A DNA stretch of 64,000 nucleotides from Corynebacterium striatum ATCC 6940 (lineage in GTDB: Bacteria > Actinomycetota > Actinomycetes > Mycobacteriales > Mycobacteriaceae), in NCBI RefSeq assembly GCF_000159135.1, contig NZ_GG667528.1:25358-89357 (forward strand), read 5' to 3'. The notes beneath the pieces are model-generated. The model ran no database searches. It worked only from the letters and a program-made list of their open reading frames with translations, and was not told the DNA's origin. Position numbers and translations under genes: made by a program. Shown here piece by piece: positions 1-64,000 of this stretch; within the stretch, counting starts at the first letter, position 1, and every line of letters starts with the position of its first letter.

Positions 1-315
1 ATTGAAACTTTCGGTATTAACGATACTTTGAGCTCTACTAGGTGCCCGCTTAGGTTCTAGTTCCGAGGATTGCCCAAAACAAGTACCGGCATTAAATTCT
101 TGACCTCTTACGTCTTACGGTAGCACCAGGAATCTTTGATCAAGGGTTTAACTAAGAAGATTTGCGGGAGCGAACTCACTTAAGAATTTTCTTATGGCAG
201 GAAGGCGTATTCGTATGTACGGTGGGGCACGTGTTCGTTCAGCCAGTCTTGGTTGCACCGCGAACATGTTGAACGTTAGAGCAAGAAACTTTCGTTGGAA
301 AGGCTGAGGCATCTT
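1..315. other. Gene-poor left edge of the window
   Basis: No convincing coding region is visible before the small gene that starts at 316. A possible promoter for that gene has TTGCAC at 253-258 and TTAGAG at 276-281 with a 17-bp spacer. A 37-codon Arg-rich frame at 194-307 is not convincing. The rest of the stretch is moderately AT-rich and shows nothing I can name. Confidence 0.4.
253..281 (+). promoter_or_regulatory. Possible promoter of the small MT0933-type gene
   Basis: A -35-like TTGCAC (253-258) and a -10-like TTAGAG (276-281) are separated by 17 bp and lie about 35 bp before the start codon at 316. The -10 element is a poor match, so this is a weak call. Confidence 0.3.
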
Positions 316-495
316 ATGGGTATTTTTGATAAGGCTAAGGACGCACTCAACTCGGAAAAGGGAGAGCAGATCTCCGATTCGGTGCTCGACAAGGGCGCAG
401 AGGTAGCGCAGGACAAGCTGGGCGAGGACAAGGCTGATCAGATCAAGCAGGGGCGTGACAAGCTGGATGACCAGATCGGTAACGCTGGCGCTTAA
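316..495 (+). CDS. Small MT0933/Rv0909-type 'antitoxin' family protein
   Basis: This is a 59-residue, highly charged, cysteine-free protein that begins MGIFDKAKDAL and is rich in Lys, Asp and Gln. The pattern fits the small actinobacterial family annotated as MT0933/Rv0909-like antitoxin, whose members start with a short amphipathic helix and continue with charged repeats. An in-frame TTG at 295 would add seven residues, but the ATG at 316 gives the usual family N-terminus. No toxin gene lies next to it: a strong terminator follows at once and the next genes are on the other strand. The antitoxin label is therefore only a family name here, and the function is unknown. Confidence 0.7.
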   Translation: MGIFDKAKDALNSEKGEQISDSVLDKGAEVAQDKLGEDKADQIKQGRDKLDDQIGNAGA

Positions 496-557
496 GTTTT
501 AACTAGACAGTAGTTTTAATTCGACATCTTCAGCCGTCTCACTGGCTGTCGACAACG

Positions 558-592
558 ACGGCCCCCGTGGCATTAAGCCAAACGGGGGCCGT
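558..592 (+). terminator. Rho-independent terminator after the small MT0933-type gene
   Basis: Perfect 11-bp inverted repeat ACGGCCCCCGT / ACGGGGGCCGT with a 13-nt loop, followed by GATTGTTT. It ends the plus-strand transcript of the gene at 316-495. Confidence 0.8.
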
Positions 593-649
593 GATTGTTT
601 ATGTGGGCCTTTTGAAGAAAATATTTTGGGCTATGCAGCAAAACGAAGA

Positions 650-676
650 GGCTCCAAGCAGAATCTGCTTGGAGCC
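650..676 (-). terminator. Terminator of tRNA-Pro
   Basis: Inverted repeat GGCTCCAAGCA / TGCTTGGAGCC with a 5-nt loop, just downstream of the tRNA on the minus strand. TCTTCGTTTT follows it in that direction. Confidence 0.75.
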
Positions 677-682
677 ATTTTG

Positions 683-756
683 TCGGACTAACAGGATTTG
701 AACCTGCGACCCCTACACCCCCAGTGTAGTGCGCTACCAAACTGCGCCATAGTCCG
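683..756 (-). tRNA. tRNA-Pro (anticodon GGG)
   Basis: Read on the minus strand, a 74-nt cloverleaf forms. The acceptor stem is CGGACTA / TAGTCCG, and the D arm is GCGC...GCGC with TTTGG in its loop. The anticodon stem CTACA / TGTAG carries the loop CTGGGGG, which gives anticodon GGG. The T arm contains GGTTCAAATCC and the discriminator base is A. CCA is not encoded. All stems pair, so the identity is secure. Confidence 0.95.
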
Positions 757-785
757 CCGTCACGCCTTGAGGACGCAACGTGATT

Positions 786-816
786 AGATTACATCAGTCG
801 TATTCACTGTTTCCAA
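786..816 (-). promoter_or_regulatory. Probable promoter of tRNA-Pro
   Basis: On the minus strand a TTGGAA (811-816) precedes a TAATCT (786-791) with a 19-bp spacer, about 30 bp before the tRNA 5' end. Both hexamers resemble the vegetative consensus. Confidence 0.4.
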
Positions 817-841
817 TCGCCTAGATGAGCTGTTGTTTTAA

Positions 842-1240
842 CTAAAAGTCACCGGAGCTATAGACCCATTTCCCGTCTTGACGGCGGAACTGAGAACGTT
901 CACGTTGGGAACCTACTGCGGCGCCCTTATAGAAGGCCTCAAATTCCACAACACCGGTGGTATCGAGCGGCCCGCCGTCCTCTGTGTCGATTATGTCTAG
1001 GCGATAAAAGCGAATTCCATTGTCCTCTAGGTGTACTCGCTCAGGGCGGGTGTCTGGGTCCCAGGTCCTGAGCAAGTATTCCTCATCACCCGTCACAAAA
1101 GCAGAGAAGCGGGAGCGCATCAAAGCCTCGGCAGTGGGCGCGGGTTTACCACCGTGATACTGCCCGCAGCATTCACCGAAGCTGAGGCCAAGCCCACAAG
1201 GACAACGGGCTTCTGGGCTTAATGGATTGAGCACGATCAT
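842..1240 (-). CDS. UPF0225 (YchJ-like) SEC-C motif protein
   Basis: A 132-residue protein of the YchJ/UPF0225 family. The N-terminus carries the SEC-C-type metal-binding motif (CPCG near residue 14 followed by CC near residue 24), and then the family-typical ALMRSRFSAF stretch and a compact NTF2-like domain. The conserved cysteines are expected to hold one zinc ion. The biological role of the family is not established. Its ATG overlaps the stop of the upstream hydrolase/OsmC gene by 4 bp, so the two are probably translated together. The length agrees with the family (about 120-150 residues). Confidence 0.85.
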   Translation of the reverse strand: MIVLNPLSPEARCPCGLGLSFGECCGQYHGGKPAPTAEALMRSRFSAFVTGDEEYLLRTWDPDTRPERVHLEDNGIRFYRLDIIDTEDGGPLDTTGVVEFEAFYKGAAVGSQRERSQFRRQDGKWVYSSGDF

Positions 1241-2391
1241 GCGTGTACATCCACGATGTGGGCAGCGCCCAGAAGCTGTTCTATTTCAGAAGTAGTCGCT
1301 GCTTTGAAAAGCTCCGCCTTTTCGTCGGCGCTTAGGTTACCCACCAACTCAATGCGGCGTTCAAAAGTCTTGTCATGAACGTGGGTGACGGTTACCTCGA
1401 CGTCGTCAAGCGCCATGCCCTTGGCCGCCTGCTTGATGGACTGAGTACTAGCCGTTGCCAATGCGGACATGAGCAGGCCCTCAGCGGTGAAACCTTGGCC
1501 CTTGCCCCCCTGCTTCTTAGTACGGTCCGCAGGGACAGAGAGGTCATTGTGGCGCACCACAACGCCGAACTTGGTGCCCACTGCAGGCTGTGCCTGGGCC
1601 GCGGAATCGTCAACGTGCGCTGGCACGTTCTCTGGAACAATAAATTGCTCGAACCATGCGCCGATAAGGTCCGCCGCACGTGCGGCAGCGCCCTGCTTGG
1701 TCACGAGGTGATCCGCCTTATCGAGCGCCACCAAAGACTTGGGGTAGCGAGTCTTAAGGAAGATGTTCTGTGCATTATCGATGCCCACGGTCTGATCGAT
1801 CGGGGAGTGCAGGATCATGAGCGGCTTGCGCAGGTGGCGCAGGTACTCCTCTGGATTGGTATCAGCAAGGTCTTCAAGGAAGTGACGCGAAATGGTAAGC
1901 GCACGTCCACCCAGGGTGACCTCAACTTCACCGTTTGCGTCGACCTCACCGATTTTGTCTGCGTAGTGAAGCACGGAGTGTGCCGGGTCGAAAGGCGCAC
2001 CGATGGTAGCTACTGCCTTGAGTGAGCGGATTCCGCTTGCCGCGGCCAAGGAAGCGGCGCCGCCGAGAGAGTGGCCCATCAGCATCTGCGGTGCGGAATA
2101 GTTCTCAGCGAGCCATGTGGCGGCTGCTTGAATATCGGCCACATTTTGGCTGAAGCTGGTTTCTGCAAAGTTGCCCTCTGATTGGCCCAGGCCAGGGAAA
2201 TCAAAGCGGAGGGTGGCTACGCCGAAGTTGGTCAACTGCTTGGAAACGCGGGCGGCGCCAGGCGTGTGGCGGGAGCCTGCAAAACAGTGCGCAAAGATGG
2301 CGAATGCTTGCGGCGCAGAGTCTGGAAAGTCGATGGTTCCCGCCATCATGGTTCCGGTGGAGGACGGGAGCTTCACGTTCACGGATTGCAT
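1237..2391 (-). CDS. Alpha/beta hydrolase fused to an OsmC-like domain
   Basis: A fusion protein of about 384 residues. The first ~250 residues form an alpha/beta hydrolase with the nucleophile elbow GHSLGGA near residue 106 and a plausible catalytic His in KADHLV. The last ~110 residues form an OsmC/Ohr-like domain. This architecture is known in many bacteria and is usually annotated as a bifunctional hydrolase/OsmC protein. The two cysteines that give OsmC proteins their peroxidase activity are not visible: the first position falls in ALATASTQS and the second in TTSEIEQLL. The peroxidase half may therefore be inactive. I start it at the ATG at 2391, where the sequence reads MQSVNVKLPS; an ATG at 2421 would add ten residues. 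It is upstream of, and overlaps, the UPF0225 gene. Confidence 0.8.
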   Translation of the reverse strand: MQSVNVKLPSSTGTMMAGTIDFPDSAPQAFAIFAHCFAGSRHTPGAARVSKQLTNFGVATLRFDFPGLGQSEGNFAETSFSQNVADIQAAATWLAENYSAPQMLMGHSLGGAASLAAASGIRSLKAVATIGAPFDPAHSVLHYADKIGEVDANGEVEVTLGGRALTISRHFLEDLADTNPEEYLRHLRKPLMILHSPIDQTVGIDNAQNIFLKTRYPKSLVALDKADHLVTKQGAAARAADLIGAWFEQFIVPENVPAHVDDSAAQAQPAVGTKFGVVVRHNDLSVPADRTKKQGGKGQGFTAEGLLMSALATASTQSIKQAAKGMALDDVEVTVTHVHDKTFERRIELVGNLSADEKAELFKAATTSEIEQLLGAAHIVDVHA

Positions 2392-2497
2392 AAATTCTAG
2401 GATATAGAGCCTTCGCCACATAGGCCACAGTGGGTTAGCTAGAGTCGAAAGAGTTAAATGAATTTACGTTAAGTCGTTGGAAGTAACGGAGACGAGC

Positions 2498-4789
2498 ATG
2501 GGTGCATTTGGTTGGTTCTGGAAAGCCATGGGTGCGCAGTCTGAGCGAAACGATAAGAAGTCCAAAGCGATCGTTGAAAGCTCAAGTTCTGCCACGCAGG
2601 AGCTAGCCGCGCTTGACGACGCCGCGGTTGCCCAGGCCGCGCGCGACTCCGTGCGGGATGGTGAAATCGCAGATAAAGCCACATTTTTGGCGGCTCTTGC
2701 GGTGGCCAGTGAACGCACCCTGGGAATGTATCCTTTCACCGTACAGTCCCAAGCCGTGCTCCGATTGCTCACCGGTGACGTCATCCAAATGGCCACCGGT
2801 GAGGGCAAAACTTTGGTTGGTGCGATGGCGGCAACCGGTTTCGCGCTCACGGGCAAGCGCGTTCATCTTGTGACGGTCAACAACTATCTTGCAGATCGTG
2901 ATGCTGAATGGATGCGCCCTCTGGTGGAGTTTTTCGGTCTGACAGTTAGCTCAGTTACCGAAAAGAAGACAGCGGATGAGCGTCGCGCGGCATACCTTTG
3001 CGACATCATTTATGCCCCCGTCAATGAACTGGGATTTGACGTGCTTCGCGACAACCAGATCACGGATCGCTCCCAGACCGTTCAGGCCCGCGCGGATGTG
3101 GCGCTTGTCGATGAGGCGGACTCCGTTCTGGTGGATGAGGCCCTCGTGCCTCTCGTCCTGGCGGGCAATCGCCCCGGTCAAGCCCCCACAGGTCATATCA
3201 CCAACGTTGTCTCCCGCCTGCGTGAGGACCTCGATTACGTCATTGCTGAGGACGGCCGCACGGTAGCGCTTACCGAAGACGGCGCAGCACGCGTCGAGCG
3301 GGAGCTTGGCATCGATTCCCTATATTCCGAGGAAAACATCGGCACCGTGCTGGTGAAGGTCAACCTTGCGCTCCACGCCAAGGCGTTGCTGATTCGCGAC
3401 ATTCACTACATCGTCGCAGACGGCAAGCTGCAGCTTATTGACGCCTCCCGCGGACGGGTAGCGGACCTGCAGCGTTGGCCAGACGGACTGCAGGCGGCCG
3501 TCGAAGCGAAGGAAGGACTCGAGGTTTCCGAGGGCGGCCGTATCCTTGACACCATCACTCTGCAGGAGCTGATGCGCCGCTACCCGCTGGTGTGCGGCAT
3601 GACCGGCACCGCAGTCGAAGCAACGGATCAGCTGCGGCAGTTCTATGACCTTCACGTCTCGGTCATCGACAGGAACAAGGAGCTGCAGCGCTTTGACGAG
3701 GCCGACCGTATTTATGCAACGGTCGAGGACAAGTCCAAAGCAATCGTCGAAGAAATCGTTGCCATCAATGCCACTGGGCAGCCGGTGCTGGTAGGCACCC
3801 ACGACGTGGCCGAATCTGAGGATCTTGCGGCAGCTTTGCGTGAGCGGGGCATTGCCGTGAGCGTTCTTAACGCGAAGAACGATGCCGAAGAGGCGCGGAT
3901 TGTGGCCGAAGCCGGCGACATTGGGCGTGTAACGGTGTCTACTCAGATGGCAGGCCGCGGTACTGATATCAAGTTGGGCGGCGCCACCGAAGAAGATAGG
4001 GACAAAGTTGCCGAGCTTGGTGGCCTCGCGGTCATTGGCACCTCGCGGCATCGCACCTCGCGCCTGGATAATCAGCTGCGTGGTCGCGCAGGACGCCAAG
4101 GCGACCCGGGTCTGTCTCTGTTCTTCGTGTCCTTGGAGGACGACGTCGTCAAGCAAGGCGGTGGCGACGAAGCGCTGTCGGCGCAGCCGGATGAAACCGG
4201 CTTGATTCAATCGAAGCGTGTCTCTGACTTCGTGGCGCACTGCCAACGCGTTACCGAGGGCCAGTTGCTGGAAATCCACGCGCAAACCTGGAAATACAAC
4301 CAGCTCCTAGCTGATCAGCGCATCATCATCGACGAACGCCGTGCAAAGCTGCTTGATTCCGCCCAAGCCTGGGAAGAACTCGAGCAACGTGCGCCGCAGC
4401 GGGCGGCCGAACTGGCAGAGGTCCCAGAAAGTGCTCGCATCGCCGCTGCGCGTGAAATCATGCTTTATCACCTGGACCTCGCCTGGGCAGACCACCTGGA
4501 ACTCATGGATGATGTGCGTGAGTCCATCCATCTTCGTGCTATCGCGCGTGAGACTCCGATTGATGAATATCACCGTATTGCGGTGCGCGAATTCAAGGAG
4601 CTAGCACAGCGCGCGGTGGAGGAATCCGTGGATACCTTTAAGAAGGTCAGCATTGACGAAGCGGGGGCACACATGGAAGATTCTGGCTTGGCTCGCCCGA
4701 GCGCCACGTGGACTTACATGGTCTCGGATAATCCCTTGTCCGGCGTTGGAAATTCGGTACTTAAAGGTATCGGCAATATTTTCCGTTAA
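2498..4789 (+). CDS. secA2: Accessory Sec translocase ATPase SecA2
   Basis: A 763-residue SecA-type motor protein. Walker A (MATGEGKT) lies near residue 97 and the DEAD-type motif (VDEADSVLVDEA) near residue 205. The C-terminal half has the SecA motor motifs STQMAGRGTDIKLGG and LRGRAGRQGDPG. The C-terminus ends without the Cys/His zinc tail of housekeeping SecA. The shorter length and missing tail, together with the position next to odhI and ftsR, match SecA2 of Corynebacteriales, which drives export of a subset of proteins through SecYEG. The ATG at 2498 has GGAG 8 nt upstream; a TTG at 2477 is less likely. Confidence 0.92.
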   Translation: MGAFGWFWKAMGAQSERNDKKSKAIVESSSSATQELAALDDAAVAQAARDSVRDGEIADKATFLAALAVASERTLGMYPFTVQSQAVLRLLTGDVIQMATGEGKTLVGAMAATGFALTGKRVHLVTVNNYLADRDAEWMRPLVEFFGLTVSSVTEKKTADERRAAYLCDIIYAPVNELGFDVLRDNQITDRSQTVQARADVALVDEADSVLVDEALVPLVLAGNRPGQAPTGHITNVVSRLREDLDYVIAEDGRTVALTEDGAARVERELGIDSLYSEENIGTVLVKVNLALHAKALLIRDIHYIVADGKLQLIDASRGRVADLQRWPDGLQAAVEAKEGLEVSEGGRILDTITLQELMRRYPLVCGMTGTAVEATDQLRQFYDLHVSVIDRNKELQRFDEADRIYATVEDKSKAIVEEIVAINATGQPVLVGTHDVAESEDLAAALRERGIAVSVLNAKNDAEEARIVAEAGDIGRVTVSTQMAGRGTDIKLGGATEEDRDKVAELGGLAVIGTSRHRTSRLDNQLRGRAGRQGDPGLSLFFVSLEDDVVKQGGGDEALSAQPDETGLIQSKRVSDFVAHCQRVTEGQLLEIHAQTWKYNQLLADQRIIIDERRAKLLDSAQAWEELEQRAPQRAAELAEVPESARIAAAREIMLYHLDLAWADHLELMDDVRESIHLRAIARETPIDEYHRIAVREFKELAQRAVEESVDTFKKVSIDEAGAHMEDSGLARPSATWTYMVSDNPLSGVGNSVLKGIGNIFR

Positions 4790-4842
4790 CATAATTTACG
4801 AAACAAATAGGGTGACGATGCTCGCGCGCGCGGGTGAGTCGC

Positions 4843-4848
4843 TAATAT
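4843..4848 (+). promoter_or_regulatory. Probable -10 element of odhI
   Basis: TAATAT lies 39 bp before the odhI start, in the 98-bp gap after secA2. A convincing -35 hexamer is not visible. The ribosome binding site GGAGG lies shortly before the ATG at 4888. Confidence 0.4.
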
Positions 4849-4887
4849 GGAATAAGTCAACATGAATCCGACCATTCGGAGGTAAAA

Positions 4888-5319
4888 ATGAGCGAGCAGA
4901 CCGGAACCCCGGAACCGCTGGTAGAAACCACTTCTGTATTCCGTGCAGACCTTCTCAAGGAGATGGAAAACGGCGCCGCGGCGGGTAACGAGACCTCCGT
5001 TGCTGGTGCTGAGAACCTCTCTGAGGGGCAAGCACTTCTCGTTGTAAAGCGTGGACCAAATGCTGGCGCCCGTTTCCTTCTTGACCAGCCCACCACCACT
5101 GCGGGCCGTCACCCAGAGGCTGACATCTTCCTTGATGATGTCACCGTTTCTCGCCGCCATGCCGAATTCCGCGTGAATGAGGGCGAGTTCGAGGTAGTCG
5201 ACGTCGGATCCCTCAACGGCACCTACGTCAACCGCGAGCCTCGCAACTCCCAGGTACTGCACGTGGGCGATGAAATTCAGATCGGCAAGTTCCGTCTGGT
5301 TTTCATCGCCAACCAGTAA
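4888..5319 (+). CDS. odhI: FHA-domain inhibitor of 2-oxoglutarate dehydrogenase, OdhI/GarA
   Basis: A 143-residue protein with an N-terminal tail and one forkhead-associated domain (about residues 48-140). The FHA phosphopeptide-binding residues are visible in TAGRHPEADIFLDD, SRRHAEF and NGTYVN. The tail carries ETTSVF, with adjacent threonines at residues 14 and 15. In C. glutamicum OdhI and mycobacterial GarA these are the sites phosphorylated by PknG and PknB-type kinases. The unphosphorylated form binds and inhibits the E1 subunit OdhA of the 2-oxoglutarate dehydrogenase complex and so steers carbon towards glutamate. A strong GGAGG precedes the ATG. It is followed after 45 bp by ftsR. 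Confidence 0.95.
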   Translation: MSEQTGTPEPLVETTSVFRADLLKEMENGAAAGNETSVAGAENLSEGQALLVVKRGPNAGARFLLDQPTTTAGRHPEADIFLDDVTVSRRHAEFRVNEGEFEVVDVGSLNGTYVNREPRNSQVLHVGDEIQIGKFRLVFIANQ

Positions 5320-5364
5320 TAACGAATCACGTTCGACCCTGAGAGAAGCACCAAGAGAAATATC

Positions 5365-6111
5365 GTGAGCGCAGCACAGTCCAACGCCGCAGCCCTGCGT
5401 AAAGGGGCAGTGAAGGCGAAGAAGGCCAAGACCATGTCGATCGGCGTCGTTTTGGAGCAGCTGAACAAGCAGTTCCCTGACGTTACCGTGTCGAAGATTC
5501 GCTTCCTCGAATCCGAAGGTCTGATCACGCCACAACGTACTGCGTCCGGTTACCGCCGCTTCACTCAGGAAGACGTCGATCGCCTTCGCTACATCCTGAC
5601 TACTCAGCGAGACAACTACACGCCGCTGAAGGTTATTCGTGAGCAGCTTGAAGCCATGGATTCTGGTCAGGTTATGGCTATCGTGTCTGCGGGCAAGGCA
5701 GAAACACTTCTGCGCCCCGATCAGTTCCGTGCACCGGCCGTCACCCGTTTGACTGACGCGGAAGTTGCCGCCCAGGCTGGCTCCACTGAAGCAGAGGTGG
5801 CAAGCCTGGTCAAGGTTGGCCTCATCTCTCCGGATGCGTCTGGATTCTTTGACGCTGACGACGTCGCCGCGGTTTCTGCAGCTGTGGCGCTCAAGGCCTT
5901 CGGCTTTGAGGAGCGTCAGCTTAAGTCCTTGCGCAACAATGCTCGCCGGCAGGCTGACCTCATCGCGCAGGTTGCCTCCCCAGTGGCCAACTCCAAATCT
6001 GACACCGCTGCTCACCAGGCGGAGGAACTCTCCCAGCAGATGACCGCGTTGGTCGTCTCCTTGCACGCCACTTTGGTCAAGACTGACCTGCGCAACGAGT
6101 ACAACTCTTAA
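5365..6111 (+). CDS. ftsR: MerR-type regulator FtsR (Rv1828 family)
   Basis: A 248-residue transcription factor with an N-terminal MerR winged helix-turn-helix (about residues 24-95: SKIRFLESEGLITPQ, GYRRFTQEDVDRLRYI) and a C-terminal effector-like region (about 125-230). The sequence and its place between odhI and the nuclease-family gene match Rv1828 of M. tuberculosis and FtsR of C. glutamicum, which activates ftsZ. The start is a GTG. The N-terminus has a Lys/Ala-rich tail before the DNA-binding domain, as in other family members. Confidence 0.88.
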   Translation: MSAAQSNAAALRKGAVKAKKAKTMSIGVVLEQLNKQFPDVTVSKIRFLESEGLITPQRTASGYRRFTQEDVDRLRYILTTQRDNYTPLKVIREQLEAMDSGQVMAIVSAGKAETLLRPDQFRAPAVTRLTDAEVAAQAGSTEAEVASLVKVGLISPDASGFFDADDVAAVSAAVALKAFGFEERQLKSLRNNARRQADLIAQVASPVANSKSDTAAHQAEELSQQMTALVVSLHATLVKTDLRNEYNS

Positions 6112-6207
6112 ACAGACTCGGGGACTCAAGACCTTCCGGCCCGCGGAGCTCACTTCTTGCGCTGGGCCTGCCACCACGATCGGCCCAAATGTGGGAGAGT
6201 GGAGAGT

Positions 6208-6846
6208 ATGGAAAAAACTAGTCTTGAGTTCCACGGCATCCATGTAATGGAGCCGGAAAATGAACTATGCGCGTTGCTGCGTTGGGTAGAAGGAAACAAG
6301 ATCCTCCCCGTGTGGCTTTCCCCGCTTGAGGGGTCGCGCGTCATGCAGCGCCTCGACGGATATAGCGAGACTCGCCCTAACACGCATGATCTACTCCTGG
6401 AGTTCATCGAAATGGCCGGCGGCGTTGGCTCGATCGAGATAGTCAATTACTACGAAGGCACCTTCATGATTGACATCGTCGATGAAACCGGGGAAGTTCA
6501 TGACGCTAAGCTCACCGATGCGCTTGTAGTCTCCGAACACTTTGGAGTTCCAATCACCGTCGATCAAGAGCTGCTCAATAAAGTGTCGGTGTTTGTGACG
6601 GCAGATGACATGGAAGCCTACTTCGGTTTTCACTTTGATCCCCCCGTTCCCCCCGCTGCGGAAGAAGCAGGGGAAACCCTCGGCTCAGACAGCTCTGCTT
6701 CAGGAAATCCCCAGGCAGATGCCGATTTTGAGGCGATGATGCGCTCTCTAGGTGTGTCTGAAGAGGACTTTCTTGAAGAAAACGATGGAAAAGAAACTAA
6801 TGACACGCGTGTGACTAATGATGACAATGGGGATAAAGAAGTCTAA
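6208..6846 (+). CDS. Bifunctional nuclease family protein (DUF151)
   Basis: A 212-residue protein with a DUF151/bifunctional nuclease domain over the first ~150 residues (LEFHGIHVMEPENE, LPVWLSPLEGSRV, RPNTHDLL, LTDALVVSEHFGVPI). The C-terminal ~60 residues are acidic and probably disordered. It corresponds to Rv1829, and the order odhI/garA, ftsR, this gene, MerR gene is conserved in Corynebacteriales. Nuclease activity is known for plant and Thermotoga relatives; in this lineage it is inferred from the family only. The ATG at 6208 is preceded by GGAGAGT and gives the usual N-terminus, so the longer frame from 6157 is rejected. Confidence 0.85.
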   Translation: MEKTSLEFHGIHVMEPENELCALLRWVEGNKILPVWLSPLEGSRVMQRLDGYSETRPNTHDLLLEFIEMAGGVGSIEIVNYYEGTFMIDIVDETGEVHDAKLTDALVVSEHFGVPITVDQELLNKVSVFVTADDMEAYFGFHFDPPVPPAAEEAGETLGSDSSASGNPQADADFEAMMRSLGVSEEDFLEENDGKETNDTRVTNDDNGDKEV

Positions 6847-6949
6847 AGTTGCACTAGAGAGTTTGGTCATGCCTTGCCCTTGACGGGGTCAGGGTGGTGG
6901 CCTTTAATAAAGCTTTAGAGCTTCCAACAAACACCATTGGAGTAATTAC

Positions 6950-7534
6950 GTGAGCATCAACGGCGAACGCGACGAGTACACCGCCACCTTCGGCGCGGAC
7001 GAAGGATACGTCCAAGAGTCCCTTTTCGATGTGGGGCCTGACGAGGAACTGGGTTACCGTGTTCCAATCGCTTGTCAGGTTGCCGGCATTACTTACCGCC
7101 AGCTTGATTACTGGGCACGCACCAACCTGGTTAACCCTTCCATTCGTACCGCCCGCGGTTCCGGTTCGCAGCGTCTGTACTCCTTCAAGGACGTGCTTGT
7201 CTTGAAGATCGTTAAGCGTTTGCTTGACACTGGGATCTCGCTGCAGAACATTCGCGTGGCTGTTGATTCATTGCGCGACCGCGGTGTCAATGACCTTGCT
7301 GAGCTGACCCTCGTTTCCGACGGCACCACCGTCTACGAGTGCCGCTCCAACGATGAGGTCATCGACCTTCTGGCCGGCGGCCAGGGTGTATTCGGTATTG
7401 CTGTGCCTGGCATCCTCAAGGAGCTCTCCGGCACCATTTCCTCTTTCCCGGCCGAGCGCGTCGACGAGTTCGAAGAAGAAACTGTTGTAGGAATCGACGA
7501 GCTCGCTGCTCGCCGCAAGCGCAAGACCTCTTAG
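6950..7534 (+). CDS. MerR-type regulator (Rv1830 family)
   Basis: A 194-residue MerR-superfamily transcription factor. The DNA-binding domain spans about residues 43-115 (YRQLDYWARTNLVNPS, RLYSFKDVLVLKIVKRLLDTGISLQNIR). It is followed by a short regulatory domain with no metal-binding cysteine pattern. It matches Rv1830, the last gene of the conserved garA-Rv1828-Rv1829-Rv1830 block. It starts at GTG with GGAGTAA upstream. It ends shortly before a strong terminator, so it probably closes this gene group. Confidence 0.85.
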   Translation: MSINGERDEYTATFGADEGYVQESLFDVGPDEELGYRVPIACQVAGITYRQLDYWARTNLVNPSIRTARGSGSQRLYSFKDVLVLKIVKRLLDTGISLQNIRVAVDSLRDRGVNDLAELTLVSDGTTVYECRSNDEVIDLLAGGQGVFGIAVPGILKELSGTISSFPAERVDEFEEETVVGIDELAARRKRKTS

Positions 7535-7549
7535 GAGTTCTTTGACCAA

Positions 7550-7595
7550 AGCTATAGGCCCCGACTCAAGCTCACGTGAGTCGGGGCCTATAGCT
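7550..7595 (+). terminator. Terminator after the Rv1830-type regulator
   Basis: Perfect 19-bp stem starting AGCTATAGGCCCCGACTCA with an 8-nt loop, followed by GTTTTGTTT on the plus strand. It ends the odhI-ftsR gene group. Confidence 0.9.
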
Positions 7596-7671
7596 GTTTT
7601 GTTTGTCTGGCAGAATCTAGCCGCACTATCTACTTTTCAATTGGTGCGCGGCACGCGGCTGGTGCAAAGCG

Positions 7672-8502
7672 CTACGCGCCAGCGGCTGCCTTGAGTGCCT
7701 TGGCTACTGCTGCCTCATCGCTTGGGTCTGCAACGGCGGTGAAGGAATCTGCGGCGTCGTCAAGCACTGTGTCTTTGTCGCCTTCGCCAACGTGGACGAC
7801 GGACAAGGTTACGTCCTTGGATTTGGCTTCGTTGAGTACTTGTTTGAATGTGGAATCATCCATGTCCTGCGCGGTGCCCGTGGTGACGAGGAGGACCTTA
7901 GCGTTCTTGCCAGTACCAGCAGCCTGCTCAGAGGCATTCGTCAGCGCAGCAGTGACTGCACTACGGGTTTGGGGAACACCACCGGTACCGAACTGCTGAA
8001 CCGCAAACGCCACTGGGCCGGCCTCGCCGAAGCCAATGTTTTGGCGGTATCCCACTGTGGCGGTCTCGGAAATAGGTGAGGAATAGTTCCACAGGCTCAC
8101 TAGGCCATCTTTCTCACCGAGAGCAGTGGCTGTTTCCGCTAGGGCCTGCGTTACAGGGTTGAAGTAGGGAGCGAGTCCCTCTGAAGTATCAAGCAGGACA
8201 AGGGTGTTGTCCGCGAAGGCGGCCCCAGCTTCGTTATCCGGCGCAGCGCTCGTGGAGCTGGCGCTCGAATCCGCAGCCGTGGACGTGGAACTGGGTGCTT
8301 CCTTGCTCGTGGAAGTTGCAGCACTGGCTTCTGCCGTGGTTTCGGCGACTTCTGAGTCAGCTGCCGTCGTGGCTTTAGGGGAGTCCCCGCCCCGCAGAAG
8401 GAAGAACAAGCCCACCGCAATAGCGAGAATAAGTGCGGCCAGGAGGGCCAACACCCAACCCGCCATCGCGAACGTGTTCTTGCCATTGGAATGTCGTGCC
8501 AT
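7672..8502 (-). CDS. Membrane-anchored protein with a VWA-like domain
   Basis: A 276-residue protein. After a short basic N-terminus there is one transmembrane segment (about residues 13-35, AGWVLALLAALILAIAVGLF), then a Ser/Thr/Ala-rich linker of about 55 residues. The exported domain of about 170 residues resembles a von Willebrand A fold: it opens with LVLLDTSEG, reminiscent of a MIDAS DxSxS motif but with Gly at the last position, and later has VLLVTTGTAQDMDD. This suggests an extracytoplasmic adhesion or scaffold role; the function is unknown. The ATG at 8502 has GGAAGGA upstream. Confidence 0.75.
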   Translation of the reverse strand: MARHSNGKNTFAMAGWVLALLAALILAIAVGLFFLLRGGDSPKATTAADSEVAETTAEASAATSTSKEAPSSTSTAADSSASSTSAAPDNEAGAAFADNTLVLLDTSEGLAPYFNPVTQALAETATALGEKDGLVSLWNYSSPISETATVGYRQNIGFGEAGPVAFAVQQFGTGGVPQTRSAVTAALTNASEQAAGTGKNAKVLLVTTGTAQDMDDSTFKQVLNEAKSKDVTLSVVHVGEGDKDTVLDDAADSFTAVADPSDEAAVAKALKAAAGA

Positions 8503-8567
8503 GAGTATTCCTTCCACACTGGACGGCTCGTGCCGTTTCCATAGCCCCACCCGGGCTTATGCTCACT

Positions 8568-9431
8568 TTATCGGTTTGTCATTGTAGCCGCCGACGCCTC
8601 ATCCACGAGGGTGACAAGCCGTTGACGCAGCGGTTTAGCCTTGGCTGCCAGCGCACGTTGGCGCCCAACGTATTCAGCTTTGCCCTCTGGGGTTTCAATA
8701 GGCACCACGCCGAAGCCCCAATCGCGGCAGTCATACGGCGAAGCCTCCATATCAAGAGTGCGGGCTTCAATGGCTAACTCCAAGGTTTGAATGAATAGCT
8801 CACCGGGCACCAAGGGGCCCAACTTCCATGCCCACTTGTACAGGTCCATCGTCGCATGGACGCAACCGCTCTGATCGCTGTCCGGCTGTCCTTCGCGCGT
8901 CAACACAGTGAGGTTGAGCGGACGTGCTGGCTCAGTGAAGAAGCGAAAAGCATCGTAGTGGGTGCACCGGATTCGATGGTTTTCGACGACCTCATTGGTG
9001 CCCGCCGCGCCCAAGCGCAGCGGTAAGTCATGGCGCGGAGTGTCCGTTTTATAAACCATCGCCCATTCGTGCAACCCGAAGCAGTCAAACTGTGCAGGAT
9101 TGGCCGCAGTCTTTGCCATCAGGTTACGGATATAGGTGATAGATTCCCCGCGTCTTTGCCAGAAAGAGTCCAGATCAAGGTGTATCCCCTGACTCGTGCG
9201 TCGGTAGTCGCGCCACTCCTCGTGCGGAACCTGTCCCGGCTCGCCCAAGAGCGTAACCCCAAAGCCTGGGTGCCAACGTCGAAGATGAGAAGGCCGCACC
9301 GGGTAGTACTCGAAGAGGAAATCATAGACCGGGTGATAGCCACCGGGGTGGCGAAACTCGGCTAGGAGCTCCTCAGCACGTGCAACATGCGCATCGTAGC
9401 GGGGACGCCACTCGTTGGGCTGCAGCAGCAT
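8568..9431 (-). CDS. Conserved actinobacterial protein of unknown function
   Basis: A 287-residue soluble protein that begins MLLQPNEWRPRYDAH and contains the conserved stretches FLFEYYPVRPSHLRRWHPG and GCVHATMDLYKWAWKLGP. Relatives in corynebacteria and other Actinobacteria are often labelled 3-methyladenine DNA glycosylase. I see no helix-hairpin-helix or other glycosylase signature to support that name. Its ATG overlaps the stop codon of the upstream DEAD-box helicase (TAATG), so the two are translationally coupled. That coupling hints at an RNA- or nucleic-acid-related role, but this is inference. Confidence 0.75.
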   Translation of the reverse strand: MLLQPNEWRPRYDAHVARAEELLAEFRHPGGYHPVYDFLFEYYPVRPSHLRRWHPGFGVTLLGEPGQVPHEEWRDYRRTSQGIHLDLDSFWQRRGESITYIRNLMAKTAANPAQFDCFGLHEWAMVYKTDTPRHDLPLRLGAAGTNEVVENHRIRCTHYDAFRFFTEPARPLNLTVLTREGQPDSDQSGCVHATMDLYKWAWKLGPLVPGELFIQTLELAIEARTLDMEASPYDCRDWGFGVVPIETPEGKAEYVGRQRALAAKAKPLRQRLVTLVDEASAATMTNR

Positions 9432-10822
9432 TAGCGCTGACCACCACCTCGGCGGCCCGAGCCCCCTGGCTTTCCATTGCGGGAACGGTTTCGACTGCCG
9501 CGGCCACCCGCGCCACCCCGGCCACCACGGCCACCGTGTCTGCCGCGTCCAGGTTGTCCAGACTGGTCGCCAGCGTTCTGGCGCTTGGAACTACCGCCCC
9601 GCGAAGCCGGATTGTTCTGGTGCGGCGGCGGAAGGGGTTCACCAGAAGGCTTGCGTGCGCCGGTAATCTTGGCGAGCTCCGGAGCGCCAGCAGGATTAGG
9701 TCGATCACTTAGATCAAGCTCGAAGGCTTTGACTCCGGCCTTCTTGATGAGCTTGGCAACCTCATCGCGTTGCTGATCCATGACCAAAGTGACCACCGCG
9801 CCAGAGGCACCACCACGCGCGGTACGCCCGGCGCGGTGCAGGTAGGCCTTGTGCTCAGCAGGTGGGTCCACGTGCACGACCAGCGAGACGTCCGCAATAT
9901 CGATGCCGCGGGCCGCAATGTCGGTGGCCACAAGCACGGGAACCGAGCCATCAGCGAAACCCTCAATGGCCTTCGTGCGCGCGCCCTGGCCTTTATCACC
10001 ATGCAGCGGCAGGGCATTGATTCCTACGCGGCGCAGCTTCTTGGCTTGACGGTCTACACCGTGCTTGGTGCGCATGAACAAGATGGTCTTGCCTTCGCGT
10101 GCGGCGATGCGCACAACCACGTCGTTGCGGCTATCGCGGTCCCCAACGAAAACCAAGTGGTGGGTCATGGTGTCTACTGCTGCTTCAACCGGTGCGGTTG
10201 AGTGTGTAACAGGGGAGTGCATGAACTGCTTGACCAGCTTGTCCACATCGCCATCCAGCGTGGCAGAGAAGAGTAAACGCTGTCCCTTCTTGGGCGTGAG
10301 CGCCATGAGCTTGCGGACCTGCGGGAGGAAGCCCATGTCAGCCATGTGGTCAGCTTCGTCGAGCGCAGTAATCGCGACGTCGTCAAGCGAAAGCTTGCCC
10401 TGATTGATGAGGTCCTGTGCGCGTCCAGGGGTTGCCACCAACAGATCTACGGGGCGGGCGAGCGAGCGGATGTGGTGGTTGATGTTCACGCCGCCGACCA
10501 CAGAAAGGACGCGCAAGCCTAAAGCATTCGCGGGCTCATCGAGGCGATCGTGGATCTGCGTCGCGAGCTCACGCGTCGGTGTAAGCACCAAAGCGCGCGG
10601 GCGAGCCGGCTTCGAGGCACCAGTGTGCGTCAATCGGGTGAGGATGGGAAGGCCAAAGGTGAAGGTCTTTCCAGAACCCGTCGGACCGCGGCCGAGGACG
10701 TCTTTGCCAGCGAGGGCGTCGGGGATTGCCGCCTGCTGGATAGGGAAAGGTTCCGTAATGCCCTGCTTGTTGAGGACACGCACGATTTCTTGAGGTAAGC
10801 CGAGGTCGGCGAAAGTAGTCAT
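9431..10822 (-). CDS. DEAD-box RNA helicase with a Gly/Arg-rich tail
   Basis: A 463-residue ATP-dependent RNA helicase. The motifs appear in order: Q motif (FPIQQAAIP), Walker A (GPTGSGKT), PTRELA, DEAD (ALDEADHMADMGF), SAT (FSATLDGD), TDIAARGIDI and HRAGRTAR. The last ~60 residues are rich in Gly, Arg, Ser and Asn, an RGG-like RNA-binding tail. This resembles the RhlE-type enzymes of Actinobacteria that remodel rRNA or mRNA. It overlaps the downstream unknown gene by one base. Confidence 0.9.
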   Translation of the reverse strand: MTTFADLGLPQEIVRVLNKQGITEPFPIQQAAIPDALAGKDVLGRGPTGSGKTFTFGLPILTRLTHTGASKPARPRALVLTPTRELATQIHDRLDEPANALGLRVLSVVGGVNINHHIRSLARPVDLLVATPGRAQDLINQGKLSLDDVAITALDEADHMADMGFLPQVRKLMALTPKKGQRLLFSATLDGDVDKLVKQFMHSPVTHSTAPVEAAVDTMTHHLVFVGDRDSRNDVVVRIAAREGKTILFMRTKHGVDRQAKKLRRVGINALPLHGDKGQGARTKAIEGFADGSVPVLVATDIAARGIDIADVSLVVHVDPPAEHKAYLHRAGRTARGGASGAVVTLVMDQQRDEVAKLIKKAGVKAFELDLSDRPNPAGAPELAKITGARKPSGEPLPPPHQNNPASRGGSSKRQNAGDQSGQPGRGRHGGRGGRGGAGGRGSRNRSRNGKPGGSGRRGGGQR

Positions 10823-10920
10823 TGCCCTTTAGCTTAGTGGCCAAGCCTCATGATTCCGTAATCCCGAAAACACACAAAGTCCGGATTGAACCGCGCGGAG
10901 GAACTAAGACTAAAACGAGT

Positions 10921-10957
10921 GCAGCGCTAGGGCCTCAAGAAGAGGACCTAGCGCTGC
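10921..10957 (-). terminator. Terminator-like hairpin after gnd
   Basis: Inverted repeat GCAGCGCTAGG / CCTAGCGCTGC with a 15-nt loop, between gnd and the helicase gene. On the minus strand it is followed by ACTCGTTTTAG, a short T run. Confidence 0.65.
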
Positions 10958-10988
10958 GCAAGATTCGGTGGCGTCAAGCCAGCTGAAT

Positions 10989-12434
10989 CTAAAGCTCGCT
11001 CAGGCTGCGATCGGCTGACCACTCGATGTGGAAGGTTCCTTCCTTATCCACGCGCTTGAAGGTGTGAGCGCCGAAGAAATCGCGCTGGCCCTGGATGAGG
11101 GCAGCGGGCAGGCGCTCAGCGCGCAGGCTGTCGTAGTAGGACAGGGAAGAGGCAAAGACCGGTACCGGTAGGCCTAGTTGGGTCGCGGTGACAACCACGC
11201 GGCGCCAAGGCGCGATGAGCTCGGAGAGCTCGCCCTTGAAGTAAGGATCGAGAATCAGGGCCGGCAGCTGCGGGTTGGTGTCATAAGCCTCGCGGATGCG
11301 GTCCAGGAACTTAGCGCGGATGATGCAACCGCCGCGCCAGATGGTGGCAAGGTCGCGTGGGTCAACGTCCCAGCCGAACTGCTCAGAGCCCGCCTTGATC
11401 TCATCGAAGCCCTGGGAGTAAGCGATGAGCTTGGAAGCGTAGAGCGCCTGGCGCACGTCCTCGATGAACGCCTGCTTGTCGACGTCGGTCTCGATGACGC
11501 CGGCTGGAAGCTCACCCTCTTGGGCCGCTGCGCGCTGCTCGGTAGCCGAAGAAAGAGCGCGAGCGAAGACAGCTTCAGCGATGGCAGTAACCGGAACACC
11601 CAGCTCTAGGCCATTGATGGCGGTCCAGCGGCCGGTGCCCTTCTGGCCGGCGGCGTCAACGATGACGTCGACTAGCGGCTTGCCCGTTTCCGGATCGGTC
11701 TGTGCGAGAACCTCAGCGGTGATCTCGATGAGGTAGGAGTCGAGATCGCCGGAGTTCCATTCCTTGAACACAGCAGCGATCTCGGCAGGCTCGAGGCCAG
11801 CGCCGTAACGCAGCAGCTGGTAGGCCTCGCCAATAACCTGCATGTCGGCGTACTCGATACCGTTGTGGACCATCTTGACGAAGTGGCCGGCGCCGTCCGG
11901 GCCGATGTGGGTCACGCACGGGGTGCCGTCAACCTTGGCAGCGATGGATTCCAGGATGGGGCCGAGGGTCTTCCAGGACTCAGCAGGGCCACCGGGCATG
12001 ATGGACGGGCCGTTGAGCGCGCCTTCCTCGCCACCGGAGATGCCGGCGCCAACGAAGTGCTTGCCCTTGGCAGCTACTTCCTTCTCACGACGGATGGTGT
12101 CGGTGTAGAGGGCGTTGCCGCCATCGATGATGATGTCGCCTTCATCCATGGCTGCAGCCAGCTGGTCGATTACTGCATCGGTAGCCTTACCTGCCTGAAC
12201 CATGATGATGGCCTTGCGCGGGCGCGCAAGCGATGCGACGAAGTCCTCGACGGTCTCGGAAGGGATGAAGTTGCCCTCGGAGCCGTGTTCTTCGATGAGC
12301 TTGTGGGTCTTCTCCGGGCTGCGGTTGTAGACGGCTACGGTGTTGCCGTTGTGGGCGAAGTTGCGGGCCAAGTTAGAGCCCATAACAGCCAAGCCGACAA
12401 CGCCAATGTGGGCGAGTTCAGTCTTTTCAGTCAT
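10989..12434 (-). CDS. gnd: 6-phosphogluconate dehydrogenase (decarboxylating)
   Basis: A 481-residue enzyme of the oxidative pentose phosphate pathway. It converts 6-phosphogluconate to ribulose 5-phosphate and CO2 with reduction of NADP. The N-terminal dinucleotide fold is seen in GVVGLAVMGSNLARNFA and NRSPEKT. The family signature is GISGGEEGALNGPSIMPGG, the catalytic Lys sits in HFVKMVHNGIEYADMQ, and the C-terminal helical dimerisation region contains WRGGCIIRAKFLD. Full length for the family. It is divergent from the thioesterase gene that starts 43 bp away. Confidence 0.97.
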   Translation of the reverse strand: MTEKTELAHIGVVGLAVMGSNLARNFAHNGNTVAVYNRSPEKTHKLIEEHGSEGNFIPSETVEDFVASLARPRKAIIMVQAGKATDAVIDQLAAAMDEGDIIIDGGNALYTDTIRREKEVAAKGKHFVGAGISGGEEGALNGPSIMPGGPAESWKTLGPILESIAAKVDGTPCVTHIGPDGAGHFVKMVHNGIEYADMQVIGEAYQLLRYGAGLEPAEIAAVFKEWNSGDLDSYLIEITAEVLAQTDPETGKPLVDVIVDAAGQKGTGRWTAINGLELGVPVTAIAEAVFARALSSATEQRAAAQEGELPAGVIETDVDKQAFIEDVRQALYASKLIAYSQGFDEIKAGSEQFGWDVDPRDLATIWRGGCIIRAKFLDRIREAYDTNPQLPALILDPYFKGELSELIAPWRRVVVTATQLGLPVPVFASSLSYYDSLRAERLPAALIQGQRDFFGAHTFKRVDKEGTFHIEWSADRSLSEL

Positions 12435-12463
12435 GTGCTCTATCCTACGTCAGACTTTCCCGC

Positions 12464-12469
12464 TATTCT
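12464..12469 (+). promoter_or_regulatory. -10 element for a leaderless thioesterase transcript
   Basis: TATTCT lies 8 bp before the ATG at 12478. No ribosome binding site is visible, which fits a leaderless mRNA. Confidence 0.5.
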
Positions 12470-12477
12470 GTCATGGC

Positions 12478-12939
12478 ATGAGCCAAGAAAACCCAGACAA
12501 GTTTGAACTCATGGCGAAGATGGTCGCCACCGTCCAAGAACGCCCGCTTTCCGCTGAGGAAATCGCGGTTTTCAACGCCCACAACCACGGCCTTGGCGGG
12601 CTGCTCGGCCTGGACTTTGCTTTTGTGTCGAAGGACGAAGTACGTGCCCGGCTTGAGGTCAAGCCTGAGCACCACCAGCCGTGGGGCGCGGCCAACGGCG
12701 GCCTTTATTGCTCCATCGCGGAATCCGTGGGCTCCATTGCATCCTTCGTTGCAGCGGCTGCACCGGTAGTTGGAATCAACAACAACACCGACTTCATCCG
12801 CTCAGTGTCTGACGGAATTCTGGAAGCCGTGGCAACACCAGTACAGCTGGGTCGGCGCACCCACATCTGGTGCATTGAGATGCGCCAAGCCGGCAAACTC
12901 ATTGCGCGCACGAACCTGCGCACAATGGTCAACCCATAG
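12478..12939 (+). CDS. PaaI-type hotdog-fold thioesterase
   Basis: A 153-residue protein of the hotdog thioesterase superfamily. The conserved core is GLLGLDFAFVSKDEVRARL followed by HHQPWGAANGGLYCSIAES, the position of the HGG-type active-site loop of PaaI-like enzymes. Family members hydrolyse acyl-CoA thioesters such as aromatic or menaquinone-pathway intermediates; the substrate here is not predictable. The start at 12478 gives the normal family N-terminus and follows a -10 element with no leader. It is divergent from gnd and ends at a strong bidirectional hairpin. Confidence 0.85.
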   Translation: MSQENPDKFELMAKMVATVQERPLSAEEIAVFNAHNHGLGGLLGLDFAFVSKDEVRARLEVKPEHHQPWGAANGGLYCSIAESVGSIASFVAAAAPVVGINNNTDFIRSVSDGILEAVATPVQLGRRTHIWCIEMRQAGKLIARTNLRTMVNP

Positions 12940-12948
12940 TGCTGCGGA

Positions 12949-12977
12949 CCCTAGGGAGTGCTGTGTACTCCCTAGGG
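12949..12977. terminator. Bidirectional terminator between the thioesterase and corA
   Basis: Perfect inverted repeat CCCTAGGGAGT / ACTCCCTAGGG with a 7-nt loop. CTTTGTTT follows on the plus strand. It lies between convergent genes. Confidence 0.8.
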
Positions 12978-12990
12978 CTTTGTTTCCGCC

Positions 12991-14064
12991 CTAGAGCCAG
13001 TGGTTGCGGCGGAACCACCACCACATGACCGCGACCACGAGCACCATGAGGCCTAGCGCCATGAAGTAGCCGCCGGGCCAGTGCAGTTCCGGCATGACAT
13101 CGAAGTTCATGCCGTAGATGCCAGCGACCAGGGTAGGAGCAGCCCACATGCCGACCACGGCAGAGATGGTGCGCATGTCGCTGTTTTGCTGCATGGTCAC
13201 CTTGGCCACAGAGGCGTCGATAAGCGAGGTGAGGCGCTCGTCAAAGCCTGCCACCTGGTCCTTGACCACGAGCTCGTGGTCGTTGACGTCGCGCAGGTAA
13301 GAACGAATCTGCTTCGAGATCAAGTCCTTGTGGTCATTGATCATGGCTTTCAGCGCGACCGAAAGCGGGTCAATGGCGTGCTTCATCTCCAAGATCTCAC
13401 GCTTGAACATGTAGATCCTGTCAATGTTGAACTTGGTCTGCGGCGTAAAGACCTCTTCCTCGATCTCATCGACCTCGATGGCGAGCAGGCGTACGATCTC
13501 GGAGTAGCGATCCACCATCATGTCAAGAATCTTCCATGCCATGGCTACTGGTCCGAGTTCGACCAAGTCCTGCTCGTCCTGGACCGTGTAGGCCAGGTTT
13601 GGCAGCTTGGCAGAGTGGCGGACCGTAATGATGAAGTTGCTCCCCAGAATCATCTGGATTTCACCTGTGGAGATGATCTGGCGCTTATCAGCAACCTCAT
13701 CGTGGTCGCGGTAGTTGACCGAACGGGCGACCATAAACAGTTGATCGTCGTAGCGCTCGAGTTTGGGGCGCTGGTGTGCTTGGACGGCGTCTTCCACGAT
13801 CAGTTCGTGGATACCAAACTCGGACGCAACCTTGGTCATCTGGGACTCATAAGGCTCATGCAGGCCTACCCACACGAATCCGCGTCCGTATTCCTCCACA
13901 GTCTGCAAAGCCGTGTGCGGGGTGAACTCGCCCGGAAGCGACTCGCCATCGACGAAGACCCGGCAATGTTCTATTGCTCGTTCTGCCGGAACAGAGAAAG
14001 TGCGGGAGGAACTGGGTGGATCGTTCTTCTTGCGTGGCCTAAAGGGCGACGGTACAGACGGCAT
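12991..14064 (-). CDS. corA: CorA-type magnesium/cobalt transporter
   Basis: A 357-residue protein with a large cytoplasmic N-terminal domain and two C-terminal transmembrane helices. The CorA signature GMN is present in AGIYGMNFDVMPEL between the two helices, and the second helix is followed by a basic tail (WWWFRRNHWL). The protein forms a pentameric channel for Mg2+ and possibly other divalent cations. The ATG at 14064 has a perfect AAGGAGG upstream; the ATG at 14082 lies upstream of that ribosome binding site and is rejected. Confidence 0.92.
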   Translation of the reverse strand: MPSVPSPFRPRKKNDPPSSSRTFSVPAERAIEHCRVFVDGESLPGEFTPHTALQTVEEYGRGFVWVGLHEPYESQMTKVASEFGIHELIVEDAVQAHQRPKLERYDDQLFMVARSVNYRDHDEVADKRQIISTGEIQMILGSNFIITVRHSAKLPNLAYTVQDEQDLVELGPVAMAWKILDMMVDRYSEIVRLLAIEVDEIEEEVFTPQTKFNIDRIYMFKREILEMKHAIDPLSVALKAMINDHKDLISKQIRSYLRDVNDHELVVKDQVAGFDERLTSLIDASVAKVTMQQNSDMRTISAVVGMWAAPTLVAGIYGMNFDVMPELHWPGGYFMALGLMVLVVAVMWWWFRRNHWL

Positions 14065-14162
14065 CGTTTCAGCCTCCTTCACTTTATGAGCAGACGTGAG
14101 CCGAAATTGGTTTCGGCAGGCAATTTTTAACTAGCGGGTAAAGCCTACACTGCCACGGGGCA

Positions 14163-14168
14163 TATACT
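14163..14168 (+). promoter_or_regulatory. -10 element for a leaderless methyltransferase transcript
   Basis: TATACT lies 7 bp before the ATG at 14176. No ribosome binding site is visible, so the mRNA is probably leaderless. Confidence 0.6.
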
Positions 14169-14175
14169 AGTTTTT

Positions 14176-14775
14176 ATGCCTACTTGGAAAGAAGTCACCG
14201 CTGCCAACCCTGCACACTCAGAGAACTTTGCCCGCAAGTGGAAAATGCTTGCTGCGCAGGGCAAAGATATCCACGGTGAGGCGCGTCTAGTGGACGCAAT
14301 GGTGGAGCGAGGCTCCCTAATTTTGGATGCAGGCTGTGGCACAGGCCGGCTTGGTGGCGAGTTGGTCAATCGTGGCCACAAGGTCGTCGGTGTCGACGTC
14401 GATCCCATCCTCATTAGCCACGCGGAGCATGATTTCCCGGACGGCCAGTGGGTGGTAGGTGACCTCTCGGAGGACGAGATTCCGGAGGGTAACTTTGACT
14501 TGGCCGTGGCAGCAGGCAACGTTATGACCTTCCTCGCAGTTGATGGCCGCGAGGCAGCCATTCGCAACATCTACAACTCGCTGCATTCTGACGGCCGTTT
14601 TGTCGTCGGTTTTGGTGAAGGCCGCGGCTGGGCCTTTGATGACTTCCTGACCCTGGCCAAGGAGGTGGGCTTCCGCGTTGACTTCCTTTTCTCCTCGTGG
14701 GATATGAAGGTATTCAAGGAGAGCTCGACATTCTTGGTAGCGGTGCTGACCCGCCCAGGCGCAGACCTGCTTTAG
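14176..14775 (+). CDS. Class I SAM-dependent methyltransferase
   Basis: A 199-residue methyltransferase. Motif I (SLILDAGCGTGRLGGEL) lies near residues 49-64, the acidic residue after strand 2 is in VVGVDVDP, and motif IV-like NFDLAVAAGNVMTF follows near residue 107. The substrate cannot be told from the sequence. The gene is convergent with thiD and divergent from corA. Confidence 0.85.
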   Translation: MPTWKEVTAANPAHSENFARKWKMLAAQGKDIHGEARLVDAMVERGSLILDAGCGTGRLGGELVNRGHKVVGVDVDPILISHAEHDFPDGQWVVGDLSEDEIPEGNFDLAVAAGNVMTFLAVDGREAAIRNIYNSLHSDGRFVVGFGEGRGWAFDDFLTLAKEVGFRVDFLFSSWDMKVFKESSTFLVAVLTRPGADLL

Positions 14776-14832
14776 CGTCCAGATACAGTCCTAGAGAATG
14801 ACCGTCCTAGAGACTCTCGAGAAGGGTTCGAA

Positions 14833-14850
14833 AACAGTTCGCGAACTGTT
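14833..14850 (-). terminator. Terminator of thiD
   Basis: Perfect 18-bp palindrome AACAGTTCGCGAACTGTT that starts directly after the thiD stop codon. On the minus strand TTTTC completes the structure. It resembles half of a LexA-type site but does not match the corynebacterial SOS box. Confidence 0.55.
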
Positions 14851-15693
14851 CTAAAGCAGCCCGGCCTGTCGACGCAGCTGGTGTCCGTGATCCACAGGTC
14901 CGTGCCCGTGTCCGACGCGCAGATCATCGGCGTTTTCAATGGCTTCATGCAACCATGCGGTGGACCACTCAAGAGCGTCCGGCAGGGTTTCCCCCGCGCC
15001 AAGGCGTGCGGCTAGTGCCGACGAGAGCGAGCAGCCGGTGCCGTGCGTATTTTTCGTGTCTACCCGCGGGCTTGAAACCCGGCAGAGCACTCCTTCTGGA
15101 CCCACAGCGGCGTTGTCTGCGTGGCCTGCCTGCAAGTGACCGCCTTTGGCGATGACATAGGTGCCCGTTTCGCTGGCCCAGTCCTGGGCTATCGAAATCG
15201 CCTCTTCGAGACTGCTCGCCTGCGGCGTCGACGTTAGCACCGCAAGTTCTTTGAGGTTAGGCGTGATGACGGTGACCTGGCGGCACAGCTCCCGGACTGC
15301 GGCTTCTGCCTTCTCGTCGAGGAGCCTATCCCCGCTAGTGGCCACCATGACAGGGTCCAAGACAACTGGGGTATTTGGGGCGAGTTCGTCCAGGAAGCGA
15401 GAAACACTGGCCACAATGTCCGCGGTGCCGAGCATGCCGATCTTCACTGCGTCAACCGCGACGTCGTCAAGCACTGCGTCAAACTGCTCCTGCAGGAACG
15501 ATAGAGGGGGAGTGTGCACCGCACGCACTCCCTGCGTATTTTGCGCCACCAAAGCCGTGACCACCGACATGCCGTAGGCTCCTGCGGCCATAAAAGACTT
15601 TAGGTCGGCTTGGACGCCGGCACCGCCCGTGGGGTCCGTTCCGGCAATGGTCAAAACGCGTGGCAAAGTGCCACGTGGATCCGTGGATTCCAC
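14851..15693 (-). CDS. thiD: Hydroxymethylpyrimidine/phosphomethylpyrimidine kinase
   Basis: A 280-residue ribokinase-fold kinase of thiamine biosynthesis. It phosphorylates hydroxymethylpyrimidine and then its monophosphate. Motifs: LTIAGTDPTGGAGVQADLK near the N-terminus, GAYGMSVVTALVAQNT, DPVMVATSGD, and the anion-hole/active-site stretch KNTHGTGCSLSSALAA. The start is a GTG at 15693 whose ribosome binding site (GAAGGGA) is part of the TPP riboswitch aptamer, so translation should be repressed by thiamine pyrophosphate. No other thi gene is in the window. Confidence 0.95.
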   Translation of the reverse strand: MESTDPRGTLPRVLTIAGTDPTGGAGVQADLKSFMAAGAYGMSVVTALVAQNTQGVRAVHTPPLSFLQEQFDAVLDDVAVDAVKIGMLGTADIVASVSRFLDELAPNTPVVLDPVMVATSGDRLLDEKAEAAVRELCRQVTVITPNLKELAVLTSTPQASSLEEAISIAQDWASETGTYVIAKGGHLQAGHADNAAVGPEGVLCRVSSPRVDTKNTHGTGCSLSSALAARLGAGETLPDALEWSTAWLHEAIENADDLRVGHGHGPVDHGHQLRRQAGLL

Positions 15694-15773
15694 AACTATC
15701 CCTTCGCTAGTACTAACTGAGTGCAGGTTCTTAGGGTCTAATCTCAGCCGTTTTCAACGGCACCCCTTGTTGT
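15692..15773 (-). promoter_or_regulatory. TPP riboswitch (THI element) controlling thiD
   Basis: On the minus strand the conserved TPP aptamer elements appear in order: GGGGTGCC, GGCTGAGAT, ACCC, GAACCTG, and finally GCGAAGGGATA. The outer P1 helix is ACAAC (15769-15773) with GTTGT (15692-15696). The thiD GTG begins inside the last base pairs of P1, and GAAGGGA serves both as a conserved aptamer segment and as the ribosome binding site. Direct occlusion of the ribosome by the TPP-bound aptamer is the likely mechanism. Confidence 0.93.
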
Positions 15774-15861
15774 AAGTTTTGAGGTTAACAAAAAGCACTA
15801 TCTGGCGGAGCTAAATTGTGGCAGATTCGGCAGAATCAGTAGCTTGAGAACAAAACAGAAA

Positions 15862-15907
15862 CCGCCCCCGCGTGAGCAAACCTAAAAGCTTGGCCAGGCG
15901 GGGGCGG
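15862..15907 (-). terminator. Terminator of ndh
   Basis: 10-bp G/C stem CCGCCCCCGC / GCGGGGGCGG. On the minus strand it is followed by TTTCTGTTTTG. It lies 64 bp beyond the ndh stop codon. Confidence 0.8.
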
Positions 15908-15971
15908 GATGCAGGATGGCTGGGAGGCGGCGCTGAAGTGCGCGCCTGGCCCGTCATCGGCGTGACTTCAT

Positions 15972-17312
15972 TTACTTATTCTTGTTGATGAAGTTGCGAG
16001 CGATGCGCTGCTGATCGGTGATCTCCAGGTTGCCGCGGTCGCGGGAAATCATGTTCTGGATCCAGTTGACAGCAACAGTGGTGCGGTTGCGGAAGCCAAG
16101 GACGTACATGATGTGCAAGCCCATCCAGGAAACCCATGCCGGGAAACCGTCGAACTCGGTCTTGCCCATCTTCACAACAGCGTTGAAGCGGGAGATGACG
16201 GCCATGGAGCCCTTGTCGAAGTACTCGAATGCCTCGTGCTCGTTGGCGGTGGACTCCTCATCGACCTTTGCCTTGATGAGCTTGGCAACGTGTGCGCCAC
16301 CCTGGATAGCAACCTGTGCTACGCCTGGCAGGCGGTTCAGGGAGATCATGTCGCCGACCATGTAGACGTTGTCGTGCTGGCCCACGGTCAGGTCGTCGTT
16401 GACGGAGACGCGGCCAGCGCGGTCTGCTTCGACGCCTGCTTGGTCAGCAACCATCTTGCCCAGCGGGGAAGCGGACACACCAGCGGACCAGATCTTGGTT
16501 GCGCCCTCGAGGGTGACAACGTCCTCGTTCTTCATGTTCTTGTAGGTGACAGCGTCCTCGGTGACGTCGGTAACCATAGCGTTCAGACGTACGTCGACGC
16601 CGAGACGCTCGAGGGAGCGCTGAGCCTTGCGGCCAAGGCGCTTGCCGAACGGCGGCAGTACCTGCGGCGCACCATCCAAGAGGTAAATCTTGGCGCTGGT
16701 GGTGCCGTAGTTGGAATACTGGTCGCGCAGCGTGCGGTTTGCAAGCTCGGCGATCTGGCCGGTTAGCTCCACACCGGTTGGGCCAGCACCAACGATGATG
16801 AAGGTAAGGAGGCGCTCGCGCTCGACAGGATCGTCAACAAACTCAGCCTTTTCGAAGGCAGACACGATGCGGGAGCGCAGCTCAAGTGCGTCATCCAGGG
16901 TCTTCATGCCCGGCGCGAACTCAGCGAAGTGGTCGTTGCCGAAGTAAGACTGGCCGGCACCAGCAGCTACGACGAGGGAGTCGTATGCGAAAGTACGGCT
17001 AAAACCGTCGAGCTCAGCGGTAACGGTCTGATCCTCGATGTTGATATCGGTTACTTCGCCGTTAACGAAGTGGGCGTTATCCTGGCCGCGCAGCAGCTGA
17101 CGGGTAGAAGGAGCAATCTCACCGGCGGAGATCATGCCGGTTGCTACCTGGTACAGCATCGGCTGGAACAGGTGGTGGTTCTTCTTGTCAATCAGGGTGA
17201 TCTCGACGTCAGCATTCTTTAGCTGCTGTACTGCGTTGAGACCGCCAAAGCCTGCGCCGATAACGACTACGTGGTGGCGGCCGCCGGCTGGGCGGTAAGG
17301 GGTTTCAGCCAT
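15972..17312 (-). CDS. ndh: Type II NADH dehydrogenase (NDH-2)
   Basis: A 446-residue single-subunit, non-proton-pumping NADH:menaquinone oxidoreductase attached to the inner face of the membrane. Two dinucleotide-binding folds are present: FAD at VVIGAGFGGLNAVQQL (residues ~15-30) and NADH at IVGAGPTGVELTGQIAEL (~172-189). The C-terminal FAD motif is DNVYMVGDMI. The C-terminal ~60 residues contain the amphipathic membrane-anchoring region. It is transcribed divergently from the Cfa/UfaA-like gene; the same neighbourhood is found in C. glutamicum. Confidence 0.95.
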   Translation of the reverse strand: MAETPYRPAGGRHHVVVIGAGFGGLNAVQQLKNADVEITLIDKKNHHLFQPMLYQVATGMISAGEIAPSTRQLLRGQDNAHFVNGEVTDINIEDQTVTAELDGFSRTFAYDSLVVAAGAGQSYFGNDHFAEFAPGMKTLDDALELRSRIVSAFEKAEFVDDPVERERLLTFIIVGAGPTGVELTGQIAELANRTLRDQYSNYGTTSAKIYLLDGAPQVLPPFGKRLGRKAQRSLERLGVDVRLNAMVTDVTEDAVTYKNMKNEDVVTLEGATKIWSAGVSASPLGKMVADQAGVEADRAGRVSVNDDLTVGQHDNVYMVGDMISLNRLPGVAQVAIQGGAHVAKLIKAKVDEESTANEHEAFEYFDKGSMAVISRFNAVVKMGKTEFDGFPAWVSWMGLHIMYVLGFRNRTTVAVNWIQNMISRDRGNLEITDQQRIARNFINKNK

Positions 17313-17503
17313 GGTGGGGTGATACCTTCCTGAGAAAGCGAAAATTTTTGTACCGAATCAGTCTAAACCCTAGATACCGTACATGCATACTTTATATACC
17401 TTAAACTGGCTCTTCCTCGGCATGGCGAGGTATTTAGGTGGGCTTTTCAGATTAAGGTGAGTGCAAAACCCTTAGTGCAGCTGGTCAAGGAGACCCCAAG
17501 AAA

Positions 17504-18817
17504 ATGGTCAATTTTCCACACCTAGACACAATTGACGCTGCGCAATGGCCAAGCGTGGCGAATGTTCCTTCAGTGAGCTTTGGGCAGTTTAAAGCCCGAC
17601 GCGCAGAGGCGGAATTTGCCAAGACATGCGACCTGGCGGAGATCGACCTTGATCCGGAAACGGATTCAGAAGACGGTCCAGACATGGAGGTCCTACACGA
17701 TGCGCTGTTTACTCGCATTGCGGCTACGGGATGGCTTGGTTTTGCGGAGTCTTATCTAGCAGGCGAATGGACTATGGAAAACTCGGAGAAGCTGGTGAAG
17801 GTTTTACGCTGCCTGCTGCAGACTGGGTATCGGCCCAAGGCTAAGGACCTTGCACCGGAACTTTCTGCTCCGGGGGAGCTTCCTGTGGAGCTGGTCCGGT
17901 TATATGCAGGTGACGGGTATACACACAGCGGTGGCATTTTTGCCAGTGGGGTTCCCACGACGGTCCGCGAGGCGGTTCCTAGCTTTAGCCAACAGGCGGG
18001 CAGGAAAGAGCCTAAAGAACACCTTGTTGACGTAACTAAAGTCAGTGAGCCAACGAGCGTGGATCGTAGTGATCTGCGGGACGGCCAGCGGCGCAGCGCA
18101 CAGTGGCTCCTCGACGCCACGCATTCCGGTGCGGGTACGCATCTTTTGGTTTATCCCGCGACGGGGTTGAATGTGGCGGTGGAGGCTGTGAGTCGACGCG
18201 CAACGGTGGATGTGTTGACGGCCGATGCTGAGCAGCTTAACGAGTTCAACGAGATCTTGTTGCTCGAAGGCGCTGCGGATTCGGTACACGTGCAGCTTAG
18301 CGACGCCGTGATTCCTCACCCCAAGCAGTGGCGTGGGCGTTATGACGCGATTGTGAGCGTGGAGAAACTAGAGCTGCTCACTCCGGCTGAGCGCAAGCGC
18401 TTTGTGAGCGTCCTGGACCGTTCCTTGGTGCCAGGCGGGCGAGTTGCATTGGCCTCTACTTTTGCGACGGATGCGATGACGCCTGCTGGGCGGGCAGCAC
18501 TGCAGGTGCTGCGGGCTTATATCTGGCCGGGTTTGGATTACCCGACCATCGAGGAAACACACAAGCTCTTTGACAAGCAGTCCAATCTTCGCATCGTGGC
18601 ACAGACTCACGTGGGTAGCCATTACGCGGAGTCGCTGCGTGAGCAGCGTAGCTACTTTGACGGGCACCTGCGCGAAGCAGCAGCAGCGGGATTCGATCCG
18701 GTATTCCGCAGGCTGTGGACCTTCCAGTTCGCGTTGCGTGAAGCGCTCTTCGAGCTGGGCATGATCGACGCCGTACAAGTAACGGCGACCCATCGCAATC
18801 GCGGCGGCCGCCGTTAG
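17504..18817 (+). CDS. Cfa/UfaA-like methyltransferase-fold protein
   Basis: A 437-residue protein with the layout of cyclopropane-fatty-acid synthases and mycobacterial UfaA1. The N-terminal region contains FTRIAATGWLGFAESYLAGEW, and a Rossmann-like methyltransferase domain covers about residues 195-430. The usual SAM-binding motif I (LDxGCGxG) is replaced by LLVYPATGLN near residue 212. The family signature after strand 4 reads IVSVEKLEL rather than the usual EMIEHV. The late part (QRSYFDGHL, FRRLWTFQFALREALFELG) is still Cfa-like. The gene may encode an inactive or altered paralogue acting on membrane lipids. It starts at an ATG preceded by AAGGAGA and is divergent from ndh. Confidence 0.75.
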   Translation: MVNFPHLDTIDAAQWPSVANVPSVSFGQFKARRAEAEFAKTCDLAEIDLDPETDSEDGPDMEVLHDALFTRIAATGWLGFAESYLAGEWTMENSEKLVKVLRCLLQTGYRPKAKDLAPELSAPGELPVELVRLYAGDGYTHSGGIFASGVPTTVREAVPSFSQQAGRKEPKEHLVDVTKVSEPTSVDRSDLRDGQRRSAQWLLDATHSGAGTHLLVYPATGLNVAVEAVSRRATVDVLTADAEQLNEFNEILLLEGAADSVHVQLSDAVIPHPKQWRGRYDAIVSVEKLELLTPAERKRFVSVLDRSLVPGGRVALASTFATDAMTPAGRAALQVLRAYIWPGLDYPTIEETHKLFDKQSNLRIVAQTHVGSHYAESLREQRSYFDGHLREAAAAGFDPVFRRLWTFQFALREALFELGMIDAVQVTATHRNRGGRR

Positions 18818-18883
18818 GCTGCAATCGGCCACGCAGTAGCCCCAGGCAGGGTTAAGGGGCTAACTGGCTAAGAGGATAAGCGG

Positions 18884-21805
18884 TTAAGGAGTAACCACAG
18901 GGCGCGAGGCGCGCTCGAGCAAGACAGCGATGGAGTCGTAGCTCTTGCCGGAGATCATCTCCAGGCCCATCTCACAGGTGCGGTTATCGGAGACATAAGC
19001 ATCGAAGTGCTCAGCCTCGAGGGAAGCGCGCTCCTCACGGGTAGCCGATTCCACCAGCTCTGGGTGGAGCATGATGCGGTCACCGGCGGAGCCACAGCAC
19101 ATAGCGCCTTCTGGAACCTTGGCATGGCCACAGAGGTTGGCCAGCTGCACCAAGTCATCGCTGATGCCCATGTGCGCAGTGGAACAGGTTGGGTGAACGG
19201 CGATGGTGCCCATGTTCTGGACGATCGGTAGGTGAGGGGCAACCTCATCGCGTAGCCACTCGACGACGTCCATGATGCGCAGCTGGGACCATAATTCCTT
19301 GTCCGCTTCGGAGAGCGCCTCTGGGACACTGTCGAGCAAGCCGTGGGTACAGCTGGCGGCATCCACGATGATGGGGAGCTTGCCGTGCTCAGACCAGTGC
19401 CACAGGTCGCGGACGATCTTGGTGGCCTGGTATTCGAAGCCCTCGGTGTAGCCCTTAGAAGACCAAGGAGTACCGCAGCAGTCGCCTGCTACATCATCCG
19501 GGATCCACACCGGTTGTCCGGAACGGCGGCCAAGTTCGACGACGGCGCGCGGCAGATCCACCGAATCCGGGGCGGCGCCAGCAGGGCGGCCAAAGATGCG
19601 GTTGATGCAAGCCGGGAAGTACAAGGCCTGTGCGCCTTCACGCGGTGTCTCCGGTAGACGGGACGCACCCTTAGGGAGTGGACCTGGCACGGTGGGCAGC
19701 AAGTCAGGGGAGATGACGTTGCGGGCCATGTTGGCGCCGAGCTCAAGTGGCTTGTGCGGAATCTTATTGGCGGAAATGACGCCAGCACGCGCGAGCTTCT
19801 CGACGAGCGCCCAACGCTGCGCGGTCGACAGGGCTACCTTCTCGGCCTTGGGGCCAGCTTCCTGCTTGCGCAGCTGCTTCATCACTGCGCCGGTGTCGAT
19901 GCTGATGGGACACGGAATGGAACAGGTGCCGTCCGCCGCACACATGTCGACGGCATCGTACTGATATTCCTCTTGCAGCTGGCGCAGGACCGCAGAGCCT
20001 TCTGGTTGGCGGGCCATCTCGCGGCGCAAGACGATGCGCTGACGTGGGGTGACCGTGGCGTGGCGGGACGGGCAAACGGGTTCGCAGAAGCCGCACTCCA
20101 CGCAAGGATTAATCATGTCCTCGACCTTGGGGAAGGACTTGAAATTCTTCAGGTGCACGGACTTGTCGCGGGTGAGCTTCACATTTGGCGCGAGGATGCC
20201 TTGCGGGTCAATCATGTTCTTGACTCCCCAGAAGAGCTCGAAGGCTTCGGAGCCCCACTCGTGCTCGAGGAATGGAGCCATGTTTACGCCGGTACCGTGC
20301 TCGGCCTTCATCGAACCTTGGTACTTGTCGATGACCAACTCAGCCAGCTCGTCCAGGAAGCTGGCATAAGATTCGCGTTCTTCGTCTAGATCGAAGCGCG
20401 GGGTAAGGAAGAAGTGCAGGTTGCCGAAGGCGGCGTGTCCCATCACCGACTCGGGGTAGCCATACTTGTGCTGCAGATCCAGCAAATCGGCGGCTGCGTT
20501 GCCTACCTCTGCGGGCGGGAAGCAGACGTCCTCGGTGATGTAGGTGGTGCCGTTCGGGCGGTCGGCTCCGAGCAGGCCGTACAAACCGTTGCGGAGCTCC
20601 CATGCGCCGCGCATGCCCTCTGGTGTGGTCTCGAATTCGAGTGGGCGTAAAAGCGGCGCGTCCTTGAGGACCTCCTTGAGGCGCTCCATCGCGGATTCGA
20701 GATCGGCGAGGTCGGTGCCGCCTACCTCGACGAGCAGTGCTGCTGCATCGTCATCAAGGTCGATCCAGGACTTTGGCGCGTGGGCGTAGTGTTCTGCCGA
20801 ACGGCGCATCACCGGTGCGACGAGGAGTTCGCAGGCTTCAGCGCCGGCCTCCATGATTGGGTGCACGAAGTTGGCTGCATCGCGCAGGTTCGGCAACTCG
20901 ACCCAGGTCGTGGCCTTGACCTTGGGAAGTTTTACCGTCTTGATGACGGACTCGACGATGGCGCCGAAAATGCCTTCGGAGCCGACGAGGAGGCGCTTTA
21001 GGATCTTGACCGGCTCGTCCTCGTCGAGGAAAGCGTCAATGCGTAGGCCGTTGGTATTGCGGATGGAGAACTTCTTGCGCAAGAACTCCACCATCTCGGT
21101 GTTCGCTCGCAGGCGGTCGCGGAAGGCGAGGAGGTTGGCGTGAAGTTCAGGCTCCTGTGCACGGAAGGCATCGTCGCCGCGAGCGGTATCGACAATGGTT
21201 CCGGAGGGCAAGACGAAGACGAGCTCATCGACGCAGTGGTAACTATCGCGCTCCAGCGAACAGCGCATGCCGCCGGAGTTGTCGGCGAGGACGCCACCGA
21301 TGGTGCATACAGAGGTTGATCCTGGGTCCGGGCCGAGCATGAATCCGTGCCGGCCGAGGACTGCCTGGGCGTCGCCAAGCACAACGCCTGGGCGGGACCA
21401 CAGCTTGCTGCCGCCATCCCTGACCTCCATGCCGGTGAAGTTGGTCTTCACATCAACCAAGATGTCATCTGACATTGCTTGGCCGTTGAGCGAGGTGCCC
21501 GCGGCGCGGAACGTCATGTGGCGGCCGTTCTCGCGGCAGTAGGTCATGAGCCTAGACAAGTCGCTGGCACTACGCGCTGACACTACGATTTGAGGAATGG
21601 ATCGGTAGGGGCCGGCGTCGGAAGAGAATCGGACAAGGTCTGATAGGCGTCCGTGCACGTTTTCCGGACCGACGATGGCCTCCATGTCTTTGATGAGCGA
21701 CATGGGGGAGCCGTTGGTGTACTTCGCTGGTACAGCATCTGCCTGGCTCGTTGATCCCTGTGGGCGAGAGATCTTTGTTGAATCGGGACTCAGAAGCTTT
21801 TGCAT
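18884..21805 (-). CDS. FAD/Fe-S 2-hydroxyacid dehydrogenase (D-lactate/glycolate oxidase type)
   Basis: A 973-residue flavoprotein. An FAD_binding_4 domain covers about residues 60-280 (FRAAGTSLNGQAMSDDILVD, CTIGGVLADNSGGM), followed by an FAD-oxidase C-terminal domain to about 550. A ferredoxin-like domain has two cysteine clusters: CVECGFCEPVCPS near 567 and CAADGTCSIPCP near 622. Two CCG heterodisulfide-reductase-like segments follow (CCGTPW near 775, CCGSAGDR near 905). This is the single-chain architecture of YdiJ-like and actinobacterial D-lactate or D-2-hydroxyglutarate dehydrogenases, which pass electrons to quinone. The exact substrate is not clear. The 5' side carries a GlxR-like site. 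Confidence 0.85.
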   Translation of the reverse strand: MQKLLSPDSTKISRPQGSTSQADAVPAKYTNGSPMSLIKDMEAIVGPENVHGRLSDLVRFSSDAGPYRSIPQIVVSARSASDLSRLMTYCRENGRHMTFRAAGTSLNGQAMSDDILVDVKTNFTGMEVRDGGSKLWSRPGVVLGDAQAVLGRHGFMLGPDPGSTSVCTIGGVLADNSGGMRCSLERDSYHCVDELVFVLPSGTIVDTARGDDAFRAQEPELHANLLAFRDRLRANTEMVEFLRKKFSIRNTNGLRIDAFLDEDEPVKILKRLLVGSEGIFGAIVESVIKTVKLPKVKATTWVELPNLRDAANFVHPIMEAGAEACELLVAPVMRRSAEHYAHAPKSWIDLDDDAAALLVEVGGTDLADLESAMERLKEVLKDAPLLRPLEFETTPEGMRGAWELRNGLYGLLGADRPNGTTYITEDVCFPPAEVGNAAADLLDLQHKYGYPESVMGHAAFGNLHFFLTPRFDLDEERESYASFLDELAELVIDKYQGSMKAEHGTGVNMAPFLEHEWGSEAFELFWGVKNMIDPQGILAPNVKLTRDKSVHLKNFKSFPKVEDMINPCVECGFCEPVCPSRHATVTPRQRIVLRREMARQPEGSAVLRQLQEEYQYDAVDMCAADGTCSIPCPISIDTGAVMKQLRKQEAGPKAEKVALSTAQRWALVEKLARAGVISANKIPHKPLELGANMARNVISPDLLPTVPGPLPKGASRLPETPREGAQALYFPACINRIFGRPAGAAPDSVDLPRAVVELGRRSGQPVWIPDDVAGDCCGTPWSSKGYTEGFEYQATKIVRDLWHWSEHGKLPIIVDAASCTHGLLDSVPEALSEADKELWSQLRIMDVVEWLRDEVAPHLPIVQNMGTIAVHPTCSTAHMGISDDLVQLANLCGHAKVPEGAMCCGSAGDRIMLHPELVESATREERASLEAEHFDAYVSDNRTCEMGLEMISGKSYDSIAVLLERASRPVVTP

Positions 21806-22169
21806 ACATTCAACTTAGTCCCAGATATCTGTTGACCGATAGTAAGTGTGGCTAATGTCACCTTCGTTTAACCGCGGTTGGGGGCGGCGAGTTTAGACCC
21901 CTTCATTAGCGGTATCCCAACGTCCGAAACTGCTAGTTCATTTAACGGGATGTTGTGCTATGGTTTGGAAATCAATCAATCCATAGAAAGATATTCACCA
22001 CGTCGGTGGGATCGGGAAAGGGAAGTTGGGCTCAGGGGTGTCGTTCCTGGGGGCAAGGTCCCTAACCTTTACCCCCACAGATTCCACTCACAATGAAGGT
22101 GCCTGATGGCAAGCCGGACATGCGAGTGGGGAAGAGGTGGGTAACTTCCAAGTAGTAAGGGCGAGCCAC
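21806..22169. other. Structured intergenic region between the dehydrogenase and the symporter
   Basis: This 364-bp divergent region holds a GlxR-like site at 21847-21862 and, from about 22000, a series of inverted repeats before the symporter gene. Hairpins visible on the plus strand include CAGG/CCTG around 22034-22052, a stem with AAGGT/ACCTT and GGGGG/CCCCC arms at about 22050-22080, and CCACTC/GAGTGG around 22083-22130. A 20-codon frame (22093-22155) lies inside. No known riboswitch consensus could be fitted by eye. Confidence 0.5.
21847..21862. promoter_or_regulatory. GlxR (CRP-type) operator-like site
   Basis: TGTGGCTAATGTCACC agrees with the corynebacterial GlxR consensus TGTGA-N6-TCACA except at one position in each half. 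It lies about 42 bp upstream of the FAD/Fe-S dehydrogenase start and could serve that gene, the symporter, or both. Confidence 0.4.
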
Positions 22170-23198
22170 ATGTCGAGTATGACTTCTCACCAGTATGGAG
22201 TAGCCGATCCGTCGGCGGCGCAGGAAGCGCAAAGCAGCTCTGAGAAGCTAGCGGTTTACGCATTTCCCATCGTGATTGTGCTGTGTGCAATTGCAGCCTT
22301 CATGAGTCCGTCGACCTTTGTCCCGGTTAGCTCTTATACGAGCCAGCTGCTTATGGTCATTATGTTCTCGATGGGTCTTACTCTGACGACCCCGGATCTT
22401 GCGCTCGTTGCCAAGCGTCCATTGCCCATCCTTATTGGCGTTGTATGCCAGTTTGTGGTTATGCCGACCAGTGCGGTGCTTGTTGCTAAGCTGCTGGGGC
22501 TTAACGACGCCGTTACCGTCGGTCTAATCCTGCTTGGTTCGGTTCCTGGTGGTACGGCATCCAATGTCATGGCGTACTTGGCAAAGGGTGACGTGGCGCT
22601 GTCTGTCGCCATGACGTCCGTTTCTACCTTGGTTTCCCCAATTATGACGCCACTGTTGATGCTGTGGCTGGCGGGGCAGAGCGCTGAGGTTGATGGAATG
22701 GGCATGATGTGGTCGCTTGTTCAGACGGTTCTCATCCCGGTTGCACTTGGCCTGTTGCTGCGCGTTGTGGCAAGCAAGGCGGTTGATTATGTCATCCCGG
22801 TGCTGCCGTGGGTGGCTATCGTCGGTATTGGTGCAGTGGTTACTGCGGTTGTGGCAAAGTCGCAGGATAAGCTGCTGACGGTTGGTCTTGTTGTATTCCT
22901 CGGTGTGGCCATTCAGAATGTCATCGGATTCCTCTTTGGTTACTATACGGCGAAGGTAACTCGTCAGCGCGAAGCAGCAGCGCGTACGACGGCTATCGAG
23001 GTTGCCACCCAGAACTCCGGTTTGGCCTCCGCGCTGGCGCTGCAGTTCTTTACGCCTGAGGCTGCATTGCCAGGCGTTGTGGCAGCCGTGTGGGCGAACA
23101 TCACGGGCGCGGTATTCGCAGCACTCGTCCGCCGTAAGCCTTTGCCTGCTGAGGAGGCCCCAGAGGAACTACTGAATGAGCCGGCGCACGTGAGCTAG
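22170..23198 (+). CDS. Bile acid:sodium symporter family (BASS) transporter
   Basis: A 342-residue integral membrane protein with about nine or ten hydrophobic helices. The family segments include QLLMVIMFSMGLTLT, LGSVPGGTASNVMAYLAKGD and ATQNSGLASALALQFF; the last is the crossover region that binds sodium and substrate. Bacterial members move bile acids, pantoate/ketopantoate or other organic anions; the substrate here is unknown. The ATG at 22170 follows AAGGGCGAG and gives a short polar N-terminus; a GTG at 22137 would add 11 residues. A long structured leader precedes it and a perfect palindrome follows. Confidence 0.85.
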   Translation: MSSMTSHQYGVADPSAAQEAQSSSEKLAVYAFPIVIVLCAIAAFMSPSTFVPVSSYTSQLLMVIMFSMGLTLTTPDLALVAKRPLPILIGVVCQFVVMPTSAVLVAKLLGLNDAVTVGLILLGSVPGGTASNVMAYLAKGDVALSVAMTSVSTLVSPIMTPLLMLWLAGQSAEVDGMGMMWSLVQTVLIPVALGLLLRVVASKAVDYVIPVLPWVAIVGIGAVVTAVVAKSQDKLLTVGLVVFLGVAIQNVIGFLFGYYTAKVTRQREAAARTTAIEVATQNSGLASALALQFFTPEAALPGVVAAVWANITGAVFAALVRRKPLPAEEAPEELLNEPAHVS

Positions 23199-23212
23199 TT
23201 GTGAGGTCAGGT

Positions 23213-23234
23213 GGGCCCCTTATATAAGGGGCCC
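23213..23234. terminator. Perfect 22-bp palindrome after the symporter gene
   Basis: GGGCCCCTTAT and its exact complement are joined without a loop, 15 bp after the symporter stop. No T run follows, so it could be an inefficient terminator, an mRNA 3'-end stabiliser or an operator. Confidence 0.45.
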
Positions 23235-23263
23235 GGGGGATAACGACACAAATCCTAAATGAC

Positions 23264-23277
23264 ATAATGTACATTAT
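23264..23277. promoter_or_regulatory. 14-bp palindrome, possible operator
   Basis: ATAATGTACATTAT is a perfect AT-rich palindrome of the kind bound by TetR- or MarR-type dimers. No target promoter is evident nearby. Confidence 0.3.
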
Positions 23278-23590
23278 CGGACAATTATTGAATAGTGGCG
23301 TTACGTCTATACGTCCCTGTGCATCTATATCGATTTGTCGGCACTCACGTATCAATTAGTTCTTGTGACGCGCATTTCCCCGGCTGGGTGCAGACGTCGC
23401 CGAGCGGCTTGGCTTTGTCCTGGGCTACTCGCGCGGCTCAACTCGTTGGATTTATATTGACCCGGTTGTTGGTCTGGCTTGTTGGTCCGACTGCTTGCCC
23501 CCGGTTTGGGTCCGGTTTTGGTCTGGCTCGGACGCGGTGGCTGAATTTGGGCTTTTTCGGCTTTTGGGGTTGCTTCTGCCCTAACTGAGT

Positions 23591-23631
23591 ACACCACCGT
23601 TTAATGTCACTGTGACGTTAAACGGTGGTGT
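23591..23631. terminator. Large inverted repeat, possible bidirectional terminator
   Basis: Perfect 14-bp arms ACACCACCGTTTAA / TTAAACGGTGGTGT, with GTCAC/GTGAC pairing again inside the loop. It lies downstream of the 54-residue membrane protein gene on the minus strand. The T run expected of a strong terminator is absent. Confidence 0.45.
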
Positions 23632-23653
23632 GAGTGGGAATTGCGGGTGTGCT

Positions 23654-23818
23654 CTAACGGCGGTTGTATGCAGTGATAAGTTGCCAGCCCGTAAGAATGC
23701 CGAGCAATACTGCGATGCCAAGGAGTAGCCACATTTTCTGGAAGCCGACGAATACTGCGAAGCTAATGAGCACCACGAGTCGGAACCAGATGACTGGGAT
23801 TAGATGTTGAGAGTTCAT
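23654..23818 (-). CDS. Small membrane protein of 54 residues
   Basis: A short frame beginning MNSQHLIPVIWFRLVVLISF and ending in TAYNRR. Two hydrophobic helices (about residues 8-25 and 29-47) are separated by a short polar turn containing FQKMW, and the C-terminus is basic, which suggests a hairpin with both ends inside. It lies 34 bp downstream of the YceI-family gene on the same strand, so it is probably in that operon. No family is recognised. Hydrophobicity, the clear ATG and the operon position favour a real gene, but no strong ribosome binding site is visible. Confidence 0.6.
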   Translation of the reverse strand: MNSQHLIPVIWFRLVVLISFAVFVGFQKMWLLLGIAVLLGILTGWQLITAYNRR

Positions 23819-23823
23819 GCCTG

Positions 23824-23859
23824 CGTATTGCTAGTTACTTCCGTATTGCTAGTTACTTC
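23824..23859. repeat. 18-bp exact tandem duplication at the 3' end of the yceI-type gene
   Basis: CGTATTGCTAGTTACTTC occurs twice in direct succession (23824-23841 and 23842-23859). The right copy contains the stop codon and penultimate codons of the YceI-family gene. The left copy repeats them outside the gene. Confidence 0.9.
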
Positions 23860-24551
23860 TGAAGCGTGACGCGAATGTTTACTTCGCCTTCTTTTTCAAT
23901 CTTGGCCGCGATCATCTCTGGAGTCTCAATTCCGTAATCTAGACGGTTGACCGGAATGTTGCCGCCCATAACGATGGTCTCACCGTCGCGAACAACGTCG
24001 AATTCCTGGGTGACCTTCTTGGTCTTGCCCTTGATCGTTAGGTCGCCGGTCAGCTTAACCTTGGCCACCGAGCCGTCGTCTGGCACTGCAGAAATATCAG
24101 CAGGCTCAGTCAGAGTGAACGTGGCTTCAGGGAATTGGCGCGTGATAAACAGCTTGTCCTTCATGTTTTGGTCACGAACCTTTTTATCCGTGGTCAAGGT
24201 GGTCATGTCCACGGTGATCGTGCCTTCTTCGATCTTGCCGTCTTTAATGACAGCCTGGCCGGTCACGTCCTTGGTGGAGCCGGAGGTCGTGGTCTTCTCA
24301 GCAGGCAGAACCTCGTTGATGGTGAAACCAACCGAGGTGAAATTATGTGGCGTACCAGCAACAACGTTCCAGGTGCCATCGACATCGGTGCTAGCTGGCT
24401 TGGTGTGCGCTGCATCAACAGGCTTTGTCTGGACACCACGGCCCATGTAAATCGAATAGAACAACGGGCCAAGTGCAACCACCGTGGCGACGAGAATTAG
24501 CACCACGAAAATGGAAATGACCAGCTTGCGGTTACCTAGAAGTTTCTGCAT
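23853..24551 (-). CDS. Membrane-anchored YceI-family protein
   Basis: A 232-residue protein with an N-terminal transmembrane anchor (about residues 11-33) after a basic start, then a YceI lipocalin-like beta-barrel domain (about 55-230). Family landmarks are DGTWNVVAGT near the domain start, the DMTTLTTDKKVRDQNMKD region, and GDLTIKGKTKKVTQEFDV. YceI proteins bind isoprenoid or other amphipathic lipids and are exported. It is 6 bp downstream of the Cys-cluster gene, so the two are co-transcribed. Confidence 0.88.
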   Translation of the reverse strand: MQKLLGNRKLVISIFVVLILVATVVALGPLFYSIYMGRGVQTKPVDAAHTKPASTDVDGTWNVVAGTPHNFTSVGFTINEVLPAEKTTTSGSTKDVTGQAVIKDGKIEEGTITVDMTTLTTDKKVRDQNMKDKLFITRQFPEATFTLTEPADISAVPDDGSVAKVKLTGDLTIKGKTKKVTQEFDVVRDGETIVMGGNIPVNRLDYGIETPEMIAAKIEKEGEVNIRVTLQK

Positions 24552-24557
24552 TTTTCC

Positions 24558-24899
24558 TTATCTCAATTCCTCGAGCCGACGTGCCAAGGCGACGAGTTCA
24601 GAACACAGTTCCTGGAGCTCATCTCCATCTGCACCTTCCTTCGCTGCCATTGCGACGTCCTCGGCTGAGCAGCGTAGTTCAAATAATCCATCCCGCAATT
24701 CATCAGCACGCTCCGGAGTCATGATCACAGCGTTCTTCGGAATTGATGTACCCGAAACGTTATTACGCTGCTCATATGCGCGTTGCTTGCATGATGCGCT
24801 ACAGAATTTGCGAGGGCGTCCGCGCCCTCCTTGTGGGATCTCCTTGCCGCACCATTGACACGATGCGACAGCACGGTCGCGGCTAGCTTGACGGATCAC
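24558..24899 (-). CDS. Small protein with a CxxC...CxxxC cysteine cluster
   Basis: A 113-residue protein. The N-terminal part contains four cysteines at residues 14, 17, 33 and 37 (CQWC and CSASC) embedded in a basic stretch with GGRGRPRKF, which suggests a zinc-binding nucleic-acid-contacting module. The C-terminal ~60 residues are predicted helical and acidic. No established function is known to me. It is co-directional with and close to the YceI-family gene and divergent from rbpA. Confidence 0.7.
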   Translation of the reverse strand: MIRQASRDRAVASCQWCGKEIPQGGRGRPRKFCSASCKQRAYEQRNNVSGTSIPKNAVIMTPERADELRDGLFELRCSAEDVAMAAKEGADGDELQELCSELVALARRLEELR

Positions 24900-24930
24900 C
24901 TGTTACACCTTAGTCCATTTAACCCGGGGT

Positions 24931-24959
24931 GGGAACAAACGCACGCTGTACTTCGTTAT
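24931..24959 (+). promoter_or_regulatory. SigH/SigR-type promoter of rbpA
   Basis: GGGAAC (24931-24936), 17 bp and CGTTAT (24954-24959) match the SigH/SigR consensus GGGAAY-N17/18-CGTT. It lies about 70 bp upstream of rbpA. In Streptomyces rbpA is a known SigR target, which supports the call. Confidence 0.7.
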
Positions 24960-25026
24960 ACTGTTAGTTTCTTGGGTGATTTATATCAACCCTTCCGAGC
25001 ACTCTTTATGAAAAGGATGATGTTGC

Positions 25027-25401
25027 ATGGCAGATCGCGTACTCCGTGGTAGCCGTATGGGCGCCGTCAGCTACGAGACGGACCGTGACCACGACCTAGC
25101 ACCACGCCAGATGGTCAAGTACCGCACCGAAGACGGTGACATCTACGAAGTTCCTTTCGCAGATGATGCGGAAATTCCTGAGGAGTGGATGTGTAAGAAC
25201 GGTAAGCTGGGCACCCTTATGGAGGGCGAAGGCGTAGAATCCAAGCCAGCCAAGCCGCCACGTACCCACTGGGACATGCTGCGTGAGCGCCGTTCCATCG
25301 AGGAACTCGACGAACTGCTTACCGAGCGCATCGATCAGCTGCGCTCCCGCCGCCGCTCCGCTGCTCGTCTGCTCAAGGAGCAGCAGGAGAATCAGAGCTA
25401 G
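25027..25401 (+). CDS. rbpA: RNA polymerase-binding protein RbpA
   Basis: A 124-residue actinobacterial transcription factor that binds sigma A/sigma B region 2 and the RNA polymerase beta' subunit and stabilises open complexes. The N-terminal segment is MADRVLRGSRMGAVSYE, the core domain has GDIYEVPFADDAEIPEEW, the basic linker contains KPPRTHWDMLRERRS, and the C-terminal sigma-interaction helix is SIEELDELLTERIDQLR. Length and layout are typical. A GGATG ribosome binding site precedes the ATG. The gene has its own stress-type promoter and ends at a strong bidirectional terminator. Confidence 0.96.
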   Translation: MADRVLRGSRMGAVSYETDRDHDLAPRQMVKYRTEDGDIYEVPFADDAEIPEEWMCKNGKLGTLMEGEGVESKPAKPPRTHWDMLRERRSIEELDELLTERIDQLRSRRRSAARLLKEQQENQS

Positions 25402-25444
25402 AACTCGGTTTCTGCAGCGCCGCACATGCTGTACATAGCGCACA

Positions 25445-25492
25445 AAAGGGGCGCGCTACTTCCCCATTGCTGGGAATGTAGCGCGCCCCTTT
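25445..25492. terminator. Bidirectional terminator between rbpA and ppm1
   Basis: 15-bp perfect stem AAAGGGGCGCGCTAC / GTAGCGCGCCCCTTT with an A run on one side and a T run on the other, between convergent genes. Confidence 0.9.
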
Positions 25493-25547
25493 CGTCTTAG
25501 TAGGCGGCTCATGGTGAGCCGCTCGGAGCCTACTCGGCTTGCTTTGC

Positions 25548-26441
25548 CTACTTAGACTTGCTGCCGAACTGGTGCTTCAGCAGGGACTGTACCTCGTCAG
25601 CGAAGTCGCCGGTCCAGGCAAAGCCTTCTTTGAGCTTGCCAGCCAGGCCCGGAAGGGAGCTGTGGCGGTAAGTGTAGGACGCGATGTTGCTGACCTCGCC
25701 AGCCAAGTCCTTGGCCTGCTCGGAACGGTGTGCAATGCCCCACTTGGTGACCTCGAAGAGGGAATCCTTGACGAAGGAGCCGTCCAGCTTCGACTCACCG
25801 TACTCGCGCTCGGTGAAGGTGATTGGTACCTCGCGTACATCCCAGCCATCCTTGACAGCGCGGAAAGCCAAGTCAACCTGGAAGATGTAGCCAGCTTTCG
25901 ACAGGTCGTCGAAGTCGATGGACTCCAGCAGCTCACGCGTGAATGCGCGGTAGCCTGCGGTCATGTCGGACAGGCCGGCGCCCAGCGCCACGGAGATGTA
26001 CAAGTTGCCCAAGCGGGACAGGTATTCGCGGGAAGCAGGCCAGTTGATGGTCTCGCCGCCCGGTACGTAGCGGGAACCGATGACGAGGTCCGCGCCCTTG
26101 TCGATCTCAGCGAGGAGCAAGTGCAGCTGCTCAGGTGCGTGGGAACCGTCAGCGTCCATCTCACAGAGGACCTGGTAGTCGCGCTCCAAGCCCCACTTGA
26201 AGCCAGCAATGTAAGCACCTAGGAGGCCGCCCTTGCCCTCACGGTGGAGGACGTGCAGCTTGTCATCCTCAGCAGCCAGCTTGTCTGCAGCCTCACCGGT
26301 GCCGTCAGGCGAGTTATCGTCCACGATCAGAATGCTGACCTCTGGGGTTGCCTTGCGGACACGGCCGGTGATCAGCGGAAGGTTCTCAATCTCGTTGTAG
26401 GTCGGGATGATAACCAAGGTGGAAGCGTGGGTAGTGCTCAC
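25548..26441 (-). CDS. ppm1: Polyprenol monophosphomannose synthase
   Basis: A 297-residue GT-A fold glycosyltransferase (family GT2). It transfers mannose from GDP-mannose to polyprenyl phosphate and supplies the donor for lipomannan and lipoarabinomannan elongation and for protein O-mannosylation. Landmarks: TLVIIPTYNEIENLPLI, the metal-binding CEMDADGSH near residue 95, and GYRAFTRELLESIDF. The C-terminal extension has no membrane helices. In mycobacteria this domain is fused to the apolipoprotein N-acyltransferase. Here the two are separate, with lnt 3 bp upstream. Confidence 0.93.
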   Translation of the reverse strand: MSTTHASTLVIIPTYNEIENLPLITGRVRKATPEVSILIVDDNSPDGTGEAADKLAAEDDKLHVLHREGKGGLLGAYIAGFKWGLERDYQVLCEMDADGSHAPEQLHLLLAEIDKGADLVIGSRYVPGGETINWPASREYLSRLGNLYISVALGAGLSDMTAGYRAFTRELLESIDFDDLSKAGYIFQVDLAFRAVKDGWDVREVPITFTEREYGESKLDGSFVKDSLFEVTKWGIAHRSEQAKDLAGEVSNIASYTYRHSSLPGLAGKLKEGFAWTGDFADEVQSLLKHQFGSKSK

Positions 26442-26444
26442 GTT

Positions 26445-28031
26445 TTAAAGCTCCTCGTTGTTTGCTGCCGGTGTAGCAGAGTTTTGTTTAGGCGCACGTT
26501 GCTTGCCACGGGCTCCTGGCTTTTCAAGATTGCCTGTCCTGCGTGCAGAACGGAGAGCAAGTAGTGCGCTGACTGTTCCAATGATAACCATGAGCCATTG
26601 CAGGAGCGAACCATACCTCACGGCAAAGGTCACTCCCTTGCGCAGCGGCAGCGTCTCAATGAGATACTTCGGCTCAAAGATTTCGCTGTGTTGGCTCACC
26701 CGGCCATCCGGATGGACAATGGCCGAGACTCCCGATGTTGCGGCGATAACCACGGCGCGGTCAGTCTCCAAGGCGCGCAGGCGGCTCATGGCTAGTTGCT
26801 GATAGGTCATGTCGGAGTAACCGAAGGTGGCGTTGTTCGTAGGCGTCGAAAGAATTTGAGCACCGTTGTTCACCGAACTGCGGAATGCCTGGTCGAAAGA
26901 GACCTCGTAGCATGTGGCCACACCGACGAGAACGTCGTTCATCGTGACCACACCGGGGCCGTCGCCCGGCTTGAAATCGCTGGCTAGGTCGACCATGTCC
27001 GTGAACTTGCGGAAGAAATTCCGCATAGGCATCGTCTCGCCGAAGGGCTGCAAATACTTCTTGTAGTGGTGCTCTCCTACTTCCCCACCTGGCTCGAAAA
27101 CCTGCATGGTGTTGCGGTAGCCCACCGCGTCCTTCGTTAGCGTACCCACCAGAACGGGCGCGTCGATGGCGTCGACGGCGGCGTCGATAAGCATGCGTGC
27201 CTGCGCATCCTTAAGAGGATTGACGTCGGAGGAATTCTCCGGCCAGATCACCAGATCGATGGGGTCTTCCTTGTTTTCCTGGGCCGCATTGGCGGCTTCC
27301 TGTGTGACTCGGACGTGGTTTTCCAATACGGCCCTGCGCTGGGCGGCAAAATCCAGGCCCATCCGCGGGACGTTGCCCTGAATCGCGGCTACCTTGACTT
27401 CGCCCACAGTATGGTCCGGGCGGTTGATACCGAGTCCCGCCGCGAGCCCTGCCACCAAGGGAAGCACCACTGCCGCCAGCGCAGCCGCACGGAGTTTTCC
27501 GCGGGCCTGTACCAAACCCACCAATCCGCACGCGCACATGACGGTGGCGAAAGTGATGAGCGCTGGCCCGCCCCACGGCGCCAGATTAGCCAACGGCCCT
27601 TCAATCTGTCCCCAGGCAAGGCGGACCCAGGAAAAGCCGCCGAAGGGAACGCTCGAGCGCAACATCTCGACCGCTACGTAAAAGAACGGGAACAAGAGGA
27701 AACCCGACCTCATGCGGGCAAGTGCAGCCCCGCCGATACCTAGCAAGATGGCATAGAGGGAGAGCCAGAATGCCAAAGCAATGTAGGGGAAATTACCCAC
27801 CAACTCCCCGATCCACGGCAAGGTGAGCAGATAGAGAAAAAACGCGTGAAGGCTGGCGATTGCGGCTCCAGCTTTCAGGCTCACGCTTGAGGCTCTCCAC
27901 GGCACCAAGGCGGCAAAGAGCAACGCGATACCGAGGATCCCCATGGGCCACCAACCCAGTGGCTCAACAGCGCAAAAAGTAACACCGCCTGAAACGCCGG
28001 CAAGCGCTAGGCGGCACAGAAATTGTTTCAT
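26445..28031 (-). CDS. lnt: Apolipoprotein N-acyltransferase
   Basis: A 528-residue membrane enzyme that adds the third acyl chain to the N-terminal cysteine of lipoproteins. About six or seven transmembrane helices (residues ~1-205, plus one near the C-terminus at ~485) flank a nitrilase-like periplasmic domain. The catalytic residues are visible: Glu in VIWPENSSD, Lys in YKKYLQPFGE and Cys in VATCYEVSFDQ. A Lys/Pro/Ala-rich tail follows the last helix. It overlaps fxsA upstream (TAATG) and lies 3 bp before ppm1, so the three form one operon. This is the Ppm2 counterpart of C. glutamicum. Confidence 0.93.
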   Translation of the reverse strand: MKQFLCRLALAGVSGGVTFCAVEPLGWWPMGILGIALLFAALVPWRASSVSLKAGAAIASLHAFFLYLLTLPWIGELVGNFPYIALAFWLSLYAILLGIGGAALARMRSGFLLFPFFYVAVEMLRSSVPFGGFSWVRLAWGQIEGPLANLAPWGGPALITFATVMCACGLVGLVQARGKLRAAALAAVVLPLVAGLAAGLGINRPDHTVGEVKVAAIQGNVPRMGLDFAAQRRAVLENHVRVTQEAANAAQENKEDPIDLVIWPENSSDVNPLKDAQARMLIDAAVDAIDAPVLVGTLTKDAVGYRNTMQVFEPGGEVGEHHYKKYLQPFGETMPMRNFFRKFTDMVDLASDFKPGDGPGVVTMNDVLVGVATCYEVSFDQAFRSSVNNGAQILSTPTNNATFGYSDMTYQQLAMSRLRALETDRAVVIAATSGVSAIVHPDGRVSQHSEIFEPKYLIETLPLRKGVTFAVRYGSLLQWLMVIIGTVSALLALRSARRTGNLEKPGARGKQRAPKQNSATPAANNEEL

Positions 28032-28651
28032 TACTTCTTGGAGTCTCCCGCATCGTTTCCGGAGTCGTCGGCCGAGCCACCGGTGAAGTCATCAGGATCG
28101 AGGTTCTCGGTCCACTGACGGATCTCTTCCTCGTCGAGGACCTCCGGCTCTGGGCGGCTCCCCTGGGCACCGCCTGGATACCCGGTTGCTGAACCGTAGT
28201 CCGCAGCGTTTCCGAAGCTTCCATAGGAATCATGGTGCTGCGCCATGGGCGAAGCTTCAAAGATGCGGGTGCCCATGTGCTCAATCTTGCGCACCATAGA
28301 AGCCGCGAGAATCGTGCGCGCCAGGGAGCGCGTTGGCGCAAAGATGAGTAGCGCGCCGATGAGCGTTGAGACAAACCCTGGCATCGATAGCAACAGGCCG
28401 CCTGCCAGCGTCAGGCCCACGTTGCCGGCGGTCTTGCCAGCTTGGTTTCCGTCCATGTAGTAGATCCCGTCTTGCCCGCGCACAATCTGGCGGCTCATGA
28501 TGCGGCGAATTTCAATACCTGCGAGGGACATGCCGAAGAACATCGACACGAACAAGGCCACGAGTGCCCACAGGATTCCAATCCACTTGGCCACGGCCCA
28601 AAAGGCGAGTGTCTCAAGCAAGGTATAGGCGATAAACAGAACGAATGGCAT
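28031..28651 (-). CDS. fxsA: FxsA-family membrane protein
   Basis: A 206-residue protein with the FxsA cytoplasmic-membrane domain in the first ~130 residues: three or four helices with LFIAYTLLETLAFWAVAKWIG, the GMSLAGIEI region, and GGLLLSMPGFVSTLIGALL. The C-terminal part is polar, Gly- and Asp-rich. In E. coli FxsA prevents exclusion of phage T7 by F plasmid functions; the role in corynebacteria is unknown. The ATG at 28651 follows GTAGAGG and gives the family N-terminus. The stop codon overlaps the lnt start. Confidence 0.85.
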   Translation of the reverse strand: MPFVLFIAYTLLETLAFWAVAKWIGILWALVALFVSMFFGMSLAGIEIRRIMSRQIVRGQDGIYYMDGNQAGKTAGNVGLTLAGGLLLSMPGFVSTLIGALLIFAPTRSLARTILAASMVRKIEHMGTRIFEASPMAQHHDSYGSFGNAADYGSATGYPGGAQGSRPEPEVLDEEEIRQWTENLDPDDFTGGSADDSGNDAGDSKK

Positions 28652-28747
28652 GGCCTCTACCCTACCCATCCGCGGCATACATGCCGTGGCCAACACCCGC
28701 TGACGTGTTTTCTACAACCGGAATCTAGGGGCAGTGAACGCAACGGT

Positions 28748-28753
28748 TAGACT
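28748..28753 (+). promoter_or_regulatory. -10 element for the CobG-like gene
   Basis: TAGACT lies 7 bp before the ATG at 28761, so the transcript is probably leaderless. Confidence 0.45.
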
Positions 28754-28760
28754 CGCAGCC

Positions 28761-29618
28761 ATGACTGATACCCCTGAAACGCCTCACGTAGGTTCGCCGC
28801 TGCTGCTTGACGACGCCGTCCATGGAACCGTCGCGCGTTTCCAACCGGTAGCCGGTGCGACGACGGCGGAAGACTGGATTGAAATCGCAGGACTGGCTCA
28901 GGATTTCGGCGACGGCAATGTCTACCTCGCCCAGAACGCAGCATTGGAGCTGCGCGGTGTCCACGACGTAGCGCAGCTCGTGGCTCGCGTTAGCGCTCCT
29001 GCATTGAGCACGCTAAGCCGGCCTGTCTTGGCTTCCCCTCTCTCGGCAGCAGCGCGCGAACTGGCCCGCGATATTGCGGCGGTTTGTGAGGGGCTGGAGG
29101 CGGCTTCTGAGCTTGTCCTAGGCGTCGATGACGGAAGCGGCGACATTGTTGCGGAGGGCGTCGACTATGGCGTGCTCTTACGCGGCACTGACAGCGCTCA
29201 GCTGATTGCGCAGGGCGTGCTTTCCGACGCTGTGCTGGCCATCGAGGACCTCGTGCCCGCCTTGGTTAATGCGATTGAAGAAGCGGCGGCGAAGGCGCCG
29301 GAGGAAGCGTCTGCGGATACAGGCCGAACGGAAGAGCTGAAGCTGTCTGCAACGGAGACCTCGGACAAGCCGACCCAGCCCATCGGCTGGCTGGCTGAGC
29401 ATACCCCTGAAGGGCGCGTTGACCTAGGAGCAGGACTGCACAAGGGAGTAATCCCAGCGGAGTTCGCGGACCTGATCGGACGCCTCGACGTCGATATCAC
29501 GGTCACCCCGTGGCAGGGGCTCGTGTTCCATGACATCGCGGAAGGCGACGCCGAAGTGGTCCTGCGCGTGCTGGCACCACGTGGGTTTATCTTCGACGTG
29601 AATTCGCCTTTGCTGTAA
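28761..29618 (+). CDS. CobG-like nitrite/sulfite-reductase-fold protein lacking the cluster cysteines
   Basis: A 285-residue protein that aligns with the N-terminal and middle parts of precorrin-3B synthase CobG and related ferredoxin-like reductases: DDAVHGTVARFQPVAGATTAEDW, GLAQDFGDGNVYLAQNAALELRGV, LVLGVDDGSGDIV, and GRVDLGAGLHKGVIPAEF with VTPWQGLVFHDI. In CobG the segment after FVTDPxSPWL carries the cysteines for the [4Fe-4S]/sirohaem centre. Here the protein ends at FIFDVNSPLL and no cysteine cluster follows in any frame nearby. It may be a conserved truncated paralogue or a decayed gene; classical CobG activity is unlikely. Confidence 0.7.
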   Translation: MTDTPETPHVGSPLLLDDAVHGTVARFQPVAGATTAEDWIEIAGLAQDFGDGNVYLAQNAALELRGVHDVAQLVARVSAPALSTLSRPVLASPLSAAARELARDIAAVCEGLEAASELVLGVDDGSGDIVAEGVDYGVLLRGTDSAQLIAQGVLSDAVLAIEDLVPALVNAIEEAAAKAPEEASADTGRTEELKLSATETSDKPTQPIGWLAEHTPEGRVDLGAGLHKGVIPAEFADLIGRLDVDITVTPWQGLVFHDIAEGDAEVVLRVLAPRGFIFDVNSPLL

Positions 29619-29632
29619 CAAGTAAGAACAAG

Positions 29633-30394
29633 CTAGCGCGGCATATGGCGCCACACGGGGCGCGGAACCACGCGCATGACCCATGCCAACGCTTGGAGGG
29701 GACGCGGAATCCAGAGGGTGCGGCTGCGCGGCGCGTCAGCAGTGCCCGCGCCCTTGCCAGACATGGCATCAACCACGGCGTCGGCAACCGCGTCTGGGGT
29801 CACCGAAAGCGGGGCTGGCTTCATTCCGGTGGTCATGGAACCGATGACAAAGCCCGGACGCGCGGTAATGAGTGCGAGCGGGCCGCCATGCAGGCGATCG
29901 GCAAGTCCTTGACAGAAAGCATCGAGACCAGCCTTGGTAGAGCCATAGACGTAGTTGGCGCGCCGGGCACGCCGCCCGGCGATGGACGAGAAGGCGATGA
30001 TGTGGCCGCGGGTCATCTCATCAGCAAGTACCGTCAGCATCGATACCTGGGCGCCATAGTCCACCAAGGCGATATCGAAAGCATGGGCCTCATCGTGCTC
30101 AGCACGGTCTTGGTCACCAAGGATGCCGAAAGCCACTACGGCGGTGGTGATTCCGTCGCTGTGCTCGCACAGCTCACGTGCCGCACGAAATATGGCACGG
30201 TGCTGCTCGACGGCGGTGGCGTCGAAGTCGAGAGTATGGATTGCAGTTGCGCCCGCGGCACGGAGCTTCTTAATGCGCTCGTCCATGCCGTGGGTGCCGC
30301 GTGCTGCAAGGACAATTTCGTTTCCCGGAGCAAGACGCTGCGCAATCTCGCCACCGATGTCACTGCGCCCGCCGAGGATTAACACACCTGCCAT
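29633..30394 (-). CDS. DprE2-like short-chain dehydrogenase/reductase
   Basis: A 253-residue SDR enzyme. The cofactor-binding motif is VLILGGRSDIGGEIAQRL, the catalytic Ser is in IIAFSSIAG, and the YxxxK pair is in YVYGSTKAGLDAF. The surrounding sequence (RRARRANYVYGSTKAG) closely follows DprE2, the second enzyme of decaprenylphosphoryl-ribose to -arabinose epimerisation used for arabinogalactan. The usual dprE1 partner is absent, so this may be a paralogue and the reaction is inferred. Its start directly abuts the pepQ stop, which indicates cotranscription. Confidence 0.8.
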   Translation of the reverse strand: MAGVLILGGRSDIGGEIAQRLAPGNEIVLAARGTHGMDERIKKLRAAGATAIHTLDFDATAVEQHRAIFRAARELCEHSDGITTAVVAFGILGDQDRAEHDEAHAFDIALVDYGAQVSMLTVLADEMTRGHIIAFSSIAGRRARRANYVYGSTKAGLDAFCQGLADRLHGGPLALITARPGFVIGSMTTGMKPAPLSVTPDAVADAVVDAMSGKGAGTADAPRSRTLWIPRPLQALAWVMRVVPRPVWRHMPR

Positions 30395-31558
30395 CTAGCG
30401 GACCTCGCGGGGGGCCTGGTTGACGGATTCGTATCCATCCGCGGTGGTGTACACGATGTCCTCAAGACGCATGCCCCACTTGCCTGGCACGTAGATGCCC
30501 GGCTCGATGGAAAAGGCCATGCCCTCCTCAAGGACCAACTCGTTGCCAGCCATAATGAAGGGCTCCTCGTGGGTAGACAGGCCAATGCCGTGTCCGGTGC
30601 GGTGCGTAAAGTACTCGCCGTAGCCGGCTTCCTCGATGACCTCACGGGTAGCGCGGTCGACTTCCTGTGCAGTCGCGCCGGGCTTGGCTGCTGCGCGGCC
30701 AGCTGCCTGGGCGCGCTCCAGTACTGCGTAAGCGTCCTGGAAGTCCTGAGGCGCTGCGCTCAGATCTCCGCCCACAACGTAAGTACGGGTGGTGTCGGAG
30801 TGATAACCCGAAGGCAGGGTGCCTCCGATGTCAACGACCACTGGATCGCCTTTGCTCAGCACGCGGTCACCGTAGTCGTAGTGCGGGTTGGCACCGTTGG
30901 GGCCAGAACCGACGATGATGAAGTCGACCTCCACGTGTTGGCGGAGGATCAGGTCGCGCAGGTCCGCTGCGACGTCAGCCTCGGTGCGTCCTGCCTTGAG
31001 CAGACCAGGAACAGCAGCGTGGACGGCGTCGATAGCCGCGCCCGCCTTGGTCAGCTCCTCCAGCTCGGCGGCGTCCTTGCGGGTAAACAACTCGGCCAAG
31101 GAGTAGGTGGCCAGCACGTACTGAGGCTGTGCACCAGACTGGGCGGACTCAGCAAGCAGGCCCTGGATGCGCAAGACGTGGTCAGCGGTCAGCGATGCAC
31201 CAAGCGCCACCGTGGGGGTACTGGAAGATGTCGTGGCGCGCAGAGGCTCGCAGGCGAGCTCATAAGGGTTCTCGCCATCGCTCCAGCCGCGCAACTCCAA
31301 ACCGAGCTGCGCCACAGGCGAGGAGCTGAGCGTTTCGATGTCCGTAGACGGGGCAACGATGAAAGGCTTGCCCGTGGGGCCAAGCACCAAAGCGGTTAAG
31401 CGCTCGTGGGAGGAGACCCAGGAACCAGTGAGATAAGCAAAGTCGGCTCCGGTACCCAAAATAAGCAGGTCAATCCCCTTTTCAGCGGATACCTCTTGAG
31501 CCCGCTGCAAGCGGTCGGCGTATACAGACACTGGAAAAGTACTGTTCGAATCAGACAT
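30395..31558 (-). CDS. pepQ: M24-family Xaa-Pro aminopeptidase/dipeptidase
   Basis: A 387-residue pita-bread-fold metallopeptidase that cleaves peptides with proline at the second position. An N-terminal creatinase-like domain covers residues ~1-160. The metal ligands are visible: the two Asp in VVVDIGGTLPSGYHSDTTR, the His in THRTGHGIGLSTHEEP, and the two Glu in FSIEPGIYVPG and MRLEDIVY. The ATG at 31558 lies 7 bp after a -10 sequence (TAGGCT), so it probably starts a leaderless mRNA; an ATG at 31564 is in frame. It is co-directional with and adjacent to the DprE2-like gene. Confidence 0.88.
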   Translation of the reverse strand: MSDSNSTFPVSVYADRLQRAQEVSAEKGIDLLILGTGADFAYLTGSWVSSHERLTALVLGPTGKPFIVAPSTDIETLSSSPVAQLGLELRGWSDGENPYELACEPLRATTSSSTPTVALGASLTADHVLRIQGLLAESAQSGAQPQYVLATYSLAELFTRKDAAELEELTKAGAAIDAVHAAVPGLLKAGRTEADVAADLRDLILRQHVEVDFIIVGSGPNGANPHYDYGDRVLSKGDPVVVDIGGTLPSGYHSDTTRTYVVGGDLSAAPQDFQDAYAVLERAQAAGRAAAKPGATAQEVDRATREVIEEAGYGEYFTHRTGHGIGLSTHEEPFIMAGNELVLEEGMAFSIEPGIYVPGKWGMRLEDIVYTTADGYESVNQAPREVR

Positions 31559-31565
31559 GTGCATG

Positions 31566-31571
31566 AGCCTA
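31566..31571 (-). promoter_or_regulatory. -10 element for a leaderless pepQ transcript
   Basis: TAGGCT on the minus strand, 7 bp before the ATG at 31558. Confidence 0.45.
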
Positions 31572-31614
31572 CCCGCGCACCCCGCGCCCTTTCATTTCAG
31601 GGGACGCGGTGTGC

Positions 31615-34434
31615 TTAAGCGCCGATGGCCACGACGCCGCGCTGAATTGCATCGATGGCGCGCCGGGCATTGCGGCGGATGTCTTCCTCGTAGCCGGTCT
31701 TGGCGATCTGCTGCAGCATGTCCACCACCTGGCGGCACCAGCGCACGAAGTCGCCGGGGGTAAGTTCCGCACCGGCTTCGTTCGCGGCAGCCATGCAGTA
31801 TCCCAGCGGGGCTCCGGCGGCCCACTGATGGATGGCGAGTGCGAAGCCGGCTTCCGGTTCACGGGTGCGTGGGAGGTTATGGCGGGCCTCGTCGGCAATG
31901 AGCTCGGTGTAGATGCGATACGTAGCTTCCATGGCATCGGCCATGGCATCCGTGGCCGCTTCCGGCTCGCCACGGGTTTCCTTGCGGTTTTCAAAGAGGC
32001 ACAGGGATGCCACACCGGCTAGCTCCGCTGGGTCTAGCTCATTCCAGATGCCACGCTTCAAGCACTGCGCTACGAGCAAGTCTGACTCGCTGTGGATCTG
32101 GGAAAGGCGCTCGCCTTCATCGGTGATGACTGGGCGGCGGTCTTCGCCAAAGCCTTCGAACTCGACGTAATCCATTTCAGAGAGCAAGTCGACGATACGT
32201 CCGAAGGTCTTGCCCAAGGTATCGGTAGCCCGCTCGACCTTCTTGCTGACCTTCTCGAGGTCCCTTTCGCGCCGCGCCAATTTTTGCGCGATACCCGCCA
32301 GTTGCTCGCGGTCGGTTGCTGGCCACGAGTGGGCCGGATGGTTGCGGATGGCGTCGCGTAGCTCGCCCACCTTCTTGTTGGTGCGGTTGCGCGGCGCCAT
32401 GCGCATCTTCTTTGGGCGGTCGTAGCGGTTGCGCTTGAAGGAATCTTGTATGAACTTGGTGTTGCGACGCGGGTTTTTCTGCACCGGACGCGGGAGCTTC
32501 ATGCGGCCCACGACGATTGGCGGATTGTTGATGCCGGAGACATCGATGCGGCCAGACCATCCAGTTTCGGTAGTCACCCATGGGCGTGGGTCCGCGACTT
32601 GATTCGCGGGAGTGACCACGACGGCAAGAATGGGATGCCTCTTGCCGGCGATGGCGATGACGTCGCCCAGCTGGAGACGGCTGAGCACCACGGCGACCTC
32701 TTGGTTGCGCTGCGCATTGTTGTTGGCGCGCACCGACTTCTCCTCGTCGGTGAGCTTGCGACGCAGGCGGATGTAGTCCATGAGGACCTCTGCTGGGTCT
32801 TCACCATCGCGTGATGGAGGTGCGAGTGCATCGATGGCGTCGTCAAGCTGATTGCGCAGCTCCCGCACGCGGTGCTCCGCCTTTTCGATCTCACGGGTCT
32901 CCTCGACGACCGAGCCATCAGCTTGGAACTGCGCGAAGGACTTCTCGAGCAGGCGTAGTGACTCCTCGAAGCCCAGCATGCCCAGCAGGTTGATAGCCAT
33001 GTTGTAGCCGGGCGCAAACGTGGAAATCAGCGGGTAGGTACGCGTGGAGGCCAGACCTGCGACCGCATGCGGATCCATAGCTGGGGCCCACTGCACCACG
33101 GCATTGCCGATGGTGTCGATGCCGCGACGACCCGCGCGGCCGGTTAACTGCGTGTACTGGCCCGGGGTGAGATCGACGTGCGCCTCGCCGTTGAACTTCA
33201 CCAGCTTTTCCAGGATGACCGTGCGAGCAGGCATGTTGATGCCCAAGGCAAGAGTCTCGGTGGCGAATACGGCGCGGACTAAGCCTTGCACGAAGAGGTC
33301 TTCGACGATGTGCCGGAATGCAGGAAGCATTCCCGCGTGGTGGGCCGCAAAGCCGCGGGACAATGCTTCGCGCCATCGCTTGAAGTCAAGGACCTGAAGA
33401 TCTTCTTCTGGAATGCCCTCGACACCTGCGTCGATGATGGCCTTGATGCGCTCGGATTCTTCTTGCGTGGTGAGCACCATGCGGCTGCGCAGACACTGGT
33501 GGAGCGCGCCATCGCAACCCGCGCGGGAGAAGATGAACGTGATGGCAGGGAGCATGTCCATGCCCTGCAGAACCTGGAGAGTCTCAGGGCGGCCCAGCGG
33601 ACGGTAGCGGTCCTGCGGGCGGGAGGCGCCGGAACGGCCGCGGCCACCGCGGGAGTTACGTGAATCGCGGTCACCGCCCTTGTGGCGGGCACGGGCGCGG
33701 AAGCCCTGGCCCGAATGGGCGTCGTTGCGCCCGTCGTCGCTATCGCCCGCCTCAAGACGACGGATGCGCCGTGCCAACTCGGCATTGACTTGGCCGCCGG
33801 ACTCGGGCTCAAACAGTGGGTAGATCTTGCGGCCAATCATCATCCACTGGTCCAGAGGCACCGGGCGATGATCAGAGACGATAACCGTGGTGTCGCCGCG
33901 CACGGCGGAAAGCCACTCGCCGAACTCCTCCGAGTTCGACACCGTGGCGGACAGGCCGATGATGGAGACACTCTCGTGGAGATTCAGGATGACCTCTTCC
34001 CACACTGCGCCGCGAGAGGCATCGGCGAGGAAGTGGACTTCATCCATGACCACGTGGCTCAGGCGGTCCAACGCCCCGGACTCTGCGTAGATCATGTTGC
34101 GCAGAACCTCAGTGGTCATGACGAGGATTTCTGCCTGGGAGTTGATGGAGACATCGCCCGTGAGCAGGCCGACGGCGTCCGCGCCGTGTGCGGCGACAAG
34201 ATCGTGGTACTTCTGGTTGCTCAGCGCCTTGATGGGCGTGGTGTAGAAGCAACGGGTTCCGCGGCTTAGCGCCAGGGACACAGCGAACTCGCCCACAATG
34301 GTCTTGCCCGCGCCGGTGGGCGCGCAGACGAGGACACCGTGTCCTTCTTCAACGGCCCGGCATCCCTCGACCTGAAAATCATCCAGCGGGTGGGACAGTC
34401 TATCGCGGAAGGTATCCAGGTGTGTGGAAGTCAT
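31615..34434 (-). CDS. helY: DEAD/DEAH-box helicase of the Ski2/Mtr4-like HelY type
   Basis: A 939-residue superfamily 2 helicase. Motifs in order: Walker A (CAPTGAGKTIVGEFA) near residue 37, TTPIKALSNQKY, DEVH (VMDEVHFLAD), SATVSNSEEFGEWL, the second RecA domain with TETLALGINMPART and QLTGRAGRRGID, and a C-terminal DSHCT-type helical domain with about 110 residues of VASLCLFENR...GDFVRWCRQVVDMLQQI. A Gly/Arg/Ser-rich insertion (about residues 235-290) lies before motif IV. HelY of Actinobacteria is an RNA/DNA helicase of uncertain role. It follows tatC in the same direction with about 20 bp between them. Confidence 0.9.
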   Translation of the reverse strand: MTSTHLDTFRDRLSHPLDDFQVEGCRAVEEGHGVLVCAPTGAGKTIVGEFAVSLALSRGTRCFYTTPIKALSNQKYHDLVAAHGADAVGLLTGDVSINSQAEILVMTTEVLRNMIYAESGALDRLSHVVMDEVHFLADASRGAVWEEVILNLHESVSIIGLSATVSNSEEFGEWLSAVRGDTTVIVSDHRPVPLDQWMMIGRKIYPLFEPESGGQVNAELARRIRRLEAGDSDDGRNDAHSGQGFRARARHKGGDRDSRNSRGGRGRSGASRPQDRYRPLGRPETLQVLQGMDMLPAITFIFSRAGCDGALHQCLRSRMVLTTQEESERIKAIIDAGVEGIPEEDLQVLDFKRWREALSRGFAAHHAGMLPAFRHIVEDLFVQGLVRAVFATETLALGINMPARTVILEKLVKFNGEAHVDLTPGQYTQLTGRAGRRGIDTIGNAVVQWAPAMDPHAVAGLASTRTYPLISTFAPGYNMAINLLGMLGFEESLRLLEKSFAQFQADGSVVEETREIEKAEHRVRELRNQLDDAIDALAPPSRDGEDPAEVLMDYIRLRRKLTDEEKSVRANNNAQRNQEVAVVLSRLQLGDVIAIAGKRHPILAVVVTPANQVADPRPWVTTETGWSGRIDVSGINNPPIVVGRMKLPRPVQKNPRRNTKFIQDSFKRNRYDRPKKMRMAPRNRTNKKVGELRDAIRNHPAHSWPATDREQLAGIAQKLARRERDLEKVSKKVERATDTLGKTFGRIVDLLSEMDYVEFEGFGEDRRPVITDEGERLSQIHSESDLLVAQCLKRGIWNELDPAELAGVASLCLFENRKETRGEPEAATDAMADAMEATYRIYTELIADEARHNLPRTREPEAGFALAIHQWAAGAPLGYCMAAANEAGAELTPGDFVRWCRQVVDMLQQIAKTGYEEDIRRNARRAIDAIQRGVVAIGA

Positions 34435-34455
34435 AAGTCCTCAGGTTACCCGCTG

Positions 34456-35532
34456 CTACAGGACGTCGTCGAAGAAGCCCGCGTTAGGCGGCGTACTTGG
34501 CGCCGAGTTAGGCGCTGCGGAAGGTGCGGTTGGCGGCGCGCCATGAGTGCGGGGTGCCAGGTGCGAGGAAGAAACAGGTTGTGCGGCTTCAACCGGCGTA
34601 GGCAGCCCGATACCCGTGGTGTCGTCATCCAACGCCGAAGCAGACTCGTCGTCCACATCCAACCAATCCGGACGGTTGCGGTTGCGCCGTTTGTCATTGA
34701 TGCGGCAGAACTGGAACGCGGACTCGATGAGGACCTCGAGCGCTACGCCCAAGACGATCATCGAGAAGACTTCCTGGCCCGGAGTAACCACCGCCGCGAA
34801 GATGAGGATGACCACAAAGATGATGCGGCGCTTGTTCCTGATCACTCGGTATTCCAAGATGCCGATGATGTTGAGCATGACTACCAGCAGCGGGATCTCA
34901 AAGCTCACGCCGAAGATGAGGAGCATCGCGAGAAGGTAGTAATAGTAGCGCTCACCAGTCAGAGCGGCCGTTTGGAACTCCTCGCCCATGCTCATGAGGA
35001 ACTCAAGGCCGACGGAGAGAATGTAGTAGGCCAGTACGGCGCCGCCAACGAAGAGAATGACGGCGGTGGTAACGAAGATGAAGGTGTACTTCTTCTCGTT
35101 CTTGTGCAGGCCAGGCACGATGAACGCCCAGATTTGGTACAGCCAAACCGGTGAGGCCAGCACAGTGCCAGCGAGTGTGCCCACTTTCAAGCGCAAAGTC
35201 AGCATTTCAAACGGGCTGGTGGCCAAGAGGCGGCACTCCCCGTCAGCGCTGAAGGAGGCGCGGCGCTCAGCAGGAAGTTCACAATATGGGCCACGCAGGA
35301 TCTCGCCTAGCGGGCGCAGCCCCAAGGGAGCTTGTTCGTACCAGATGAATCCGATGACGGCGCCGATGGCGAGCACGACGAGTGAAATGACGATGCGCTT
35401 GCGCAACTCCTGAAGGTGCTCAACCAGCGTCATCTCGCCCATGGGATTGGACTTACGCTTGCCGAACCTCTTGAGCAGGGGTCGCTTACGCGCTGGCCTT
35501 TGTTGGCCAGCAACACTTCCCTGTGCAGACAT
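34456..35532 (-). CDS. tatC: Sec-independent translocase subunit TatC
   Basis: A 358-residue polytopic membrane protein of the twin-arginine pathway. It contains the conserved cytoplasmic N-terminus MTLVEHLQELRKRI and six transmembrane helices (about residues 37-300). The family residues are seen in VWLYQIWAFIVPGLHKNEKKY, GVSFEIPLLVVMLNIIGIL and VTPGQEVFSMIVLGVALEVL. The C-terminus carries a 70-80-residue Pro/Ser/Ala-rich extension that is not part of the core. An ATG at 35538 is two codons upstream; the ATG at 35532 has better spacing to GGAAGG. A hairpin separates it from tatA. Confidence 0.93.
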   Translation of the reverse strand: MSAQGSVAGQQRPARKRPLLKRFGKRKSNPMGEMTLVEHLQELRKRIVISLVVLAIGAVIGFIWYEQAPLGLRPLGEILRGPYCELPAERRASFSADGECRLLATSPFEMLTLRLKVGTLAGTVLASPVWLYQIWAFIVPGLHKNEKKYTFIFVTTAVILFVGGAVLAYYILSVGLEFLMSMGEEFQTAALTGERYYYYLLAMLLIFGVSFEIPLLVVMLNIIGILEYRVIRNKRRIIFVVILIFAAVVTPGQEVFSMIVLGVALEVLIESAFQFCRINDKRRNRNRPDWLDVDDESASALDDDTTGIGLPTPVEAAQPVSSSHLAPRTHGAPPTAPSAAPNSAPSTPPNAGFFDDVL

Positions 35533-35574
35533 TGACATCGACCTTCCGTGAAAAGAAAAATCTGGAACGAATAA

Positions 35575-35611
35575 AGCGCCTCCGACACGGCTATTGCGTG
35601 TCAGAAGCGCT
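35575..35611 (-). terminator. Hairpin between tatA and tatC, probable attenuator
   Basis: On the minus strand, 15-bp arms (35597-35611 and 35575-35589) pair through two G-U wobbles, with a 7-nt loop, and are followed by TTTATT. It lies 8 bp after the tatA stop and before tatC, so part of the transcripts may end here. Confidence 0.65.
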
Positions 35612-35619
35612 AACCACAT

Positions 35620-35883
35620 CTATGAGTTTGGGTTGCCTTCAGAACGCGGCTGGGTCTGGCGAGGCTGCATTTCCGGGCTGTTCCAGAACTCTTCATCAGT
35701 CTGATTCGCAGGCTTTGCGAGCTGGCCTTGCTGTTCATTCTCAGCCTTCATCTCGTTGACCTCAGACTTGAAAATGCGCATCGAACGGCCCATAGAGCGA
35801 GCCAGCTCAGGCAGCTTCTTGGCGCCGAAAAGCAGGACGACGACGAGAAGGATAATAAGTAATTCCCTAGGACCGATTGGCAT
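35620..35883 (-). CDS. tatA: Sec-independent translocase subunit TatA
   Basis: An 87-residue protein with one N-terminal transmembrane helix (about residues 6-20, [15 protein letters not shown]) followed by the [23 protein letters not shown] amphipathic helix typical of TatA/E, and a polar tail. It forms the translocation pore or weak spot for folded twin-arginine substrates together with TatC. It is the first gene of the tat pair, followed by a hairpin and then tatC. Confidence 0.95.
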
Positions 35884-35942
35884 GGGTGCCTCTTTCTGTT
35901 CGACAGGCTCATGTGGAGCTGGTCTATTGAGTTAACTTTCGG

Positions 35943-36899
35943 CTATTGAGTATAACGCTTAAGGGCCGCGATTCGCCGATCTGCAATTGCTTGAACAAGC
36001 GTTTCAGGGCCCACAACTCGCACTCTATCTGCTTGGCTGAGTGCGAAACGAATAAACCAGTCCTCACCACCAATTGGCATCGTTGCAGCTACACGACCAT
36101 TTTCTAGGGCCTCACCTAAAGTCATATCGTGCTGCTCAGCAAGCCAAGTGAATTCTGGTTGAATCTCTAGTTGCGCAGTCTTGGCGTGTCGCATTTCGAA
36201 AGGCTGGGCAGGGTCAAAGTCGAGCTGACGAACGCGCGGATTAGCCTTTTCTTCCAGCACTTTTACTTGACGCATGCGGTCAAGGCGGAAGGTGCGGTGT
36301 GCGCCTACAGACTCGTCCCAGGCCACGAGGTAGGGCTCCGATTCGAAGATGAAAATACGCGCCGGATCGACGGTACGTTCCTTTTCTTGGTTGCTTGATG
36401 CGGACCAGTACTTGAAGCGCACGCGTTGGCGCTTGTCGACGGCGCCCGCAAGCGCGGCCTGCACCTCGGACTCAGTGGGGTCGATGTGCGCCAGCGAGTC
36501 GTAGATGGCTGCGGTCTTTTCGTCCATGATGTCGCGCAGCTTTGCAGCGGCGGACCGCACAGCGGCAGTGTCGATTAGACCCGGCATGGCTTCCAAGGAC
36601 TCGAGGGTCAGCAGCAACGCGCCCGCCTCCGTAGGCGTGAGACGCAGTGCCTGGGTCAAGCCCTGATCGTTGTAGATCTGGATACCGTCGCGGTAATCAA
36701 AGGAAAGATCGATGAGGTCCTCTGTATTACGCCCAACGCCTGAACAAAAGAGGCGATCCACCGCGTCCTTGAGCTCCGCTGGTGTCATCCCCAGGTCCGT
36801 GGCGGCCTCCATTGGGCTTTGCCCAGGGTGGTTGCGGAAATAGGGAATCAGATTAAGTGAGCGCACCAGCGCTTGGAGCTTTTGGGAACCATCAGCCAT
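35943..36899 (-). CDS. pafC: WYL-domain transcriptional regulator PafC
   Basis: A 318-residue regulator with a winged-helix region (about residues 5-75, QKLQALVRSLNLIPYF, MTPAELKDAVDRLF) and a central WYL domain (about 140-250, RVRFKYWSAS, EPYLVAWDESVGAHRTFRLDRM). The C-terminal WCX-type domain follows. PafB and PafC form a heterodimer or paired complex that in mycobacteria activates the LexA-independent DNA damage response; the N-terminus is close to pafB (2 bp) as expected. The proximity to pafA is a shared genome feature and does not imply a direct role in pupylation. Confidence 0.92.
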   Translation of the reverse strand: MADGSQKLQALVRSLNLIPYFRNHPGQSPMEAATDLGMTPAELKDAVDRLFCSGVGRNTEDLIDLSFDYRDGIQIYNDQGLTQALRLTPTEAGALLLTLESLEAMPGLIDTAAVRSAAAKLRDIMDEKTAAIYDSLAHIDPTESEVQAALAGAVDKRQRVRFKYWSASSNQEKERTVDPARIFIFESEPYLVAWDESVGAHRTFRLDRMRQVKVLEEKANPRVRQLDFDPAQPFEMRHAKTAQLEIQPEFTWLAEQHDMTLGEALENGRVAATMPIGGEDWFIRFALSQADRVRVVGPETLVQAIADRRIAALKRYTQ

Positions 36900-36901
36900 G
36901 T

Positions 36902-37882
36902 CTACTTCTCCCCTTCCTGCGGGCGTTCTGCGGTAAGCAGCTCGATGATGGCGGCGCGAACCGCGGCGGGCTCGAGGACCTCAACGCCTGGTGCATAGCT
37001 AGCAGCAGTGCGAACAAGCCAGTCCTTTTCCACTCCATTCATGGCATAGAGCCCATCTTCCCGCTGGGTGCCAGCAGCAGCGAGCTCGAGCGCGCTGCCC
37101 TGCGGGATCGAAACGAGCGCGGCCACGGTCTCGCCGCGTTGGAGAGCCTCAACAACGAGGTCTTGCAGCGGGCCAGGCACAGTAAGGTGCGTGGCGTCCT
37201 GGCGCGACCTTTTGACGTTATCGATGCGCGTTGCACGGAACACGCGGGGCGCCTCACGGTCAACGTCCCAGCCAACCAAGTACACGCGGCTGTTGTGGTT
37301 GACTAGTCCCCACGGGTCCATCGTGCGCCGCACTGCCGGTGAGGAGGGCGTGGCGTAGTAATCAAAAGTAATGCGGAGATGCGCGCGCACCGCCGTGATG
37401 ACTGCGGTGGTCAGCTCCGGGCTGATGCGGGTGATGTCGTTGACCGCAACGTAGACGGGTGCGCCGCTCAGGTCGCGGGATGCACCAGAGGCTGCGATCT
37501 TCGTCCACGCCGACAGCGTGAAGTCACTCAAGCCGCCTGGCTTGCCAATTCCGCCAGCCACGCCCAAGACCATGGCCTCCTCAGGAGTGAAGTCAACGGG
37601 CGGCAGCTGGTACTCGTCCTGGTTGAGGCGGTACATCGATCCATTCTCGCCACTGGAGTGGACCACTGGGACACCCGCGCGTTGCAGCGTGACGACGTCG
37701 CGCGAGAGCTGCTTCAAGAAGGCCTCATCGCTGCGATTCTGATAACCCTCGACATTCTTGCGGATCCAAGCCGCGCTGCGGTCCGGGCTGCCGCCACCAT
37801 GTGCCGCGCCTTGCAAGGCAAAGGAAAGGTTGGTCAGCCGCTCGACGGCCTCGTCGCGCTTTGCCGGATTCCCTTCAGCCAT
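36902..37882 (-). CDS. pafB: WYL-domain transcriptional regulator PafB
   Basis: A 326-residue regulator paired with PafC. The N-terminal winged helix covers residues ~1-80 (RLTNLSFALQGA, WIRKNVEGYQNRSDEAFLKQLSRDVVTL). The WYL domain (about 165-250) contains LRITFDYYATPSSPAVRRTMDPWGLVNHNSRVYLVGWD in segments. The start at 37882 has AAGGAG 9 nt upstream and matches the family N-terminus; a longer frame from 37915 is less likely. It ends 2 bp before pafC. Confidence 0.92.
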   Translation of the reverse strand: MAEGNPAKRDEAVERLTNLSFALQGAAHGGGSPDRSAAWIRKNVEGYQNRSDEAFLKQLSRDVVTLQRAGVPVVHSSGENGSMYRLNQDEYQLPPVDFTPEEAMVLGVAGGIGKPGGLSDFTLSAWTKIAASGASRDLSGAPVYVAVNDITRISPELTTAVITAVRAHLRITFDYYATPSSPAVRRTMDPWGLVNHNSRVYLVGWDVDREAPRVFRATRIDNVKRSRQDATHLTVPGPLQDLVVEALQRGETVAALVSIPQGSALELAAAGTQREDGLYAMNGVEKDWLVRTAASYAPGVEVLEPAAVRAAIIELLTAERPQEGEK

Positions 37883-37992
37883 GCGGGCATGCTCCTTCAC
37901 ATCGGTTATATGCAAACAGGTTTATTTAAGAATACAGCGCGCATACCTGCACCGCGCCAACCATACGCACGGGATCTAGGCAGGCACGGGAA

Positions 37993-39411
37993 CTAGGCGT
38001 TATGCTCCATGTAGTCTAACAACGCTTGCAGGCGGGGATCCTCTGAAACGAACGGGTCAGAAAACTCCTCCGTCATGGGCTCAGGGCGGTTGACCTTCAA
38101 GCGTGTCCAGTCCACAGTGACATTAGATCCCAGCCTGCGCGCCTCCGCCAGGAACTGCCCGCGCAACTTGGCGCGCGTGGTCTGCGGCGGGGTGTTGATG
38201 CACTTAGCAATTGCTTCGTCAGTGGTCCAACGCTCCACCATTCCGCGGCTTTCCAAGATGCTGAACAAACCGCGGTCCGGCCGGATGTCGTGATAGGTCA
38301 GGTCAATCTGTGCCAGCTTCGGGTGGCCCCACTCCCCGCCCAGGCGGTCGCGGTAACGGTCTAGCAGTCCGCGCTTAATAACCCAATCGATCTCGCGGTC
38401 AACGCCCGAGAAGTCCTGGGTCTCAATGGCATGCAATGTGCGCTCCCACAAGTCGACCACGCGCGCCATCTCAGCCGACGGGGTGCCTGCGTCTTCGCGC
38501 TCGTTAAGCCAGCGGCGGGCGGCGTCGCATAGCGCCTGCTGCACCTCCAACGCAGTGATCGTGGAACCATCAGCCAATGGCAGCGGCGTTCGCCCCGTCG
38601 TATCCCTGGCAATCTCGCGAATGTGGTGAATCGGATCAACAACCTCGAAGCGCGGAACGTCGAATCCGGCCTCGAGCATCTCCAGCATCAACAACGCAGA
38701 GCCGACCTTGAGCGCCAACGTCGGCTCGGACATGTTGGAATCGCCCACGATGACGTGCATGCGGCGAAAGCGCTTTGAGTCACCGTGCGGCTCGTCGCGG
38801 GTGTTGATGATGGGGCGCGAACGAGTGGTCGCGGAAGAAACGCCTTCCCACACCTGGTCGGCGCGCTGCGAAAGCAGGAAGTGCGCTGATTCCTCGCCTC
38901 GCGCGGGCTGAACCTTTCCCGCACCGCAGATCAGCTGGCGGGTAATCATGAATGGAAGCAGGGCTACGCCCAAATCCTTGAGCACCACGTGCCGGCTGAT
39001 GAGGTAGTTCTCGTGGCAACCATAGGAATTGCCGACCGAGTCAACGTTGTTCTTGAACAGGTACACCGCGCGGGGCTGTTGTTCCGCCGCGAGAGCTTCC
39101 TCAGCGCGGCGTGCTAAGTCATCAACCACGCGGTCGCCAGCGCGCTCATAGTTGATGAGCTGGGTGAGGCTATCGCACTCCGCGGTGGCCACCTCCGGGT
39201 GGGAACCTACATCGAGGTACAAGCGTGAGGCGTTGGGATGAAAGATATTCGAGGAGGAGTACTCGTCCACCACGGGACGGAAAAGGATGCGGGCGATCTC
39301 GTCCGGAGTCATTCTCCGTTGATCGCCGCTGGCACTCGAGGTGATTCCGTATTCGGTCTCAATTCCCATAATGCGGCGGGCATAGACCGGACCTGTGGCG
39401 AGTTCCCCCAC
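37993..39411 (-). CDS. pafA: Pup--protein ligase PafA
   Basis: A 472-residue carboxylate-amine ligase related to glutamine synthetase. It attaches the C-terminal Glu of Pup to substrate lysines. Landmarks: RRIMGIETEYGITSS near the N-terminus, SSNIFHPNASRLYLDVGSHPE, YKNNVD-like [41 protein letters not shown] and the C-terminal WTRLKVNRPEPM domain. The GTG at 39411 lies 3 bp beyond the pup stop, so translation is coupled to pup; an internal ATG at 39369 would remove the first 14 residues but keep the family core. Confidence 0.95.
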   Translation of the reverse strand: MGELATGPVYARRIMGIETEYGITSSASGDQRRMTPDEIARILFRPVVDEYSSSNIFHPNASRLYLDVGSHPEVATAECDSLTQLINYERAGDRVVDDLARRAEEALAAEQQPRAVYLFKNNVDSVGNSYGCHENYLISRHVVLKDLGVALLPFMITRQLICGAGKVQPARGEESAHFLLSQRADQVWEGVSSATTRSRPIINTRDEPHGDSKRFRRMHVIVGDSNMSEPTLALKVGSALLMLEMLEAGFDVPRFEVVDPIHHIREIARDTTGRTPLPLADGSTITALEVQQALCDAARRWLNEREDAGTPSAEMARVVDLWERTLHAIETQDFSGVDREIDWVIKRGLLDRYRDRLGGEWGHPKLAQIDLTYHDIRPDRGLFSILESRGMVERWTTDEAIAKCINTPPQTTRAKLRGQFLAEARRLGSNVTVDWTRLKVNRPEPMTEEFSDPFVSEDPRLQALLDYMEHNA

Positions 39412-39413
39412 GA

Positions 39414-39605
39414 TTATTCGCCGCCCTTTTGTACGTAAGCGCGCACGAATTCCTCGGCGTTGTTCTCCAGCAGTCCGTCGATCTCGTCAAGGAGATCCTC
39501 GGTGCCGGCGCTGTTGATGCTAACCTGGCCTGCGGCCAAGTCCTCAGATGCGTCGCCGTCGTTTCCGCCGTTGCCAGCGTTGACCTGGGATTGGTTTCCA
39601 CTCAT
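39414..39605 (-). CDS. pup: Prokaryotic ubiquitin-like protein Pup
   Basis: A 63-residue intrinsically disordered protein tag. The C-terminal half keeps the family pattern (LLDEIDGLLENNAEEFVRAYVQKGGE), with the Mpa/ARC-binding helix around residues 37-50. It ends in Gly-Gly-Glu, so it is ready for ligation by PafA. Mycobacterial Pup ends in Gln and first needs deamidation by Dop. The neighbours are dop upstream and pafA downstream, and no proteasome genes lie between pup and pafA. Confidence 0.96.
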   Translation of the reverse strand: MSGNQSQVNAGNGGNDGDASEDLAAGQVSINSAGTEDLLDEIDGLLENNAEEFVRAYVQKGGE

Positions 39606-39623
39606 AGCTCTACTTTTCCTTTC

Positions 39624-41150
39624 TTAACCATGTTTAGAGTACTCGACGTTTACGCCCATGTGGCCGAGCTTGGCCAATAGCTCCTGGGAGTCTGCGGAGT
39701 CCGCAATGAGCTTCTCGACGTCGTCAGCGCCAAGCCCGCGCGTATCGTCCAGCGCTACGGTGGCCGTGCCCGTCGGGGTGCGGAAAGACAGTGTCTGCCA
39801 GCTGGCCGCCAGCAGATCTTCGCTGTACTTCTGCGTGATACTGCCGCGGAAGAAGGCGCGGGTGTCGCGAGGCGGATTATCCGCAGCGCGGGCGATGTCC
39901 TCATCGCTGACGAGCGTGCGCATGCGTCCCTTGCGCACGAGCGCGTGGTATAGCGACTTCGCTGGGTCGATGTCAGTGTACTGAAGATCGATGAGCGCAA
40001 GCTTCGGGTTCGCAGGATCCACGCCGCGGTCCATATAGCCCTTGATGAGCTGGTACTTGGCCACCCAGTCCAAGAGATGCGCTGCCGACATTGGGGCGGC
40101 AGACAGCAGGCCTGTCACCTCGTCCCAGGCTTCGAGCACGCGCTTGTCGACGTCCGTCACCGCAGCGACGCGCTTGCGGTAGACCGCGAGAATCTCGAGT
40201 GCTGTGAGTTCGCGGCCGTCTTTGAGCTGCAGCTTGTGGGTCAAGGTGAGGTCGTGGCTGACCTTAGATACCTCGGCCACGGCGTCGCGCAGCTGCAGAT
40301 CGCTAAAGTCAACGCCGGCTTCGATGGCATCGAGGACCAAGGAGGTCATGCCCAGCTTCAAGAAGTTTGAGGTCTGCGACATGTTCGCGTCGCCGATGAT
40401 GACGTGCAGGCGCCCGAAGTCCGCTGCCACGGCATGCGGCTCGTCACGAGTGTTGATGATGCCGCGGTTGAGCGTGGTCTCTAGCGAGATCTCCTGCTCG
40501 ATGTAGTCGGCGCGTTGGGAAATTTGGAAGCCGGCCTCCTCGCCGTCTTGTCCCCTGCCCACGCGTCCTGCACCAATGACTACCTGGCGGGCGACAAAGA
40601 AGGGAATGAGTCCCGCAGCGATGTCGCCAAAGTCGGTGCTGCGGCGATACTGGTAGTTCTCGTGGGAACCATAGGAAGCGCCTTTGCCGTCCACGTTGTT
40701 CTTGTAGAACTTCAGCGGCGGGCACGGATCATGGTTGGCGAGCACCGAGGTGCCCTGCTCTGTGAGCTCCGCGACGGATGCGGCGGCGCGGCGCAGGATG
40801 AGGTCACCGGCAGCGTCGTAAAGCATGGCGTCCCAAGCATTGGTGCACTCTGGCGAGGAATACTCGGGGTGCGCGTGATCGACGTAGAAGCGCGCGCCGT
40901 TGGCGGTGACCACGTTGGCAACACCAATGGCGTTGGGGTCCACGATGGGTACCGTCTGGTAGCGCTTGAGGTCGAAGCCCCGGGAATCTCGCAGCGGGTG
41001 TTCCTCCCGGAAATCCCAGCGCGAGCGGGCCCCTGTATGCAGCGCGGCATAAGCGACGACCGCGTGAGTCGAGGTGACAATAGGTGACATCTCCGGGTTA
41101 GTTGGCGTGGAGATGCCGTATTCAGTTTCAGTTCCTAAGACGCGTGCCAT
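39624..41150 (-). CDS. dop: Depupylase Dop
   Basis: A 508-residue PafA paralogue that removes Pup from substrates (and deamidates Pup where it ends in Gln). Landmarks: [16 protein letters not shown] at the N-terminus, [83 protein letters not shown]. The fold is that of glutamine synthetase. Its start overlaps the arc stop by 16 bp, and pup follows after 18 bp. With a Glu-ending Pup its main job here should be depupylation. Confidence 0.94.
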
Positions 41151-42694
41151 GAGGTGCTCCTAAAACCCATCAACTCAACGCGGGTGACCTCGGCGCCAGC
41201 CTCGGTTCCCGCGACAATCTTTGTCCACTCCTCCGGGCTTGCGGAGGTTGGGACGTACTCGGACTCCGCCTGCTCCGCGGCGATCGCTTGGCGCAGGTGA
41301 TTCTCGGTGATGCCTTGGGCTGCGCGGGCATCCCCGGCCAGAGCCTCCTTGATGGCCAGCTTCTTCGCGCGGGCGATGATGTTTGCGATCATCGCGCCGG
41401 ACACGAAGTCGCGGTAGTAGAGAATGCGCGGCTCATCGTTCAAGTAGTGCAAGCGCACAAATGGGCGTTCCGAATACAGATCCTCTACCGCGGCGTCGAT
41501 AAGAGCATCGACATCGCCCTGGTGCGGGACTTTTTCCCCCAAGTGACGGGAGAAGATATCGCGTGCGCTCTGCTTGTTGGGGCGGTTCACACGAATCTTG
41601 ATGTCGAGGCGGCCCGGGCGCATAATCGCGGGGTCAATGAGTTCCTCGCGGTTGGTGGCACCGATGACGATGACGTTGCCCAGCTTCTCTACGCCGTCGA
41701 GCTCCGTCAACAGCTGTGGGACCACGGTGGTCTCCATATCGGAGGACACGCCGGAGCCACGCGTGCGGAAGATGGACTCCATCTCGTCGAAAAAGACGAT
41801 GACAGGACGCGCGGCGTCGAGAGCCGCCAGCTCGCGGGCGCGCTCGAAGATGAGGCGAATGCGGCGCTCGGTCTCACCGACATACTTGTTGAGCAGCTCT
41901 GGGCCCTTGACGTTGAGGAAGTAACTCGGGCCGGCGCTGCCCATCTTATTGGCAAGAGAATTGGCCACTGCCTTGGCGATCAGGGTCTTGCCACAGCCGG
42001 GAGGGCCGTATAGGAGCACGCCTTTGGGCGGCTCGAGGTCATACTGGCGGTAGAGATCCGGATGCAGGAAGGGTAGCTCCACGGAGTCGCGGATTTGGGA
42101 GATCTGCGCGTCGAGGCCACCGATGTCCTCGTAGGTGACGTCAGGAACTTCCTCCAGCGAGAGCTGCGCAACCTCGGTCTTTTCGATCTTCTCTAGTGCG
42201 ACGCCGGACTTGGAGTCGATGAGGATGGTGTCGCCAGCGCGTACGCCCTCGCGGAGACGGGTGGCGAGCAGAACGACCTGTTCCTCACCAGAGGAATTAG
42301 CCACGATGGCGCGAGAGTCATCGACTTTTTCCTGCACGGTGGCAAGGTTGCCGGTATCTGGATGCCCGCAGCCTTCGACGACCACGAAGCCGTCGCCAAG
42401 CCGCACCTGCTGGCCCACGCTGAGGCTGCCCGGCTCCAAGTTGGGCGAGATCTTCAGGCGCATGGGCCTGCCGTTGGTATAGACCTCGGCATCACGGCGG
42501 GAGTCGTGCTCGCGGCCTGAGTATCCGAGGAAGACGCCATAGGTCGAAGCAGGCTCGGAAAGGGCGTTGACTTCAGCGAGCATCTGCTGCAGCTTGTTGC
42601 GAGAGTCCTGCAACAAGGACGCGAGCTTGGTGTTGCGCTCGGCGAGTTGATCAATCTGCCGTTTGAGGTCGGCGGTGTGACTTGCGTCGTTCAT
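41135..42694 (-). CDS. arc: AAA ATPase ARC/Mpa of the pupylation system
   Basis: A 519-residue hexameric unfoldase. An N-terminal coiled coil (about residues 8-45) that binds Pup is followed by the interdomain OB-fold region (about 50-185) and an AAA+ module (about 200-460) with Walker [15 protein letters not shown], Walker [13 protein letters not shown], and the sensor region [18 protein letters not shown]. Mycobacterial Mpa ends in a GQYL-type tail that docks to the 20S proteasome. Here the C-terminus reads [10 protein letters not shown] without it, consistent with the absence of proteasome genes. The mRNA start is probably leaderless. Confidence 0.94.
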
Positions 42695-42700
42695 AGCTAC

Positions 42701-42706
42701 ACACTA
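42701..42706 (-). promoter_or_regulatory. -10 element for a leaderless arc transcript
   Basis: TAGTGT on the minus strand, 6 bp before the ATG at 42694. Confidence 0.4.
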
Positions 42707-42736
42707 GCGCGTACGGCTCTCCGCAAGGTTAGGTAC

Positions 42737-42752
42737 CCCTCATTCGTGAGGG
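42737..42752 (-). terminator. Short hairpin between trmI and arc
   Basis: CCCTCA / TGAGGG with a 4-nt loop, between the two genes on the minus strand. No T run follows, so a terminator role is doubtful. Confidence 0.3.
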
Positions 42753-42796
42753 TGCACCCTGGTGTGCTGTGTGTGGCGCGCAGGGCTTGGGCGGCG

Positions 42797-43633
42797 TTAC
42801 TTGCGAGCGCGGCGCTGCGGGCGCGGCGGGGTCACGCCGTCGGCAAGGCGGCGCGTCCAGATGAGGAATGCGGTGTGTGCGTTCATGCGGTGTTCTGGGC
42901 GGGTAGCCAAGCCCTCGACCTTCCACTCGCGCACGAGGGACTCCCAAGCCTTAGGCTCGGTGAAGCACTGCAGCTCGCGGATGCCCTCCATGACCTTCAT
43001 CAGCTGTGGGACGGTGGCCACGTAGGTCATGAACACGCCGCCAGGAATCAGGATGTCGCGCACCTTTTCGAGGTGCTCCCATGGCTCGAGCATATCGAGG
43101 ATGACGCGGTCAACTGGGCCGCCCAACTCGTCGACGGTGACATCGGCCAAGTCACCCAAGCGCGGCGACCACCACTCCGGCTGCTTACCGAAGTATTCCT
43201 TGACGTTGTCCACCGCGTACTCGAGATGATCGTCGCGAACCTCGTAGGAGAAGACGTGGCCCTCTGGGCCCACAGCACGCAGCAGAGTCATCGAAAGCGC
43301 GCCAGAACCCGCGCCTGCCTCCAGGACGCGGGCGCCCATGAAAATGTCGCCCTCAACCAGGATCTGAGCAGAGTCCTTGGGGTAAATGACGGCGGCGCCG
43401 CGCGGCATCGACAGCACGTGGTCCACCATGAGGTGGCGGAAGAGCAGGAAATCGCTGCCCAAAGTCGAGCGCACGACAGAGCCCTCGTCCATTCCGGCGA
43501 TCTCGTCGTGGCGGATGATGCCCTTGTGCGAGTGGAATTCCCCGCCCTCTTCGAGCACCACGGTGTAGTGGCGGCGCTTAGCATCGGTCAGCTGGACGCG
43601 ATCGCCATAGTGAAATGGTCCGGAGTAAGGCAT
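42797..43633 (-). CDS. trmI: tRNA (adenine-N1)-methyltransferase TrmI
   Basis: A 278-residue SAM-dependent methyltransferase that makes m1A58 in the T loop of tRNAs. An N-terminal beta domain (about residues 1-80, GDRVQLTDAKRRHYTVVLEEGGEFHS) precedes the catalytic domain. The SAM-binding stretch is RVLEAGAGSGALSMTLLRAV, followed by FSYEVRDDHLEYAVDN and the motif IV region DRVILDMLEPWEHL. Length and order of motifs are family-typical. It lies between apeB and arc in the same direction; the same neighbourhood is found in mycobacteria (Rv2118c next to mpa). Confidence 0.93.
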   Translation of the reverse strand: MPYSGPFHYGDRVQLTDAKRRHYTVVLEEGGEFHSHKGIIRHDEIAGMDEGSVVRSTLGSDFLLFRHLMVDHVLSMPRGAAVIYPKDSAQILVEGDIFMGARVLEAGAGSGALSMTLLRAVGPEGHVFSYEVRDDHLEYAVDNVKEYFGKQPEWWSPRLGDLADVTVDELGGPVDRVILDMLEPWEHLEKVRDILIPGGVFMTYVATVPQLMKVMEGIRELQCFTEPKAWESLVREWKVEGLATRPEHRMNAHTAFLIWTRRLADGVTPPRPQRRARK

Positions 43634-43670
43634 CGTGGGGATTCCTATGCTTTCTGTGGAGAGGGTCTAG

Positions 43671-44930
43671 TTAACCTACCAAGTATGCCTCAATGGCCTC
43701 GCCCATCCATACTTGGTCGCGTTCGCCGACCATTTCGCGGGCCGAGTGCATCGAGAGCATGGGCACTCCGACGTCGACAGTGTCGATGCCAAGCCGCGTT
43801 GCGGTGATGGGGCCGATGGTGGAGCCACACGGGACGTCGTTGTTGCCCACGAAGCGTTGGAAAGGAACTCCTGCTCGCTCACACGCGCGTTCCCACAAGG
43901 AAACAGTGGTGGCGTCGGAGGCATAGCGCTGATTACCGTTGATCTTGGTGACCGGACCCTTGCCGATGATCGGATGGTGTGTCGGATCGTGCTTGCCTAC
44001 ATAGTTCGGGTGTACGGAGTGCGCGGCGTCGGCAGATACGCAGGAGGAGCGTGCGAACATCTGGTAGCGCTCCTCTTCGTTGGCGCCGAGTGCGCGGCCG
44101 GTACGGCCCAGCACGTCCGCCAGGATTGGACCAGCAGCACCAAAGCGGGAGGAAGAGCCCACCTCCTCGTGGTCGAAGGCGGCCATAACGAGGACGTCGT
44201 TATGCGCAACCGCGCCCTTCTGTGCCGCGTTCTTCATGGCTACTAAGGAAGCATGGACCGAAGCCAGGTTGTCCATGCGGCCAGCTGCGATGAGTGGTTC
44301 ACCGACGCCGAAGACGGCACCGCGCTGAGCGTCAGCGGTGATGAGATTAAAGGCCGAGATCTCGTCTTTTTCCACACCTATCTTTTCCGCAACGACGCTC
44401 AAGACGGAGGCATCAGGAGTGCCAACGGAAAGCACTGGCTGCATGTTGTGCTGGCGGTCCGGCTTGAACTCGTCTTGCCGGTAGAGGTGGATGGCCAAAG
44501 AAGGCAGACGCAGGATTGGGCCGGTGTTGACCAGGAGGTGCTCGCCATCCTTGGTGACTACCTGGCCAGCAACGGTGAGCTCGCGGTCGAACCACGTATG
44601 CAGGAGCGCGCCGCCGTAGATTTCCACTGCGACTTGCTGCCAGCCGGCGGAATCAAAGTCCGGGGTGGGTTTTAGGACCAAGCCTGGTGAGTCAGTGTGA
44701 GAGCCTACGATGCGGAAGGCCGAGTTCTTGTCCGCACCTTCGGGCACATACCAAGCCATTACTGCGCCACCGCGAATCATGACGTGTCCGCCAGGCGCCG
44801 CTGACCATTCGGCGGATTCATCTTGACGGACGAAGCCTTCCTCCTCCAACTGGCGCGCTACTTCGTGCGCTGCGTGATAGGAAGAAGGGCTTGCAGCAAT
44901 AAAATCGAGGAACTCATCCGAAATACTCAT
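43671..44930 (-). CDS. apeB: M18-family aminopeptidase
   Basis: A 419-residue dodecameric zinc aminopeptidase of the aspartyl-aminopeptidase type. Metal and catalytic residues are visible in FRIVGSHTDSPGLVLKP, ISAFNLITADAQ, GRMDNLASVHA, AAFDHEEVGSSSRFGAAGP and HPNYVGKHDPTHHPIIGKGP, with the last His ligand in VGVPMLSMHSAREM. The family cleaves N-terminal acidic or neutral residues from peptides. It is the first gene of the long minus-strand block and lies 37 bp upstream of trmI; the divergent RecB-type gene starts 46 bp away. Confidence 0.92.
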   Translation of the reverse strand: MSISDEFLDFIAASPSSYHAAHEVARQLEEEGFVRQDESAEWSAAPGGHVMIRGGAVMAWYVPEGADKNSAFRIVGSHTDSPGLVLKPTPDFDSAGWQQVAVEIYGGALLHTWFDRELTVAGQVVTKDGEHLLVNTGPILRLPSLAIHLYRQDEFKPDRQHNMQPVLSVGTPDASVLSVVAEKIGVEKDEISAFNLITADAQRGAVFGVGEPLIAAGRMDNLASVHASLVAMKNAAQKGAVAHNDVLVMAAFDHEEVGSSSRFGAAGPILADVLGRTGRALGANEEERYQMFARSSCVSADAAHSVHPNYVGKHDPTHHPIIGKGPVTKINGNQRYASDATTVSLWERACERAGVPFQRFVGNNDVPCGSTIGPITATRLGIDTVDVGVPMLSMHSAREMVGERDQVWMGEAIEAYLVG

Positions 44931-44976
44931 ACCCCCTACTTTGCCATGAATGCTCGGGCGCTAGGCTAAAAGGACC

Positions 44977-45804
44977 ATGGCTGATGCACGCACTCCCCGA
45001 CCGCTGGCGCTTTCACCGTCACGGGCCTCTGACTATAAGCAATGCCCATTGCTCTACCGCTTCCGAGCAATTGACAAACTCCCCGAACCGAAGACGCTGG
45101 CACAGGTGAAGGGAACGCTGGTTCACGCGGTTCTCGAAAACACCCACAAGCTTCCCCGTGAGCAGCGCGACTACCCCACTGCGGTGAAGATGATTAAGCC
45201 GGAGTGGGAGAAAATGGTGGCGGCGGATTCGGAGCTTAAGGAGCTGGTGCCTGACGACGCCACTCTCGACTTCTTCGTCTCTGCCCGGGACCTGGTCAAG
45301 GGTTACTTCCAGATGGAAAACCCGCAGGGCTTCGACGCCCAAGAATGCGAGATGTACGTCGATACTGTCTTGCCCAACGGCGTACCGGTCCGCGGATTTA
45401 TCGACCGTGTTGATGTGGCGCCAACGGGCGAGGTGCGCGTTGTTGACTACAAGACGGGCAAGAAGCCGCTCCCCCGTTACAGCCACGATGCCCAGTTCCA
45501 GATGCGTTTTTATGCGCTGGTCTATTGGCGCATCCTCGGGACCATTCCAGCCCAGCTGCGCCTGATGTACCTCAAGGTGCTGGACTCGATGTTCCTTGCA
45601 CCAACTCGGGAGGAGCTGGAGTACTTCGAGCGCGACCTTGGCGATTTGTGGGCGAAAATCGAAGGTGACGGCAAAGAGGGCGTCTTCCGGCCAAAGACCT
45701 CGAAGCTGTGCGGCTGGTGCTCCTTCCAAAAGCTGTGCCCCGAGTTCGGCGGCACCCCTCCGGAGTACCCGGGCTGGCCCGGGTCCACGGCGGACGTTTC
45801 CTAG
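44977..45804 (+). CDS. RecB-family exonuclease with a probable [4Fe-4S] cluster
   Basis: A 275-residue PD-(D/E)XK nuclease related to the nuclease domains of RecB/AddB and Cas4. The active-site residues are seen in GFIDRVDVAPTGEVRVVDYKTG (Asp and the DYK motif). One cysteine near the N-terminus (YKQCPLLYRF) and three near the C-terminus (KLCGWCSFQKLCPEF) give the C...CxxCx5C pattern that holds an iron-sulfur staple in AddB and Cas4. Stand-alone copies of this family are common in Actinobacteria and probably serve DNA repair. There are no CRISPR genes nearby, so a Cas4 role is unlikely. Confidence 0.87.
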   Translation: MADARTPRPLALSPSRASDYKQCPLLYRFRAIDKLPEPKTLAQVKGTLVHAVLENTHKLPREQRDYPTAVKMIKPEWEKMVAADSELKELVPDDATLDFFVSARDLVKGYFQMENPQGFDAQECEMYVDTVLPNGVPVRGFIDRVDVAPTGEVRVVDYKTGKKPLPRYSHDAQFQMRFYALVYWRILGTIPAQLRLMYLKVLDSMFLAPTREELEYFERDLGDLWAKIEGDGKEGVFRPKTSKLCGWCSFQKLCPEFGGTPPEYPGWPGSTADVS

Positions 45805-45827
45805 TTAACAGCTAGCAACTCATAAAC

Positions 45828-45888
45828 AAAGGCTGCCGAGTACACATTGTTATCTGAACTGCTCCCCTTCGGGTACTCGGCAGCCTTT
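45828..45888. terminator. Bidirectional terminator between the RecB-type gene and fhs
   Basis: 16-bp perfect stem AAAGGCTGCCGAGTAC / GTACTCGGCAGCCTTT with a 29-nt loop. T5 follows on the plus strand. It lies between convergent genes. Confidence 0.85.
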
Positions 45889-45902
45889 TTGATTTTCTGT
45901 CT

Positions 45903-47570
45903 TTAGAACAGACCAGAGATGGTTCCGTCGGTGTCAACGTCGATGTTGTTCGCGGCCGGCTTCTTAGGCAGACCCGGCATGGTCATGACGTCGCCGGTAA
46001 GGACGACGATGAATCCAGCGCCGGTACGTGGCAGAAGCTCGCGCACATGCAGGGTGTGGTCTTCCGGTGCCCCCAGCGCAGACGGGTTGTCCGAGAAGGA
46101 ATACTGCGTCTTAGAGATGACGACTGGGAATTCATTCCAGCCGTTGTCCTCGATGTACTGCAGGTCCTTCTTCGCCTTGGGGCCATACTCGATGTGGGTG
46201 GCACGGTAGATTTCCTTGGCGACGGTCTCGATGGACTTCTCGACGCCCTCTGCTGGGTCGTAGAGCTGGTGGGCTGCGCCGTCCTGCAGATTGTCGATGA
46301 GCGTCTGAGCAAGTTCCTTTGCGCCTTCGCCGCCCTTGCCCCAGACGTCTGCCTCGGCGAGAGCAACACCGAAGTCCTCAGCCCACGTGCGCATGAACTC
46401 ACGCTCGGCGTCGGTATCGGTGAAGAAGGAATTCAGAGCGACAACTGGGCGTAGGCCAAACTTCCGTAGGTTCTCTACGTGGCGCTCTAGGTTTACGATG
46501 CCCTTGCGCAGCGCATCCAGGTTTTCGGTGGTGAGGTCTTCACGAGCCTGGCCGCCGTTGTACTTCTGGGAGCGGATGGTTGCTACGACCACTGCACCGG
46601 CGACGTCGAGATCGCCAAAGCGAGCCTTGATGTCCATGAACTTCTCGCCACCAAGGTCTGCACCAAAGCCAGCTTCGGTGAGGACGATGTCGCCGAACTC
46701 CATAGCAGTCTGGGTAGCCAGCAAGGTGTTGCAGCCGTGGGCAATGTTGGCGAACGGGCCGCCGTGCACGAATGCCGGGGTGCCGCCCAGGGTCTGGACC
46801 AAGTTCGGGTTCAGGGCATCGCGCATAAGCGCGGTGAGCGCGCCTTCTGCGTTGAGCTCACGTGCGGTGACGGGCTTTTGATCGTAGGTGTAGCCGACGG
46901 TGATGTCACCGAGGCGCTTCTTCAAATCCTCGAGGTCCGTAGCCAAGCCCAGGATTGCCATGATTTCGGACGCTGCGGTGATGGTGAAACCAGTTTCTGC
47001 CGGGACTCCGTGGGCGGGTCCGCCGAGTCCGGTGACGACGTTGCGCAGTGCACGGTCGTTGACGTCGAGGCAGCGCTGCCAGGTCACGCGTCGAGGATCG
47101 ATGCCTAGTTGGTTGCCTTGATGGATGTGGTTATCGATGATTGCCGCAAGAGTGTTGGTGGCGGCGGCAATGGCGTGGAAGTCACCGGTGAAGTGCAGGT
47201 TGATGTCTTCCATTGGGACGATCTGAGAGTAACCGCCGCCAGCGGCACCACCCTTGATGCCCATGACTGGGCCTTGAGAAGGCTCGCGCAGAGCGACGAT
47301 GGCCTTGTGGCCGAGGAGGGAGAGCGCATCGGTGAGGCCGATGAGCGTGGTGGACTTGCCTTCGCCGGCAGGAGTTGGCGAAACACCCGTTACCAAGACC
47401 AGCTTGCCCTTGGGCTTAGAGTGATCCAGCTTGGTGATGTCGACTTTGGCTTTGGTGTTGCCGTAAGGGATGAGAGCTTCTGCCGGGATGCCGGCGCGGT
47501 CTGCGATATCGGTGATGGGCTCGAGGTGGTGAGCCTGGGCGATTTCAACGTCTGTCAGGTGGGTAGTCAT
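45903..47570 (-). CDS. fhs: Formate--tetrahydrofolate ligase
   Basis: A 555-residue ATP-dependent synthetase that forms 10-formyltetrahydrofolate from formate and tetrahydrofolate. The nucleotide-binding stretch is LVLVTGVSPTPAGEGKSTTLIGL near residue 60. Other family segments are EPSQGPVMGIKGGAAGGGYSQ, MEDINLHFTGDFHAI, GRPAHGVP-like GLGGPAHGVPAETGF, and FVHGGPFANIAHGCNT. Full length for the family. The probable transcript is leaderless: TAGCAT lies 6 bp before the ATG and no ribosome binding site is visible. Confidence 0.96.
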   Translation of the reverse strand: MTTHLTDVEIAQAHHLEPITDIADRAGIPAEALIPYGNTKAKVDITKLDHSKPKGKLVLVTGVSPTPAGEGKSTTLIGLTDALSLLGHKAIVALREPSQGPVMGIKGGAAGGGYSQIVPMEDINLHFTGDFHAIAAATNTLAAIIDNHIHQGNQLGIDPRRVTWQRCLDVNDRALRNVVTGLGGPAHGVPAETGFTITAASEIMAILGLATDLEDLKKRLGDITVGYTYDQKPVTARELNAEGALTALMRDALNPNLVQTLGGTPAFVHGGPFANIAHGCNTLLATQTAMEFGDIVLTEAGFGADLGGEKFMDIKARFGDLDVAGAVVVATIRSQKYNGGQAREDLTTENLDALRKGIVNLERHVENLRKFGLRPVVALNSFFTDTDAEREFMRTWAEDFGVALAEADVWGKGGEGAKELAQTLIDNLQDGAAHQLYDPAEGVEKSIETVAKEIYRATHIEYGPKAKKDLQYIEDNGWNEFPVVISKTQYSFSDNPSALGAPEDHTLHVRELLPRTGAGFIVVLTGDVMTMPGLPKKPAANNIDVDTDGTISGLF

Positions 47571-47576
47571 GGCTTT

Positions 47577-47582
47577 ATGCTA
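47577..47582 (-). promoter_or_regulatory. -10 element for a leaderless fhs transcript
   Basis: TAGCAT on the minus strand, 6 bp before the ATG at 47570. Confidence 0.45.
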
Positions 47583-47591
47583 CCGAGAAAA

Positions 47592-47637
47592 AGCCGCTTG
47601 ATCCGGCCAAATTCAAAGATTTGGGGGCCAAGCGGCT
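47592..47637 (-). terminator. Terminator of the Dcu-type transporter gene
   Basis: Stem AGCCGCTT / AAGCGGCT extended by GGCC / GGCC with a 5-nt bulge. On the minus strand it is followed by TTTTTC. Confidence 0.75.
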
Positions 47638-47685
47638 GGCTTTAAACTTACCTTTTGTGGTGGGTAATTCAGGTGCCTCAAGAAG

Positions 47686-48993
47686 CTAGGCGATAACTGC
47701 ACCCAAAAGGTAGCTCAGCAGGACAGAGGCCACGATGGAGACCGTACCCGGGATGAGGAATGGGTGGTTGAAGACGGCCTTTCCGATGCGGGTAGAACCA
47801 GTATCGTCCATCTCGACCGCTGCAAGCAGAGTTGGGTAGGTCGGGAGAATGAACAGAGCAGAAACTGCTGGGAATGCTGCCAGCGCGGTAAGTGGGCTTG
47901 CACCCAGAGCGAGAGCAGCTGGAAGCAGTGCCTTGGTGGTAGCTGCCTGGGAGTACAGGAGCGCTGCTGCGAAGAAGAGAACCACGGCGAGCATCCACGG
48001 AGCGGACTTGATGATGTCACCAGCCATTGCCTGGATGTCTTCGAGGTAGTGGTTGATGAGGGTGGTGCCGAGCCAAGCGACGCCCAGAACACACATCGAG
48101 GCAGACATGCCGGACTTGAACACTGGGGTGTTGAGAACGTCCGCGGCCGGAATCTTGGTGATCATCACGATGAGTGCAGCGGCGGTCAGCATGACCGTCA
48201 TGATTGCCTCGTTACGTGGCAGGGTCGGGTCGGTGATGAGGCCGACCTGCTCAGAGGTCAGGGTTGCCCAGATCATGACGATGACGATGGCGGCGAGGAA
48301 GATACCGATGGAGGCCTTAGCGCCCTTCTGGACAGTATGGCCGGACTCCCCCTTCGGCTTCGATACGAGGCCTTGTGCCAGGCGCTCCTGGTAAACCGGA
48401 TCGTCGTCGAGTTCCTTACCGGCGTGGTTGGCAAGCCAAGCAGCCGGGAAGATGCTCAGGAAGGTAGCTGGAATCAATACTGCGAGAAGCTGCAGGTAAC
48501 CAATGCCTACTGGCTCGAGGAGCGAGGCCAACAGGACGACTGCTGCGGAAATCGGGGATGCACAAATTGCCATCTGTGAGGCAACGACGGCGATGGACAG
48601 CGGCCGGGAAGGACGAACCTTGCCTTCCTTTGCGACCTCGACGATAACCGGAAGAGTAGAGAACGCAGTGTGGCCGGTACCAGCCAGTACGGTCATCAAC
48701 CAGGTAACGATTGGTGCGTAGTAGGTAATGCGGCGAGGGTTCTTACGCAGGAAGCGCTCTGCGACATAAACCAGGTAATCCATGCCGCCAGCGCGCTGCA
48801 TCGCCGCGATGGCAGCGATAACGGTCATGATGATGCCGATGACATCGAATGGGATGTCTTCGCGGGTAACGGGGATACCGGTAAGGCCAAGGGCCAGTAC
48901 GCCGAGGCCGCCGGCCATACCGATACCGATTGAGCCGATGCGGGCGCCCAAGTAAATTGCCGCAAGGACAATGAGGATATGGACTATAACCAT
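47686..48993 (-). CDS. dcuA: DcuA/DcuB-type C4-dicarboxylate transporter
   Basis: A 435-residue integral membrane protein with about ten to twelve helices. Landmarks of the Dcu family are GVLALGLTGIPVTREDIPFDVIGIIMTVIAA, AGTGHTAFSTLPVIVEVA, SQMAICASPISAAVV, and the late FILPTYPTLLAAVEMDDTGSTRIG segment. Dcu carriers exchange fumarate, succinate, malate and aspartate. The gene next to it encodes aspartase, so aspartate uptake coupled to succinate or fumarate export is a likely role. The ATG at 48993 has GGAG 6 nt upstream; a GTG at 49005 is in frame. Confidence 0.88.
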   Translation of the reverse strand: MVIVHILIVLAAIYLGARIGSIGIGMAGGLGVLALGLTGIPVTREDIPFDVIGIIMTVIAAIAAMQRAGGMDYLVYVAERFLRKNPRRITYYAPIVTWLMTVLAGTGHTAFSTLPVIVEVAKEGKVRPSRPLSIAVVASQMAICASPISAAVVLLASLLEPVGIGYLQLLAVLIPATFLSIFPAAWLANHAGKELDDDPVYQERLAQGLVSKPKGESGHTVQKGAKASIGIFLAAIVIVMIWATLTSEQVGLITDPTLPRNEAIMTVMLTAAALIVMITKIPAADVLNTPVFKSGMSASMCVLGVAWLGTTLINHYLEDIQAMAGDIIKSAPWMLAVVLFFAAALLYSQAATTKALLPAALALGASPLTALAAFPAVSALFILPTYPTLLAAVEMDDTGSTRIGKAVFNHPFLIPGTVSIVASVLLSYLLGAVIA

Positions 48994-49112
48994 GAGAGTC
49001 TCCACAGGTTTGAAATGAATGGCTTCCTCAGCCCAAATTCATGAGGGAGCCATGCTCTGTCCCTCCTATTGTCCCCCAAACAATGTGGCTTTTGTTAGCC
49101 AAATCGCCCGTT

Positions 49113-49128
49113 TGTGTTTGTTCCCACA
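49113..49128. promoter_or_regulatory. GlxR (CRP-type) operator-like site before dcuA
   Basis: TGTGTTTGTTCCCACA keeps the TGTG-N8-CACA frame of the GlxR consensus with two inner mismatches. It lies 13 bp downstream of the -10 element, where binding would repress. Confidence 0.35.
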
Positions 49129-49141
49129 TATTTAATTCTTT

Positions 49142-49172
49142 ATATTACGGTTGGTTAATTGAAATTCATCAA
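49142..49172 (-). promoter_or_regulatory. Probable promoter of dcuA
   Basis: On the minus strand TTGATG (49167-49172) and TAATAT (49142-49147) are 19 bp apart, which predicts a leader of about 140 nt. Confidence 0.4.
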
Positions 49173-49296
49173 AACCCCTGGATATACAAGAAGCCCGGTT
49201 CGAACGAAGCTTTCCGCCCTCGTGTCACCCTGCCCATTTAAGGGGGTGGCACGAGTCAAAAACTAGTCCGAAACGGGCTTTTGAAACTCTTATCTC

Positions 49297-49337
49297 TTAA
49301 GACCGTGCAGATTCCCACACGGCCTTAAAGTGGGAAT
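49297..49337 (-). terminator. Overlapping alternative hairpins after aspA
   Basis: TTAAGACCGTG (49297-49307) can pair with CACGGCCTTAA (49318-49328) with one mismatch. ATTCCCAC (49311-49318) can pair with GTGGGAAT (49330-49337). The two stems exclude each other, and the second reaches into the aspA stop codon. Confidence 0.5.
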
Positions 49338-50866
49338 TAATCCTCGTCGACGTAGAGCTGGCCGCGGAACTCTGGGTGCATAAGGTTTTCTACGGACAGG
49401 ACCTTCGACAGGGTTGCCTCGTCCATGAGACCCTTCTCCAGGACCAGCTCCTTGACGCCCTTGCCAGTCTTCAGGGACTCCTTGGCGATTTCGTCACCGT
49501 TGTGGTGGCCGATGAACGGGTTGAGGTAAGTGACGATACCGATGGAGTTCTCGACGTATGCGCGGCAGACATCTGCATTTGCGGTGATGCCAGTGACGCA
49601 CTTCTCGCGGAGTGTATCAACGGCGTTGCCCATGATGCGGATGGACTGGAACAGTGCCTCGCCGATAACCGGCTCCATGACGTTGAGCTGGAGCTGGCCG
49701 GCTTCAGCGGCCATGGTGACGACGTGGTCGTTACCGAAGACCTTGAAGCAGACCTGGTTGACAACCTCTGGGATAACCGGGTTGACCTTACCCGGCATGA
49801 TGGAGGAACCAGCCTGGCGAGGAGGCAGGTTGATTTCACCCAGACCAGCGCGTGGGCCAGAGGCCAGCAGGCGCAGGTCATTACAGATCTTGGCGAGCTT
49901 CATGGCGGTGCGCTTGATCACGGAGTGCAGAAGCACGTAAGCGCCACAGTCGGAGGTTGCCTCGATCAGGTCGCGAGCGGTCTTGATCTCGAGGCCGGTG
50001 ACCTCGGACAGGGCGGCGGTGACCTGGTGGCGGTAGCCAGCTGGGGTGTTTACGCCGGTACCAATTGCGGTTGCGCCGAGGTTGATTTCCAGCAGACGCT
50101 TCTGAGCGTCACGCAGGACAGCTTGCTCTTCGGCCAGGTTGTGGGCGAAGGCCTTGAACTCGTCACCAAGGGTCATTGGGACTGCGTCCTGCAGCTGGGT
50201 ACGGCCCATCTTCAGAATGTCCTGGAACTCGTTGCCCTTCTCGTGGAAGGATGCCTGCAGCGCGTCGATGCGCTCAATGAGGGCATCAAGCGAGAAATAC
50301 AGGCCGAGGCGGAAACCGGTTGGGTATGCGTCATTGGTGGACTGCGACATGTTGACATCATCGTTCGGGTTGATGATGTCGTAAGCACCCTTCTCCTCGC
50401 CGAGGTACTCGAGAGCGAGGTTTGCCACAACCTCGTTGGTGTTCATGTTCAGTGAGGTGCCAGCGCCGCCCTGGAATACGTCCAGTGGGAACTGGTCCAT
50501 GCAGCGGCCCCCATCCAGAATTTGGTCACAAGCCCAAATGATGGCTTCTGCCTTCTTCTTTGGCAGAACGTGCAGACGGCGGTTTGCCATCGCGGTGGCC
50601 TTCTTTACCATCACCATGCCGCGGATAAAGTCCGGGATGGTGTTGATGGTTACGTACGAGATTTGGAAGTTGTCGATTGCGCGAAGGGTGTGGACACCGT
50701 AGTACGCGTCATTCGGAATTTCCAGGGAGCCGAGAAGGTCGGTCTCGGTACGAGTCTTCTTCGAAGACTTCGTTGCCTTAGCAGCATCCTTTGCTTCAGA
50801 GGCGGATGGCTTTACACCTTCCTCCTTGGCGTCAATCTCTACATCCTTCTTAGTGGTCTTAGCCAT
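49337..50866 (-). CDS. aspA: Aspartate ammonia-lyase (aspartase)
   Basis: A 509-residue fumarase/aspartase superfamily enzyme that converts L-aspartate to fumarate and ammonia. The family signature [15 protein letters not shown] is present, as are [13 protein letters not shown] and [14 protein letters not shown]. The first ~35 residues are a Lys/Glu/Ala-rich extension ahead of the usual [24 protein letters not shown] start. The ATG at 50866 has AAGGAG upstream, so the extension is translated. The downstream Dcu-type transporter suggests a linked aspartate uptake and deamination route. Confidence 0.95.
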
Positions 50867-51009
50867 TTGGCGGGACTCCTTAGTAGGTTAATGCTCGCTA
50901 TTTATTCACGAACATTTTGAACGATGAAAGGGTGAGTAAACTCAACGCCCATCGTAGCCAGCCCCGCCGTATGGGTGCCCGATCTATGGGATAAATCTAA
51001 TAATTACCC

Positions 51010-51855
51010 CTAAAAGCGGGCGATGCGGAGATCGGAAGCCAAAATGGCTTCGGCGCCCAGCGCAGATAGCTTGTCCATGATGTGGTTTGCCTCCTTGCGC
51101 GGGACCATTGCGCGGACCGCTACCCAGTTCTCGCGAGCTAGCGGAGATACGGTCGGGCCGGTGAGTCCTGGCGTAACTGCGGATGCGGCATCGAGATTAT
51201 CCGTCGAAACGTTGTAATCAATCATCAAGTAGTTACGTGCGTGCAAAATACCTTGGATGCGGCTGAGTACTACTTGCTCGGCAGGCGTGACTTCCTGTCC
51301 CTCGCGCTTAATCACCACTGCTTCAGAGGTGATAATTGGCTCGCCAAATGGCTCGAGCCCCTGCTGTCGCAAGGTGGTGCCTGTCGAGACAACGTCAGCG
51401 ATCGCATCGGCGACGCCTAGGTGGATGGAGATCTCTACCGCGCCGTCGAGGCGAATGACCTCGGCCCCAATGCCGCGAGTCTTTAAGTCGTCACGAACCA
51501 AGTTCGGGTACGAGGTAGCAATGCGCTTTCCAGCGAGCTTCTCAACCGTCCAGTTTTCGCCTTGGCGGGAGGCATAGCGGAAGGTCGAAGTGCCAAAGCC
51601 CAGGTCGAGGACCTCGTTGAACTTGGCCTTGGAGTCTCGGGCAAGGTCGCGGCCAGTGATGCCAAGGTCTAATACACCTTGTGCGACGTAAATAGCGATG
51701 TCTTTGGGGCGGAGGAAGAAAAACTCAACGTCGTTCGCCTCGTCGACGATGTTAAGGGCTTTGTTATGGCCGCGGCCTTTGTAGCCTGCTTCGGCCAAAA
51801 TCTCTATTGCTGCCTCTGACAGTGAACCCTTATTAGGGACGGCAATCTTGATCAT
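51010..51855 (-). CDS. hisG: ATP phosphoribosyltransferase HisG (long form)
   Basis: A 281-residue enzyme that catalyses the first step of histidine synthesis, condensing ATP and PRPP. The catalytic domain starts [15 protein letters not shown], contains [19 protein letters not shown], and has the PRPP-binding stretch [22 protein letters not shown]. The last ~75 residues form the ACT-like regulatory domain of the long-form enzyme, which is feedback-inhibited by histidine. hisE lies 99 bp upstream on the same strand. Confidence 0.96.
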
Positions 51856-51954
51856 GATGGAACCTTCGCAATAAGCCGCATCACTCTTGCTGCGTTAGCA
51901 ATCAGAGAGCGGTGGGAGTCTTAAGTGAATGGGATGACGTTACGGGAAACGCGT

Positions 51955-52218
51955 TTACAGATATTTGTAAATGTCTTCTGGCTGCAGGCCGCGCTTGAGC
52001 ATCATGACCTGAGTCCAGTAGATGAGCTGGGACATTTCTTCAGCGAGTTCTTCGTCCGACTGGTATTCGGAAGCAATCCAGACTTCGCCGGCTTCCTCGA
52101 TGATCTTCTTGCCAAGATGATGGACGCCCTTGTCGAATGCTTCTACGGTGCCGGAACCCTCTTGGTGGGTGGCAACCTTCTCGGACAGTTCAACAAAAAG
52201 CGACTCAAAATTCTTCAC
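51955..52218 (-). CDS. hisE: Phosphoribosyl-ATP pyrophosphatase HisE
   Basis: An 87-residue all-helical hydrolase of the MazG-like fold that catalyses the second step of histidine synthesis. The conserved acidic metal-binding residues are in [16 protein letters not shown] and [16 protein letters not shown]. It is separate from hisI, as usual in Actinobacteria, and lies upstream of hisG in the same direction. Confidence 0.95.
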
Positions 52219-52347
52219 GGTTTCCTATTCTTCCACAGATACGCATACAATGTCGTAATTGGTGTTTAAAATATCTCTTCTGGAGCTACCACTACCCTAT
52301 TTGTGAGGGCTTGACCTACCTGCATCAACGGCGTACTTATGAGGCGT

Positions 52348-53055
52348 CTAGCTTCCAATCTGCGCAAACCACGCGTAAATGTCAGCGGCGCCCGCGCCGT
52401 GCAAGTGGCGAGAATTATGCAGGGAGGATATTTCCACAACCTCTTCTGGGACCTCCACGCGATTGTCTTCCGGGAGACCAATGACCGTGCACCCCGCGTC
52501 AACGGCGGCGCGCATACCTGCGGCTGAATCCTCGAAGACCAAACAGTCACGCGGGTCCAAATCCAATCGACGGGCCGCTTCGACATACATGTCCGGGGCC
52601 GGTTTGCCTGTGGGTACTTCGTCGCCACAGATCGTGTCCACAAAGAAGTGCTCGCCCAACTCAGCGATAGCGGAGCCAGCCACATAGCGTTCCGTATTGG
52701 TGGTGACCATCATCGGGATCCCGTCGGCGTGGAGCTCGCGCAACAGCTCCGGCACACCAGGGAAGATTTCGAGATTGCCGTGGAAGAGGCCTTTTACATA
52801 GTCGAACATCGCCATGCGGTAACGCTCGACTTCATTTGGGGCAACCTTTACCCCAGCCAAGCCTGCGCAGATATCTAGCGTCGTCTCAAAAGTGGCACCG
52901 ACTGTGGCCAAGCGCTCCTCGTGCGTCATTTCGTGGCCCAAAAGGCTCGACAGATAAAGCGTCGCCTCCGCCCACAATGGCTCCGAATTGGTCAGCGTTC
53001 CGTCCATGTCCCAAAAGATGGCAGCGGGACGGATAGTGTGGTTAGGAGGGGTCAT
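52348..53055 (-). CDS. HAD-family hydrolase (beta-phosphoglucomutase-like)
   Basis: A 235-residue haloacid dehalogenase-type phosphatase. Motif I is IFWDMDGTLTNSEPLW near residue 13, motif II is PMMVTTNTERYVAG, motif III Lys is in GDEVPTGKPAPDMYVEAA, and motif IV is DCLVFEDSAAGMRAAVDAG. The cap domain lies between motifs I and II as in beta-phosphoglucomutase and related sugar-phosphate phosphatases. The substrate cannot be assigned. It lies upstream of hisE on the same strand. Confidence 0.88.
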   Translation of the reverse strand: MTPPNHTIRPAAIFWDMDGTLTNSEPLWAEATLYLSSLLGHEMTHEERLATVGATFETTLDICAGLAGVKVAPNEVERYRMAMFDYVKGLFHGNLEIFPGVPELLRELHADGIPMMVTTNTERYVAGSAIAELGEHFFVDTICGDEVPTGKPAPDMYVEAARRLDLDPRDCLVFEDSAAGMRAAVDAGCTVIGLPEDNRVEVPEEVVEISSLHNSRHLHGAGAADIYAWFAQIGS

Positions 53056-53071
53056 AAAGAGTGAATGTGTC

Positions 53072-53455
53072 TTAGAAATCTAGCTCTGGAAGTTGAGAAA
53101 GGGCATCGTCGTCAGCGCCCGTGGCGGCGGATGCGTTGTAGATCAGTTCAGTGAGCTCTTCCTTTTCCTCCGGCTCTAAGATGGCGTCAGCATTCTTGCG
53201 GTTGAAGGCGCCGAGTTCCTCGACGGAGCGGTTGATCACAGCCGTCAAAGTCGGGCCATCAGGATCGTCCGGCAATGCATCGAGGTCGTCGAAAAGCTTC
53301 TCCACAATGGTGCGCAGCTCCGGCAACGCTGCTGCATCGAAAGGCGCTTCCCAGAATTCCTTCTCATCTTCTTTGAGGTAGCTGCCGGTGGCAAAAGACT
53401 CTAGGTTGCTGATGAACTCGTCAATGTTGGGCTGAAAATCTACGCGAATGCTCAT
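53072..53455 (-). CDS. Small acidic protein of unknown function
   Basis: A 127-residue soluble, strongly acidic protein with no cysteine. It begins MSIRVDFQPNIDEFISNLES and ends in SQLPELDF. Predicted to be mostly helical. No family is recognised. It lies between mshC and the HAD phosphatase on the same strand with short gaps, so it is probably in the same transcription unit. Confidence 0.7.
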   Translation of the reverse strand: MSIRVDFQPNIDEFISNLESFATGSYLKEDEKEFWEAPFDAAALPELRTIVEKLFDDLDALPDDPDGPTLTAVINRSVEELGAFNRKNADAILEPEEKEELTELIYNASAATGADDDALSQLPELDF

Positions 53456-53479
53456 GCAGTGAATTCTGCCCTAAGTTCC

Positions 53480-54718
53480 CTAGGCCCGCACGCCAAGCAG
53501 CGAATCAAGTGCGGTGCGGATGAGCTCCCCAGCCTCGTCATTGTTCGCGCCGCGATCTGCAGATGCCCACGCATCAACGGCCGCAAGTACAGCTGGGGTG
53601 TCCAAGTCGTTGGCCAGTGCCCCGCGGATTGCGGCCACGAGCTCCTGCGCAACTTCGAGAGAACCTGGGTTCTGCAGCGCATCGCGCCATACTCCGAGGC
53701 GCTCATTTGCCTGTTCTAGGACCTCATCGGACCAGTCGCGTTCAGCACGGTAGTGGCCTGCGAAGACACCGAGACGGATCGCGGAAGGATCAACGCCTGC
53801 TTCCACCAACTTGTGAACGAAAACCAGGTTGCCCAGCGACTTCGACATCTTGACGCCGTCGAGGCCAATCATGCCGGTGTGGACATAAACCTGGGCCATG
53901 CGCTCTACCCCAAGGGCCGCTTCAGCATGGGCTGCGGAGAACTCATGGTGCGGGAACTTCAAGTCGCTGCCGCCTCCTTGGATATCAAAAGGCGCGCCTA
54001 GGCGGTTGGTCGCAATGGCAGAGCACTCGATGTGCCAACCAGGACGGCCCGGGCCAAAGGGAGAATCCCAGGCAGGCTCGCCTTCGCGGTGCGCGCGCCA
54101 GACCAATGCATCCAACGGGTTGCGCTTGCCGGGGCGATCGGGATCACCGCCGCGTTCGGCAAAGAATTCCGCCATCTCGGCTGCGGTGTAGTTGGACTCG
54201 TATCCAAAGTTCTTAGTGGCGTCGATCGAGGCATAAACGTCGGGGAACTCAGGATCGTCGACTACGTAAGCCGCGCCGGCGTCGATAAGCTTGCTCACCA
54301 TCTCAGTGACTTCATCGATGACTTCCATTGCGCCCACGTAATCCTGCGGCGGCAAAACGGAAAGAAGCTCCATGTCGGAGCGGAACAAATTGATCTGCGA
54401 GGTCCCCAGCTCACGCCAGTCCACTCCGTCGCGCTCAGCGCGCTCGAACAGTGGGTCATCAACGTCGGTGATGTTCTGGACGTAGTGCACCTGGTAGCCG
54501 TTATCCAGCAGCTGGCGGTAAGCCAAGTCGAACGTCAGGTAGGTCGCTGCGTGGCCCAAGTGCGTCGAATCGTAGGGGGTGATGCCACAGACGTACATGG
54601 TGGCAGTTTCGCCGCTGACCTCTACCTTGCGGATGGTTTCATCCGCAGAATCGTAAAGATGCAGTGCGTGAGGTTTCCCGGGAACAGTATCAACGCGGGG
54701 TGTGGGCCAAGAATGCAT
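53480..54718 (-). CDS. mshC: Mycothiol ligase MshC
   Basis: A 412-residue class I cysteinyl-tRNA-synthetase-like ligase that joins cysteine to glucosaminyl-inositol in mycothiol synthesis. The HIGH-type motif is in [17 protein letters not shown] (residues ~46-62). KMSKS is present in [10 protein letters not shown] near residue 284, and the zinc/cysteine-binding region includes [11 protein letters not shown] and [12 protein letters not shown]. It lacks the anticodon-binding domain of CysS. Mycothiol is the main low-molecular-weight thiol of Actinobacteria. The transcript is probably leaderless, and a 16-codon frame precedes it. Confidence 0.95.
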
Positions 54719-54723
54719 GCGGT

Positions 54724-54774
54724 CTATCGTAGCCCCGCACCCGCACCTAATGCACGTTCAGATGCATTAGGCAT
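54724..54774 (-). CDS. Possible 16-residue upstream peptide before mshC
   Basis: A 17-codon frame (including stop) begins [11 protein letters not shown] perfect AGGAGG lies 9 nt before its ATG and overlaps the end of uppP, so it could be translated by coupling to uppP. The frame contains a hairpin (CCTAATGCA / TGCATTAGG), and its stop overlaps the mshC -10 element. It may be a leader peptide, or the Shine-Dalgarno sequence may be fortuitous. Confidence 0.35.
54726..54731 (-). promoter_or_regulatory. -10 element for a leaderless mshC transcript
   Basis: TACGAT on the minus strand, 7 bp before the ATG at 54718. No ribosome binding site precedes mshC. Confidence 0.55.
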
Positions 54775-54787
54775 GAAGTAAATCCTC

Positions 54788-55651
54788 CTAAGGCTGCAGG
54801 ACGCCGAGCGCCAGCAGAATCATCACCAGAATGCCCACTGGGATGCGGTACGCAGCGAACCACTCGAAGGAGTGGTTGCCCACGAACTTCAGTAACCAGG
54901 CAATGGAAGCATAGCCAATGACGAAGGCGATGAGCGTGCCCACCAACAACTGCGCGCCAGTGGCGGACTGGCCGACGGAGGGGCCAAAGGCGTCGCCAAG
55001 CGAGAAAAGCCCCGAGGCCAGCACAGCAGGAATGGCGAGCAGGAAGCTAAAGCGCGTGGCGACCTCACGGTCCAAGCCCAAGAAAAGGCCGCCCGAAATG
55101 GTACCGCCGGAGCGCGAGACACCTGGGATGAGCGCAAGGCACTGGCATAGGCCCATGACCACGGCATCTTTCATCGTAAGCTCGTCGAAACCGCGCTCCT
55201 TCTTGCCCACCCGTTCGGCCGCGATGAACACGAAGGAGAAGATGATGAGCATGGCGGCGGTAATCCACAGGTTGCGGAGGTTATCGCGAATCAGGTCTTT
55301 ACCAACAACGCCCAAGATGCCGATCGGAATGGAGCCGACGATGACCATCCACCCCATCCGATAGTCCTGGCCCCGCTGCTCCTTGTTGAAAAGTCCGCGG
55401 AACCAGCCGGTGATAATTTGCCAAATCATGCCGGCAAAGTAGACCAAGACGGCTGCTTCAGTACCCAGCTGAATGACTGCGGTAAAGGAAGCACCTGCAT
55501 CCTCGCCCCAGAAGAGCTCTGAGATGATGCGAAGGTGCCCGGAGGAGCTCACGGGTAGAAACTCCGTGAGGCCTTGGACGATGGATAGGACAATGACCTG
55601 GATCCAGGACATCGCGTCTGTTGCTGCTGCGGTATTCACTCGGGAGAGCAT
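54788..55651 (-). CDS. uppP: Undecaprenyl-diphosphatase UppP/BacA
   Basis: A 287-residue integral membrane phosphatase with about eight helices that recycles undecaprenyl diphosphate for peptidoglycan and polysaccharide synthesis. The two family motifs are [13 protein letters not shown] (residues ~31-43) and [18 protein letters not shown] (~175-192). It can confer bacitracin tolerance when overproduced. The start is uncertain: ATG 55651, a GTG at 55639 that would suit a leaderless transcript, or the ATG at 55612 (MSWIQ) favoured by homologues. Confidence 0.9.
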
Positions 55652-55692
55652 ACATACCGCGGCACACTTCGGGATTTACCCACGCTGGCTGC

Positions 55693-55698
55693 TACGAT
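55693..55698 (+). promoter_or_regulatory. -10 element for the lipoprotein gene
   Basis: TACGAT lies 8 bp before the GTG at 55707, so the transcript is probably leaderless. Confidence 0.5.
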
Positions 55699-55706
55699 AA
55701 ACAATC

Positions 55707-56747
55707 GTGAACGCACAGGCCAAGACAAAGAAATTGATGCCTCTAGCGCTGGCCATTAGCACTCTCGCGTTGAGTGCATGTCAGCCGGAAACGGGAGTCG
55801 GAGGAGATCCTGACTCGGCTCTGAAGGCAAACGCTACCCCGGCGCCGAGTTCCTCGTCTGCCGGCAAACCCGCTGGCAAGCTCGCCCAAGTTGATGCGGA
55901 TGTCGTTGACTTGGCCGCTCATGGCGATACCATTGCAGCGCGGACCAAGGCAGAACTTTTGGTTGGCTCCCAGAAGGACTTCCTAGGCGGTTCCCCGAAG
56001 AAGGTTGCCATCGATGACAGGTGCGGCGACCTTAGCTCTTCCGAGCAAGGCTTTGTCCTCGCGTGCGGCGACAAGGTCTTGCTCATTGACCCCGCCAAGC
56101 CGGAAGCGCCTGAAGAGGTCGCAATGGAAGAAGAAACTCCGGTCACCGTGGCCACGCAGCTTTCCTCGGGCGAGCTCTTCGTCGGTTCCCACGAGTCCAA
56201 CGCCGTGGGCATTTACGTCGATGGCAAGCGCGACCGCGAGATCAAGGTCGAGGAAGGCTCAGATCAGCTGTTGGCCGTTCCGAATCTCGACGGCACCGAT
56301 AACGTGGTTCGGATTCTGCGCGCTGACTCCACGATTCAGTCCATCGACTGGGAGAAAGATCGTGCGGGCGGCCGTTTGCGTGCGGGTCAAGGCATCGGCC
56401 AGATTGCGGTTGGTGAGGGCGCGATTGTCCTCGGCTCCGACACCTCCGGCAAGCGCCTGGCGGTCTATACCGCGGACGACGTAATCCGCCTCCACCAGTA
56501 CGGCAACGTCGACGGCACCCCTTGGGCCGTGGCCTGGGACCCTGCTCGCAAGCTGGCATGGGTGACCACCACCGATACCGGGAAGGCACATGCGTTCTCG
56601 ATCGAATCCGGAGTGCCGATGGCTAAAGGTAGCGTAGACACTGTCGCTGATGCGCAAAACATCGCCGTGCTTGACGACGCCACCCTCGTCACCGCCTCAG
56701 CCACAGGTGACGGCATCCAATTCATTTCCGATCCTGACGTGAAGTAG
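55707..56747 (+). CDS. Putative lipoprotein with repeated beta-propeller-like segments
   Basis: A 346-residue exported protein. The N-terminus is basic, followed by a hydrophobic stretch and the lipobox LSAC (Cys at residue 25). A Ser/Ala/Pro linker leads to a domain of about 280 residues built of repeated short beta strands (for example LVGSQ, LFVGSHESNAVGIYVDG, LAVYTADDVIRLHQYG, and LAWVTTTDTGKAHAF), which suggests a beta-propeller. It is likely anchored to the outer face of the cytoplasmic membrane. The function is unknown. It lies 9 bp upstream of pyrD and is divergent from uppP. Confidence 0.8.
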   Translation: MNAQAKTKKLMPLALAISTLALSACQPETGVGGDPDSALKANATPAPSSSSAGKPAGKLAQVDADVVDLAAHGDTIAARTKAELLVGSQKDFLGGSPKKVAIDDRCGDLSSSEQGFVLACGDKVLLIDPAKPEAPEEVAMEEETPVTVATQLSSGELFVGSHESNAVGIYVDGKRDREIKVEEGSDQLLAVPNLDGTDNVVRILRADSTIQSIDWEKDRAGGRLRAGQGIGQIAVGEGAIVLGSDTSGKRLAVYTADDVIRLHQYGNVDGTPWAVAWDPARKLAWVTTTDTGKAHAFSIESGVPMAKGSVDTVADAQNIAVLDDATLVTASATGDGIQFISDPDVK

Positions 56748-56756
56748 GACCCCAAA

Positions 56757-57869
56757 ATGCAACAAACACGTGTCGATAAGGCCCGCAAAGCGGCGTATCA
56801 GCTTGCTCTGAAGGGCATGTTCAAACTTTCGCCAGAGCGTATCCACCTCATCATGATCGGTGCCCTCAGCGGTCTGCAGAAAGCGCCCTTCTTGCACCGT
56901 GGTCTGCACAAGATTGTACCGGTTAATGATCCGGTCCTCTCGCAGGAAGTATTTGGAGTTACCTTCCCGCGCCCGCTGGGTTTGGCAGCTGGCTTCGATA
57001 AGAATGCAACCGCGGCGGATACCTGGAGCGGCGTGGGCTTCGGCTACGCGGAGCTAGGCACCGTGACTGCGAAGGCACAGCCTGGTAACCCATCCCCTCG
57101 CCTGTTCCGTTTGAAGGCAGACCGCGGCATTCTCAACCGCATGGGCTTTAACAACGAGGGTGCCGCTGCGGCGGCACGGCACCTACGTGCTCGAAAGACC
57201 TCTGACGTCATTGGTATCAACATAGGCAAGACCAAGGTGACTCCGGCTGAAGAAGCCGTAGCGGACTACCGCCAGTCTGCTTCCGTTCTTGGCGACTTGG
57301 CCGACTACCTCGTGGTCAACGTTTCTTCGCCGAACACCCCGGGCCTGCGTGACCTTCAAGCGGTCGAGTCCCTGCGTCCGATCATGGCTGCGGTTCAGGA
57401 ATCCACCTCTTCCCCGGTTCTGGTCAAGATTGCCCCGGACCTTTCTGATGAGGACGTTGACGCCGTGGCAGACATGGCCGTTGACCTTGGCTTGGCGGGC
57501 ATCGTGGCAACGAACACCACCATCTCCCGTGAGGGGCTCAAGACCCCAGCCGATGAAGTTGCCGCGATGGGCGCTGGTGGCGTCTCCGGCCCTCCTGTGG
57601 CAGCTCGTTCCCTGGAAGTTCTAAAACGACTGCACGAGCGCGTCGGCGATAAATTGGTGCTTGTTTCTGTAGGCGGCATTGAGACCCCTGAACAGGCCTG
57701 GCAACGCATCGCAGCGGGTGCTTCCCTCCTGCAGGGCTACACCGGGCTCATCTACGGTGGCCCGGACTGGATTCGGGACATCCATCGTGGAATCGCGCAG
57801 CAGATTCATGCGCACGGCTTGTGCAACATCTCTGAGGCCGTCGGCTCTGGGCTGCCTTGGAAGAGCTAA
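56757..57869 (+). CDS. pyrD: Dihydroorotate dehydrogenase (quinone)
   Basis: A 370-residue class 2 enzyme that oxidises dihydroorotate to orotate in pyrimidine synthesis and passes electrons to menaquinone. The N-terminal membrane-associating helices (residues ~1-45) are followed by the FMN barrel. Landmarks: [43 protein letters not shown] with the catalytic Ser, [11 protein letters not shown] and [15 protein letters not shown]. It is co-directional with the lipoprotein gene and ends at a strong terminator. Confidence 0.96.
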
Positions 57870-57883
57870 GCCCCAAAAATAAA

Positions 57884-57924
57884 AGCGTCCCTGCCTCGAT
57901 TCCTTTAGCTGAGGCAGGGACGCT
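57884..57924. terminator. Terminator after pyrD
   Basis: 14-bp perfect stem AGCGTCCCTGCCTC / GAGGCAGGGACGCT with a 13-nt loop. ATTCTTG follows on the plus strand, and the opposite side is A-rich, so it can serve both convergent genes. Confidence 0.85.
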
Positions 57925-57934
57925 ATTCTTGCCG

Positions 57935-58396
57935 CTACTGCTGTGGTGGGACCTTGGTCATGGCGGTGCGCCTAATGATGAAGGCACACAGCAATGCGCC
58001 GACAAAGTAAGTGAATACGAGCGGCTGGCCAGTGACCATAAGCGGCTCGGTGGGCATGAAGCGGCCCGCCACGATGGCGATGAGCGCCATAACCAGGGCG
58101 ATGAGCTGGGTGCGGCTGCCCTTCTGGTCTTTGCGAACCGTGCTGAATGCGCCGACCAAGATCGCAGCGAAAACAATGAACACCACGTTCCACGTCCACT
58201 CGAAGGGGGCGCCGAATCCGTCGTTGACGATGGCGAGAACCCCCAGCAACACGAGCACGAAGGCCAGTGCTGAAAAGGCACCGCCAACGCGCCATGCTAA
58301 AGGAATTGTCACGCCCTCGGCGTTATCCTTGGCAGGCTCGCCTGCGGGTCGATTGTTTCCGGCGGTTCCTTCGATGGGTGAATGCTTGTGGCTCAT
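57935..58396 (-). CDS. Membrane protein of unknown function
   Basis: A 153-residue protein. A polar N-terminal segment of about 35 residues is followed by four hydrophobic helices (about residues 38-55, 65-85, 98-112 and 123-140). No known domain is recognised. The ATG at 58396 lies 8 bp after a -10-like TAGTAT that overlaps the stop of the PEBP gene, so it may be leaderless, or both genes may share one mRNA. An ATG at 58426 would overlap the PEBP gene. Confidence 0.7.
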   Translation of the reverse strand: MSHKHSPIEGTAGNNRPAGEPAKDNAEGVTIPLAWRVGGAFSALAFVLVLLGVLAIVNDGFGAPFEWTWNVVFIVFAAILVGAFSTVRKDQKGSRTQLIALVMALIAIVAGRFMPTEPLMVTGQPLVFTYFVGALLCAFIIRRTAMTKVPPQQ

Positions 58397-58407
58397 AGAA
58401 AGAAATA

Positions 58408-58947
58408 CTAAGTGGTCTCGTACCAACCCCAGGTAATGGCACGGCCAATTGCGTGGAAGTTTAGGTTAAAGCCCAGCACAGTTGGGGTGGACTCTGGGTC
58501 GATGTCAAGTTTCTCGACGTCCACCGCATGAACCACGTAGAGGTAACGGTGCGGTGCATGTCCGGCCGGCGGGTTGGGGCCGTAGTAGGTCTTTTTGCCC
58601 GAGTCGCCGCGCAGGCTGACGACGCCCTCGATGCCAAGGTCTTCAGCCGAACCAGCGCCGGTAGGAAGCTCGGTGATGTGGGCCGGAATGTTAAATGCAG
58701 CCCAGTGCCAGAAGCCTGAGGCAGTTGGGGCATCAGGGTCGAAGCACGTAACGGCGTAGGACTTGGTGCCTTCTGGTGCTCCACTCCACGCAAGCTGCGG
58801 GGAGATATCCTCCGGTGCGCGGAATCGCGCTTCGATTTCTTCGCCCTGGGTGATATCGGTCGAGGTCAACGTGAAGGATGGCAGGTCCTTGAGCGGCGCA
58901 TATGGATCTGGGCCAGGGAAACGGGAGTCATTTGTGTATGAAGTCAT
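58408..58947 (-). CDS. YbhB/YbcL-type PEBP family protein
   Basis: A 179-residue protein of the phosphatidylethanolamine-binding (Raf kinase inhibitor-like) family. Core motifs: FDPDAPTASGFWHWAAFNIP, which contains the DPDxP and GxxHW ligand-site patterns, and YYGPNPPAGHAPHRYLYVVHAVD, which contains the GxHRY segment. Bacterial members are soluble and of uncertain function. It lies just upstream of the four-helix membrane protein gene on the same strand. Confidence 0.9.
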   Translation of the reverse strand: MTSYTNDSRFPGPDPYAPLKDLPSFTLTSTDITQGEEIEARFRAPEDISPQLAWSGAPEGTKSYAVTCFDPDAPTASGFWHWAAFNIPAHITELPTGAGSAEDLGIEGVVSLRGDSGKKTYYGPNPPAGHAPHRYLYVVHAVDVEKLDIDPESTPTVLGFNLNFHAIGRAITWGWYETT

Positions 58948-59109
58948 AACTCAGTTGTACCTGAGGTCACACCTTGCTGTCGATGGGGCGGGCATCACCC
59001 TTCCGTCGACTATAGGAGACTCCGGCCGGTGTCATGCTTACATAGATGTGTTTTCATCTTCGAGTAAGAGCCATAATTAGTGCAGCTTTTTGCGCTCTGA
59101 ACTGCCGAT

Positions 59110-59139
59110 TTGTCTATGTGCGGCGTTTCGCGCTACAGT
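59110..59139 (+). promoter_or_regulatory. Promoter of tRNA-Leu
   Basis: TTGTCT (59110-59115) and TACAGT (59134-59139) are 18 bp apart, 35 bp before the tRNA 5' end. Confidence 0.6.
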
Positions 59140-59174
59140 ATTCGAGTGCCCAGCCGAGAGGCTGAAAACACCCA

Positions 59175-59260
59175 GCCCGGGTGGCGGAATGGCAGACGCG
59201 CTAGCTTGAGGTGCTAGTGTCCTATTAACGGACGTGGGGGTTCAAGTCCCCCCTCGGGCA
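59175..59260 (+). tRNA. tRNA-Leu (anticodon GAG)
   Basis: An 86-nt class II cloverleaf. The acceptor is GCCCGGG / CTCGGGC with discriminator A. The anticodon stem CTAGC / GCTAG holds the loop TTGAGGT, giving anticodon GAG. The long variable arm is around TGTCCTATTAACGGACG, and the T arm carries GGGGGTTCAAGTCCCCC. CCA is not encoded. Confidence 0.95.
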
Positions 59261-59270
59261 CAATTGTGAA

Positions 59271-59304
59271 GTCTCGCGACATCGTTCCTGCGGTGTCGCG
59301 ACAC
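59271..59304 (+). terminator. Terminator of tRNA-Leu
   Basis: 11-bp arms with one mismatch (GTCTCGCGACA / TGTCGCGACAC), followed by TTTTCGTTTTG on the plus strand. Confidence 0.8.
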
Positions 59305-59332
59305 TTTTCGTTTTGCTACTTAGCCCCTGGTC

Positions 59333-59400
59333 GATCTGCGTAACTGACGAGGAAGCCGCGTCCAGAGCAGAACCGGTGGGCTTCGTTGTCAGTTGTGCAC
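59333..59400. repeat. 68-bp palindromic repeat, unit 1
   Basis: The ends form an imperfect inverted repeat: TGCGTAACTGACGAGGAAG (59337-59355) and, on the other strand, TGCACAACTGACAACGAAG (59381-59399). Length and end sequences match the second unit at 59498-59565. Confidence 0.75.
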
Positions 59401-59497
59401 GTTTCAGCTTCTGTCGTCCGTCCTCGGCGCGATGTGCAGGGCCTTGCGTCGTGTTTGTGGCAGGTGCCGGTTCCGCGGCGTCCTGCTTCGCCCGCTG

Positions 59498-59565
59498 GAT
59501 CTGCATAACTGCCAACGAGAGCCTCTGTGAACGCAAAACTGACGCTTTCGTTGTCAGCTACGCAC
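59498..59565. repeat. 68-bp palindromic repeat, unit 2
   Basis: Same length and the same conserved ends as unit 1: TGCATAACTGCCAACGAGAG (59502-59521) and, on the other strand, TGCGTAGCTGACAACGAAAG (59545-59564). The middle of the unit is poorly conserved. Confidence 0.75.
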
Positions 59566-59613
59566 ACCCCACCGCCCCAGCGCATCACTGCACCGGGCGG
59601 CCGCCACAAAGAA

Positions 59614-59645
59614 AGCGCCCATCCCCAAACTTGGGAACAGGCGCT
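59614..59645 (-). terminator. Terminator of the dedA-type gene
   Basis: Stem AGCGCC / GGCGCT with an inner CCCAA / TTGGG pairing. On the minus strand TTCTTTG follows. Confidence 0.6.
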
Positions 59646-59687
59646 CAGTTTTGCTGGTGCTGGCGGCCCTACGGCCTCAATGTTGCT

Positions 59688-60362
59688 TTAAACGGTCTCA
59701 GGCTCCGCGGCATCAGGATTGAGCGCTGCTACCTTCGGCTCCTTGGTCGCCTTGAAACGGTCCAAGACGTACTTCACCACGATCGGGAGAACAGACAAGC
59801 CAATAATCAGCAGCATGATCTTCTCGATAGAATCTGCGATGCCCGGAATGTTACCCAAGAACATACCAACCAGATTCATGGAGAGCACCCAGGCAATTGC
59901 GCCAGAGACGTTCCATACCACGAAGTTCTTGTACGGCATTTCCGCAGTACCGGCAGCAACTGGGATAAAGGTGCGTACAATCGGCACAAAGCGGCCCAAG
60001 ACCAAGGCTACTGGGCCGTGCTTCTCAAAGAACTCCTCAGCCGACTGCAAGTGCTCGGTCTTAAGAACCTTCGCGTCGTCCTTGAAGAGTCGACGGCCGA
60101 ATCGGTGTCCCAGGTAGTAACCCACCTGGTCACCCAAAATGGCCGCAACAATTCCTACAGCAAGCAGCGTCCAAATATTGACATCCAGCTGCTCACGCAG
60201 GATAGCTGCGGTAACCAGCAGTGAGTCGCCCGGTAGGAACGGGAATAGCACGCCGGACTCAATAAACACGACGATGCCAATGCCGGCAATAACCCAAGGG
60301 CCAAAGGCCTCCAAAAGGGTTGCGGCGTCCATATAGGACAAGAGATTGGAAATTGTGTCCAC
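59688..60362 (-). CDS. DedA-family membrane protein
   Basis: A 224-residue polytopic protein with about five or six helices. DedA landmarks are GIVVFIESGVLFPFLPGDSLL, ILGDQVGYYLGHRFGRRLF, EFFEKHGPVALVLGRFVPIVRTFIP in segments, and AGTAEMPYKNF. Members are thought to act as proton-driven lipid-carrier (undecaprenyl phosphate or phospholipid) flippases that affect envelope homeostasis. The GTG at 60362 has GGAG 7 nt upstream; longer frames from 60464 lack this signal. It is divergent from the TVP38-type gene. Confidence 0.87.
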   Translation of the reverse strand: MDTISNLLSYMDAATLLEAFGPWVIAGIGIVVFIESGVLFPFLPGDSLLVTAAILREQLDVNIWTLLAVGIVAAILGDQVGYYLGHRFGRRLFKDDAKVLKTEHLQSAEEFFEKHGPVALVLGRFVPIVRTFIPVAAGTAEMPYKNFVVWNVSGAIAWVLSMNLVGMFLGNIPGIADSIEKIMLLIIGLSVLPIVVKYVLDRFKATKEPKVAALNPDAAEPETV

Positions 60363-60546
60363 TCGATTCTCCAAAAAATAAGGCGCTGCAGGCCGCAGCG
60401 CGAGTAACCGCCTTCTAGTATCGTCTGCAGCTCGCCCATCTCCTAGCTCGACGTGCGATTTCACTGCAAATTGTCGTGATCAACACAGCCTAGCCACAGG
60501 TAACCCAATTCCACATCGCAAGTTCCGAGCGCTACTGTTTTAGCCT

Positions 60547-61263
60547 ATGACCCAATTTCTAGGATGGCTGCGCACTTTCGGAGCCTTTCTCGCGGAACTG
60601 TCCAAGTCCGCGCTTTCAGCCATCCGCAGTTGGTCGATGACCCGGTGGGCGATGGCTCTAGGAGCGATCATCGCCATTGTGGTCGCAGCATTGCTTGTCG
60701 ACGTCCCCGACATCGCCGACCTACGTTCCTGGGCGGAGGGCCTTGGGCCCTGGTTCGTCGTTGCCTTTGTCTTAGGTTATGTCATATTTACGCAATTTCC
60801 GCTGCCCCGCACCATTTGGACCGTGGCGGCTGGCGTCCTGTTCGGGGCTTGGGTCGGCCTCGGCCTATCTCTCCTCGCTTTGACGCTCTCGGCGATGATT
60901 TCACTCCTGCTGGTTCGCTGGCTCCTCGGTGACTGGATCCAACCTCACCTCTCCCACCCTGCTGTCTTCAAGATCAATTCGCGGCTGGAAAGGCGCGGGT
61001 GGCTCGCTATCGCCAGCCTCAGAATGGTGGCCGGTGTCCCCTTCTCCATCCTCAACTATGTAGCCGCATTGACGCCCATCCCCGTCGGGCAATTTACGCT
61101 TGCGACACTGATCGGTTCGATTCCCACGACTGCCCTAGGCGTATTCTTCGGCGACGCCCTCACCGGCAAATCCGAACCATGGCTCTTCGTTGCCATGGCC
61201 ATTCTCGCGGTCTTGGGCATCGGCGGATTAGTCCTAGACTCCAAACTGCCGCAACGTCCTTAA
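60547..61263 (+). CDS. TVP38/TMEM64-family membrane protein
   Basis: A 238-residue protein with about six helices, related to DedA through the SNARE-associated/VTT domain. Core motifs: FPLPRTIWTVAAGVLFGAWVGLGLSLL, the middle RLERRGWLAIASLRMVAGVPFSILNYVAALTPI in segments, and the GSIPTTALGVFFGD re-entrant region. The function is probably membrane lipid handling. It is divergent from the dedA-type gene with 184 bp between the starts, so this site carries two members of the same superfamily side by side. Confidence 0.85.
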   Translation: MTQFLGWLRTFGAFLAELSKSALSAIRSWSMTRWAMALGAIIAIVVAALLVDVPDIADLRSWAEGLGPWFVVAFVLGYVIFTQFPLPRTIWTVAAGVLFGAWVGLGLSLLALTLSAMISLLLVRWLLGDWIQPHLSHPAVFKINSRLERRGWLAIASLRMVAGVPFSILNYVAALTPIPVGQFTLATLIGSIPTTALGVFFGDALTGKSEPWLFVAMAILAVLGIGGLVLDSKLPQRP

Positions 61264-61361
61264 ATCCTCCGCCGGAGGCGCGGGGTCAAGTTTCATATAT
61301 AGATTTTGGCGACTATGCTGAAGCGCAAACAGCTACTCGTTGCACTATTTGAGGAGACAGC

Positions 61362-61937
61362 ATGCTCGCTGTACACGCACGTTACCGCGGCCGTTCGGTT
61401 CGCCGCGCTGAATTGGTTCAGCGCTCTGCTTCCGCGCTGTCAACATTGGACGGCGTCGGCGAGTTCCAGGTCCTCGGCGTTGAGGACATCTGTGCAGTTG
61501 CTTACTCAGCGTCTTCAGTATGCGACGTTGTCATGGCATTGCTTGCCGACGGCGACTGGGCCATCGGCATCGGAGTCTCTCCAGGTTTGACTGGCGACGA
61601 AGAAGCAGCGCGTGAGGTCGCCACCGGCGCACTTAAGGGATCGGCCCGCGCGGGACAGGTCTACGCCAAAGTAAGCAAGCGTGGTCGCGCTTCCGAAGCC
61701 GCCGACATTGCCGCAACCTTTGCGCTTCTCGGCTTTGTCCTCCACAAGCGCACCATGGAAGGCCGCGAGGCGACGTCGCTAGTTCGCGCGGGTCTCAACC
61801 AGAACGAAGCAGCTGAAGAGCTGGGAATCTCTAAGCAAGCGATGTCGCAGCGCCTGCAAGCTGCCGGTTGGGCTGCTGAGATGGCTGGCTGGCAACTTGC
61901 AGTACACGTCATCGAGCGCGCCAACACTCCCTCTTAG
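61362..61937 (+). CDS. HTH-containing regulator-like protein of unknown function
   Basis: A 191-residue protein. Residues ~1-110 form a domain of unknown function (MLAVHARYRGRSVRRAELVQ, SVCDVVMALLADGDWAIGIGV). The C-terminal ~60 residues contain a helix-turn-helix with LVRAGLNQNEAAEELGISKQAMSQRLQ in segments, as in SatD- or Xre-type regulators. It is conserved in Corynebacteriales. Its stop codon overlaps the 3' end of the convergent DUF3097 gene by 4 bp. Confidence 0.75.
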   Translation: MLAVHARYRGRSVRRAELVQRSASALSTLDGVGEFQVLGVEDICAVAYSASSVCDVVMALLADGDWAIGIGVSPGLTGDEEAAREVATGALKGSARAGQVYAKVSKRGRASEAADIAATFALLGFVLHKRTMEGREATSLVRAGLNQNEAAEELGISKQAMSQRLQAAGWAAEMAGWQLAVHVIERANTPS

Positions 61938-62776
61938 TAACCCAGATCAGCCTTCGTAAGCTCTGGCGTGGTGACGAAGTCGACGAGTCTTTCCACTGCA
62001 CCGATGAGAGTGGAGTCGAGGTCGCGGAAGGAATTCACAGCAGTGTAGACACGGCTCCAGCCCTCCTTCGGGTCGGACCAGCCCACCCGCTGACAGATTC
62101 CAGTCTTCCAGTCTTCCCCGTAGGGAACCTCGGGCCATGCCCGCAGGCCTAGCCGCTCGGGCTTTACCGCAGCCCAAATGTCGATGAACGGGTGGCCGGT
62201 GACGAGTACGTGCTCTCCTACTGTCTGCGTTAGTCGAGTTTCTTTGGACCCCTCTACTAAGTGATCTGCCAGAACTCCGACCCTGCGACCAGGACCTGGC
62301 TGGAATTCGGCGAGTCGCTCCTCGAGGTTGTCGAGGCCTTCGAGGTACTCGACAACAACGCCTTCTACTCGCAGGTCGTGACCCCAGACCTTCTCTACGA
62401 TAGCTGCGTCGTGGATACCCTCGACCCAGATGCGCGAGGGCGCAGCAACCTTGGCCTCAACGTTGCTAACGCGGCGCGAGCCGGAGTTGGACTTTTGCGG
62501 AGCCTGCTTTTCCACATAACGCGTCAGTGTGACAGGCTGGCCTTCGAGGAGAAAACCACCTTCGACCAAATTGAAGACACGCTCATTGCCTCGCCGATCC
62601 TCGAGGCGGACCACGGGGCCATAGACGGTCTTGTCGACTCCCATCACCGCGCCAATAAAGTCGTCGCCGCGGACTTCCACGACGAGCCCCGGCTCGGCTG
62701 GGACCTTGGGATACTCCTTCTTCTGTGTCCGTTTGTGACCTGCAAAAATGTCGCCGCCATATGGATCGATACTCAT
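61934..62776 (-). CDS. DUF3097-family protein
   Basis: A 280-residue actinobacterial protein of the DUF3097 family. It begins MSIDPYGGDIFAGHKRTQKK and has a central GRRVGVLADHLVEGSKE stretch followed by GHPFIDIWAAVKP and the late YTAVNSFRDLDSTLIGAVERLVDF. The central stretch is reminiscent of a TOPRIM-type metal-binding fold, but I cannot assign activity. It is convergent with the HTH gene and divergent from the 255-residue hypothetical gene. Confidence 0.82.
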   Translation of the reverse strand: MSIDPYGGDIFAGHKRTQKKEYPKVPAEPGLVVEVRGDDFIGAVMGVDKTVYGPVVRLEDRRGNERVFNLVEGGFLLEGQPVTLTRYVEKQAPQKSNSGSRRVSNVEAKVAAPSRIWVEGIHDAAIVEKVWGHDLRVEGVVVEYLEGLDNLEERLAEFQPGPGRRVGVLADHLVEGSKETRLTQTVGEHVLVTGHPFIDIWAAVKPERLGLRAWPEVPYGEDWKTGICQRVGWSDPKEGWSRVYTAVNSFRDLDSTLIGAVERLVDFVTTPELTKADLGY

Positions 62777-62809
62777 GGGGAGAAAGTCTATCCATTAAAC
62801 TTTCTGGCC

Positions 62810-63577
62810 ATGGATATGCGCGCCGAGGTTTGGTCTCCTTTACAAAATACTGCCGTCTGGTTGGGAGCCTGGCTGTGGGGACATGAGTCGACAGATGATC
62901 TTCTGGATGTGCTGCAAGAGCTCGGAGGGATGCAGGCGATGGAAAATGAGGAGCCCTTCATCGAGCTCCTTTCAACCTTGCGGACCGAAACTTCAGAACT
63001 CATCGCGGCACAACAGCGCGAGCCCGTCTTTAGACTCATCCTCTCGGGTCCTGGCGAGTCACCGGCATTGCCGCCGGGTTCGGTGTCGTGGAAGGCGGCG
63101 TCGGAAAGCGCTGAGGGCGCAATCGTGGTGCGCACCAATGATACAAGACGTCACTTAGTTCTCATCCCCCACTATGGCAACACCAGTACCAGCTGGAAGC
63201 TCTATGAAGAGACTCTTCCACTGCCCGCACCCTCGTGGTTAAGCCCCGGCGAGGCCGACGCATTGCTGAGCCAGGCGACCAACCAGGCCGCCACTCTCAT
63301 CGAGGCCGGCGGTTATTCCACAGATGCGCTACATAATCCGCGTCTTGCCGTGGGGTCCCTCAGTGACTTCTACGACACTCCTGGCTTGCCGGAATCGGTG
63401 CCACCGCGCGCTGCGAAATTGTTTGCCCGTGCGGATCGCGTCGGCGCAATCATCGAAACGGTGACCGAGCGAATGGCTGACCACAGCCTCGACCATCATC
63501 TTTTGGCACTGTGGCGACATATTAGGCAGGCTCGCATGGCGGGTGTGTCCTATGCGTTAACTGACTTTGCCCGCTGA
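62810..63577 (+). CDS. Conserved hypothetical protein next to ferrochelatase
   Basis: A 255-residue soluble protein that begins MDMRAEVWSPLQNTAVWLGAW. The second half contains FYDTPGLPESVPPRAAKLFARADRVGAIIE in segments. No domain is recognised; the gene is common in corynebacteria at this place between DUF3097 and the ferrochelatase gene. The reading frame stays open upstream to 62261, but that part is antisense to DUF3097, so I take the ATG at 62810. It is convergent with cpfC. Confidence 0.7.
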   Translation: MDMRAEVWSPLQNTAVWLGAWLWGHESTDDLLDVLQELGGMQAMENEEPFIELLSTLRTETSELIAAQQREPVFRLILSGPGESPALPPGSVSWKAASESAEGAIVVRTNDTRRHLVLIPHYGNTSTSWKLYEETLPLPAPSWLSPGEADALLSQATNQAATLIEAGGYSTDALHNPRLAVGSLSDFYDTPGLPESVPPRAAKLFARADRVGAIIETVTERMADHSLDHHLLALWRHIRQARMAGVSYALTDFAR

Positions 63578-63618
63578 AACCGGAAGGCTTCAACGGGCAA
63601 TGCTTCTAAGGGTGGATG

Positions 63619-64000
63619 CTACTTGGCAGCGGCTGTCGGCTTGCGAAGCGACCAAATGTCGCAGCAGCCTTCAGCGCAAGGTGCGCCGTTGACGGTGCAG
63701 CCCTGAACGGTGACATCGCCTAGGGACTCCCATGGCTTTTCTTGCTCCAGCTCCTCGATGAGATCGACAACCATCGACGAGAAGGCATCGGTGGGGCCCG
63801 CGGTGCGGGTGCGCTCCACGATTACTCCCATTTCGTCGGCAGCCTGCTGAAGCTCGGTGTCGAGGTCCCATACGACCTCCATGTGGTCGGAAATGAACCC
63901 AATTGGGCAGACGACCACTGCGTCGACGCCGTTCTTCTCATGGATTTCAGTGGTGTGATCGACAATGTCCGGCTCGAGCCAAGGGGTCTTCGGGCTGCCC
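63619..64000 (-). CDS. cpfC: Ferrochelatase (coproporphyrin III type), 3' part
   Basis: The C-terminal ~126 residues of a ferrochelatase; the frame is open to the window edge and the 5' part is outside. Landmarks are [34 protein letters not shown] with the metal-site His and acidic residues, and a C-terminal cysteine cluster ([17 protein letters not shown]). Several actinobacterial ferrochelatases bind a [2Fe-2S] cluster through such cysteines. In Actinobacteria this enzyme inserts iron into coproporphyrin III in the coproporphyrin-dependent haem pathway. The first clear internal Met-like GTG (63918) is not the start. Confidence 0.93.

What the first reader, a model, noticed from the sequence alone, without database searches (positions are those of the whole stretch)
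15692..15773. TPP riboswitch whose aptamer contains the thiD ribosome binding site
The conserved segments of a THI element are all present, and the thiD start codon begins in the last base pairs of the P1 helix. The GAAGGGA that should bind the ribosome is itself one of the conserved aptamer segments. There is no expression platform: ligand binding should occlude initiation directly. Direct sequestration is known for some actinobacterial THI elements, but an overlap with the start codon this close is a compact case.
Basis: partly seen in the sequence, partly recalled or inferred. Interest (0 to 1): 0.6.

Follow-up and report, generated by a model that had tools for sequence, protein, structure and literature searches.

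The report
TPP riboswitch containing thiD ribosome site
A vitamin B1-sensing RNA switch sits directly on the start of the thiD gene of a Corynebacterium, so that the RNA that binds the vitamin cofactor is also the place where ribosomes must land; this is a well-made but ordinary example of a known type of switch.

Summary
Rfam's TPP model matches window 15777-15681, minus strand, at 60.8 bits (gathering score 54.3). The thiD frame opens with GTG at 15693 (ThiD). GTG lies 5 nt after GAAGGGA (15705-15699), whose AGG is the 3' strand of aptamer helix P4, and inside a possible 7-bp P1. A rival TTG start at 15666 has no Shine-Dalgarno pairing above background.

It is not exceptional. In Corynebacterium, 27 of 32 thiD genes with a nearby TPP aptamer start 4-13 nt after the same aptamer segment; elsewhere in the order 20 of 28 TPP loci look alike (no control). 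[quoted passage not shown]). Mapped C. glutamicum 5'-UTRs end inside the TPP match at 3 of 5 genes (PMC3890552).

Added: a -10-like box abuts the aptamer in 33 of 38 thiD leaders, suggesting a leader that is almost only aptamer. Unresolved: folding calculations show no open unliganded state. Nothing was tested with ligand.

The parts
15681..15777 (-). TPP riboswitch aptamer (RF00059), full model length, without P3a
   Evidence: cmscan 60.8 bits, gathering 54.3, E 1.8e-9; best of three TPP matches in its own genome, the others 60.1 bits (thiC) and 44.9 bits
15690..15696 (-). 3' strand of P1 (GUUGUGG), includes the GTG start codon; pairs with 15769-15775 (UUACAAC)
   Evidence: sequence; helix search: 7 bp here, 9 bp in the closest relative L039, 6 bp in L046, 7 bp in L070, L071, L194 and L234
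15769..15775 (-). 5' strand of P1
   Evidence: as above; predicted transcription start at about 15775-15776 (inference from the -10-like box)
15699..15705 (-). GAAGGGA: conserved aptamer segment (AGG, 15703-15701, is the 3' strand of P4, paired to CCU 15727-15725) and thiD Shine-Dalgarno
   Evidence: alignment; P4 pairs kept in 29 of 29 aligned thiD leaders; SD:anti-SD duplex -9.3 kcal/mol
15691..15693 (-). thiD start codon GTG, 5 nt after GAAGGGA
14851..15693 (-). thiD, hydroxymethylpyrimidine/phosphomethylpyrimidine kinase, 280 aa
   Evidence: TIGR00097 262.7 bits against a cut-off of 204.95
15782..15790 (-). TGTTAACCT, extended -10-like box (hexamer TAACCT 15787-15782) next to the aptamer
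   Evidence: TAnnnT at -18 to -23 from GGGG in 30 of 30 thiD leaders of one set and 3 of 8 of a second; the sigma-70 consensus scan found no promoter here
15675..15693 (-). predicted hairpin over the start codon in the unliganded RNA (GUGGAAUCCACGGAUCCAC), competes with outer P1
   Evidence: prediction only, a similar one in L039, not seen in the L070/L194 lineage

Best explanation
It is a TPP riboswitch that works by direct translation attenuation. The leader of thiD is predicted to begin at or near the first base of P1 and to contain little besides the aptamer. In the conserved aptamer fold the SD bases AGG pair with CCU in helix P4 and the GTG start codon is paired in P1. TPP binding, which stabilises P4/P5 and P1 (established knowledge), should therefore hide both the SD and the start codon and stop ThiD synthesis when TPP is plentiful; without TPP these helices are weak (P4 3 standard pairs, P5 4 pairs with a bulged C, P1 rich in A-U and G-U) and a 30S subunit can capture the site. 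Shown: the aptamer, the overlap, the conservation of the geometry and of the core pairing. Inferred: ligand binding, start of transcription, and the translational switch itself.
For: Rfam match over threshold. thiD directly downstream, identity over a curated cut-off. Start 4-13 nt after the aptamer SD in the ThiD frame in 27 of 32 loci; the 32 come from 136 thiD loci examined, of which 76 showed an aptamer in the stretch fetched. Published C. glutamicum mean SD spacing is 7.7 +/- 2.7 nt (PMC3890552, passage). SD duplex -9.3 kcal/mol, equal to the ordinary AAGGAG leader (-9.1) of the C. aurimucosum-type thiD, which has no aptamer; 5.3% of random window 20-mers are as good. Cells paired over 29 leaders: P2 and P4 100%, P5 98.3%, P3 96.4%; covariation score of the whole structure 0.279 against 0.133 for shuffles, 0 of 500 as high. 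Own 5' and 3' P1 strands pair better than strands swapped between loci, 4 of 2000 permutations as good (relatedness not corrected). No terminator-like site between aptamer and early thiD on the minus strand. Barrick and Breaker 2007 describe this class for TPP riboswitches.
Against: Folding does not show a switch: unliganded, the SD is 0.41 unpaired and the start codon only 0.02 unpaired; with the aptamer fold forced, 0.50 and 0.00; the forced fold lies 8.7 kcal/mol above the free ensemble, so the model predicts a closed start codon in both states. Over the 24 loci folded, the SD is 0.40 unpaired free and 0.48 forced, the start codon 0.31 and 0.24. The 151-nt leader folds no better than shuffles (z -0.82, 35 of 200 as good). 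In one search two measures do not exceed the shuffles (pairs with change on both sides 14 against 12.5, 98 of 500 as high; further pair types 33 against 36, 457 of 500 as high), and P1 in one fixed register pairs in only 38.8% of cells (registers shift between lineages). At least two start-codon bases are in P1 in only 8 of 24 loci, so this is not needed for the class. No ligand, toeprint or expression data.
Confidence: 0.85

Rival explanations
1. A TPP riboswitch with a hidden expression platform: a hairpin in the first codons (15693-15675) competes with P1, so that switching is between P1 and this hairpin rather than plain occlusion by the aptamer.
For: The hairpin is predicted in the free fold; local energy -16.2 kcal/mol in the window, 3.2% of codon-order shuffles as low; the closest relative L039 can form a similar one with changed inner pairs; L046 also has strong local structure (4.4% of shuffles, 0.2% of synonymous versions as low).
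Against: With synonymous versions as control, 15.0% are as low in the window. Not unusual in L039 (19.9% of shuffles) or L191 (32.9%); in L070, L071, L194 and L234 97-99% of shuffles are as low, that is, these are less structured than chance. The hairpin also covers the start codon, so it makes a poor ON state.
Confidence: 0.1
2. Transcriptional control by premature termination (intrinsic or Rho) coupled to the riboswitch.
For: A predicted hairpin 15674-15660 is followed by GCGUUUUG, and other TPP riboswitches work this way (established knowledge).
Against: No terminator-like site on the minus strand between 15693 and 15500 in the scan; the only minus-strand hit (15879-15862) is upstream of the aptamer. 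The aptamer abuts the coding sequence, leaving no room for an ordinary terminator platform. Rho sites were not looked for.
Confidence: 0.05
3. A TPP aptamer relic that no longer binds TPP and is kept only as a ribosome binding site.
For: SD function alone could preserve the 3' part; many thiD genes of the genus have no aptamer (none found in the fetched stretch for 60 of 136).
Against: The aptamer parts are kept here, including bases far from the SD, and GGGGUGC and GCUGAGA are invariant in the 29 aligned leaders (these were picked as having an aptamer). Eight leaders that first looked 5'-degenerate all match RF00059 over its full length, seven of them with a 44-77-nt insertion in P3.
Confidence: 0.03

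Closest known systems
TPP riboswitch / THI element, Rfam RF00059
   Same: Sequence and secondary structure over the full model, thiamin gene downstream
   Different: Lacks the optional P3a stem; P5 has a bulged C; start codon reaches into P1
Direct translation attenuation class of TPP riboswitches (Barrick and Breaker 2007, PMC2258182; passages seen; its reference 48, recalled as Rodionov et al. 2002, was not read)
   Different: Nothing of principle; the passages shown to me do not discuss a start codon within P1
C. glutamicum thiC, thiM and cg1227 TPP leaders (PMC3890552 Table 2, passages seen; differences computed by me)
   Same: Mapped 5'-UTRs end 2, 7 and 9 nt before the end of the Rfam match and start within 3-9 nt of its beginning, so the leader is nearly only aptamer
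   Different: Other genes; thiD is not among the five TPP genes listed there, and for thiE and cg0825 the 5'-UTR ends 1 and 57 nt past the match
thiD leaders of other Corynebacterium species (L039, L046, L070, L123, L163 and others)
   Same: Same aptamer-SD-start spacing (27 of 32), same position of the -10-like box (33 of 38)
   Different: Start mostly ATG (18 of 27) and mostly outside P1 (16 of 24); here GTG inside P1

Membership tests
TPP riboswitch (RF00059) | Covariance score over the curated gathering score | tested here: met
   60.8 against 54.3 bits
TPP riboswitch (RF00059) | Conserved core: GGGGUGC, UGAGA, GAACCUG, (A)GGGA, helices P1-P5 | tested here: met
   Alignment; 29-leader alignment and pair counts. 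P5 has a bulged C; the P1 pair nearest the core, A15768-A15697, is non-standard
TPP riboswitch (RF00059) | Upstream of a thiamin biosynthesis or transport gene | tested here: met
   thiD, TIGR00097 262.7 bits against 204.95
TPP riboswitch (RF00059) | Binds TPP | not testable with these tools
   No experiment
Direct translation attenuation | RBS lies within the conserved aptamer core | tested here: met
   GAAGGGA 15705-15699 holds the P4 3' strand; SD duplex -9.3 kcal/mol, 5 nt before GTG
Direct translation attenuation | No terminator or separate sequestor | tested here: inconclusive
   No terminator-like site; a predicted start-codon hairpin, not conserved, cannot be excluded as a sequestor
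Direct translation attenuation | Ligand lowers translation initiation | not testable with these tools
   The free-energy model does not discriminate the two states

The most novel reading that the evidence does not exclude
In this and a few other Corynebacterium lineages the start codon itself is an aptamer base: the whole 5'-UTR, from the first transcribed base (outer P1) to the start codon (outer P1 on the other side), is the TPP aptamer, so that one ligand-stabilised fold hides SD (P4) and start codon (P1) together with no non-aptamer leader bases at all. Such minimal leaders may have arisen more than once (P1 UUACAAC/GUUGUGG here, CGCAAC/GUUGUG in L046, CACGACA/UGUCGUG in L070 and L194).
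Probability: 0.4. Interest if true: 0.35.

Novelty: new member of a known kind. Interest (0 to 1): 0.2.

Why it matters
It is a clean natural example of a riboswitch whose sensing domain and output are the same bases, useful as a minimal model: a predicted leader of about 82 nt that can be tested by toeprinting. The same geometry in 27 of 32 nearby-aptamer thiD leaders of the genus shows that it is a standard solution for thiD rather than an oddity, and related species with an aptamer-less thiD and an ordinary SD give a natural comparison.

Tried and rejected
Downstream TTG starts (15666, 15654): SD duplex -3.8 and -2.6 kcal/mol, no better than random 20-mers (mean -4.3); rejected as the main start, though only 5 of 10 differences to L039 in codons 1-9 are at third positions, so coding of codons 2-9 is not proven by the substitution pattern. 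In L039 the corresponding TTG has a better SD (-6.4).

Fossil aptamers: eight loci (L110, L119, L142-L146, L149) looked 5'-degenerate because my model R1 (built with an RNAalifold structure of only 11 pairs) misplaced 5' ends. Rfam matches all eight over its full length, 4 over and 4 under the gathering score, seven with long P3 insertions; L110 it aligns with a short P3, although a further GGGGTGC lies upstream. Idea dropped.

Coding-region hairpin as a conserved platform: not conserved. Terminator: none found. The consensus sigma-70 scan found no promoter; the -10-like box rests on conserved position alone, in related, not independent, leaders; 5 of 38 have the box only further up (-34 to -38).

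Rows left out: alignment A3 holds 29 of the 38 nearby-aptamer thiD leaders (L236 and the eight named above left out). One search folded 24 of those 29, with start offsets that I assigned (within 2 nt corrected by the script). One search used 33 genus loci and 29 of 30 order loci (L217 not given; L229 gave no SD pattern, so 28 were scored), with no chance control; its 16 of 33 mixes different genes. Alignment A1 had mixed strands and was redone as A2 with 30 of its 33 loci (L011, L017, L020 dropped). One search showed that my structure fits A2 poorly in P1 and P2 (10-29 of 30 pairs), so no model was built from it. One search used a structure string that I had mis-set; one search replaces it. 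One search stopped with an error after printing 31 loci, 5 of them without a 5' anchor; the remainder is. The search of named genomes with ThiD gave only 4 loci.

Papers: PMC3890552, PMC2258182 and PMC8079986, passages only; all others as search listings. Nine searches of the open-licence library (several lists capped) showed no title or abstract start about a Corynebacterium thiD riboswitch; full texts of the listed papers were not checked for it, and Rodionov 2002 was not looked up.

Full report
What is there. On the minus strand, window 15777-15681 matches Rfam RF00059 over all 105 model positions at 60.8 bits (gathering score 54.3, E 1.8e-9). The same genome has two more TPP matches, in front of thiC (60.1 bits) and in front of a 207-aa frame followed by an ECF-type ATPase (44.9 bits, under the cut-off). 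The thiD frame 14851-15693 opens with GTG at 15693 and passes the curated cut-off for HMP-P kinase. The genus is Corynebacterium: the 4 named relatives of this ThiD are Corynebacterium, and the contig of C. aurimucosum DE0410 and that of 'same genus' genome G056 have the same length, 89,237 bases.

Anatomy (read and the alignment). P1: 15775-15769 with 15696-15690, 7 bp with two G-U pairs. P2: 15767-15764 with 15736-15733. P3: 15761-15757 with 15751-15747. P3a is absent. P4: CCU 15727-15725 with AGG 15703-15701. P5: 15721, 15720, 15718, 15717 with 15710-15707, C15719 bulged in Rfam's alignment. GAAGGGA is 15705-15699, then five bases, then GTG 15693-15691. So the SD is partly the 3' strand of P4 and the start codon lies in P1.

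Which start codon. The GTG and its spacing are kept in the closest relative, L039 (81% DNA identity over the matched 233 bases), and the spacing is kept widely (below). The substitution pattern in codons 1-9 against L039 is not decisive: 5 of 10 changes at third positions.

Survey of thiD in the genus. ThiD was found in 135 of 151 genomes at E <= 1e-60, 136 places; I examined 136 stretches (30, 106). A covariance model of mine found a TPP aptamer in 76 of 136, some of them cut by the end of the stretch. In 31 of these, and in L129, the match ends within 130 nt of the conserved ThiD TIAG motif; in 43 it ends 525-1670 nt upstream, 38 of these at 1361 nt or more; L095 had no motif. In 27 of the 32 near cases an in-frame start lies 4-13 nt after the aptamer's GAAGGGA-type segment: 18 ATG, 7 GTG, 2 TTG. 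The five exceptions are L129, L147, L166, L167, L168. In eight loci the aptamer match ends 8-20 nt before the motif, closer than the 29 nt here. So the window's arrangement is the rule for thiD leaders with a near aptamer, not an extreme.

Beyond the genus. Among 28 scored TPP loci of other genera of the order, 20 have a frame of at least 100 aa starting 3-13 nt after the same segment; among 33 genus loci in front of mixed genes, 16. No chance control was run for these two counts, and the loci are the best-scoring ones returned plus the three of the own genome.

Is the start codon in P1 by design? Over 29 aligned leaders the core helices are kept almost perfectly, with compensating changes (P2 100%, P3 96.4%, P4 100%, P5 98.3% of cells paired; covariation score 0.279, shuffles 0.133 +/- 0.012, 0 of 500 as high; slid versions 0.068-0.131). 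Two other measures of the same call do not exceed the shuffles (pairs with a change on both sides 14 against 12.5; further pair types 33 against 36). P1 varies in register and length: in one fixed register only 38.8% of cells pair. Letting each locus find its own helix, own strands pair better than strands swapped among loci (mean score 11.8 against 10.5 +/- 0.4, 4 of 2000 as good; relatedness not corrected). At least two start-codon bases are in P1 in 8 of 24 loci, which by their P1 sequences look like about four lineages. In the other 16 no start-codon base is in the P1 found.

Promoter. In 30 of 30 leaders of one set a TAnnnT hexamer sits 18-23 bases before GGGG, in 24 of 30 as TGnTAnnnT; in a second set of eight, 3 of 8, the other five having it only at -34 to -38. 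The background rate is 0.0029 per base over all loci. Here the box is TGTTAACCT, 15790-15782, which would start transcription near 15775-15776, at the first base of P1 (inference). The consensus scan found no promoter in 15500-16000. Published C. glutamicum data agree in kind: for thiC, thiM and cg1227 the mapped 5'-UTR ends 2, 7 and 9 nt before the end of the Rfam TPP match, for thiE and cg0825 1 and 57 nt past it, and transcripts start within 0-9 nt of the match's beginning (PMC3890552 Table 2; the differences are mine).

Mechanism. [quoted passage not shown] The locus meets the anatomical criterion. Against an easy reading: in free-energy folding the start codon is closed with or without the aptamer fold (0.02 and 0.00 unpaired), the SD is 0.41 and 0.50 unpaired, and the forced aptamer fold is 8.7 kcal/mol above the free ensemble; over 24 loci the SD means are 0.40 and 0.48, the start-codon means 0.31 and 0.24. 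Such models lack tertiary contacts, ligand energy and the ribosome, so this neither proves nor excludes the switch, but it gives no positive support. The closed free state comes from a hairpin in the first codons, 15693-15675. In the window 3.2% of codon-order shuffles and 15.0% of synonymous versions fold as low; in L039 19.9% and 38.9%, in L191 32.9% and 84.4%, in L046 4.4% and 0.2%, and in L070, L071, L194 and L234 97-99% and 84-94%. I treat it as incidental, with about 10% for a real role.

Evolution. In six C. aurimucosum-type loci (L040, L041, L043, L045, L047, L051) no aptamer was found; thiD has an ordinary AAGGAG followed by GTG or ATG, and by eye the gene before it ends like the gene before thiD in the window. 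That neighbour (window 15972-17312, minus) I call ndh from memory; its NCBIfam matches are all below their cut-offs. So the aptamer leader seems to be lost or gained as a unit together with the SD.

Verdict. The finding is real and correctly read in its main points; the mechanism is known for TPP riboswitches of this phylum, and the closeness is typical. What may deserve a note is the apparently aptamer-only leader with the start codon inside P1.

Noticed in passing
L147:307-409 (-) and the 90 nt downstream: In this thiD leader the ATG 8 nt after the aptamer SD opens a 22-codon frame whose stop overlaps the thiD ATG (ATGA): the riboswitch may control a leader peptide that is translationally coupled to thiD.
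   Followed up: partly
L166, L167, L168 (323-424, minus): The aptamer SD runs into an ATG at once (GGAGGGATG / GGAGGAATG) opening 90-, 90- and 21-codon frames out of the ThiD frame, while in-frame thiD starts lie 81-87 nt further on.
   Followed up: partly
L143, L144, L146, L149 (60 nt), L142 (44 nt), L119 (65 nt), L145 (77 nt): thiD TPP aptamers with long insertions at the tip of P3; the first four are over the Rfam gathering score, the other three under it.
   Followed up: partly
L040, L041, L043, L045, L047, L051: thiD behind what looks (by eye) like the same neighbour gene as in the window, but without a TPP aptamer; an ordinary AAGGAG leader instead.
   Followed up: partly
window 15907-15852 (-): Perfect 10-bp inverted repeat CCGCCCCCGC/GCGGGGGCGG followed by TTTCTGTTTT after the upstream gene (called ndh from memory): likely its terminator, which would make thiD a separate transcript (sequence; a shorter stem there is listed).
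   Followed up: no
L003:1585-2208 (+): Frame of 207 aa starting 5 nt after a sub-threshold TPP aptamer (44.9 bits), no NCBIfam match, followed by an ECF-type ATPase (below its curated cut-off): probably part of a thiamin-related transporter (ykoE-like is from memory).
   Followed up: no
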